Source: Planctomycetota bacterium
GTDB taxonomy: Bacteria; Planctomycetota; Planctomycetia; Pirellulales; Pirellulaceae
Direction: 5' to 3'
Assembly: GCA_027619595.1 (NCBI GenBank)
Contig: JAQCHP010000041.1
Location: forward strand, 1-36,463
DNA length: 36,463 bases
Each line of letters begins with the position of its first letter. Position 1 is the first letter of the stretch. Below, in pieces: positions 1-36,463 of the stretch. Both the position numbers and the translations under genes were made by a program. The notes beneath the pieces are model-generated. The model ran no database searches, was not told where the DNA came from, and was given only the letters and a program-made list of their open reading frames with translations.

Positions 1-473
1 TTTGGCCGTGCGGTCCTGGCCTAAAAAGCGGAAAAAACGCAGAAGCGTTTTGGATGTTCGGTCGGCACGAATGTAAAGCGGCGAGGGTCCGGGTTCCGGT
101 CGTACCCCGGACCAACACAGAAGATTGTCACGATCAACCAACTTGAGGAGGCTTTGTTGTTCAGAGTCCCGAGGGGCTTACCTACGTACCATAAACGTAC
201 TCGATTTGACCCGTTTCACCCACGGATTCATCGTAAGAGCCATGATTTTTACGTCTTGTCTGCCACTCGCACGAACCGTGGTAGCTAACCCAACACCGTG
301 GGGCAGACGTGGTGATCCCGAATATATCCGACAGGATCTGTCGTTCGTGCCTGCCTCAGCAATTTTCATCAAGACTTAAAGAAACTCACTGTTTGCTGGC
401 CAAGCAGCCCTGACGAACAGTTTCACTGGACAACAGTTTCACTCGACAACAATTACCTTTACTTGAATTCCCT
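1..473. other. Non-coding stretch at the left edge
   Basis: I see no convincing gene here; the short open frames on both strands lack protein-like composition and a ribosome-binding site. The stretch holds two small hairpins (34-51, and 86-113 with an 8-bp stem GGTCCGGG/CCCGGACC) and a block of short tandem repeats at 416-480. It lies downstream of the minus-strand gene that ends at 474, so part of it may be that gene's 3' untranslated region. Confidence 0.5.
34..51 (-). terminator. Possible weak intrinsic terminator
   Basis: The 7-bp inverted repeat AAAACGC/GCGTTTT surrounds a 4-base loop. Read on the minus strand, the stem runs into six T residues, as in a rho-independent terminator for leftward transcripts. 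The stem has only three G-C pairs and lies about 420 bases beyond the nearest minus-strand stop codon, so the call is weak. Confidence 0.25.
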
Positions 474-480
474 TTACTTG
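416..480. repeat. Two adjacent short tandem duplications
   Basis: A 16-base unit (AACAGTTTCACTGGAC) occurs twice at 416-431 and 432-447 with one mismatch. After three bases, a 15-base unit (AATTACCTTTACTTG) occurs twice at 451-465 and 466-480, also with one mismatch. The second copy of the 15-base unit contains the stop codon of the minus-strand gene ending at 474. The pattern fits local slippage duplication; no function is evident. Confidence 0.75.
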
Positions 481-1712
481 GCTACAGGCTGGATCGACGG
501 ATGCCTGAACACGTCGCGCAGATCAGCCTCGTATACTTGCCCAGTAGAATCTGAAGCGAGAACGATCCAGGGAGCAGTGGGGGGAAATGCATGCCGCGGT
601 CCAGTCACATTGTTGACCGATTGGTCCCCAACAATCACGTCAACCTGAGGTGCGGCCAGATCAAGTTGCTCGACGGTCATCGAGATACCAACAATCTTGC
701 TGGTTGTTCCGGCTGTCGACCTTTGGGCAACGGTATGTAGCAAGAACAGCTGCTCGGGGTTTCCTCCGATGACCGCAATCGGTCGCGTGGGTGAACTGGT
801 GGCTGTTAGTGTCGCGTAACCGTGATTCGCCCAGGTACCATCGGCCTGTCGAACCCTTAGAATGTGCTGGGGCTGATCAATTTGATCGAGCGAATTCTTG
901 GAGGCGACAAACAAGGTGCCGCGTTGGTCGACAGCGCAGCGAAGATGATCGTCCGCGTTTGCATCTCCTCGCTGAATATCAACAGGGTTCGTCCAATACT
1001 CCGAGGCAGAGCCGAGGAGATGTTCGCGAGCTACAACCGCCGCTTGCTTTTGATTGCTCCATATGACGCCAACTCGGTCTGCCAAGGCGTACAGACTGCA
1101 GATATCGTCGGGCGCGATTTCGTTTGCTAGTGTAATGGGTTTACTCCAGCTCATCCCCATTGGATCCGTGGTCCACTTGACATAAATGCATCGTCCTCGG
1201 TCATAGGCTATCCACCATCGTCCCTGGTTATCTTGGCAAATGGTTGCCGTCTCGAGAGATTCATCGCGGCTGGCGCTGCGGTCATGTTGGACAGGGGTCG
1301 TCCATTGGGATTCAACGCGCAGCTTTCCGGGCTGGTACGTCCGGTCGACCGAATCGTAGACTAGATCCGCAGTAGCCAACCGATCATCGCCGACCAGTAC
1401 GGCTCGCACGGAATCGGCCGCTGGCCACACATCTGCCAGTCCGGGCAGTCCTTTCAAGTGCTCATCTAAGTGGTTCAGGCGTATCCAACCAGCTGAGTTT
1501 CTTGCATAAACCGAGGAGCCACCGGGAGTGGGAAGCCAGGCCCACCACTGCTCGTGCGCGAACCACAGCTTGCACTGCGGTTTATCTTGTGTCGCAGCCT
1601 CAACACCCGTGCGAATAACCGGCTGTGCGCCTGAGCACTCGGCCTGTAAACAGACAAACATGCCGACAAAGAAGCTCAAGCATGCCGGCGAGAAATTTCT
1701 TAAGAGCTTCAT
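474..1712 (-). CDS. Secreted hypothetical protein, beta-propeller-like
   Basis: The 412-residue product starts with a typical signal peptide: basic MKLLRNF, a hydrophobic stretch to about residue 24, and a likely cut near CSGA/QP. The rest is rich in Trp, Asp and Gly and repeats a pattern of short strands such as GRWWIAYDRGRCIYVKW and RVGVIWSNQ, which suggests a sialidase- or WD-like propeller in the periplasm or outside the cell. I do not recognise a family and see no catalytic motif. A GAGG sequence lies about 10 bases before the ATG. The gene stands alone. Its start is only about 50 bases from the left end of a decayed insertion sequence, so its promoter may have been displaced or replaced by the element. 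The reading frame is intact. Confidence 0.7.
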   Translation of the reverse strand: MKLLRNFSPACLSFFVGMFVCLQAECSGAQPVIRTGVEAATQDKPQCKLWFAHEQWWAWLPTPGGSSVYARNSAGWIRLNHLDEHLKGLPGLADVWPAADSVRAVLVGDDRLATADLVYDSVDRTYQPGKLRVESQWTTPVQHDRSASRDESLETATICQDNQGRWWIAYDRGRCIYVKWTTDPMGMSWSKPITLANEIAPDDICSLYALADRVGVIWSNQKQAAVVAREHLLGSASEYWTNPVDIQRGDANADDHLRCAVDQRGTLFVASKNSLDQIDQPQHILRVRQADGTWANHGYATLTATSSPTRPIAVIGGNPEQLFLLHTVAQRSTAGTTSKIVGISMTVEQLDLAAPQVDVIVGDQSVNNVTGPRHAFPPTAPWIVLASDSTGQVYEADLRDVFRHPSIQPVAK

Positions 1713-1763
1713 TCTGATGGGTCCTCATCTGGATCGTACAGGCCTGATCGCGCATTTAAGGCG

Positions 1764-1789
1764 TCGTTCGGAAATAAATAAACTACCTG
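1764..1789. repeat. Left terminal inverted repeat
   Basis: The left repeat pairs with the reverse complement of 2693-2714. The outer block TCGTTCGGAAATAA matches TCGTTTGGAAATAA with one mismatch, and the inner block ACTACCTG is identical. The left copy has four extra bases (ATAA) between the two blocks. Confidence 0.8.
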
Positions 1790-1833
1790 ATTGGTATTGA
1801 CTCGGCGTAGATGGTTTTGCAAACCTCTACAGG

Positions 1834-2699
1834 TATGCCGGATGCAAATGTTGTCGAAGGAATCCGATTCAAATACTTGGCGCTGGTCGATGATCTCGAC
1901 GAGCGGGCAAGGCGTCGTTGGGCGGCAACTGAAGCGTTGGCGATTGGACGCGGTGGTATTGTATTGGTTGCTCAAGCCGCTGGGTTGTCCGATCGTACAT
2001 TGTACAGTCAAGAATGGCATCCAGGAAATCCACGATCCTTCGCCGCTTTCAGCCGGTCGTCAACGTCGCTCTGGCGCGGGACGCAAGTCACTCGAATATC
2101 ACAATCAAAATTTGGTCAAAGTCGTGGAAGCTTTGGTCGAGCTAAGCGAGCGTGGTGATCCTCAGTCGCCGCCACGATGGTCGGCCTGCAGTTTCAGTGG
2201 ATACGAAGAAGAAAGAAGTGCTGGGAAACAAGGCAAATGTCGGACGCGAGTACTGTCCCAAAGGGGAGCCGCTTGAAGTGGACACTCATGACTTCCTTGA
2301 CAAAGCTCTTGGAAAAGCGGTTCCCTATGGAGTCTACGATATCGCTTATGGAAACTAGAACTTCAAAAACTGGCTAATGAAACAGGCATGAAGATCGAAG
2401 TCTGTCACTATCCACCGGGAACGAGCAAATGGAACAAGATCGAGCATCGGCTATTCTGTCACATCACTCGTAACTGGCGTGGCGTCCCGTTAGAAACGCA
2501 CCAGGTGGTTGTGAATCTGGTAAGCTCAACACGAACCAATGCAGGTTTAGAAGTTCACTGCTGGCTCGATAGCGGAACGTATACGAAGGGCCGAAAAGTT
2601 TCCGATGCAGAAATGCAAAGCGTACACCTGAAACGCAATACATTTCATGGCGACTGGAACTATGAGATTTACCCAAATACAAAACCAAGATTCAGGTAG
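1834..2699 (+). pseudogene. ISAzo13-family transposase, frameshifted and internally deleted
   Basis: Family motifs appear in order but in changing frames. The N-terminal part (KYLALVDDLDERARRRWA, then AIGRGG) is read from about 1834 to 2000. A shifted frame carries the GRQRRSGAGRKSLE segment to SPPRWS at about 2180. A third frame carries VSVDTKKKEVLGN, REYCPKGEP and PYGVYDIA to about 2345. The next frame carries WKLELQKLANETG and the C-terminal CHYPPGTSKWNKIEHRLF, NWRG and FHGDWNYEI to the stop at 2699. Compared with my memory of family members, about 60-70 residues are missing between SPPRWS and VSVDTKKK and about 45 before WKLELQKL. The second deletion removes the usual TADGGGSNGSR active-site region. 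The gene is dead. The stop codon lies inside the right terminal repeat. Confidence 0.85.
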
Positions 2700-2714
2700 T
2701 TTATTTCCAAACGA
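2693..2714. repeat. Right terminal inverted repeat
   Basis: CAGGTAGT followed by TTATTTCCAAACGA is the inverted partner of 1764-1789, with one substitution and a 4-base length difference. The transposase stop codon TAG (2697-2699) lies within it. Confidence 0.8.
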
Positions 2715-2791
2715 ACACTAAGTGCGCAAAGACAGCTTTCGCCCGGTGCAATCAGAGAACGATCGACTCCACCAAAATTGCTTGCTCGCTC

Positions 2792-2807
2792 TCCCCGAAT
2801 GCGGGGA
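2792..2807 (-). terminator. Hairpin after the OmpA-like gene
   Basis: The 6-bp perfect stem TCCCCG/CGGGGA with a 4-base loop lies 16-31 bases past the stop of the minus-strand gene ending at 2823. No T-run follows it on the minus strand, so it may be a transcript-end stabiliser or a rho-assisted terminator, not a classic intrinsic terminator. Confidence 0.35.
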
Positions 2808-2822
2808 CGAGGGAAGACAGAT

Positions 2823-5003
2823 CTACCAAGTTCGCAATTGCAGGACGGCTCTGCGTGCGCGGCGCACTTCTTCCGCATTGATGTCTTTGGGCGGTAGGTT
2901 GGGAAGGATCTTAGACGGCGATCCTTTGGCTGCAAAAATCTGCCGAGGAATACCCTTGGAAGTAAGTTCCTCGACGACTCGTTCGCCGCGAGATTGACGC
3001 AATTTGTGTACCTCTTCTTCGACCAGACTGTCGGTTGGGGCTGAAAATCCGATGGCATCGATTTCGATTCTGAGTCGCAGTGACTGCGTCGACTTCAGGA
3101 GTTGGGCTATGAGCCGATTCAGTTCGTCAAATTTGTCGAGTTGATCGCCATCGAGTTCTGCACCACCCGGTTGAAAGTAGATTGCGATCGATTCCAAAGC
3201 GAGCTTGTCGCGCAAAAAGACTTCGCGGTCTATGTCGCTGCACTGTGAAAGATCGATTTGTTCGATCCCTGGTACCAGCGTTGATATGGCTTGTGCCCGT
3301 TGGATCCAGGTATGGGCTGCACTACCAACAACACGAAGAATGCCCTGTTGGAAGGTTAGTTCGATACTAGGAGCAGGCGACAACAGTCGCCTGGCGCGGG
3401 CCAAAATGAATTTGTCGTGATGAGCGGTATACGATTCGCCGTGCCAGACGACCTGCGGGACCGGAGTTGCGGGGTCAATTTGCTCTAGGGTTCGCGACAG
3501 TGGGTCGCGCAAGCCGTAGACATGCAATTGGTCACCTAGAATCTGTGAATGCGTAACAAGGTAGCCAGGTTCGATGCGCAATTGATCCAAGAAATGAGTT
3601 ACGGCGAGATTGGAGTCCACGAGTTTGCTGACGTCGACCTGTCGGACACCTGGTAGCGTGGCATAAGTCGGCGCCGTCGATTCAATCCACGCGCGGGTCG
3701 CCGTACCGGAGAAGGTGACGACTCCTTCGTTAATCTGCACCTCAACGCCTGTCGGAGGACGGATGAGTTCCGTCAAGCGTCGTTGAACAATTTCGGACTC
3801 CAGGGAAGTATAGGAACTCCAGATCAGATGGATTTTATTGCCGTCCAGGAGCCGCTGTTGATTTACTAATTCTTGCGGGTCTGCGGCCAGAGGATCACGC
3901 ATGCCATGGACGAAAAAATGGTTGCGAGCACTTGTTATACGGGTGACTACCACTCCTGGTTGTGCGTCGATTTCGTGAACCAGTTGATTCCAAATGGAAC
4001 GCTGCCGATAGGCGTGCCAGCCCCACATCGTTGCCAGTCCCAAGAGAATTAGGGGAACCGTTGCTGTGAGTAGAGGGACCCAACGACTCCTTTTTTTGGG
4101 AGGCGCTTGGTACTGTTCCAAGAGGCACGCTGAGAGATAGTGGTCCGCGGCAGCCAAGGGACCACTGTCTCCCTGGAATTCGTCCAGCATCCGCCGCAGA
4201 TCGCGATGAACCGCATCCAGTTGGTCACACATGAGCGTCGACAGCGACGGAGGTGGATACCCTTGCACGACACAGGAGAGCACCGCCATGGGGCCAGCTT
4301 CGATTAATACGAGGCGATCACCGACGTTCAGGCTCTGCAAGGTATCGCCCGTTTTTCCACCGAACGAGTCTTGTACAAAATCCTGGATGGCCGTCAGCAT
4401 CCCAGATACCATCTCCGGATCAACGGTGGTCGATGGGTGCATGCTGAGGTGGTGTAGCAAGAGTCCCGTCTTTCGGTGGATCAAGAAGACTTGATCCACG
4501 CGGTAGACCAACGTATGCAGTAGGACAATCTCGCCAAATGACTTTCCCGTTTTCCATGCTTCCCAGCGCCAGCGATAGCTTTGTACCGAGAGGCTTTGTT
4601 CGATCGTTTTGTTGAGCGTCTCCACCATTCCCCGGATGGCCAACGAAATAGAATGACGAATCGCCGGACCCATGATGGGTGATATGGCATCGACTAAGGT
4701 TTGCGGATTCTCCTTGACAGATTTCTGGAAGGCGTCGGCGAACGCCGGACCAAGAGCATCACCCATGGCCGGGCTTTGCGCGGTCGAAAGTCGTACGGCG
4801 GCAGGCAACAGGGGGCTCAAAGATTCGGCCGTAAATTGCTGTTTCTCAACGGCGGCCTGCAGTTCGGCCAACTGCTGCCGATCGTCCCGCAGCAAGAGGC
4901 TCCGCAGTTGTTCTAAGGGCGCGACGCTGTGGGTTGAATCCCGCTCCATATCGGACGCATCCGTAGAAGAAGGGGATCGAGATGGTGGCGAGTTGTGCGT
5001 CAT
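2823..5003 (-). CDS. One-TM sensor/BON/OmpA-like envelope protein
   Basis: The product has 726 residues. Residues 30-120 hold a helical segment with the motifs EQLRSLLLRDDRQQL and PIMGPAIRHSIS, which I know from a widespread bacterial family usually annotated as OmpA family protein. Residues about 150-280 (VLLHTLVYRVDQVFLIHRKTG, then LSCVVQGYPPPSL) look like a cytoplasmic roadblock/PAS-like sensor fold. One membrane helix spans about 309-331 after a basic KKRSR. Outside it, two similar modules of about 120 residues follow (340-462 and 470-590), each with an (L/M)RDPL motif and a BON-like end. Residues 600-726 resemble an OmpA C-terminal, peptidoglycan-binding domain. It is the last gene of a minus-strand group with a hybrid kinase and a coiled-coil protein, so a role in passing envelope state to the cytoplasm is likely but inferred. 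The start gives MTHNSPPS with no better alternative. Confidence 0.75.
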   Translation of the reverse strand: MTHNSPPSRSPSSTDASDMERDSTHSVAPLEQLRSLLLRDDRQQLAELQAAVEKQQFTAESLSPLLPAAVRLSTAQSPAMGDALGPAFADAFQKSVKENPQTLVDAISPIMGPAIRHSISLAIRGMVETLNKTIEQSLSVQSYRWRWEAWKTGKSFGEIVLLHTLVYRVDQVFLIHRKTGLLLHHLSMHPSTTVDPEMVSGMLTAIQDFVQDSFGGKTGDTLQSLNVGDRLVLIEAGPMAVLSCVVQGYPPPSLSTLMCDQLDAVHRDLRRMLDEFQGDSGPLAAADHYLSACLLEQYQAPPKKRSRWVPLLTATVPLILLGLATMWGWHAYRQRSIWNQLVHEIDAQPGVVVTRITSARNHFFVHGMRDPLAADPQELVNQQRLLDGNKIHLIWSSYTSLESEIVQRRLTELIRPPTGVEVQINEGVVTFSGTATRAWIESTAPTYATLPGVRQVDVSKLVDSNLAVTHFLDQLRIEPGYLVTHSQILGDQLHVYGLRDPLSRTLEQIDPATPVPQVVWHGESYTAHHDKFILARARRLLSPAPSIELTFQQGILRVVGSAAHTWIQRAQAISTLVPGIEQIDLSQCSDIDREVFLRDKLALESIAIYFQPGGAELDGDQLDKFDELNRLIAQLLKSTQSLRLRIEIDAIGFSAPTDSLVEEEVHKLRQSRGERVVEELTSKGIPRQIFAAKGSPSKILPNLPPKDINAEEVRRARRAVLQLRTW

Positions 5004-5029
5004 AATGCGGTCGTATTCGACCAGCCGGA

Positions 5030-5125
5030 CTATCGCCCGTGCACGTCGTCCGTGTGAGGAGGTGTTTCAGCAAGTTGAGAGGCAACTTCCTGCAACATTT
5101 TGGCTAGGTCACTTCGGCCCGTCAT
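5030..5125 (-). CDS. Possible 31-residue peptide gene
   Basis: An ATG at 5125 opens a 31-codon frame (MTGRSDLAKMLQEVASQLAE, then a polar tail) ending in TAG at 5030. It fills the gap between the coiled-coil gene ending at 5141 and the OmpA-like gene starting at 5003, on the same strand. The first 20 residues would form an amphipathic helix. The ribosome-binding site is poor and I know no homologue, so it may be chance coding in an intergenic spacer. Confidence 0.3.
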   Translation of the reverse strand: MTGRSDLAKMLQEVASQLAETPPHTDDVHGR

Positions 5126-5140
5126 GGTACGACGTAAGCC

Positions 5141-5431
5141 CTAATGATGGTCGGCCAGAGCGCGACGTAGCTCGTCGACTTGTTGTTGCAAACTGGTGTT
5201 TGCTTCGGATGCCGTGTTACCCAGAGCTTGAATTTCATCCGTCAGGTGGGCTTGCGCGTCCAAGATCTGCTTTTGAAGGTCACTTTTCGTGCGCGCCAGT
5301 TCTTGGCTCAGTTCGTGCAATTGACTAGTCAACGCGCGCATCTGTTGTCCAAAAAGAATGTCTCGGACTTGTTCCAGATCTTCCTGGGGCCGATTGGGAT
5401 CGGGGTCACTGCTGATGGGACGTTGTGCCAT
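5141..5431 (-). CDS. Short coiled-coil protein
   Basis: The 96-residue product has no signal peptide or membrane segment. After a Pro-rich start (residues 1-16), residues 17-92 form heptad-like repeats of Leu, Gln, Glu and Ala, such as LTSQLHELSQELARTKSDLQ and LQQQVDELRRAL, which is a strong coiled-coil pattern. Its motif DLEQVRDILFGQQMRAL resembles PLEQLRSLLLRDDRQQL near the start of the downstream 726-residue protein, so the two may share an interaction helix. It lies 55 bases after the hybrid histidine kinase and before the OmpA-like gene, all on the minus strand and probably one operon. I do not recognise a named family; a scaffold or adaptor role is inference. Confidence 0.7.
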   Translation of the reverse strand: MAQRPISSDPDPNRPQEDLEQVRDILFGQQMRALTSQLHELSQELARTKSDLQKQILDAQAHLTDEIQALGNTASEANTSLQQQVDELRRALADHH

Positions 5432-5486
5432 TGGTATCCCCAGTCCTCGTCGGTCGATGCAAATTACCCAAGTCGCATTGCTGGGG

Positions 5487-7112
5487 CTATCGGCAGATGC
5501 TACCTAGTTTCTCCAGAAGTAGAAGAAGTTCGCTGGGTTGGAACGGTTTTGCCAAATAGTCATCCATGCCTGCTTCGAGGCAGCGATCTCGATCTGACGG
5601 CATTGCTCCGGCTGTGAGGGCTATGATGATCACGCGACATCTTGGCGGTTCCATGGCCCGAATTTGTCGGGTCGCTTCGTAGCCGTCGATTCCAGGCATT
5701 TGACAGTCCATAAGACAAACGTCGTAGTGTGCCTCACGGAGTCGTTCCAGAACTGCTTCGCCGTGGTCAACGATGTCCAGTTCGTGGCCAGTTTCGGCCA
5801 AGATCAATTGCACTAAACGTTGGTTGATGCAGTTGTCTTCTGCCAGCAAAATGCGCAAGGGACGCAGATGGGCGTCGGACCGCGCCACGGGGACCGCTGA
5901 ATCATCAGCCGCTGGCTCAACTCGCGGTACTGCCCTGCGGAAGATCGCCGAGAAGCCAAACCGGCTCCCGCCACCTGGAGTGCTTTGAAGCCACATACGC
6001 CCCTGCATCATGCGCACTAAATGCTGGCAAATACTCAATCCGAGTCCTGTACCACCGTATTCGCGTGTCGTAGAACCATCGCCCTGTTCGAACGGCAAGA
6101 AGATCCGCCGCTGCTGCATTTCGGACATGCCAATCCCGGAGTCGCAAACCGTAAAATTCATCGCCACGAAACCATCATGTTCGGCATCTTGGGACGGTTG
6201 TGCGGCGATACGAACATATCCTTGTTCGGTGAATTTGATGGCATTTCCGACGAGGTTGTTGAGAAGTTGCCGCAGTCGCAGCGAGTCCCCCACGACTTCG
6301 TCCGGCAAGGTTGCATCAACGTCGCATGTGAGTTCAAGGTTTTTTTCGCGTGCAGGAGGTTGAAGCAGTACGACGATTTCAGATAGCAATGCACGCAGCG
6401 AAAATGGCTCGTGTTGGAGTTCCAGTTTTCCGGCCTCAATCTTAGACAGGTCCAGCAGATCATTGACGATCTCAAGAAGGCTTTGAGCCGATCGATGTAC
6501 CGCCTGCAGGCATTCAGCTTGACGGTCATCGTGACTCGATTTTAGCGCTAATAGCGTCATGCCGAGAATGCCATGGAGCGGTGTGCGGAGTTCATGGCTG
6601 ACGTTGGCCAGAAAACGGCTTTTGGTGTCACGCGAGGTCTCCGCATTTTCTTTGGCACGCCGCAATTCGATTTCTAGTTGTTGGTGTTGTGCCGCGGAAG
6701 TTTCATGGCGAAGTTGGCTTTCTCGCCCGCGTTGCAATAGCGTATGGCGATCTTCGGACGCGGTTCGCAATCGTTCGATGCACACGTACCGTCGCCCTTG
6801 GACTTGGAACGTGGAGGCTTCCAACTGCCACGGCGAACCGTCCTCCGGTGAAGATTCCTGCCAGATGCCGGACAATCGCGTATCTTGGGGGGACAAGTCG
6901 TCGTGCGGCGGGTTTGCCTGGAGAAAGTCCTCAAGGAACGGGAAGATTCGCTCGAGTTGACAGTGATTCGTGCGGACAATTTCCCGGGTGATCGTCTTCC
7001 GCCATGCGGGTGTCGGCTGAAGGACCTGAAATTTTCCCCCAGCGATGGCTTCCATGGCTACAATATCTAGTGCTGCACAAAGATGACAGTCCAACGTTGA
7101 ATCTGTTGACAT
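5487..7112 (-). CDS. Hybrid histidine kinase with C-terminal receiver
   Basis: About 540 residues. Residues 15-115 form a PAS-like input domain (DIVAMEAIAGGKFQVL, then RRYVCIERL), followed by a coiled-coil linker. The HisKA box FLANVSHELRTPLHGILG carries the phosphorylated His near 173. The ATPase domain shows the N box (LVGNAIKFTEQG), G1 (DSGIGM) and G2 (GGTGLGLSICQHL). A receiver follows from about 418, with LLAEDN, the phospho-acceptor Asp near 468 in CLMDCQMPG, and the Lys in LAKPF. No membrane segment is seen, so it is cytosolic. The frame stays open to 7214, but I chose the ATG at 7112: the longer start would overlap the divergent gene at 7203, and a TACAAT box lies about 42 bases upstream of 7112. 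It heads the group with the coiled-coil and OmpA-like genes; with no partner regulator adjacent, the receiver may end the relay or pass on phosphate elsewhere. Confidence 0.85.
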   Translation of the reverse strand: MSTDSTLDCHLCAALDIVAMEAIAGGKFQVLQPTPAWRKTITREIVRTNHCQLERIFPFLEDFLQANPPHDDLSPQDTRLSGIWQESSPEDGSPWQLEASTFQVQGRRYVCIERLRTASEDRHTLLQRGRESQLRHETSAAQHQQLEIELRRAKENAETSRDTKSRFLANVSHELRTPLHGILGMTLLALKSSHDDRQAECLQAVHRSAQSLLEIVNDLLDLSKIEAGKLELQHEPFSLRALLSEIVVLLQPPAREKNLELTCDVDATLPDEVVGDSLRLRQLLNNLVGNAIKFTEQGYVRIAAQPSQDAEHDGFVAMNFTVCDSGIGMSEMQQRRIFLPFEQGDGSTTREYGGTGLGLSICQHLVRMMQGRMWLQSTPGGGSRFGFSAIFRRAVPRVEPAADDSAVPVARSDAHLRPLRILLAEDNCINQRLVQLILAETGHELDIVDHGEAVLERLREAHYDVCLMDCQMPGIDGYEATRQIRAMEPPRCRVIIIALTAGAMPSDRDRCLEAGMDDYLAKPFQPSELLLLLEKLGSICR

Positions 7113-7142
7113 GGTTTTCGACCTGCAGGCCAAAAGTGGATG

Positions 7143-7159
7143 CAATTGCCTCAATTGTA
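7143..7159. promoter_or_regulatory. Divergent promoter region with paired CAATTG sites
   Basis: Two copies of the palindrome CAATTG (7143-7148 and 7152-7157) lie three bases apart in the 90-base gap between the kinase gene and the MoaD-like gene. Read on the minus strand, TACAAT (7159-7154) is a fair -10 box for the kinase gene; I see no good -35 box. The paired palindromes could be an operator, but nothing shows what binds there. Confidence 0.3.
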
Positions 7160-7202
7160 GCATCTCACCGCCGTTAATCGCAGTCGCTCTCCTGGATCGT
7201 CT

Positions 7203-7487
7203 ATGCCACTTCAAATTTGTATCGAGTTTTACGGGAGCGTCCGACTTCGTGCGGGAGAATCGAGTATGCTGTTACCAGCTGACGATATTGGCATCACGGT
7301 CGGTCAAGCCTTGTCCAGCGTCACCCGCAGATTCCCGCAGCTCATCGGCTTTTGCTGCGGTTCGGACGGGGCGCTCCAACCGGGTTTCGTGGTCAATGTA
7401 GACGGCCAATTGTTTACACGGGACGATTCCCACCGCCTTTTGCCCGGGCAAACTCTGCTCGTGTTGTCAGCCGACGTGGGCGGATAA
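7203..7487 (+). CDS. MoaD/ThiS-family sulfur carrier protein
   Basis: The 94-residue product has the beta-grasp pattern of MoaD: a first strand CIEFYGSVRLRAG, a VGQALSSVTRRFP helix, the segment FVVNVDGQLF, then LLPGQTLLVLSADVGG ending in the Gly-Gly needed for adenylation and thiocarboxylate formation. In the known family this protein gives sulfur to molybdopterin or to other acceptors. It lies 57 bases before an aldehyde:ferredoxin oxidoreductase on the same strand, so it probably helps make the metal-pterin cofactor of that enzyme. The MoaE-like large subunit is not in this window. The start ATG has no clear ribosome-binding site; an inner ATG at 7266 would cut off the first strand and is unlikely. 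Confidence 0.8.
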   Translation: MPLQICIEFYGSVRLRAGESSMLLPADDIGITVGQALSSVTRRFPQLIGFCCGSDGALQPGFVVNVDGQLFTRDDSHRLLPGQTLLVLSADVGG

Positions 7488-7544
7488 GTATGCCAGCGAT
7501 ATCCGTGTTGAACAGTTTATGATGGCGAAAAAAAGAGGTTTGTT

Positions 7545-9428
7545 GTGTTATTGCCATTGACGGTGTCGGCGGAAAGCCAAGCTGTTCCGACGCCCGGTTA
7601 TCACGGTCGGTATCTCTGGGTCGACCTGACGTCAGCAACTGCGGAGTTGCGTTCGATTTCGGCACGCGATCTGCGGCGTTTCTTAGGTGGCAGTGGTTTG
7701 GCGACGTATTTGCTGCTCTACCATGGTGGAGCGAATTGTGGGCCAACTGACGCCGAATCGCCGCTCGTGTTTTCTTATAGTCCGCTGGTCGGTAGCCCTC
7801 TGACGACTTCCGCCAAATTTGCCGTTGTCAGCCGCAGTCCACTGACGGGAATGATCAACGATTCACTGGTAAGCAGTGCATTCGCGTTGGCGGGCAAGCG
7901 GGTGGGCGTCGATGCCATGGTGATCACAGGTCGTTGCGAGACTGCGCACTATCTTCTGGTGGATGGTCTGCGTTGTGAAGTTCGCTCGGCAGCCATGTTG
8001 CGTGGTCGAAGTTGCCGTGACACGGAACAAGCGTTGCGGAAGGAGCTTGGCAATGAATTCCAGTTGGCTGTGATTGGGCCAGCAGGTGAAAACGGCGTTC
8101 GCTATGCCACCATTTCGCACGATGGCAGGCACGCTGGTCGCGGTGGCAATGGAGCCGTCATGGGGAGCAAAAACCTCAAGGCCATCGCCGTGCGGGGAGA
8201 TCAGCGCGTCGCCTGGGCTCACCCACTTGAACTGCAGTTGGCTGCCAAAGAACTGTCACGTCGTTCCTTCGGTTCGTCCACGTCCAAGTATCGTGAGTTA
8301 GGTACCGCAGCGAATTTGTCGGTGCTCAACCGTCTGAAAGCACTCCCTACGCGTAACTTTCAACAAGGGGAGTTTGCCGAGGCTGAACAGATGGATCCGG
8401 TTCAATTGGCCCAGGACTACCACCATACCCGGTCAAGTTGTGCCGCCTGCACCATTGGTTGTGAGCATATGTATCAACCCACTTCGTCAACTCAAGGAAT
8501 ATCCGGGCAACCGGTACGTGTCGAGTACGAGAACCTGTTTGCCCTTGGTCCTTTGTGTGGTATTCACGACGTTGATGCCGTATTGCGAGCCTCCCAGCTA
8601 TGCGACGACATGGGAATCGACACGATTAGCACGGGTGGTACGGTGGCATTTGCGATGGAATGCGTGGAACGCGGTTGGTTGACGACGGCGCCTTGGTTGC
8701 GGTTTGGAGACAGTCATGCGTTATTGCGTGCGATCGAACTGATAGGCCGGAGGGAGGGAGTGGGGGTCGAGTTGGGCCTGGGGAGTCGCGCGTTTTCCGT
8801 GCTCTTGGGTCCCCAAGCGGAATCCATTGCGCCACACGTAAAAGGGCTCGAATTGCCGGGGTACGAACCGCGTGCGGCGCAGGCGATGGCCGTCGGATTC
8901 GCCGTGGGGACGCGTGGGGCGGACCACAATCGCAGCGGTGCCTATCAGGTCGACTTTTCGGAAGCGGTCGACCGATACCATTTGCGGACTGAAGATGTGC
9001 ACCATCTTCTCGAAACTGAAGACCAAGCGGCTCTTTTCGATAGCGTGATTTTTTGTAAGTTCCTCCGGGGGGTTTTTGCGGATCTCTTTCAGGACGTCGC
9101 TGAGTACTTGCGTCTTGTCACTGGCTGGGAAGTAACCAGCGAAGAGTTGCGCTGTACGGCACGTCGCATTGTTACCTTGAAGAAAATGTTCAACGTTCGA
9201 GCGGGTTGGGTGCCGTCCGATGACACACTTCCTGAGCGGATGTTGCAGCAGTCGCCAATCGGCAATCCCCAGGCCAGGATTACCTCCGTACAATTGCAGG
9301 ATCTTGTACGAGCCTACAACCTTGCTCGGGGGTGGACGGCGGAAGGATGGGTACCCAGCGATACCCTACGTCCGTTGGATTTGTTGGATCTCGTAGGCGA
9401 TCCCTCGACCGTGCCACAATCGTCATGA
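7545..9428 (+). CDS. aor: Aldehyde:ferredoxin oxidoreductase (W/Mo pterin enzyme)
   Basis: The 627-residue product spans the whole family (about 600 residues). It shows the N-terminal domain (YLWVDLTSATAELR, FLGGSGLATYLL), the glycine-rich segment GRHAGRGGNGAVMGSKNLKA near 195-213, and EYENLFALGPLCG near 328-339. Four Cys are placed as in the Pyrococcus enzyme to bind a 4Fe-4S cluster: C299, C302 and C306 in SCAACTIGC, and C504 in DSVIFC. Known members oxidise aldehydes to acids with tungsten-bispterin and ferredoxin. The start is GTG with AGAGG six bases upstream. It follows a MoaD-like gene, and a chromate-type oxyanion transporter gene begins about 100 bases later. No ferredoxin or electron-transfer subunit is adjacent. 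The true substrate and metal cannot be read from sequence; other AOR subfamilies of unknown function exist. Confidence 0.88.
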   Translation: MLLPLTVSAESQAVPTPGYHGRYLWVDLTSATAELRSISARDLRRFLGGSGLATYLLLYHGGANCGPTDAESPLVFSYSPLVGSPLTTSAKFAVVSRSPLTGMINDSLVSSAFALAGKRVGVDAMVITGRCETAHYLLVDGLRCEVRSAAMLRGRSCRDTEQALRKELGNEFQLAVIGPAGENGVRYATISHDGRHAGRGGNGAVMGSKNLKAIAVRGDQRVAWAHPLELQLAAKELSRRSFGSSTSKYRELGTAANLSVLNRLKALPTRNFQQGEFAEAEQMDPVQLAQDYHHTRSSCAACTIGCEHMYQPTSSTQGISGQPVRVEYENLFALGPLCGIHDVDAVLRASQLCDDMGIDTISTGGTVAFAMECVERGWLTTAPWLRFGDSHALLRAIELIGRREGVGVELGLGSRAFSVLLGPQAESIAPHVKGLELPGYEPRAAQAMAVGFAVGTRGADHNRSGAYQVDFSEAVDRYHLRTEDVHHLLETEDQAALFDSVIFCKFLRGVFADLFQDVAEYLRLVTGWEVTSEELRCTARRIVTLKKMFNVRAGWVPSDDTLPERMLQQSPIGNPQARITSVQLQDLVRAYNLARGWTAEGWVPSDTLRPLDLLDLVGDPSTVPQSS

Positions 9429-9529
9429 TTCCCCGATTCTGAGTTATAGTTGGTGGGAGGCCTTGGGCGTCCTGAAGTCTGGTCGCCCCCGCCACAAGTA
9501 CCGCGATCTTGCTGGAAAGTGAAGAATTC

Positions 9530-10921
9530 ATGGACGGTAGTGACGGACCGATGTCGGATAGGATCTCCCGCGTTTCACTTCGCGACGCCTTCTGGACGTG
9601 GTGTCGGGTCGCAGCTTTGAGTTTTGGCGGGCCTGCCGGACAGATTGCGGTGATGCACCGAATTCTTGTGGATGAGAAAAAGTGGATTGACGAGCGACGA
9701 TTTTTGCACGCCTTGAACTTTTGTATGTTGCTCCCCGGGCCCGAGGCTCAGCAGTTGGCGACGTACATAGGATGGCTCATGCATCGTACGCTCGGTGGGC
9801 TCATGGCTGGACTACTTTTTATTCTGCCTGGATTCGTGACCATACTGGCGCTCAGCATCGTTTATGCCACGTGGCACGAAACGAACTTCGTGCAGGCCAT
9901 TTTTTTTGGCCTGAAACCGGCGGTGATGGCGATCGTATTGGATGCGGTTCGACGGATTGGCGGAAAGGTACTAAAGAGCCGCACGATGTTCGTCTTAGCC
10001 GCACTTTCGTTTGTGGCAGTTTTTGTGTTTCACTTGCCGTTTCCTTTGTTAATTCTTGCGGCTGGAGCTATCGGATTTGCGGGAGGGTTTATTGCTCCCG
10101 GACAGTTTTTGATACACGCTACACACGGGGTGGGAAATTCTAATTCCGATCTCGGAATCTCGGATAAATATCCAGTCCTCCGCGATGAAGTTCCATCGTA
10201 CTTCCGGAGTCTGGTCATCCTTGTTGCGGGGCTAGTTGTCTGGTTCGCTCCGGTCGTCGCCGTAATTGTACTGTTTGGTGAGTCATCAATTTTTGTTCGT
10301 GAAGCTTTGCTCTTCAGTCAAGCGGCCGTGGTAACCTTTGGAGGTGCCTATTCGGTTTTGGTCTATATTGCGCAACAATCGGTCGAAAAATTTGGCTGGT
10401 TGCAGCCTGGCGAGATGCTTGATGGTTTGGGGATGGCGGAAACAACTCCCGGTCCGCTGATCATGGTCGTTCAGTTTGTGGGCTTCTTAGCCGCCTATAG
10501 GCATCCGGGGCAGCTGAGACCGTTGGTCGCGGGGATCCTGGGATCCGTACTGACGACCTGGGTTACATTTGTGCCCTGTTTCTTATGGATTTTCCTCGGC
10601 GCTCCCTACGTCGAAAGATTACGCGCGAATCGACGCTTGAGTGCAGCATTATCCGCCATCACCGCGTCGGTCGTGGGTGTTATCCTCAACCTTGCCCTTT
10701 GGTTTAGTGTACATACACTGTTCCACAGTGTTGGTGAGACGTCGGTGTTGGGAGGGGCCGTACTAACCCCGAACTTGGAAACGATCGACTTGTGCGGAGT
10801 GGCCGTGGCGGGATTGGCTCTTGTGATGACGTTTTGGTGGAAATGCGGAATGTTGACAACGATGAGCACATCCGCGCTGGTGGGAATCGTGCTGTTTTTC
10901 GCTCGACGGGCATTCGGGTAG
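9530..10921 (+). CDS. chrA: Two-domain chromate transporter
   Basis: The product has about 463 residues and around ten hydrophobic segments. It contains two CHR domains. The first has SFGGPAGQIAVMH and LLPGPEAQQLATYIGW; the second has VVTFGGAYSVLVYIAQQ and GMAETTPGPLIMVVQFVG. This matches the long-chain ChrA form, an inner-membrane protein that exports chromate and may handle related oxyanions. I prefer the ATG at 9530; a TTG at 9509 and an ATG at 9551 are also possible because the conserved part begins only at SLRDAF. It follows the aldehyde oxidoreductase by about 100 bases, same strand. Whether it moves chromate, tungstate or another anion here is unknown. Confidence 0.9.
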   Translation: MDGSDGPMSDRISRVSLRDAFWTWCRVAALSFGGPAGQIAVMHRILVDEKKWIDERRFLHALNFCMLLPGPEAQQLATYIGWLMHRTLGGLMAGLLFILPGFVTILALSIVYATWHETNFVQAIFFGLKPAVMAIVLDAVRRIGGKVLKSRTMFVLAALSFVAVFVFHLPFPLLILAAGAIGFAGGFIAPGQFLIHATHGVGNSNSDLGISDKYPVLRDEVPSYFRSLVILVAGLVVWFAPVVAVIVLFGESSIFVREALLFSQAAVVTFGGAYSVLVYIAQQSVEKFGWLQPGEMLDGLGMAETTPGPLIMVVQFVGFLAAYRHPGQLRPLVAGILGSVLTTWVTFVPCFLWIFLGAPYVERLRANRRLSAALSAITASVVGVILNLALWFSVHTLFHSVGETSVLGGAVLTPNLETIDLCGVAVAGLALVMTFWWKCGMLTTMSTSALVGIVLFFARRAFG

Positions 10922-11035
10922 TTCCTGGTGCGAAGTTTGCGGACCATCTCGCTGACTGTGGGTGCGGTAAGGCTTTAAGATCAGTTCTGATTACGAAGCC
11001 GATTGTGGTGTGGCTCTTCTAGGGAAAAACGAGAA

Positions 11036-12040
11036 GTGAACAAGGTACCGACTGTAGGAATCATTGGAGCAGGAATTGCGGGACTTGCCTGTGCTCGGAC
11101 ACTGCAAAGTTCCGGCGCCCAGGTGACCGTGTTAGAGAAGTCGCGGGGCGTGGGTGGTCGTGTGGCGACGCGGCGGGTCGATTCGGGGGTCACTTTCGAT
11201 CACGGAGCCCAGCACTTCACCGTTCGTGATACCGTATTCCAATCGCAGGTGAACGATTGGTGCGAAGCCGGCGCGGTCCGTCTCTGGCATGGGCGGATTG
11301 TGGCCATCCATCGAGGGGTTGTCACCGATCTCCGTGAGCCGACAGAACGTTACGTCGGCGTTCCAGGAATGAATGCGATTGCCAAGTCGCTGGCAACAGG
11401 CGTGAACGTGCGCACCAATGTCCAGGCTCAAAGCATCGCGAATTTGAATGGACGATGGCAGGTTCAGGATAGCCTGGGCACTTTGCATGGTCCGTTTGAT
11501 ATGCTGATTTCTACGGCACCACCGCTGCAGACGGCGCAGCTGTTCGCTGGCCAATCGCCTGGTGTCCAAGACTCCCTTTCACGTGTCACGATGGATCCCT
11601 GCTGGTCGGTGTTGATGCAACTGAGTCAGCGACTTAAGGTTCCCTTGGATGCGGCCTTTGTCGAGGATTCGCCGTTGAGTTGGATCGCGAGAAATTCAAG
11701 TAAGCCGGAACGCCATCTGTCTGACTGCTGGGTGCTGCATGCCTCTCCAAAATGGTCTCGCGACCACTTGGAGGAGTCGGGTGAATCGGTTACCGAGACG
11801 TTAGTAGCGGAACTTTGGCAAGTCATCGCGGAAGTGGCGCAGCCGATCGAATTTGTGGTCGCCCATCGTTGGCGATATGCATTGCCTCAAGAGCCGCTGT
11901 CACAACGATTCTTGTTCGATAGTGACTTGGGCTTGGGAGCCTGTGGCGACTGGTGTGGCGGCCCACGTGTGGAGGGGGCCTTTCTCAGTGGAGTGGCACT
12001 CGCTCATGCCGTGCTCAAGGAGGTGAAATTCACGAACTGA
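11036..12040 (+). CDS. FAD-dependent amine oxidase/renalase-like oxidoreductase
   Basis: The 334-residue product begins with a dinucleotide-binding fold VGIIGAGIAGLACARTL, followed by LEKSRGVGGRVATRR and FDHGAQHFTVRD. These are the FAD-binding signatures of the NAD(P)/FAD amine-oxidase family that includes renalase. The C-terminal GLGACGDWCGGPRVEGAFLS is the second FAD contact, with the ends of the protein intact. The substrate is unknown. I chose the GTG at 11036 because AGGGA lies 10 bases upstream and it places the Rossmann fold a few residues in; the frame is open back to 11003. No signal peptide is seen, so it is cytosolic. It stands 114 bases after the chromate transporter and is followed by a 0.7-kb decayed stretch. 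Confidence 0.85.
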   Translation: MNKVPTVGIIGAGIAGLACARTLQSSGAQVTVLEKSRGVGGRVATRRVDSGVTFDHGAQHFTVRDTVFQSQVNDWCEAGAVRLWHGRIVAIHRGVVTDLREPTERYVGVPGMNAIAKSLATGVNVRTNVQAQSIANLNGRWQVQDSLGTLHGPFDMLISTAPPLQTAQLFAGQSPGVQDSLSRVTMDPCWSVLMQLSQRLKVPLDAAFVEDSPLSWIARNSSKPERHLSDCWVLHASPKWSRDHLEESGESVTETLVAELWQVIAEVAQPIEFVVAHRWRYALPQEPLSQRFLFDSDLGLGACGDWCGGPRVEGAFLSGVALAHAVLKEVKFTN

Positions 12041-12103
12041 ATCGCATCGTGAGTGCTATCGGAAGGGTTGCCGCTTACCTCAGTACAACCAGGAGCAGGC
12101 CAT

Positions 12104-12298
12104 TCACAGTACCAAAATCCCGCGAATACTCCAGGCTAATGAGACGAGTCGCTGCTGAACAAGTGGATTAAAACGGTCCGATAAGAGTTGGTGGCAGGGT
12201 ACCTTAACGTAGGCAGTCGACAACCAAATGACTCCCACCATGTACCACGATGACCCAAGATAAATCAGGAACAAAAAACGAATGAGCGGGTCGTACAT
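12104..12298 (-). pseudogene. Remnant of a small membrane protein gene
   Basis: The 64-residue frame begins MYDPLIRFLFLIYLGSSWYM and continues through a hydrophobic stretch to VPCHQLLSDRFNPLVQQRLV and AWSIRGILVL. The pattern recalls small planctomycete membrane proteins with an N-terminal helix and a C-terminal segment of the type VPxHxxL...LV..NWIRT..W..R. Here the middle helices and the NWIRT part appear to be missing, so I call it a truncated remnant. It could instead be a small intact one-helix protein, or chance. Confidence 0.35.
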
Positions 12299-12678
12299 AT
12301 AAGACTTTTAGCTATACTTCTTCAACTCGACTAGCAGGTGTCATCTCGCACGATAAACGTGTTGTTCCTCACCCATCGTGGCTGCAAAATTATTCCGCGC
12401 CGCAATTGCTAGCTATCCCTGCTGCCAGCCAACTGGCACCTCTTGGAGTCAATCACAACCCGGTAATTCTAATTGTCGCGGGCGGAGTTTCTAATTGACG
12501 CTCTACACGGGCTATTAGACAACTCCCCGACTCAGATTCCCCGATGATCGCAACAACTTCCCAGGCATTCTTCCTGTGTTATGTAAACGGATAGGCCGTT
12601 GGCCCGGAAGAGAGACGAGTCTCCGTGAAGGCGTAATAGTATCGCCAGCTTAGCCTCTCCCTACGACAATCTATCAAT

Positions 12679-12698
12679 GCCCCACCTCATTGCGGGGC
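12679..12698 (-). terminator. Hairpin after the methyltransferase pseudogene
   Basis: The arms GCCCCAC (12679-12685) and GCGGGGC (12692-12698) form a 7-bp stem with one G-U wobble and a 6-base loop. It lies about 58 bases past the minus-strand stop at 12756. No T-run follows, so this is only a possible terminator. Confidence 0.3.
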
Positions 12699-12755
12699 CT
12701 ACCGCTCAAATATGCAACTCGACAACGTCCGGTTGTCCACTATCTGCAAGCCGAC

Positions 12756-13617
12756 TCAAGACACGCGTTCGTAAATCCCCAGAAGGTTATTCTCGGGATA
12801 GCGGAATCCGATTTTACGCAGCAAGGTACGCGTTGAGAGTTCTAAGACACATGTAACATAAAATCGCTGCAGCGTCGTACAGTTGTCCAGATACGTGAAC
12901 GCTGCCTCACGAAACCCACCTGCTTCCATCAACTGCCGGAGGCACCGACGCGTATTCATCTTGTAAAGAGTAGGAAAGACATCCTCGTCGTGCGTCCCCC
13001 ACAAAAAATTCGTGATTGGATGATGGAATCGAAACGGGATCATAGAGGCTGCGACGGGAACGGGCGACCAACGATTGGGAGTAAAAATAACGAGCTTCCC
13101 ACCGGGTTTGAGGAGACGAGCGAATGCCCGAATCGCTCCCTGCGGATCGTCTATATGCTCGGCTACCATCCGTAAGGTCGCCAAATCGAACTGGCGATCT
13201 GTGTGGTAGTCTTCGATCATGCAATGAGCCCGCTCCTGCACGTAGGGATTGATCAAGATATTGGCACTGGGATCGACCCCCACCAAGCGAACACATCGTT
13301 CAGCTAATGTCTTGCTCAAGCGAGGATTCTGCACAAATAGGCTCTTTCCCCCTCCCACATCGATCCAGGACGTGGTTTCGGTCACCAGCCCATCGACTTG
13401 CGGCCTCGTAATAATCCTCACCAGCCAGGTACCCGAAACGGTGACGGAGACGCACTCTCCAACCGTGTTTGCTTATATCCCCATAGTATGTATCCATGTA
13501 CCGCTGCAAATCCGTCGGAGTGGGCAGTAGATTCGATTGCGATGATGGCAACATAAATTTAATCAAAAAGTTAATGGCGGTAGAGCGTGGACCGTTTTCA
13601 GAGCCCGGAAAATTCAT
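12756..13617 (-). pseudogene. SAM-dependent methyltransferase with a frameshift
   Basis: Two overlapping minus-strand frames form one class I methyltransferase. The first runs from 13617 through RYMDTYYGDISKHGWRVRLR to AGEDYYEAA. The second resumes at VDGLVTETTSWIDVGGGKS (motif I, SAM-binding GGG), continues with the acidic motif LVGVDPSANI and the FARLLKPGGKLVIFTPN segment, and ends at 12756 in YPENNLLGIYERVS. Joining them needs one base skipped near 13396-13406, which restores EDYYEAAVDGLV. Either the gene is a recent pseudogene or the base is a sequencing error; no slippery heptamer is obvious. The second frame has an ATG at 13421, but a protein from there would lack the N-terminal part. 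Members of this type methylate small molecules, lipids or sugars; the substrate is unknown. It lies downstream of the GH57 gene on the same strand. Confidence 0.75.
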
Positions 13618-13719
13618 CAGCCGATCAATAATATGAAGTTACTATTGGAGACGTCTCTTTGTGTCGGAACTTCGTGCCTTCTCAAACTCGTACGGTGCCA
13701 CTTTTCTGACGGGCTGGAC

Positions 13720-15891
13720 TTAGACGCTTGTGAGAACTTCCTGAGGTTGCATGCGTGCCTCGGCGGCACTTGTGTCCAGCATCAGTCGCATGGTAACGGA
13801 CCATCGTCCCTGGTCATCCGCTTGTAAGGTCCAATGTGGAATCACTGCGACTGCTTGATGGACCAGTTCAAATCCCCCCTCGGATTGGCTCACCGTTTCG
13901 ACCGGGTAGGTCCAAACTGACGTTGGGCGATCGAAAGAAAGGCCGAGGTCAATTCCCTGCCATTGATCGACCAAGCCCAAATGGTGCTGGTCGTGCAGGT
14001 CGAGTCGCGTACCCAACTGCCCCAGCGCATTTTGGGGCTGGCTGCTGTAGAAGTATCGATCGTCTTGCTGCGATGGGAGGCCAGCGAAGTGGAAGTCAAC
14101 GGCAAAATGGAGACTGTGGTCGGTTGGCAGCCCTTCGAGCAAGTAGGCGATTTCCAGTTCCGATCCACCTTTTGCCAACGTGACCGCCTTGGTGATTCGG
14201 ACGTCGATGTTTTTCACCGACTCCGTTGCGATCATTTGCACCTGGACACGATCGGTGCCCCTTCGGATCCGAGCCTCATATTCCGTGGTCGCAAACTTCG
14301 ACAAGTCGACTGCCGTACCGCTGGCGATTTGTGTGAGAGATACCTCGGCTGGATAGAAGTGGTCAACGAGTGACTTCGGGGGCGTTTGGTCGTACTGCAG
14401 ACGTTGCTCAAGCCCCGGTTGCTTGAATACGACCCGATCGTGGATGCTGGCCACGCCATCTGTATTGTTCCCTTCCCCGGCCTTGACTTTCTCATGGTAA
14501 AGTTCCTCTCGTCGCGCGAGGGTTGAGCCGACGTTGAGGCAAATCGTGCGCACGTCAAGTTCGTACATTTGGCCGCCATGTGCCGGTCGGAACATTGAAA
14601 TCAGTCGGTCATTGGCTAGGCGAACCTCCATCCGTCCATCAAAATTGAAGTCCTCCGCTTCAGCCGCCACCCAGGGCTCGAGTTTTCCTAACGCACGGTC
14701 CAATATGTTTTCGGCGGCAATTAGATGATTGAAGATGGCATGTCGGAGGTGAGGTAGATAAACGCCACCAAAGGCGCCGTGCCAATAGCTGCAATTGCAC
14801 TGTCCACGGTATAACTCACGCGTGGCGGCGTCGAGCAGCGGGGCATCAGCACCGTGGGAGATCGCCGACTGAAGTCGTCGACTAACGTGCATCATCCGTG
14901 AATACATTTCATCCGTTTCCGGATACTTGACCTTGAAGTTGCGCCAAAAACCGCCCCGCACGAACCCGCGCAACGCGCGCCAATGCGGATCGTCATGCAT
15001 TTCGTGCGTGAGTCGGTCCAATTCTCTCTGACGTGGAACTGGCAATGACCACTCCGTCATCTCGCGATAGCTCCCTTCAGGGATGTACACCTTGCCCACT
15101 GGCGGCAAATCGGAGAATGCTTCGTGAAGGGTGACGACTTTGAGCCATTCACCGTTTTGTGACAATAGAGTAAAAAACTGATGGAGCCATCCGTTGTCGT
15201 AGACATGCTGTTTGGTATCCGGCCAGGTACCGAATTTCTCCCCGTCATCACCGAAAACAACAATCGCGTCTTCCTGCCGCTCAGCAATGTTTCGCAGGTA
15301 GTCGATCGTTTCATGTGGAGGCCCAAACGGAACCAGGTAGCGTAGCCTTTCGCTGCCTGGGAATACACTCATCACGCAGCCTTCGTCTTCCGTTACAAAG
15401 TGACCATACAACTGTTCTTGTTCCAGCCCTGCACAGCGGAAATGGAAATCGTCCAAGATCGTGTAACGAATCCCGGCCTTTACTAGGTCGCTTGTGAGGG
15501 ACTGTTCCCACACTCGCTCGGGAGTCCACATCCCATGGACCTCGGCATCGAGCCGATCACGCAGCCATTGTGTGAAACGGCGAATTTGGCCGATTCGGTC
15601 GTGGCTCGGGACCATCGTCAGGATCGGTTCGTAGAACGCCCCTCCCAAGATCTCCACTCTCCCTGCCGCAACCAGATGGGCGAGCCGATCCAAGTACTCG
15701 GGATGGTGCCGATCGAGCCATTCCATCAACGGCCCACTACAGTGCAAAGAAATTGGGAGCGTTGGAAACCGGTCGAACACCTCCAGGAATGGCAGGTAGC
15801 TATCTTGGTAGGCTTGTTCGAACACATGGTCGAAATTGCCGACAGGTTGATGATTGTGAAACGCAAGGCACAAGCGGAGGGCGTTGGGCAT
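13720..15891 (-). CDS. GH57 4-alpha-glucanotransferase/alpha-amylase
   Basis: The 723-residue product carries the GH57 conserved regions: HNHQP at residues 12-16, RVEILGGAFYEPIL near 78-91, WTPERVWE near 122-129 with the likely nucleophile E125, and FGDDGEKFG near 213-221 with the likely acid/base Asp. Both positions agree closely with E123 and D214 of the Thermococcus 4-alpha-glucanotransferase (659 residues). The segment YWHGAFGGVYLPHLRHAIFN and a C-terminal beta-rich half match the usual DUF1925/DUF1926-type domains. The enzyme moves or cuts alpha-1,4-glucan chains. I use the ATG at 15891, since the longer frame to 15975 puts 28 unrelated residues before the conserved LAFHNHQP. It lies 110 bases after galT on the same strand, next to glgA, so a role in glycogen metabolism is likely. 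No signal peptide, so cytosolic. Confidence 0.9.
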   Translation of the reverse strand: MPNALRLCLAFHNHQPVGNFDHVFEQAYQDSYLPFLEVFDRFPTLPISLHCSGPLMEWLDRHHPEYLDRLAHLVAAGRVEILGGAFYEPILTMVPSHDRIGQIRRFTQWLRDRLDAEVHGMWTPERVWEQSLTSDLVKAGIRYTILDDFHFRCAGLEQEQLYGHFVTEDEGCVMSVFPGSERLRYLVPFGPPHETIDYLRNIAERQEDAIVVFGDDGEKFGTWPDTKQHVYDNGWLHQFFTLLSQNGEWLKVVTLHEAFSDLPPVGKVYIPEGSYREMTEWSLPVPRQRELDRLTHEMHDDPHWRALRGFVRGGFWRNFKVKYPETDEMYSRMMHVSRRLQSAISHGADAPLLDAATRELYRGQCNCSYWHGAFGGVYLPHLRHAIFNHLIAAENILDRALGKLEPWVAAEAEDFNFDGRMEVRLANDRLISMFRPAHGGQMYELDVRTICLNVGSTLARREELYHEKVKAGEGNNTDGVASIHDRVVFKQPGLEQRLQYDQTPPKSLVDHFYPAEVSLTQIASGTAVDLSKFATTEYEARIRRGTDRVQVQMIATESVKNIDVRITKAVTLAKGGSELEIAYLLEGLPTDHSLHFAVDFHFAGLPSQQDDRYFYSSQPQNALGQLGTRLDLHDQHHLGLVDQWQGIDLGLSFDRPTSVWTYPVETVSQSEGGFELVHQAVAVIPHWTLQADDQGRWSVTMRLMLDTSAAEARMQPQEVLTSV

Positions 15892-16000
15892 GGCTATAGT
15901 TCTTAACCGGTATGAAGGATCAGTAAATTGCGAAAGTGAGTCGCGGTAGACTTCGACGGAAAAGCATATCGTCAACGTCGCCCCATCTTATCCAGGTTTT

Positions 16001-17152
16001 CTATTTGGCATTTCTTTCCTGGCCGGCAAGCCTTGCGTGCGAGATTGAGTCACGCGGCTTGTTCCGGATGTATGATCGTAGTTGGCTTCCCGCAAATTCA
16101 GGGGAGGTCGGATTAACGATACATCCGGCGCCAATTTCGAACCCTGCCCAGCGGTGAGTGCGCGGAAATACCTCCACATGCCAGTGATAGTAGGCTTCGC
16201 AGTTCGTGTCAAAGGGGGCGGAGTGAATGTAGTAGTTGTAGCTGGTTTGCGGGTGGAGCGATTGAAGCGCGGCGATAAGCTGGTGTAAGACGGAGGCAAG
16301 TTCGTCCAAGACGTGTATTGACTCATCTTCAAAGGGAGCGCAGTGAAACCTGGGCAAAAGCCAGGTCTCATAGGCGAAACGCGGCGCGAATGGACAAAGG
16401 GCTACAATATGCTCGCCAATCGAGACGGTACGGGGCGATCCTGCCAGGCATTCTTGAATCATGCGGCAGTAGACGCAATGTCCGTGTTGTTCCCACGCGC
16501 GTCGAGATTGTTCAACTTCGTTTCGTAGATAGGGGGGAGTGAACGACATCGCCAAAACTTGGCTATGTGGGTGAGCTATCGATGCGCCGGCTTCGTAACC
16601 AGCATTTTTGAAAATCAAAGCCGATTTCAGCCGGGAGTTCGTTCGGTGGTAACGCAACCGATCTTGGTAGACCTGCAAAACTTTGGCTAGTTGTTCCACG
16701 GGGAGAGGTCCGTCCGCATCGTCAGCATGCTCGGGACATTCAATCACAACCTCGTGGATACCTTCAGCGGCGTCCAATGGGTCAGGGGACGAATCGTCCG
16801 AAATGTGTTCAGAACTCGACGGTTCGCTATCGAGTGTGTTTTCCAGAGTAACGGTGGGGTAGAGATTGGGCACCACACGCACTTGCCAAGCGAAGTCGGC
16901 GGTAGGAAAGTACTCGACACCATCCGGGGTTGCGTGTTCTTGACCGCGACAGAACGGGCAGTTCGGACCACCAGAACCGTCCGGGATCGAGGTCAGGGCG
17001 GAACGCTGCCAGACCATCTGGGGACGAGCACTGCGCGATTCGGCCACGATCACCCAGGCACCGGAAACGGGGTCCTGACGCAGTTCAGACGCAGACGGTT
17101 TCTTTGACGCGGGCAATGGCTTGTTGATAGAGTCCTTCGTATTCGCCGGCAC
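16001..17152 (-). CDS. galT: Galactose-1-phosphate uridylyltransferase
   Basis: The 383-residue product has the GalT signatures: ELRQDPVSGAWVIVAESR near the start, zinc-type CPFC (C65, C68), GIHEVVIE with H133, and SIAHPHSQ with the nucleophile H196 and the likely zinc ligand H194. The C-terminal half has YETWLLPRFH and YYHWHVEVFPR. It swaps uridylyl groups between UDP-glucose and galactose-1-phosphate, or acts as a UTP/ADP-sugar transferase in related enzymes. An acidic, serine-rich insertion sits at about 107-128. The ATG at 17152 overlaps the end of glgA by 68 bases in another frame, so translation is probably coupled. It lies between glgA and a GH57 gene, linking galactose and alpha-glucan metabolism. 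Confidence 0.9.
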   Translation of the reverse strand: MPANTKDSINKPLPASKKPSASELRQDPVSGAWVIVAESRSARPQMVWQRSALTSIPDGSGGPNCPFCRGQEHATPDGVEYFPTADFAWQVRVVPNLYPTVTLENTLDSEPSSSEHISDDSSPDPLDAAEGIHEVVIECPEHADDADGPLPVEQLAKVLQVYQDRLRYHRTNSRLKSALIFKNAGYEAGASIAHPHSQVLAMSFTPPYLRNEVEQSRRAWEQHGHCVYCRMIQECLAGSPRTVSIGEHIVALCPFAPRFAYETWLLPRFHCAPFEDESIHVLDELASVLHQLIAALQSLHPQTSYNYYIHSAPFDTNCEAYYHWHVEVFPRTHRWAGFEIGAGCIVNPTSPEFAGSQLRSYIRNKPRDSISHARLAGQERNAK

Positions 17153-18575
17153 TGCGTGACCAGGACCAGTCCTGACGCATGCCCGCTTCTACAATCCGTG
17201 CCCAGTCTTCCGGTTGCTGACGATAGCAATTGCAGGCTCGGCGTAAAGTTTGGTCGAAAGCTTCGGTAGTATAGCGGTCAAACCGATATCCCGTCGCCTC
17301 ACCACTTCGAATCGTTTCGGGAGTGGCATTCGTAATCGTATCGACAAGTCCACCGGTGGCATGGACCACAGGGACGGTACCGTACTTAAGGCTGTACAGC
17401 TGATTCAGGCCACACGGCTCGTAGCGACTTGGCATCAAAAACAGGTCACATCCGGCCTCTATTTGGTGTGCCAACGCATTGGAGAACCCAATCCTGCTGC
17501 CAACTCGACGCGGAAAGAGCGCGCTCAACCGCGCGACTTGTTCTTCAAACTGACGGTCACCCGTTCCGAGGATGACCCACTGTACGTTCTCGCTGAGTCC
17601 CCACTGTTCAATCAGTTCGGTCACCAACGAAATGCCTTTTTGTTCGACGAGCCGCCCCACAAATCCGACCATCGGTGTGTTGGGCTCGACGGGAAGGCCG
17701 AACTCAGTCTGCACCTGTGCCTTGCAGGCAGATTTGCCTTGCTGCCAGTCCCGAACGCTGTAGTTGCTGGCGATGTAGTCATCCGATTCGGGATTCCACG
17801 TGCGGTAGTCGACTCCATTGATGATGCCACTCAACACGTTGCGACGGTGCCTCAGTACACTCTCAAGACCGCAACCATGGGGTTCATGCTGGATTTCGAA
17901 GGCGTATTGAGGACTCACTGTGTTGAGAATATCAGCAAACACAATTCCTGTTTTCAGCAAATTGAGTTTGCTAAAGTACTCCATTTGATGCCAATTGAAG
18001 TATTTCCAATCGAGTCCGGTTAACAACATGTCCCAGTGCCAAAACTGACCCTGATAGGCCATGTTGTGCAGTGTGAACACTGTGGCGATTTGTTCGTAGC
18101 GAGGCACATGCCCGTATTCGATTCGTTGCAGTGCAGGAATCAAGCCTGTTTGCCAGTCGTTGCAGTGCAAGACGTCGACGGGTAGATCCAAGAGGCGAAT
18201 GCTTTCCATCACCGCACGACAGAAAAAGACATACCGTTCACAATTGTCCTTATAGTCGTGACCCTCTTCTTGATAGAGCTGTGCGCGGTCGAAGTAACTG
18301 TCTTGCTGAATGAGATAGACGGGAACGTTGCTATCGGGTAAATGGCTTGATAGGAGATAGCCCGTCAAAATGCGGTTTCCGATGGGGATATCCAAACGGA
18401 TTTCGGTAGGGTCAATCCGTAGCCCGCTCTGGAAGACTTCGCGGTAGGCAGGAGTAAACAAACTGACGTTGTGTCCACGTCGAGCAATTTCTACCGGCAA
18501 AGCACCCGAAACGTCGGCCAAACCTCCGGTCTTGGAAAACGGCACGGCCTCACTGCTTGCAACTAGGATATTCAT
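17085..18575 (-). CDS. glgA: Glycogen synthase (ADP/UDP-glucose type, GT5)
   Basis: The 496-residue product matches the usual bacterial GlgA length of about 480. The N-terminal sugar-nucleotide loop SKTGGLADVSGALP (K15-T-G-G) is intact. Other signatures are LHCNDWQTGLIPAL, FTLHNMAYQG, GVDYRTWNPESD, VGFVGRLVEQKG and the C-terminal PSRYEPCGLNQLYSLKYGT with the catalytic Glu. It extends alpha-1,4-glucan from nucleotide glucose in the cytosol. The ATG has GAGG about 9 bases upstream. It is the first gene of a minus-strand group glgA - galT - GH57. No branching enzyme or ADP-glucose pyrophosphorylase is in the window. Confidence 0.95.
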   Translation of the reverse strand: MNILVASSEAVPFSKTGGLADVSGALPVEIARRGHNVSLFTPAYREVFQSGLRIDPTEIRLDIPIGNRILTGYLLSSHLPDSNVPVYLIQQDSYFDRAQLYQEEGHDYKDNCERYVFFCRAVMESIRLLDLPVDVLHCNDWQTGLIPALQRIEYGHVPRYEQIATVFTLHNMAYQGQFWHWDMLLTGLDWKYFNWHQMEYFSKLNLLKTGIVFADILNTVSPQYAFEIQHEPHGCGLESVLRHRRNVLSGIINGVDYRTWNPESDDYIASNYSVRDWQQGKSACKAQVQTEFGLPVEPNTPMVGFVGRLVEQKGISLVTELIEQWGLSENVQWVILGTGDRQFEEQVARLSALFPRRVGSRIGFSNALAHQIEAGCDLFLMPSRYEPCGLNQLYSLKYGTVPVVHATGGLVDTITNATPETIRSGEATGYRFDRYTTEAFDQTLRRACNCYRQQPEDWARIVEAGMRQDWSWSRSAGEYEGLYQQAIARVKETVCV

Positions 18576-18830
18576 TACATTCAGCCTCGCGAATTCAATT
18601 CATTCCGTTGGCGGAAGGAGGGCGATCCCTCGGCTAACCGACAGTATTCCGCCCGCTTAACCACCCCAGGCCCACTTCCCGTGCTTGCGCGGCGTGCGGG
18701 AATTCCGGTTGAAGCACCTGTGCCACTGCCGCGGGGGTTCCGACAACGTCTCCCTTTTTCAACATAGCTCAGTTCTACGGAATTGGGGACTGTTTTGTTT
18801 TCTCACGGCCCATTCCCCGCACCGCGTGCA

Positions 18831-20012
18831 CTACAGCACCGAAGCTATGGCTTGAGCGAGTCTGGGTAGGGTAGCGGCGCACATTCCAGCGACGTTCATG
18901 CGGCCTGATCGAACCATGTAAATAGCATGCTCGTCGCGAAGCCGGTCGACTTGTGCTGGGGTAAGGCCAGCAAACGAGAACATGCCTCGCTGTTGACGGA
19001 TGAAATCAAATCGATTGGTTCCGATGGCGAGTTGCATTTCTGCCGCAAACAAATCGCGCATGTCCCGGATTCGGCCACGCATGGTATCAAGTTCCTGAGT
19101 CCATAGTTGTCGGAGCAGGGAGTCTCCTAGTACGCGAGCCACAACTGCCGCGCCGTGGGCGGGTGGATTCGAGAAGTTGCAGCGAACGGCAACCTTGACT
19201 TGGCTCGTCACCGCTTCGATGCTGCTGGCAGATTCGGTGGCAATCGTGAGTGCCCCCACGCGCTCGCGATAGATCCCGAAATTCTTCGAGCACGACGCGG
19301 CTGTGAAAAACTCTAACCCCTGTTGGGCAAAGTGTCGCGCGCCGATCGCATCTGGTTCCAAGCCATCACCGAATCCCTGATAGGCTAAGTCGATAAGCGG
19401 CAGGAGGCGGTGCTTACGGAAAAAGTCTGCCAAGGTGTGCCATTGATCGCCAGTCAAGTCGACGCCGCTTGGGTTGTGGCAGCAACCATGCAAGAGTACA
19501 ACGTCCCCCTCACGTGCCTCCCGAAGGTTGTCCATCATTTTATTCAAGTCGACCGCCCGGCTGTCCGCGGTTAGATAACCGTAGTCACGAGATGGAACTC
19601 CAGCTGCGGCGAAAATGGCTGGGTGATTGGCCCAAGTCGGTTGGCTGAGCCAGGCCGTTGCCTGAGGGAATTGCTGATGGAGAAAATCGGCCGCGATGCG
19701 TAGTGCACCGGTCCCTCCGGGGGCTTGCATCGTAACCGATCGGTTGGCTGGGAGCGTTTCCCCAAAGACCAAATCTCGAATCCGTTCCGTAAAAAGTGGG
19801 TCGCCGCCGATCCCCAAATACTCTTTCGTCGGCTCTTCCTGCCAGGCCAGATGTTCCGCGCGCTTGACGGAAGCAAGCACCGGAGTCCGACCCGTCTCGT
19901 CTTGATAAATGCCAACACCAAGGTTGATTTTTTCGGGTCGAGTATCCTTGCGAAACGCGTCGGTGAGCCCCAGGATGGGATCCGGTGGAGCCACGGAGAT
20001 TTTCTCGAGCAT
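18831..20012 (-). CDS. Aspartate/aromatic aminotransferase
   Basis: The 393-residue product fits class I aminotransferases of the AspC/TyrB group (E. coli AspC, 396 residues). It has KINLGVGIYQDETG at the start, LLHGCCHNPSGVDL, LIDLAYQGFGDGL, and SCSKNFGIYRERVG with the PLP-binding K243, plus MVRSGRMNVAGM with the substrate-carboxylate Arg near the end. It transfers amino groups between aspartate or aromatic amino acids and 2-oxo acids. The frame stays open back to 20342, but those 110 residues are low in conserved character and overlap the divergent inositol synthase start. I use the ATG at 20012, where the conserved KISVAPPDPILGL begins two codons in, with GAGG about 11 bases upstream. AspC versus TyrB specificity cannot be told by eye. 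Confidence 0.9.
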   Translation of the reverse strand: MLEKISVAPPDPILGLTDAFRKDTRPEKINLGVGIYQDETGRTPVLASVKRAEHLAWQEEPTKEYLGIGGDPLFTERIRDLVFGETLPANRSVTMQAPGGTGALRIAADFLHQQFPQATAWLSQPTWANHPAIFAAAGVPSRDYGYLTADSRAVDLNKMMDNLREAREGDVVLLHGCCHNPSGVDLTGDQWHTLADFFRKHRLLPLIDLAYQGFGDGLEPDAIGARHFAQQGLEFFTAASCSKNFGIYRERVGALTIATESASSIEAVTSQVKVAVRCNFSNPPAHGAAVVARVLGDSLLRQLWTQELDTMRGRIRDMRDLFAAEMQLAIGTNRFDFIRQQRGMFSFAGLTPAQVDRLRDEHAIYMVRSGRMNVAGMCAATLPRLAQAIASVL

Positions 20013-20329
20013 GTATTGGAATACCTCAAGGATAGGATTTACAAAGATATCGGACCGGTATGAGCGGTCGATCCTCTGGAAAAGCTGGATGGTTTTGCGG
20101 ACAAACTTGACGGTGGAAATCGGGTGGTAGACAATTGGTATAGGCTTACCAAGGGCTCTCGGTCGATCGGAATTTGCTCCACCGCAAACCATCCAGTTGC
20201 GACAACATCCTACCTGAGCCCGACCGCCACCCGATAGACCTAGCACCGCCGCGGTTGGATCGTCCGACCGAACGGACCGGTTGGGGTTGTTCCGACGTGG
20301 TCTCCCCCCATGGCCGACACGAGGCATAA
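20013..20329. other. Divergent intergenic region
   Basis: The 317 bases lie between the aminotransferase (minus) and inositol synthase (plus) start codons and should hold both promoters. A long minus-strand frame crosses it but looks non-coding. A plus-strand TTGACG at 20107 with TAGACA 16 bases on is a possible promoter, and a 5-bp hairpin GTCCG/CGGAC lies near 20260. I see no clear operator. Confidence 0.4.
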
Positions 20330-21538
20330 GTGACAACTGCAAAAGAGAGAATTGGAGTTTGGTTGATCGGTGGGCGTGGTGGCGTAGCGATCACAACCAT
20401 GGTCGGTTTGGCGGCCTTGCGTAAAGGGCTCACTGCAACCAACGGACTCGTCACTGCGCTCCCCGAATTTAAGCATCTGCCGTTTTTGGCATGGGACCAA
20501 ATTATCGTGGGGGGGCATGATGTTCGTGATATTCCGTTGCAGGTTGGAGCGCAGGAATTAGTGGAGAAGAGCCGTGCGCTGAGTGGCGAACTGCTGCGTC
20601 AGGTCCGTTCCGACCTGGTGCGTGTCGAGAAGAATATGCGGCCGGGCATTCTGTTTAACGTCGGTGACACGATTCGGCAATTGGCAACACCCGAATTGAA
20701 AAGCACTCAAGAGAAGCCGCCGGCAGGGATTGAACGAGTTCAGCACGATTGGCAGGACTTTGCAAAACGCGAAAAGCTAGATCGGTTGATCGTGGTCAAT
20801 TTGGCGTCCACCGAGCCACGCCTCGCTGAAGATAAATTACCAAAACGGTGGCGCGAGCTGCGCAAAACCATCCATTCGGCGAAGGCCTGCCCCTTAGGTG
20901 CAAGTTCGCTGTATGCCATCGCGGCATTCGAATCGGGGCACTCCTATATCAACTTTACTCCGTCCACGGGTGCCAGTCCCGACGCGATCCAAGAGTTGGC
21001 CATGGATCGCGGTTGTTGTCATGTTGGGCAGGATGGAAAAACCGGGGAGACATTGCTAAAGAGCGTCCTGGCTCCGATGTTCGCACGACGCAACTTAGAA
21101 GTGATGAGCTGGGTGGGACACAATATTTTCGGCAACATGGATGGCCAAGTGCTGAACGATCCCGCGAACAAAGCGACCAAGGTTGTCAGTAAAGATCGTT
21201 TGCTAGCCGAGATCCTGGGTTATGCCCCACAGACCCTTGTATCGATTGAGTACATCCAAAGTCTGGGTGACTGGAAGACGGCGTGGGACCATATCCATTT
21301 CCGCGGGTTTTTGGATACTCCGATGGTGCTTCAGTTTTGCTGGCAAGGGTGTGATTCGCTCTTGGCAGCGCCGCTCGTTCTGGATCTGATTCGATTCACT
21401 GCGTTGGCGCGTGCCACGGGCTCCACCGGAGTCTTGACGTTCTTGAGTAGTTTTTTCAAGTCGCCTCTGGGCGTACGTCAGCACGATTTCGCCAAGCAGT
21501 TTGACATGTTGACCGAATGGGTACATTCCCATTCATGA
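20330..21538 (+). CDS. ino1: Inositol-3-phosphate synthase
   Basis: The 402-residue product has the NAD-binding N-terminus IGVWLIGGRGGVAITTMVG, then YINFTPSTG, the active-site region GQDGKTGETLLKSVLAPMF, LEVMSWVGHNIFGNMDG and LDTPMVLQFCWQG. These match the prokaryotic branch of myo-inositol-1(3)-phosphate synthase. The enzyme converts glucose-6-phosphate to inositol-3-phosphate in the cytosol, the first step to inositol lipids, or to compatible solutes such as di-inositol phosphate. The start is GTG with GAGG five bases upstream. It stands alone, divergent from the aminotransferase, and is convergent with a HEAT-repeat gene. No inositol phosphatase or lipid synthase is near. Confidence 0.93.
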   Translation: MTTAKERIGVWLIGGRGGVAITTMVGLAALRKGLTATNGLVTALPEFKHLPFLAWDQIIVGGHDVRDIPLQVGAQELVEKSRALSGELLRQVRSDLVRVEKNMRPGILFNVGDTIRQLATPELKSTQEKPPAGIERVQHDWQDFAKREKLDRLIVVNLASTEPRLAEDKLPKRWRELRKTIHSAKACPLGASSLYAIAAFESGHSYINFTPSTGASPDAIQELAMDRGCCHVGQDGKTGETLLKSVLAPMFARRNLEVMSWVGHNIFGNMDGQVLNDPANKATKVVSKDRLLAEILGYAPQTLVSIEYIQSLGDWKTAWDHIHFRGFLDTPMVLQFCWQGCDSLLAAPLVLDLIRFTALARATGSTGVLTFLSSFFKSPLGVRQHDFAKQFDMLTEWVHSHS

Positions 21539-21614
21539 TTTTGGGCGTGGTCAATCGTTTCGACATTCGCGGTCCCGGTCGCTCTGTGGTTCATCGCTGC
21601 GTGGCGGGAGTCGG

Positions 21615-23162
21615 TCATGCGAGTAACTCGGGTTCATTAAACGCGTGAAGAAGGAGTCGGCCTTTGTAGCAAGCGTAGGCCATGTCGGGTTCCACTGGGC
21701 GTGCCGAATCGGTTTGCGGAAACCATTCCGGTCGCCCTTCCTCGCCGACCACCACCGTTCCGATAGCACCGCTACCGCTGGAAAGGGTCTTCTCCGCTGT
21801 GGCAATCACGTGCCAATTTTCCCAGAATCTCGCGATCCGCCACGGCTGGATGTTCTTGTAGTCGCCCGTCCGCTGGCATTTCGAAATCAAGTCGTTGATT
21901 TTTTCTTTTTGGTACGCCGGTACCGACGCAGGATCCCATGTCTCCATTTCTGGGTGCTCGCTCTGCCATCCGGCTGCCAACGCGTAGATGTCTACGGCGC
22001 GCCAATCGGTGAGATCGAACGAAACCGTCAGCTCGACCGGGCCCGCAACTGCCATGTTTCGAAACGTAAATTCCGGGAATTGGTAGGTAAATTCAAACAC
22101 GTAACAGCCGACCGGTTGGTCGTAGCCTGGCCAATGTAGGACACGCTGGTCACGGATTTCGCATTCCTGGGGCGGCAAGCCGAAGCGGATTGGGTGCGAC
22201 AAATGGTTTACGAGACGAGCTTCCGCAAATGCGATCGGCGAACGATAGACGCTCGGAATCGATTCCTCGAATTGCATTTCCTGCGCTACTTGGCAAGCGG
22301 CAATTCGCACGGATGGTTCGGCGGCTAGGTGCACCACCATGGTTCGCCCGTTGTCATCGCCGAGCCGCGCGAGTGCTGTGGCAGCGGCGAGTCGTAACCG
22401 CCGGTGGCGTAACGCCGACGCATCCCTTAAGGCTTCGCTGGCGGCGGTATCGAGCGTGAGGCTGAAACAATTGCAAATGGAGATGGCCAACGCAACTCCT
22501 TCATTTACCCGTTGAGCGACTTGGCGCGGGCTCAATTCGTCCGTCGCTTCCGCCGTTTCTAATCGTTGGAGTTGCCGGGTGGTGTTTTCGAGTAGAAAAC
22601 GCAAAGCGTTGAGACGATCCTTGGCAGGGTGCTGGCCGACACGTCCTGTCCGCACGAGGAAATTCGCAAGGTCCAAGACCGCCGTCGCGGCCGCAGGGTG
22701 CTGCATGGCATCCAGAAGCCGGGGGAACAACCACTGCGGGTCGTAGCTATCATTTTGGAAAAAATGACTCAAGACTTGCCCAATTTCCTGTTCGTTGGAG
22801 ACGGGGTCCGTGACCAGGAGCTCGGTGAATGCGGCACAGCTGGCGGGCGTGCCGATTTTGGCCAGCGCCCACAGCAAGGTTCCTCGTACTCCTGAATTTG
22901 AATCGAGTCGGCCGTATAGGTGGAGGATCGTGGGGATCGAGATGTGTTCCGGCTGGACGAGCTTGAGTAGCCGCCAGAGGACTGTCCGCACCAGGGTTTC
23001 CAATTGCGAGGTTTGATTCAGTTCCAGTGAATCACTGACGCTGATCAAATTCAGCGATTCGGTACACTCCTGTTCAGAGGCATGTTGAATGTACGCGATG
23101 AGCTCCTGGCGTCGGTCGCCGGTTTGATTGCCGAACGTGGTAAGCCACAATTCTGGTTTCAT
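21615..23162 (-). CDS. HEAT-repeat protein of unknown function
   Basis: The 515-residue product has helical repeats over residues about 40-330, such as VRGTLLWALAKIGTPASCAAF and LRLAAATALARLGDDNGRTMV, typical HEAT-type protein-binding scaffolds. The C-terminal 180 residues are different, rich in Trp, Tyr and Pro (GYDQPVGCYVFEFTY, WRAVDIYALAAGWQ), and unknown to me. There is no signal peptide or membrane segment. I use the ATG at 23162 (MKPELWLTTFGNQ), with GAAGG about 10 bases upstream. The frame is open to 23258, but those 32 residues look non-coding. Divergent from the histone-like gene, convergent with the inositol synthase gene. Confidence 0.7.
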   Translation of the reverse strand: MKPELWLTTFGNQTGDRRQELIAYIQHASEQECTESLNLISVSDSLELNQTSQLETLVRTVLWRLLKLVQPEHISIPTILHLYGRLDSNSGVRGTLLWALAKIGTPASCAAFTELLVTDPVSNEQEIGQVLSHFFQNDSYDPQWLFPRLLDAMQHPAAATAVLDLANFLVRTGRVGQHPAKDRLNALRFLLENTTRQLQRLETAEATDELSPRQVAQRVNEGVALAISICNCFSLTLDTAASEALRDASALRHRRLRLAAATALARLGDDNGRTMVVHLAAEPSVRIAACQVAQEMQFEESIPSVYRSPIAFAEARLVNHLSHPIRFGLPPQECEIRDQRVLHWPGYDQPVGCYVFEFTYQFPEFTFRNMAVAGPVELTVSFDLTDWRAVDIYALAAGWQSEHPEMETWDPASVPAYQKEKINDLISKCQRTGDYKNIQPWRIARFWENWHVIATAEKTLSSGSGAIGTVVVGEEGRPEWFPQTDSARPVEPDMAYACYKGRLLLHAFNEPELLA

Positions 23163-23691
23163 AACACAAAGGCCTTCGAAAAAAAATTTGTTGGTTGACG
23201 AAAGTTTGTTTACTTTGACGTAAGGAGTTTGGTCTGGATCAGACAACAAGACCTGCAATCAATCTTATGAGAAGAGTTTTATGCAAAATTCGCCTTGACG
23301 AATGTACGGTAAACTTGGTCCAATGCGTGAGCGTTGATGGGACAAAAAAATGCAGGCAAGGCAAGATAGTGTGGTGACAGACGGCAAGCTGTGCCGATAA
23401 TTCCGAAGTCGAACGTGTGCCATTAGTGATATTGCACGCATCGTTGCACATCGTGTAAAGAAGCACAAGAAACGATCAAGTGATTTTGGTGAACGAAGCT
23501 TGGGCAGTCGATAGGTGCCCTTCAGAGCCTCGATCCCGTGCCTCCGCCGGTCGTCAGGCTTAGCTGATGGTTGGTGTCGCAGGTGCGAACGGAGTCTGTT
23601 GAGTGTTCGTGCGGCTCTCCCCATTTTGGGTGCCCAGGGGAGAGCAATCGCAGCTTGGTTTTAGGGTACTCTACATGGAGGAGCCATATAC
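23163..23691. other. Long divergent intergenic region
   Basis: The 529 bases lie between the HEAT-repeat gene (minus) and the histone-like gene (plus). They have lower GC than the neighbours and no protein-like frame. A small hairpin CGGCA/TGCCG lies near 23385. GGAGG at 23677-23681 is the ribosome-binding site of the histone-like gene. The size would allow a long leader or a small RNA, but I cannot point to one. Confidence 0.4.
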
Positions 23692-23946
23692 ATGGCGACA
23701 AAGAAGTCGACAGCAGCCCGGTCTGCAAAGAAGACGGCTGGTTCAGCCACACGTTCCACGAAGAAGCGCGCAGCCAAGAAGTCGTCATCCACGACCGGTG
23801 CCAAGCGTTCTTCCAAGAAAACTGCTTCTCCGAAGAAGAAGTCGAGCAAGAAGGCTGCAGCCAAGTCTACCAAAAAGCGCGTGGCCAAAAAATCGCCGAA
23901 GCGGACCGGTCGCAAGACTGCCGCTCCAGCGACCACGGGTGCATAG
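23692..23946 (+). CDS. Histone H1-like lysine/alanine-rich DNA-binding protein
   Basis: The 84-residue product is almost only Ala, Lys, Ser, Thr and Arg: 23 Lys and 7 Arg, with no acidic or aromatic residue. Pairs of Lys recur every 5-10 residues (STAARSAKKTAG, RAAKKSSST, SPKKKSSKKAAAK), which is the pattern of eukaryotic H1 tails, chlamydial Hc1/Hc2 and other bacterial H1-like proteins. It probably binds DNA or RNA without sequence preference and compacts the nucleoid. The ATG has GGAGG 10 bases upstream. A strong hairpin follows at 24005-24045. The gene stands alone; being 0.2 kb before a DEAD-box helicase may be coincidence. Confidence 0.85.
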   Translation: MATKKSTAARSAKKTAGSATRSTKKRAAKKSSSTTGAKRSSKKTASPKKKSSKKAAAKSTKKRVAKKSPKRTGRKTAAPATTGA

Positions 23947-24004
23947 GGCGGATGCGCTAACCGCCTAAGGCTTCAGGCCCGTGGCAACTAGATCACGACG
24001 AGAA

Positions 24005-24045
24005 AGGCCGGACATGTGGGAATTTTTTCCCGTGTGTTCCGGCCT
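24005..24045 (+). terminator. Strong hairpin after the histone-like gene
   Basis: The arms AGGCCGGA and TCCGGCCT at the outside, and GGGAA/TTCCC at the inside, are joined by a middle of Watson-Crick and G-U pairs with one bulged T. The total is about 18 pairs around a short T loop. It lies about 60 bases past the stop at 23946. No T-run follows it directly, so it may end transcription with help or protect the 3' end of an abundant mRNA. Confidence 0.6.
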
Positions 24046-24152
24046 AGTCCCTTTTAGGGGTCAAATTTGAATTCTCCCTTGACCGCCAGGGCAGCCAAGG
24101 ACTACGCTAGAAGGGTTATGACTCTGGTGCAAATCCCTTTTTCGAGCATGTT

Positions 24153-25514
24153 TTGAGTTCGAGCCCGCCCCTCAACACGCCGATCGCCGTTCGACGGCCA
24201 CTTGACTTCGGTCAAATCAACCTTACTCCGCGTATGCGCGAATCGATCCGTCGAGCCGGGTACGACCGGCCGACTCCCGTGCAAGCAGGGGTGATTCCCT
24301 TGGCTCTTGCCGGAAAGGATGTCCTGGCGCAGGCGCAAACTGGGACGGGAAAAACGGCAGCGTTTGTGATCCCGATCCTGGAGCGATTAACCCAAGGGAC
24401 CAAGCTACCCCAAGCGATGGTGCTCGTACCTACCCGCGAACTGGCCGAGCAGGTACGTACCGAGTTCGTCAAACTTGCCGGTCGTGATCAGCTATGTCTT
24501 GTGCTGGCAGGTGGAAAGGCACTGCGTCAGCAGATTGACCAGCTTAGCAAGGGTGTGCAAGTTCTCGTTGGAACGCCCGGGCGAGTGATCGATCATTTGC
24601 AGCGCCGTACACTTGACCCGCGAGAAATTGGCACTTTGGTTCTCGATGAGGCCGATCGGATGTTAGATATTGGATTTCGGCCTGATATCGAAAAAATCCT
24701 GCGGCAATGTCCCGACGACCGCCAAACACTGCTGCTGAGTGCTACCGTACCGAGCGCTGTGGTGCGGATCGCCCGCCGGTACATGCGTAAGCCCATGGCG
24801 ATCAATTTTTCGACGCAGCAGGTGGCAGTGCACACGATTGAACAACATTACTTTACGGTGGATCGGGAGCGAAAGTTTGAACTGCTGTCGAAGCTATTGC
24901 AGCGTGAGAAGCCCCAGCAGGCGATCGTATTTTGCCGGACCAAACGTGGGACGGAAAAACTAGCCTTGCGAGCACGTAGTCAATTCGAAGGCGTCGGCTG
25001 TATCCACGGTGATATGGCGCAGTCAGCACGAGATCGGGCGATGCTCGACTTCCGGTCGGGACGCCTCCGTATTCTGTTTGCGACGGACGTGGTCGGGCGT
25101 GGCATCGATGTTTCGGCCATTTCACACATCATCAATTTCGACGTGCCACAGGATTGTGATGATTACGTTCATCGGGTCGGGCGGACTGGCCGTATGGGGC
25201 GGACCGGTGTGGCCTTTACCTTTGTTACGCCGGATGAAGGGTCCGAATTGACGCGGATCGAAATTCGCATCAATCGATTGCTGAAGCAGGACGAAATTCC
25301 GGGAGTGACGACACCAATTTCGAATTCCGGTGCCGCAGACGGTGGTTTGGATGCTGGTATCCATGGAACGCGGACACTCCAGGAGCGAGCCGATGACGCC
25401 GCGGGCGGTGGAGACCTTGGTTTAATCGAGTCCGACCCAACTGAGCAGCCCGCAGCAGCCAGCAAGCCACCTGCCTCGGGAAAACGCACGCGACGGTATC
25501 GGAAAGCTCTCTAG
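24153..25514 (+). CDS. DEAD-box RNA helicase
   Basis: The 453-residue product has all helicase motifs in order: Q motif (FGQINLTPRM, then RPTPVQ), I (AQTGTGKT), Ia (PTRELAEQ), Ib (GTPGRVIDHL), II (DEAD), III (SAT), V (ATDVVGRGIDVS) and VI (HRVGRTGRMGRTG). It unwinds RNA with ATP, for example in ribosome assembly or mRNA decay. The C-terminal 90 residues are a low-complexity tail with a basic end (GKRTRRYRKAL), as in RhlE-type proteins. The start must lie before the Q motif; the only candidate is TTG at 24153, with a poor ribosome-binding site. No partner gene is adjacent. Confidence 0.93.
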   Translation: MSSSPPLNTPIAVRRPLDFGQINLTPRMRESIRRAGYDRPTPVQAGVIPLALAGKDVLAQAQTGTGKTAAFVIPILERLTQGTKLPQAMVLVPTRELAEQVRTEFVKLAGRDQLCLVLAGGKALRQQIDQLSKGVQVLVGTPGRVIDHLQRRTLDPREIGTLVLDEADRMLDIGFRPDIEKILRQCPDDRQTLLLSATVPSAVVRIARRYMRKPMAINFSTQQVAVHTIEQHYFTVDRERKFELLSKLLQREKPQQAIVFCRTKRGTEKLALRARSQFEGVGCIHGDMAQSARDRAMLDFRSGRLRILFATDVVGRGIDVSAISHIINFDVPQDCDDYVHRVGRTGRMGRTGVAFTFVTPDEGSELTRIEIRINRLLKQDEIPGVTTPISNSGAADGGLDAGIHGTRTLQERADDAAGGGDLGLIESDPTEQPAAASKPPASGKRTRRYRKAL

Positions 25515-25624
25515 CCGTTGGCTTCCTGATCGATAGAATGAGAGTCGGCTGGGCGGCTGGCAATTCGCGAGGCGCGTTCTAGCGATTTTCGCCGCCAAAG
25601 GCATCCTTCGGTTCAGAGGTTCCT

Positions 25625-25672
25625 GGCATGGGTGCGGTTCGTGGCATGGGTGCGGTTCTCGGCATGGGTGCG
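25625..25672 (+). repeat. Triple 18-base repeat at a gene start
   Basis: GGCATGGGTGCGGTTC followed by two variable bases is repeated at 25625-25642 and 25643-25660, with a third partial copy at 25661-25672. The period equals six codons, so each copy offers an in-frame ATG (25628, 25646, 25664) to the metallopeptidase-like gene. AGAGG at 25615-25619 favours the first ATG. Copy-number change by slippage would keep the frame. Confidence 0.85.
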
Positions 25673-27043
25673 CGGGTGAATCTTGCCAATCTGTCGGGCA
25701 CGAAGCTACAACATGGGGCAATTGCGTTGGGCATCCTGATTGCGCTGAATTCGTGCTCTTCGCACGTAGTATTCGCACAATCGGACGACACCACGTCCGC
25801 CCGGAAAAAGCCGAGTCAAGAAACGTTGCGTGCCTATCGGATCCGGGTTGTCGAAGGGGACAATCTAACTCTGTTTACCGATCATCCACCCAATGAGGAG
25901 ATCAACAGTCTGCCGGTCCTATTTACTCAGGCGCTGCCTGGTTGGAGGGAATACTTTGGTTGTGCGCATGTGCCGATTGCCGCGTGGCACATGCGCGGTT
26001 ACTTGATGCAAGATCCAGAGCGATTTCGACAGGCAGGGTTGCTGCCGCCAGACCTGCCACCCTTCCTGCACGGCTATCAACGGCAGGACGAATTTTGGCT
26101 ATATGACCAGCCCAGTGATTACTACCGACGTCACCTCGTCCTTCACGAAGGAACGCATGGATTCGCTCATCGGGTCGGTGCCGAACCGCTGGATCCTTGG
26201 CTGAGAGAGGGAATCGCCGAGCGTTTAGCCACGCATTTATGGGACCAACAAGAATTAGTGTTGCGATGGTTTCCGTCCCATAGAGATCAAGTGCCGCATT
26301 GGGGACGAATCAAGATCATTCAGGACGAGATCGCTCAGCAAAGATATCTTTCGCTTCGAGAGGTGGTCACGCTCCCCGAAATCGCTTTCCGTCGGAACGA
26401 GGGGTACGCTTGGTCGTGGGCGGCCGTGATGTTCTTCGAACTTCATCCGGCCACCGCTAAGGTTTTCTTGAAATGGCGTGAGTCGCTCACGTCTTCGCGT
26501 GGCACGCTGAACACGTTCGCGGGTAGGGTAAGCGGAATGGACGCGGAGTTAGAAGACGACTGGTATCTCTTTGTACGAGAGTTGCGTTACGGGAAAGAAT
26601 TCACCCCCTTGACGATTTCTGACCACAAGCTTCCACCGCAGGATCTAGCCGACGCGGGGATCGCACTCCAGGTCGATGCGCGGCTGGGCTGGCAAAACAC
26701 AGGGGTACGACTACTTGCCAATCGTTCCTATCAAATTCAAGCCGAAGGACGGTATGTGGTAGCCACGGAGCCTCGCCCATGGTGGACAGAACCCGGAGGC
26801 GTTACCATCGACTACGTGGGCGGGAGACCGCTCGGCCAGCTCCTGGCGGCCGTAGCGCCCGTGGAACCAGGTCGACGTGGACCTTCTCTGGCGGATCCCG
26901 CTGGTGTCGGTTCGTCAGGCGTGGTACGTCCGACCAAGGGCGGCGTCCTTTTCTTGCGCGTCAACGACCGAGCTGGCGATTTGCGAGACAACGAAGGGAC
27001 GCTTCGGGTCACCGTTACGAACGGTCCGGGCCGTCGTCCCTAA
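25628..27043 (+). CDS. Secreted metallopeptidase-like protein with lectin-like tail
   Basis: The 471-residue product has a repeat start (MGAVRGMGAVLGMGA), a hydrophobic export signal about residues 28-48, and a cut near VFA/QS; LNSC could instead be a lipobox. The core has the zinc motif HEGTH (H173-H177) followed by WLREGIAERLATH, where a Glu would be the third ligand, as in gluzincin (peptidase MA-like) families. The C-terminal 140 residues (VRLLANRSYQIQAEGRYVV, then LFLRVNDRAGDLRDNEGTL) resemble the PA-IL-like galactose-binding lectin fold, whose Asn/Asp residues bind calcium and sugar. It probably cuts proteins or glycoproteins outside the inner membrane; substrate unknown. It stands between the helicase and glyA genes with no evident operon partner. 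Confidence 0.75.
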   Translation: MGAVRGMGAVLGMGARVNLANLSGTKLQHGAIALGILIALNSCSSHVVFAQSDDTTSARKKPSQETLRAYRIRVVEGDNLTLFTDHPPNEEINSLPVLFTQALPGWREYFGCAHVPIAAWHMRGYLMQDPERFRQAGLLPPDLPPFLHGYQRQDEFWLYDQPSDYYRRHLVLHEGTHGFAHRVGAEPLDPWLREGIAERLATHLWDQQELVLRWFPSHRDQVPHWGRIKIIQDEIAQQRYLSLREVVTLPEIAFRRNEGYAWSWAAVMFFELHPATAKVFLKWRESLTSSRGTLNTFAGRVSGMDAELEDDWYLFVRELRYGKEFTPLTISDHKLPPQDLADAGIALQVDARLGWQNTGVRLLANRSYQIQAEGRYVVATEPRPWWTEPGGVTIDYVGGRPLGQLLAAVAPVEPGRRGPSLADPAGVGSSGVVRPTKGGVLFLRVNDRAGDLRDNEGTLRVTVTNGPGRRP

Positions 27044-27107
27044 ATCGGAGCAGTTGAACGCCCCGCCATGAAGATGCTTCGTATTCCTTCAGGTTAGGAT
27101 ATCCATC

Positions 27108-28391
27108 ATGACGACCGATTTTCGCCGGGAAGACCCCGCAGTGTGGCAAGCGATTGACGCTGAGGCCGTTCGCCAACGTGATGGCCTAGAAATGATTGCG
27201 AGCGAGAACTATACCAGTTTGGCGGTTATGCAAGCCGCGGGTAGCGTCCTCACAAACAAATATGCCGAGGGTTACCCAGGCCGCCGATATTATGGCGGTT
27301 GCGAATTTGTGGACCAGATCGAAGAACTCGCTCAGCAACGTGCATGCCAGCTCTTTCAAGCAGAACACGCAAATGTTCAGCCCCACTCCGGCTCGCAGGC
27401 CAATATGGCGGTGTATCTCACCGTATTGCAACCTGGGGATACCGTTCTGGGATTGGATTTAGCGCACGGTGGCCACCTGACGCACGGCATGCGACTCAAT
27501 ATTTCAGGAAAACTGTATAATTTTCTCAGTTACGGAGTTGATGCGCAAAACCACCGAATCGACTTTGATCAAGTGGCGAGTTTGGCCAGAGAGCATCGTC
27601 CAAAGTTGATCGTGGCGGGAGCGAGCGCTTATCCGCGTGAGATCCCGCACGATAAGTTTGCACAAATTGCACGAGATGTTGGTGCGAAACTGATGGTCGA
27701 TATGGCCCACTACGCGGGACTGGTGGCAGCCGGCCTGCATAATAATCCCGTGCCCGTCGCGGATTTTGTCACCACGACCACCCACAAGACATTGCGTGGT
27801 CCGCGGGCGGGGCTGTGTTTATGCCGAGAAGAATACGCGAAAGACTTGGGGCGGAGCGTGTTTCCAGGCCTACAAGGCGGTCCGCTCATGCATATCGTGG
27901 CTGCCAAAGCCATTTGTTTCGGCGAAGCGTTACGCCCCGACTTTCGGCAATACGCCCACGCTGTGGTGGAAAATGCCAAAGTCTTGGCAGAAACATTGTC
28001 TCGAGGCGGGTTACGGCTTATTAGTGGCGGTACCGATAATCATTTGATGTTGGTCGATGTAACGCCTCGGAATATTGGTGGCAAGATTGCTGAGGAGGCA
28101 TTGGACCGTTGTGGCATTACGGTCAATAAGAACATGATTCCGTTTGACACGCGTAAACCGGTTGATCCGTCGGGGATACGAATTGGTACACCTGCCCTCA
28201 CAACGCGCGGTATGGGTACAGGTGAAATGCAACAAATTGGTCAGTGGATGTTGCAAGCGTTGGATTCGCCCGATGACAATTCGACGTTGTCACGAATCCG
28301 AGCCGCCGTGAGGGAGTTATGTGCGAATTTTCCGGTTCCTGCGGGAATGCGTTCGACCGCCGAGCTGGATGGGGCGCCGGTTGAGTGTTAG
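27108..28391 (+). CDS. glyA: Serine hydroxymethyltransferase
   Basis: The 427-residue product matches GlyA throughout (E. coli, 417). It shows [59 protein letters not shown] and [14 protein letters not shown] with the PLP-binding K227, and a C-terminal [15 protein letters not shown]. It interconverts serine and glycine while charging tetrahydrofolate with a one-carbon unit in the cytosol. The ATG has AGGA about 9 bases before it. The next gene on the same strand is a response regulator 64 bases later, with no clear functional link. Confidence 0.97.
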
Positions 28392-28455
28392 TCAGTTCGT
28401 ACTGGACCGACCTGCCGATGCTTGCGACACTTAAAATTTTCTGGGGCTTTTCACA

Positions 28456-28935
28456 ATGACAACATTGCCTAGATCGGATACCGACGGCGAGCGCCCACGC
28501 ATTTTGATCGCTGATGATAATCAGGCCAATTCCGAATTGCTGGAAGCGTATCTCTTGGAATTGAATCTGCCCATTGATCTCGAAATGGCTGTGGACGGTC
28601 AGGACACGCTCGACAAGGTCGCGGCGTTTCGGCCAGATCTCATCCTACTAGACGTCATGATGCCGAAACTGAGTGGCTTTGAGGTTTGCCAACGAATCAA
28701 GCGACAGCCAGAAACTCAGAATATCATCGTATTGATGGTTACGGCGCTCAACGAACTCGGAGACATTGAACGGGCTGTCAACGCTGGCACCGACGATTTT
28801 TTGTCGAAGCCCGTTAATAAAGTTGAATTGCTCAAACGCGTTGAGAATATGCTGCGTTTTAAGAATGTTCGGGACGAACTTGAGCGGTTGCGGTGTTACA
28901 TTCAGAGAATGGAAGACGACGCCGGTCCGAAGTAG
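28456..28935 (+). CDS. Single-domain response regulator
   Basis: The 159-residue product is one receiver domain: RILIADDNQANSELL with acidic D20-D21, phospho-acceptor D66 in ILLDVMMPKLSG, a Thr in MVTALN near 97 and Lys in LSKPVNKVELL near 117. A short helical tail (residues 125-159) has no DNA-binding or enzyme domain. Such CheY/Spo0F-like proteins pass phosphate or bind partners. No kinase is adjacent; the nearest is the hybrid kinase at 5.5-7.1 kb, and nothing shows they pair. Its stop lies 8 bases before the start of the next gene, a TPR protein, so the two are probably cotranscribed. Confidence 0.92.
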   Translation: MTTLPRSDTDGERPRILIADDNQANSELLEAYLLELNLPIDLEMAVDGQDTLDKVAAFRPDLILLDVMMPKLSGFEVCQRIKRQPETQNIIVLMVTALNELGDIERAVNAGTDDFLSKPVNKVELLKRVENMLRFKNVRDELERLRCYIQRMEDDAGPK

Positions 28936-28943
28936 GAGCCTTC

Positions 28944-31034
28944 ATGAAGGCCATATGTCCCATTTTCGTCGTGATGTGTTGGATCGAGTCGGGTGGGTGC
29001 CTCTATGGGATCGACGCGATAGCGCGTCCGGCAGGTTCGACTTTAGGGAATCGTCGGGTTGCGGTCCCCGACGACTCTGCTTCGGCAGAACGCATTCGGC
29101 AAGCCATTCGTCTGCTTGGTTCCGTCGATTTCGATCAACGCGAACGAGCTCGACAGAATCTTATCAGGGCCGGTGGATCAGCGTGGGACGCGCTCCGCGT
29201 CGCGGAAACCGATTCGGACCTGGAAATCGCTTTGCAAGCCAAATTTTTGCTGAAAAAACTTTTGGTAGCGGGCCCGGTGGCCGAAGACCCGCGTGAATCA
29301 CATGCTTTGCTGGACAGGTACGCCGCCCAGACTGAACAAGAACGAGTTCGTCGCGGCAAAGAACTGGCGAAATTGACTACGTTCTCGGTCGTAGCTACTC
29401 TGTCCCGAATTGTACAATTCGAAGAAAGCGAGTGGGTATCTCGTCGCGCCGCATTAGCCATCATGCAGCGGAGTGCTCCGAAACGGTTGGCCGAACGGAA
29501 TGAGCTTGCCAATATCTTGGCGAACGCTGCTTTCAACGGTGACCGTGTGGGGCTGCGCTGGCTTCGCGCTTACGCCGAGACGCTACGAGAGCCTCGGCGC
29601 ACCAAGCAAATTTGGGCTCCGCTATTGACTGACGCGACGGCGCCGGCCCTAGGTCACAATTCCTCACGGTCAGAAGGTGCGTCACGATCGGACAGTGGTT
29701 CGATTCAGGAACAGGCGGCCGATCGAGCGTTCCTGCAGTGGTACGTCGAGTCGCTTTTGCAGCTGGGCTGGCGACGTGAAGCGGAAATTGTGGCAGTCGC
29801 CTTCGTGCAGCAGTTGCCAAACGATGTTACCGTCTGGCTCGATAGCTTGGATTGGCTGATACGATGTCGCGTAGGGTCGGGGGTTGTTGAACTAGAACAG
29901 AAATTCCCGCTCCAAACGCAAGATCCCGATTTTGGCTATCGATTGGCGATCGCCGCACAATTGCGTGGCGATCGAGCTCACAGCGAATCGATTGTCCAAC
30001 ACGTGCTTCAGCGTCCCATGGTGGAGGCTGCGGACCGAATCAAGGTCGGTAGTTTCTTGGTCGAGCGGGGAATGTTCGATGCCGCGAGACGGGAGTACGA
30101 CTTGGCATTGGACGAGCGTGGCGTACCAGCCTACGAACGTGTCTACCTATTTTCGGCCAAAGCAAGCCTGTTTCGCGCGCAGGGAGATATTGATGAGGCC
30201 ATTCGGCAGTATCAGCTGGCATTGGATTTTCCGGCGGATGAGGTGGCGAAATCACCCGAAGGCGATCGCCTCCTGCAGCAGTCACGACTCCTATTGCGGA
30301 TCCATTTTGCCGAAATGTTGCACGATCAGGGAAAAGATATGCAAGCTGCCGACGTACTAAAGTCGTTGGCGGAACCGTCGGGGGAGGAGGCGGGGGAAGA
30401 AGTGAAACGCATTTCCGATGAACTAGAGATGTCGCCGGTTGCCAGACGCGAATTTTTTCTGGCGGAAGTTGCGAGACGCCAGCACGACCAAAACGCCCAA
30501 ATTCAACACTTAACTGCGGGGCAGCGGTCCGCGCCTGAAGACGTAGATATTCTCATCGCGCTCTATCGAATCCCTGGATACGGGGCACATGCTGAAGTGC
30601 GCCAGGCAATTCGTTTGCTCGCGCGAAGGATTCGTCAAGAAACGATTGATATGATGTCGACTCTGGGTCGTTTCGACGACAGTCTGCCTGAACAAGATCG
30701 CGTGAACGATCTACTGGCCAAGCAGCTCAACCTTTACGCTTGGCTCGTTGGCAACACGGAAGGAGATTTTGCAGATGCGTTGCGTTGTAGCCAACGTTCA
30801 TTGGAGTTGCAGCCCAACCAAGCAGGTTTCATCGATACGTTAGCGCGGTGTTATTATGCCGTCAATGATTGGGGGCAAGCCCTGCGATATCAAGAAATGG
30901 CCGTTGACCTGGAGCCTTATTCAGGGCAAATGAATAGTCAATTGACATTGTTTCTGCAGCAGGTTCCTGCCATCGAACGCCCCACGAACGCATCTTCACC
31001 ACGCGTGTCCGAAGCGGTGCCATCCATCAATTGA
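28944..31034 (+). CDS. Secreted HEAT/TPR-repeat protein
   Basis: The 696-residue product has an N-terminal signal-like segment (MKAICPIFVVMCWIESGG). Helical repeats follow, with HEAT-like repeats at about 60-190 and TPR motifs in the C-terminal half, for example RREYDLALDERGVPAY, AIRQYQLALDFPAD and ALRYQEMAVDLEPY. TPR proteins bind other proteins; no enzyme motif is seen. I use the ATG at 28944 because AGGAG lies about five bases upstream; the frame is open back to 28893 inside the previous gene. Eight bases separate it from the response regulator, and its stop region supplies the ribosome-binding site of the next gene, so all three form one transcript. Confidence 0.8.
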   Translation: MKAICPIFVVMCWIESGGCLYGIDAIARPAGSTLGNRRVAVPDDSASAERIRQAIRLLGSVDFDQRERARQNLIRAGGSAWDALRVAETDSDLEIALQAKFLLKKLLVAGPVAEDPRESHALLDRYAAQTEQERVRRGKELAKLTTFSVVATLSRIVQFEESEWVSRRAALAIMQRSAPKRLAERNELANILANAAFNGDRVGLRWLRAYAETLREPRRTKQIWAPLLTDATAPALGHNSSRSEGASRSDSGSIQEQAADRAFLQWYVESLLQLGWRREAEIVAVAFVQQLPNDVTVWLDSLDWLIRCRVGSGVVELEQKFPLQTQDPDFGYRLAIAAQLRGDRAHSESIVQHVLQRPMVEAADRIKVGSFLVERGMFDAARREYDLALDERGVPAYERVYLFSAKASLFRAQGDIDEAIRQYQLALDFPADEVAKSPEGDRLLQQSRLLLRIHFAEMLHDQGKDMQAADVLKSLAEPSGEEAGEEVKRISDELEMSPVARREFFLAEVARRQHDQNAQIQHLTAGQRSAPEDVDILIALYRIPGYGAHAEVRQAIRLLARRIRQETIDMMSTLGRFDDSLPEQDRVNDLLAKQLNLYAWLVGNTEGDFADALRCSQRSLELQPNQAGFIDTLARCYYAVNDWGQALRYQEMAVDLEPYSGQMNSQLTLFLQQVPAIERPTNASSPRVSEAVPSIN

Positions 31035-31042
31035 GGTCTTAA

Positions 31043-31837
31043 TTGATCACAAAAACAATCTATGTTTCGAAGGGCAATTCTCTGAATTGTGTGGATACAG
31101 GCGCCGGAGAAGCGTTGCTCTTTGTTCATGGATTTCCGCTTGACCACTCGATGTGGCGCAGTCAGCTGGAGTATTTTTCGCGCGACTACCGTTGTATCGC
31201 CCCTGATTTGCGTGGATTTGGTGGGAGTCCCGCCACGGCAGGGAGTGTTAGCATGAGTGACTACGCCGACGACTTGGCCCTGCTATTAGGACACTTGGGG
31301 GTCGAAGGTTCTGTCACGGTCTGTGGGCTTTCGATGGGCGGTTATATAGCTTGGGAGTTCTGGATGCGGCACCGTCATTGGGTCCGCAAGTTGGTGCTCT
31401 GCGATACAAAAGCAACGGCAGATTCTGCCGAAGTTGCTCGAGCGCGACAATTGATGGCAACGGAGATATTGCAAGGAGGGACTTCGATTGTCGTCGATCG
31501 TCTGTTGCCGAAACTGTTCTCGCCGGCAACCGATCCGACAAGAATTCGGTCCTGGGTTGAGCCCATTCTAAAGGCGGATCGCGTGGGCATCGCCGCGGCG
31601 CAATGCGGTATGGCGGGCCGTTGCGATATGACCGCTAGGCTGGGTGAGATCGATGTGCCGTCACTGGTTGTTGTAGGAGAACACGACACGATTACAACAC
31701 CGCAGGAGATGGAGCAAATGTCGCGACAAATGCCCCATGCCCGATGCCTATCGATCCCGTTGGCCGGGCACCTTGCACCTTGGGAGCAACCCGCTGCTTT
31801 TAATGAGGCCTTGGCAGCATTTCTGGCGGAAAATTGA
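31043..31837 (+). CDS. Alpha/beta hydrolase
   Basis: The 264-residue product shows the alpha/beta-hydrolase core: LFVHGFPLDHSMW with the oxyanion loop, CIAPDLRGFGGS, the nucleophile elbow CGLSMGG (S97), VGEHDTITTP with the acid D215 and LAGHLAPWEQP with H243. All three catalytic residues are present. The pattern is close to 3-oxoadipate enol-lactonases and related esterases, but the substrate cannot be read. It starts at TTG with GAGG six bases upstream, overlapping the stop of the TPR gene, so translation is likely coupled. No signal peptide; cytosolic. Confidence 0.88.
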   Translation: MITKTIYVSKGNSLNCVDTGAGEALLFVHGFPLDHSMWRSQLEYFSRDYRCIAPDLRGFGGSPATAGSVSMSDYADDLALLLGHLGVEGSVTVCGLSMGGYIAWEFWMRHRHWVRKLVLCDTKATADSAEVARARQLMATEILQGGTSIVVDRLLPKLFSPATDPTRIRSWVEPILKADRVGIAAAQCGMAGRCDMTARLGEIDVPSLVVVGEHDTITTPQEMEQMSRQMPHARCLSIPLAGHLAPWEQPAAFNEALAAFLAEN

Positions 31838-31862
31838 GCCGGCCGCTGGGCTCGACTTCGTC

Positions 31863-32426
31863 TCAGTCACGTAGGCCCCGTTGCGAACCAGGTAGCTCAA
31901 ACAATGACTGGCTCTTGACCACCGCCGAATCATCGGGAAACGTGTGAAATGCTTGGATTCGTAAGCTATGGTTGCGCGCTTCCAGATTGATATAGCTCAT
32001 TGCTCCCATAGCCAATCGTCCGCTTGACTCGAATCGGTGCAGCATTCCGCTACGGCGTTCATTGCTACTCAGTTCGTGTTGAAGCGTCCAGAGGACTTCA
32101 GGTGCCAGCGGTTCCAATTGAAAGCAGACTTGGTAACGAGCACCGCCGCGGCATTCCACTTGATCGGTTCGCTCACCGCGTAAACGGTACGACATCAATC
32201 GCCGCCGCTGCGGTAACGGGTGCTGTGCCGAAGCCGCAACTTCCGTCAGGGTCAGGCCTTCGTAACGCCAAGTGATGACATGACCGGCACTTGTGATGTC
32301 AACTTGAACTCGATATCCATTTCGTTCAAGCGTGTGCGATTCATAGGTTTCGAATAATTCGGGGTGAATCGCTCGGCCATATAACTGGAACACCAATTCG
32401 GTGACTTTCGGTCGTACAGTAAGCAC
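31863..32426 (-). CDS. DUF2617-like protein
   Basis: The 187-residue product has no signal peptide, membrane segment or catalytic motif. The start VTELVFQLYGRAIHPELFE and the beta-rich middle (YRVQVDITSAGHVITWRYEG, RYQVCFQLEPLAPEV) remind me of the DUF2617 family found in actinobacteria and planctomycetes; the function is unknown. It lies alone, convergent with the hydrolase gene 25 bases away, with a long AT-rich gap upstream. The family name is from memory and only moderately sure. Confidence 0.55.
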   Translation of the reverse strand: MLTVRPKVTELVFQLYGRAIHPELFETYESHTLERNGYRVQVDITSAGHVITWRYEGLTLTEVAASAQHPLPQRRRLMSYRLRGERTDQVECRGGARYQVCFQLEPLAPEVLWTLQHELSSNERRSGMLHRFESSGRLAMGAMSYINLEARNHSLRIQAFHTFPDDSAVVKSQSLFELPGSQRGLRD

Positions 32427-32882
32427 CTTATATGCCCTTCAAGGCCAATTTCCGCGATAGTATTCTGGCAACGAATAAATTGCAGACAAACTGTCGGAGA
32501 ACTTGTAGGTTGTCGGTCAACGCAAATTTAAATTTCGTCGTGTATTAATTCGTATAATGACTATGCCCGCACGTCTATTGGCTGTGCGGTGTGTTTGCCG
32601 CATTTTTTTGTTTTCCGCAATGGTTGTGAACACGGGTGCGGTTTTCGGACGTGTCGTTGCGGTATCGTACACGCTCGAACTGAAAGCATTATAGGCGTAT
32701 TATACATCGACTACAAAGCCTTGTTTTCGCCGCTCCGAATTTCAGAGTTTTGGGGGCTTGACAAATTCTTGGCAGTTGAGATGTGAAATAGATAGTGTGC
32801 TAGGGGCAGGCAAGAATTGGGTACAGAATTGCAGTGAGCACAGTGATAACCGACGGACTATTCCTTTCCAGGACCATCCATC
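32427..32882. other. AT-rich divergent intergenic region
   Basis: The 456 bases lie between the DUF2617-like gene (minus) and rarA (plus). They hold a perfect TATAAT at 32553-32558 with no matching -35, a 6-bp hairpin CCGCAC/GTGCGG at 32567-32589 with a T7 run further on, and TTGACA at 32758-32763, a possible -35 for rarA without a clear -10. A 45-codon frame (32557-32694) with a hydrophobic start lies inside but is not convincing. Confidence 0.4.
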
Positions 32883-34199
32883 ATGTCAAACCTTTTTGAA
32901 TCGATTGAAAACGACCATCGCCTGCAAGCCCAGCCGCTGGCAGCTCGGATTCGTCCACGTTCGTTGCAAGAATTTGTTGGGCAATCACACTTCCTGGGTG
33001 AGGGACGCCTACTGCGGCGACTCATTCGTGCGGATCGGTTGGGATCGCTGATTTTTTATGGACCACCCGGTACTGGCAAAACGACATTGGCTCAACTGTT
33101 GGCACAAGAAACAAAGTCGAAGTATTGCACGTTGAATGCCATATCAAGTGGCGTCAAAGAACTGCGATCTGCGCTCGAGTTGGCGGACAACGAACTAGCT
33201 GCCCAGGGGCGCCGCACGCTGCTGTTTATCGACGAAATTCACCGTTTCAATCGATCGCAGCAGGATGCACTCTTGGAACACGTAGAAAACGGTGTGGTGT
33301 CATTGGTCGGCGCCACGACCGCAAATCCATTTTTCGCTCTCAATAGTGCGTTAACCAGTCGAAGCACGATTTTTCAATTTGAACCACTTAACGCGGACGA
33401 AATTGAGCAATTACTATTACGCGCGCTTTCGGATCGTCAGCGTGGCTTGGGGCACTATGACGTGCAACTCAGGCCGGACGCACTCCAAGCGCTGGTGGAT
33501 GCCTGCGACGGAGACGCGCGTCGGGCCCTAGGTGCACTCGAAGTTGGCGTGCTGTCTAGCCAATCGCAGCCGATTGTCTTTGATTTGGCTCTGGCTCGGG
33601 AATCGATCCAACGCAAAGCGATCGAGTACGATGCGACAGGAGACTCCCATTACGACTGTGCGAGTGCCTTCATCAAGAGCATCCGAGGAAGTGATGCGGA
33701 TGCTGGGCTCTATTGGCTGGCACGTATGTTAGAAGGGGGGGAAGATGTCCGCTTTATTGCTCGTCGTTTGGTGATATTGGCCAGTGAAGATATTGGAAAT
33801 GCAGATCCTCAGGCGTTGCAAATCGCCGTGGCGGGGATGCAAGCATGCGAATTTGTTGGACTCCCAGAATGTCAGCTGACGCTGTCGCAACTTGTCACCT
33901 ACCTAGCGTGTGCCCCGAAATCGAATGCTGCCACTGTGGCGATTGAGGCAGCCCGGCGCGACGTGCGCGAGGGCACGGTGCAGCCGGTACCAAGGCACCT
34001 CAAAGATCGCCATTATTCCGGAGCGGTCCAACTGGGACATGGGGATGGTTACCACTACTCGCACGAAGCGCCTGATGGCATCGGGGTGCAGGATTACCTG
34101 AGCGTACCAAAACAGTACTATCAGCCAACAGATCGGGGGTTCGAACAAGAATTGCAAGTTCGGCTGCAGGCGATCCGCCGGGCTCGATCGGGTGAATAG
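32883..34199 (+). CDS. rarA: Replication-associated recombination protein A (AAA+ ATPase)
   Basis: The 438-residue product matches RarA/MgsA, the bacterial WRNIP1-like clamp-loader-related ATPase. It has PLAARIRPRSLQEFVGQ at the start, Walker A GPPGTGKTT (60-68), Walker B LLFIDEIHRF (about 114-122), sensor GATTANP and SRSTIF after TSR. The C-terminal tetramerisation part has RMLEGGEDVRFIARRL, SEDIGNADPQAL and PKSNAATVAIEAA. It acts at stalled replication forks in the cytosol. The ATG is preceded by AGGA about 10 bases away. It stands alone behind a long intergenic region. Confidence 0.95.
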   Translation: MSNLFESIENDHRLQAQPLAARIRPRSLQEFVGQSHFLGEGRLLRRLIRADRLGSLIFYGPPGTGKTTLAQLLAQETKSKYCTLNAISSGVKELRSALELADNELAAQGRRTLLFIDEIHRFNRSQQDALLEHVENGVVSLVGATTANPFFALNSALTSRSTIFQFEPLNADEIEQLLLRALSDRQRGLGHYDVQLRPDALQALVDACDGDARRALGALEVGVLSSQSQPIVFDLALARESIQRKAIEYDATGDSHYDCASAFIKSIRGSDADAGLYWLARMLEGGEDVRFIARRLVILASEDIGNADPQALQIAVAGMQACEFVGLPECQLTLSQLVTYLACAPKSNAATVAIEAARRDVREGTVQPVPRHLKDRHYSGAVQLGHGDGYHYSHEAPDGIGVQDYLSVPKQYYQPTDRGFEQELQVRLQAIRRARSGE

Positions 34200-34382
34200 T
34201 CCCTGGACCGGTGCCGGCAGGTGGTAGGGGAGACAGGATTCCGATTGGGCCGACTGCTGTCAGATTCACTCTTTCCTTGCCGGCGTCGATTCTGTACCAT
34301 CCACGCGTCAAGTTCGCCAAACTCGTCACGCCGTGTGACGCAGCGAATGCGAATTCTTGTATCCAGCAAGGAGGCTGGAGCC

Positions 34383-35675
34383 ATGAATGCGATCAAGAAC
34401 GCATTGGTGACAACGACCCTTGTGGCCGTCGGGTATGGCGTTTATGTCATCCTAGCGAGCCCGAGTCCGGCACCTCCCAATTCCGCCGCACCGCCATCCC
34501 CGGCGTGGGGAATCGTTGAAGGGCATGTTCCGGCCACTGCGGCAAGTCCATTGAGCGATAATTCCTGGCAAGAGATCCAGCCACCGCAGCTTTCGGTGCA
34601 AATGGAGTCGCCGAAGACGGAAGTGGCAGTGAGTCGATCGGCTCTTGTACCGGCGCCTTTCCCTGTGCCGGCACCCTTAACAAACTCGGTCCCCACAGCT
34701 GAGCCAACGTTGCCGTCGGTGGCGGAGAATCCTCCGAATTTAACAAACGGAGTCTCCGACCCCTACCTGAATGCGCAACGAACTGCACTCGCGGAGCGAA
34801 CGACAACAACAGACAGTCAGGTGCAATCGAAGCTAGCGGACGCTCCGGTTTCGCTCGAGGGAGGCAATTTCGCGTCGCTCGCCGCACCATCGGCTGCCTT
34901 AGCAGAACCTTCTCCCGTGGTTCCCGCGACCGTTGCCGTTCCAGCCGAAAGCCTTGCCAGCGGCAGTCCCTTCGATTCGGCCTGGCAAACAGCACAGCGA
35001 CAACTTCAACAGGGCAAAATTGCCGATTCGCTCTTTACGCTTTCCATCTGGTATCAGGATCTAAGATTCACGGAAGAGCAAAGGGTGCAGTGCCTCAAGC
35101 TGCTCGACGAATTGGCGGCGGATGTTATCTATTCACGTGAGCACCATCTGCAACCAGCTTATATCGTGCGGTCGGGCGAGACGATGGAGACAATCGCGAC
35201 TCAATTCCAAGTACCGAGTCAATTTTTGGCCCGAGTGAATGGAATCGAACCCCCGTTTCAACTCGTAGATGGTGAGTCGATTAAGGTCGTGCAAGGTCCG
35301 TTCCGCGCGGAGATCGATATCCGTCGGCGAGAAATGACGCTCTTCGTTGGAAGCTACTATGCCGGTCGAGTTCCAATTGAGTTAGGCCAAGACGCGACGG
35401 TCACCGCCGGTGAGTTTGAAATTGTCAATGCGACGATCGACCCGCCGTACGAGCATCCCGAGTCTCGCGAACAGATTGCCGGTGCAGATCCGCGGAATCC
35501 GTACGGCCGTTTTTGGCTTGGATTGACGGCTCCCGAAGGCCAAAAATGGGGAATTCACGGATCGCCCGCTGGGGTCTCGGGTGACGATACCCGGGGTTCG
35601 ATTCGACTCTCCTCCCACGACGTGGACAACGTACAGGCTATTCTCTCGCTGGGCTCAGCGGTTATTATTCGCTGA
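34383..35675 (+). CDS. LysM/YkuD envelope protein lacking the catalytic Cys
   Basis: The 430-residue product has a short cytosolic start, one membrane helix about residues 6-25 and a long Pro/Ala/Ser-rich linker to about residue 195. A LysM domain follows (AYIVRSGETMETIATQF to about 303) and then a YkuD L,D-transpeptidase-like fold at 308-430. The fold ends in GIHGSPAGVSGDDTRGSIRL. In active enzymes the last motif is S/T-H-G-C-I/V-R; here it reads T-R-G-S-I-R, so the nucleophile Cys is Ser406 and the preceding His is Arg404, while H392 of the HGS motif remains. It may be inactive and only bind peptidoglycan. The ATG at 34383 has GGAGG about 10 bases upstream, so I prefer it to the longer frame from 34221. 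pyrE follows 43 bases later. Confidence 0.85.
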   Translation: MNAIKNALVTTTLVAVGYGVYVILASPSPAPPNSAAPPSPAWGIVEGHVPATAASPLSDNSWQEIQPPQLSVQMESPKTEVAVSRSALVPAPFPVPAPLTNSVPTAEPTLPSVAENPPNLTNGVSDPYLNAQRTALAERTTTTDSQVQSKLADAPVSLEGGNFASLAAPSAALAEPSPVVPATVAVPAESLASGSPFDSAWQTAQRQLQQGKIADSLFTLSIWYQDLRFTEEQRVQCLKLLDELAADVIYSREHHLQPAYIVRSGETMETIATQFQVPSQFLARVNGIEPPFQLVDGESIKVVQGPFRAEIDIRRREMTLFVGSYYAGRVPIELGQDATVTAGEFEIVNATIDPPYEHPESREQIAGADPRNPYGRFWLGLTAPEGQKWGIHGSPAGVSGDDTRGSIRLSSHDVDNVQAILSLGSAVIIR

Positions 35676-35718
35676 CATGTTGTGACCGCATTGCGCGCAA
35701 ACTAGCCAGGGGGATACT

Positions 35719-36270
35719 GTGTACGACCGACAAGCTTTGCAGGCAAGGATTCGGGAAAAAGCGTTGAAATTCGGGACGTTCACCTTGGCTTCGGGACGTA
35801 CCGCCAGCTATTACTTGGATTGCCGGCAAGTCACGTTGGATGGGCGGGCGGCAAACCTTATTGCTGAGGGTTTGATCGAAGCGATGCAGGCCGATTGGCC
35901 CGATGCTGTGGGAGGAATGGCGATCGGAGCCGACCCCATCACCGCGGCCGTAATCACTCGTGCTAGCCAGATTGGCCACGATCTTCGTGGCTTTATCGTG
36001 CGCAAAGAATCAAAGCAGCACGGTCGTCAGCAAATGGTGGAAGGTCCCGTTCAACAGGGAGATCGAGTGATCATCTTGGAAGACGTCGTCACTACGGGAG
36101 GCAGTGCGCTCCTGGCCATCGAACATGCTGAATCGCATGGATTGAAGGTGATCGGCGTGATGGCGGTTGTGGATCGATTGGAAGGAGGGCGTGAGGCTTT
36201 TGCCGCACGCGGCTACCCGCTCCAGACATTGTTCACGGTTAGTGATTTTGGCGTGCAAGACGTCAAGTAG
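35719..36270 (+). CDS. pyrE: Orotate phosphoribosyltransferase
   Basis: The 183-residue product has the PyrE pattern: FGTFTLASGRTASYYLDCRQ (substrate loop), AVGGMAIGADPITAAV, RGFIVRKESKQHGRQQMVEG (catalytic loop with Lys and His) and VIILEDVVTTGGSAL (PRPP-binding). It joins orotate and PRPP to make OMP in pyrimidine synthesis. The start is GTG, with AGGGGG about 7 bases upstream. No other pyr gene is in the window. The next gene starts 24 bases on, so they may be cotranscribed. Confidence 0.95.
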   Translation: MYDRQALQARIREKALKFGTFTLASGRTASYYLDCRQVTLDGRAANLIAEGLIEAMQADWPDAVGGMAIGADPITAAVITRASQIGHDLRGFIVRKESKQHGRQQMVEGPVQQGDRVIILEDVVTTGGSALLAIEHAESHGLKVIGVMAVVDRLEGGREAFAARGYPLQTLFTVSDFGVQDVK

Positions 36271-36293
36271 CTCCGACAGATGGCGTTTTCAGG

Positions 36294-36463
36294 ATGGAAT
36301 CCAGTCTGCATCACGATCTCAAGCGGCACTATTGCGGCGACACGGGGCAAGTGGAAGTTTCGCTGTCGGGGTACCGGATCGATGTTGTGCGCAATGGTGT
36401 GTTGATCGAAATTCAGCATGCATCCTTGGGATCGATTCGTCACAAAATTTTGCAATTGCTCAA
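36294..36463 (+). CDS. Hypothetical protein, cut by the window edge
   Basis: An ATG at 36294 opens a frame that runs off the right end after 56 codons. It reads MESSLHHDLKRHY, then EVSLSGYRIDVV and VLIEIQHASLGSIRHKI. The YRIDVV...LIEIQH part recalls nuclease-like proteins of planctomycetes, where Asp, Glu and Gln would be metal-binding, but this is from memory and the rest is missing. It follows pyrE by 23 bases on the same strand. The ribosome-binding site is poor. Confidence 0.6.
   Translation, partial: MESSLHHDLKRHYCGDTGQVEVSLSGYRIDVVRNGVLIEIQHASLGSIRHKILQLL

Follow-up and report, generated by a model that had tools for sequence, protein, structure and literature searches.

A LysM/YkuD protein of a Pirellulaceae bacterium with serine in place of the catalytic cysteine: a probable retained pseudoenzyme in an order with apparently recurrent cysteine loss

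Results and Discussion

Gene and domain layout

The window, i.e. the whole stretch of 36,463 nucleotides that was analyzed (contig JAQCHP010000041.1 of a Pirellulaceae bacterium), carries near its end a gene for a protein of 430 residues. Its features and its two neighbours are as follows, all on the forward strand.

32883 to 34199, +: upstream neighbour, RarA/MgsA-type AAA ATPase (PF12002, 218 bits)
34368 to 34374, +: ribosome-binding site AAGGAGG, 8 nt 5' of the ATG (read from the sequence)
34383 to 35675, +: gene of the LysM/YkuD protein, 430 residues, ATG start
34398 to 34457, +: N-terminal hydrophobic helix, residues ~6-25, putative signal anchor judged from the sequence
34461 to 34970, +: linker rich in Pro, Ala, Ser and Thr, residues 27-196, 54% of which are these four letters
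34971 to 35126, +: three-helix domain, residues 197-248 (AlphaFold2 model, pLDDT of ten-residue blocks 94-98)
35160 to 35282, +: LysM domain, residues 260-300 (PF01476, 28.8 bits, cut-off 20.9)
35295 to 35672, +: YkuD domain, residues 305-430 (PF03734, match at residues 308-429)
35556 to 35558, +: His392, the retained catalytic histidine (aligned with the histidine of YkuD and of the outgroup)
35598 to 35600, +: Ser406 (TCG) at the catalytic-cysteine position (sequence and orthologue alignment)
35719 to 36270, +: downstream neighbour pyrE, orotate phosphoribosyltransferase (TIGR00336, 140 bits)

The YkuD domain was matched by PF03734 with 25.0 bits (cut-off 23.4) and with 28.3 bits in the genome-wide search; NCBIfam gave matches to the LysM region of the protein only, all of them below cut-off. 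An AlphaFold2 model of residues 197-430, calculated with 45 of the 80 similarity-found loci as input, reached a mean pLDDT of 94.3 and a pTM of 0.89. Its YkuD part superimposes on Bacillus subtilis YkuD (4a1i) with Z 14.1 and an rmsd of 2.4 Å over 105 residues in a VIA-align comparison that covered mainly model residues 109-234, and the YkuD fold of the window protein is thus predicted to be intact. Several positions of the three-helix domain are conserved across all three orthologue classes of the order, and to a lesser degree in the outgroup. With a loose regular expression, an N-terminal pattern related to that of the window protein was picked up in 77 of the 169 orthologue frames, a number of these matches being false. 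A promoter scan yielded 0 matches with 0.7 expected, and 5 terminator-like sites were observed with 1.5 expected. Elsewhere in the window, an aldehyde ferredoxin oxidoreductase gene followed by a gene of the chromate transporter family was found at 7545-10921(+), and two further frames, 25628-27043(+) with 471 residues and 474-1712(-) with 412 residues, are without a Pfam match at E 0.001.

The active site

The motif of the window protein reads W-G-I-H-G-S ... D-T-R-G-S-I-R-L. The catalytic cysteine of the (S/T)xGC motif is absent, and the sole cysteine of the protein, residue 237, lies outside the YkuD domain. The first-pass annotation, which had reported serine in place of the catalytic cysteine with the fold and the other histidine kept, is thereby borne out on both points: PF03734 is above its cut-off, the model is confident and His392 aligns. 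It had furthermore regarded the residue in front of the G-S pair as altered, since the histidine of the SHGC form is an arginine here. This part did not hold. YkuD of B. subtilis itself has S-K-G-C, and the 18 outgroup rows read S-[R/K]-G-C in 16 cases, S-E-G-C in one and T-Q-G-C in one, so that a histidine before G-C does not discriminate. Judged from these sequences, only the exchange of Cys for Ser is unusual in the window motif, the arginine being normal for the lineage.

An extra cysteine two residues before the catalytic histidine (C-I-H-G) was observed in 20 of the 56 Cys-bearing rows of the order and in 0 of the 111 Cys-less rows; it could form a disulfide or a metal site with the catalytic cysteine, or could reflect kinship.

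Distribution of the catalytic cysteine among orthologues

In the following, L denotes loci (rows of the alignments) and G genomes, while f and g are codes for families and genera. An orthologue was found in 58 of 60 genomes, and a profile search across the order recovered it from 141 of 146, both figures including the window's own genome; internal stops were absent among the matches listed in the latter search. Alignment A1 excludes L001, L047 and L060-L062. L047 and L144 are contig ends with gaps at the active site and were, together with the fragment L202, excluded from the trees and the conservation counts.

Across the order, 167 of 169 rows could be scored at the cysteine column: 56 carry Cys and 111 another residue, most often Ser (45 of the 111), followed by Val (13), Thr (12), Arg (10), Ala (8), Gly (6), His (4), Leu (3) and others. 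Histidine and cysteine occur together in 56 rows, histidine alone in 43, neither in 68 (70 of 169 when the two gap rows are included), and cysteine without histidine in 0. The outgroup, family f21 of the same class (L075-L092), has both residues in 18 of 18 rows. Among 80 named loci found by similarity, from Pirellulaceae, Pirellula, Rhodopirellula, Rubripirellula and other planctomycetes, 74 have His and Cys, three Ser, two Ala and one Trp; this sample was found with patterns from mostly Cys-bearing rows and is not a frequency estimate. Cys-bearing orthologues are thus common among the similarity-found relatives, and many orthologues may still be enzymes.

Whether the serine is conserved, as the first-pass annotation proposed to check, depends on the group. 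In a clade of three genera (g18, g61 and g20) it is found in 11 of 11 rows with an invariant histidine, but across the order in only 45 of 167. Orthologues elsewhere that keep the histidine have Thr, Tyr, Phe, Trp, Met, Ala or Val at this site, and L175 and L170, which belong to one genus, differ in having Ser versus Thr.

Recurrent loss on the tree

A tree of 184 rows, built without the active-site columns by a quick method with SH-aLRT support only, requires at least 13 changes for the cysteine and 9 for the histidine. For 70 rows hand-picked from these 184, analyzed with bootstrap and SH-aLRT, 12 changes were obtained for the cysteine; here the bootstrap was not fully settled and the backbone is largely open. 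Placing all 36 Cys-less rows of the 70-row set in one clade costs 180 units of log-likelihood (p-AU ~4e-76), and a single origin of the cysteine loss was consequently rejected on this subset. The change counts give no direction, and loss rather than gain was deduced from the outgroup and the type enzyme. Taken together, the alignments and trees suggest that the catalytic cysteine was independently lost many times in the order. The clade of g18, g61 and g20 is placed differently in the two trees.

In the 70-row tree the window row pairs with L003, a row that retains the cysteine, with a support of 98/95 and inside a mostly Cys-bearing clade. The loss in the window is therefore most simply its own, and it looks recent.

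Further YkuD copies and neighbouring genes

The first-pass annotation had suggested a search for active paralogues. In the window genome no second match to PF03734 was found, and an active YkuD paralogue was accordingly discarded. A scan of genome contigs with the full protein gave no relative. The same situation prevails among the relatives. In the set of 60 genomes, 45 have a PF03734 match, each exactly one and at the orthologue's place, and in the set of 146 the orthologue is the sole YkuD in 62 of the 67 genomes with matches (both compared by eye). Additional YkuD matches occur in G499, G507, G520, G531 and G550, where that of G531 may be a fragment. In G499, G507 and G550 the orthologue is without the motif and YkuD matches are located elsewhere, three of them in G550. 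A second helical-LysM match is carried by all 11 genomes of g18, g61 and g20, and also by a few others such as G464, G474 and G521. At L060:986-2560(+) and L061:648-2270(-), LysM proteins were observed that have no YkuD and show instead a weak DUF11-like match below cut-off.

Synteny was tested for pyrE and rarA in sets of 58, 85 and 80 loci, omitting L063-L074 and L093-L121. Among loci with room, pyrE follows on the same strand in 27 of 48, 31 of 82 and 37 of 75, respectively; rarA precedes on the same strand in 11, 13 and 7 loci of these sets. With such partial linkage a tight conserved operon was rejected, and the linkage serves as support for orthology only.

Peptidoglycan synthesis genes

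In the window genome neither a penicillin-binding protein (PF00905) nor GT51 was found, and no SEDS match exceeded its cut-off. PF00905 has matches in 9 of 60 genomes and in 30 of 146 genomes of the order. A comparison of the tables revealed that the 8 of 60 genomes with SEDS over cut-off are the PF00905 genomes minus G034; GT51 was detected in 1 of 60 genomes, namely G034, which shows 9% contamination. The middle domain of Mur ligases has two matches in the window genome, one of which is FolC (TIGR01499, 347 bits), pointing to at most one Mur ligase besides FolC. Four to seven such matches were counted in the nine PF00905 genomes; of 49 scored genomes without PF00905, 46 have one to four and three have five or six. 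MurB, in contrast to these absences, is present in 60 of 60 genomes, and the copy of the window genome reaches TIGR00179. It adjoins (L287:2711-4676(-)) a gene without Pfam match, which we take to be FtsQ-like, although most of the other peptidoglycan genes looked for appear to be missing.

With a completeness of 96.4% for the window genome, an individual absence could reflect a gap, yet the same absences recur across most of the family, and peptidoglycan synthesis seems for the most part to have disappeared from this genome. PMC12283558 reports that lipid II genes were lost in Pirellulales, with which these results agree, as they do with PMC8567305. Against the picture of gene loss stands biochemical work in which MurNAc, GlcNAc and DAP were detected in Rhodopirellula baltica (PMC4432640), and a full murA-murF set in one planctomycete (PMC12288469) indicates that the precursor genes were not lost phylum-wide. 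Of 27 scored rows from genomes with a PF00905 match, 9 retain the cysteine, versus 47 of 140 rows from genomes without one. A backup by penicillin-binding proteins as the reason for the cysteine loss was rejected for want of any association; retention does not track their presence, and the loss is not simply backed by them.

Pocket conservation and selection

The residues lining the pocket behave differently in the two kinds of Cys-less rows. In the 43 rows that keep only the histidine, N372, P373, G375 and G405 equal the active consensus in 84, 86, 98 and 98%, respectively; in 67 His-less rows these values fall to 10, 28, 39 and 34%. Fold positions, in contrast, are nearly invariant even in the His-less rows: G109, P110 and G132 with 100%, A131 with 99%, F134 and L225 with 97% (model numbering, to which 196 is added for protein numbering, so that N176 is N372 and A131 and G132 are A327 and G328). 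All these percentages count related rows and not independent events. In these alignments, pocket decay is mostly confined to the His-less rows, and the window protein belongs to the His-only type with a mostly intact pocket. A profile comparison (hhalign) of the YkuD parts of 64 His-less rows with the active outgroup gave a probability of 99.7%, which is a consistency check only since the rows came from one alignment; the long deviant rows L204-L206 were excluded.

For the YkuD part, dN/dS amounts to 0.04-0.18 in 15 pairs of the Ser-bearing g18 and g61, to 0.04-0.39 across all 25 His-only pairs, to 0.007-0.33 in Cys-bearing pairs including the outgroup, and to 0.07-0.68 in pairs without His and Cys. 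It is highest in f8, the most decayed family, where selection is weaker (about 0.1-0.7). In all measurable Cys-less pairs it stays below 1 (0.04-0.68). These ratios are rough, dS lying close to 1 or higher in many of the pairs, and they were derived from relatives, the window lineage being without a close pair.

Such values bear on the alternative that the gene became redundant after peptidoglycan synthesis was lost and has since decayed slowly and neutrally, its YkuD domain having no present function. The peptidoglycan genes are indeed largely missing in most of the 60 genomes, as PMC12283558 reports for Pirellulales, histidine and pocket have collapsed in 67 rows, and one clade reaches a dN/dS of 0.68. 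Against neutrality speak the presence of the gene in 141 of 146 genomes, the matches listed being free of internal stops, the near-invariance of fold positions in the His-less rows and a dN/dS of 0.04-0.18 in the 15 Ser-bearing pairs, and we consider this explanation unlikely.

Somewhat less probable still is a serine enzyme, in which Ser406 and His392 would form a nucleophile pair acting on peptidoglycan or on another ester or amide substrate. The first-pass annotation had offered such a serine-based variant as one possibility. The invariance of both residues in 11 of 11 rows of g18, g61 and g20, the low dN/dS in two of these genera and the mostly intact pocket would suit it, and a YafK-type protein of the YkuD superfamily displays serine-dependent turnover of beta-lactams (PMC13400389). 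However, the serine in question is Ser132, away from the cysteine position Cys174 (PMC13400389). The site is moreover filled by seven other residues in further His-keeping orthologues, it changes between Ser and Thr within one genus, and an engineered Cys-to-Ser enzyme, LdtMt2 C354S, is described in PMC11410929 as giving no product on four fragments. The proposal is therefore disfavoured.

Alternatively, the protein could be a regulatory or substrate-presenting subunit for envelope modification, with the chemistry residing in a partner enzyme. A mostly intact pocket with a lost nucleophile would fit substrate presentation, but the window genome has no other YkuD match, and the neighbours tested for synteny, pyrE and rarA, are not envelope enzymes; we regard this as quite improbable. 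That the enzyme is otherwise active and suffered a local mutation or a sequencing error, which the first-pass annotation would have read from close orthologues all having Cys, is very improbable: the sister L003 does keep Cys, as do 35 of the 51 rows in f1, the family of the window genome, but losses recur order-wide with Cys absent from 111 of 167 rows, and TCG is two substitutions away from both cysteine codons (TGC and TGT), so that a single read error from Cys cannot explain Ser406, and a read error or point event alone was rejected on codon and recurrence.

Interpretation

The window protein is probably a retained pseudoenzyme, a LysM-bearing binding or scaffold protein of the envelope that has outlived peptidoglycan cross-linking. 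At the family level the suggestion of a pseudoenzyme made in the first-pass annotation is well supported by the frequent absence of Cys, its repeated loss and the dN/dS of the Cys-less pairs. The sequences establish the serine, a fold predicted to be intact, the near-universal retention of the gene in the order, the repeated loss of the cysteine, the rule that cysteine never stands without histidine, a pocket decay found mostly in His-less rows, dN/dS below 1 in Cys-less relatives, and a window genome without matches to a further YkuD, a penicillin-binding protein, GT51 or SEDS. We infer from them that the protein is periplasmic, is inactive as a transpeptidase, binds a ligand and has a structural or tethering role.

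The protein would descend from a LysM-YkuD L,D-transpeptidase. Anchored at its N-terminus and extended by the flexible linker, it would have its helical, LysM and YkuD domains in the periplasm, where LysM could hold a polymer containing N-acetylglucosamine. Lacking the cysteine, the YkuD domain would not form the usual thioester and may act as a binding or protein-contact module; LysM and the pocket might hold a GlcNAc polymer or a peptide, while the surfaces of the helical and YkuD domains contact another component of the envelope. Since the usual thioester requires the cysteine, and since LdtMt2 C354S gave no product from the four fragments tested yet was crystallised with substrate, binding without reaction is most likely for the window protein. 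Retention extends to orthologues whose pocket is ruined, which makes scaffolding a more likely kept function than peptide binding. The further suggestion that the protein binds or organises peptidoglycan stands in part: both LysM and the pocket are still present, but most of the synthesis of that polymer seems to be gone from the genome. The retention of LysM and of the substrate pocket would be odd if no peptidoglycan is made.

As a more speculative extension, which we hold to be possible but rather doubtful, planctomycetes that abandoned peptidoglycan cross-linking may have kept one LysM-YkuD enzyme nearly everywhere, turned into a non-catalytic structural protein belonging to another kind of wall. 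The active site would have been switched off about a dozen times independently and then eroded stepwise with the fold preserved, and YkuD would now serve for binding or as a scaffold in an envelope not made of peptidoglycan (e.g. planctomycete cell-wall proteins or another GlcNAc polymer). How the planctomycete envelope coheres after the loss of peptidoglycan genes is debated, with the chemistry of PMC4432640 on one side and the gene loss of PMC12283558 on the other. A near-universal descendant of a cross-linking enzyme that is repeatedly Cys-less and yet kept offers a direct handle on this question. Furthermore, active orthologues, Cys-less orthologues with an intact pocket and pocket-less orthologues constitute a natural series for studying the path from enzyme to scaffold.

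Comparison with known systems

A description of the family or of its recurrent cysteine loss was not found among the matches listed in a search of the open full-text literature by titles and beginnings of abstracts, subscription literature lying mostly outside its reach, and the word "planctomycete" is absent from the L,D-transpeptidase review PMC12729407.

B. subtilis YkuD (4a1i, 1y7m) is the closest solved protein by sequence (phmmer E 4.3e-9, residues 240-430) and, as 4a1i, also the best fold match. Like the window protein it has LysM before YkuD and an aligned catalytic histidine; the window protein differs in having Ser for Cys, a hydrophobic helix, a long linker and an extra helical domain. 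The outgroup homologues of f21 match nearly the whole helical-LysM-YkuD profile and have pyrE downstream on the same strand in 7 of 18 cases, but unlike the window protein they all retain His and Cys in an S/T-x-G-C motif.

Another relation exists to the YafK/DpaA and Lpg1514 branch, in which the YkuD-superfamily fold carries out chemistry other than transpeptidation. Unlike the window protein, Lpg1514 retains its cysteine, and its functional serine is at another site (PMC13400389).

The same Cys-to-Ser exchange, at the equivalent place and in the same fold, is known from LdtMt2 C354S (8pxy) and LdtFm C442S (2hkl). LdtMt2 C354S, for which PMC11410929 reports no product from four peptidoglycan fragments, was crystallised with bound substrate; one of the four, a pentapeptide, is not a substrate of wild-type LdtMt2 either. 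Both of these are laboratory mutants, whereas the exchange in the window protein is natural and part of a repeated pattern.
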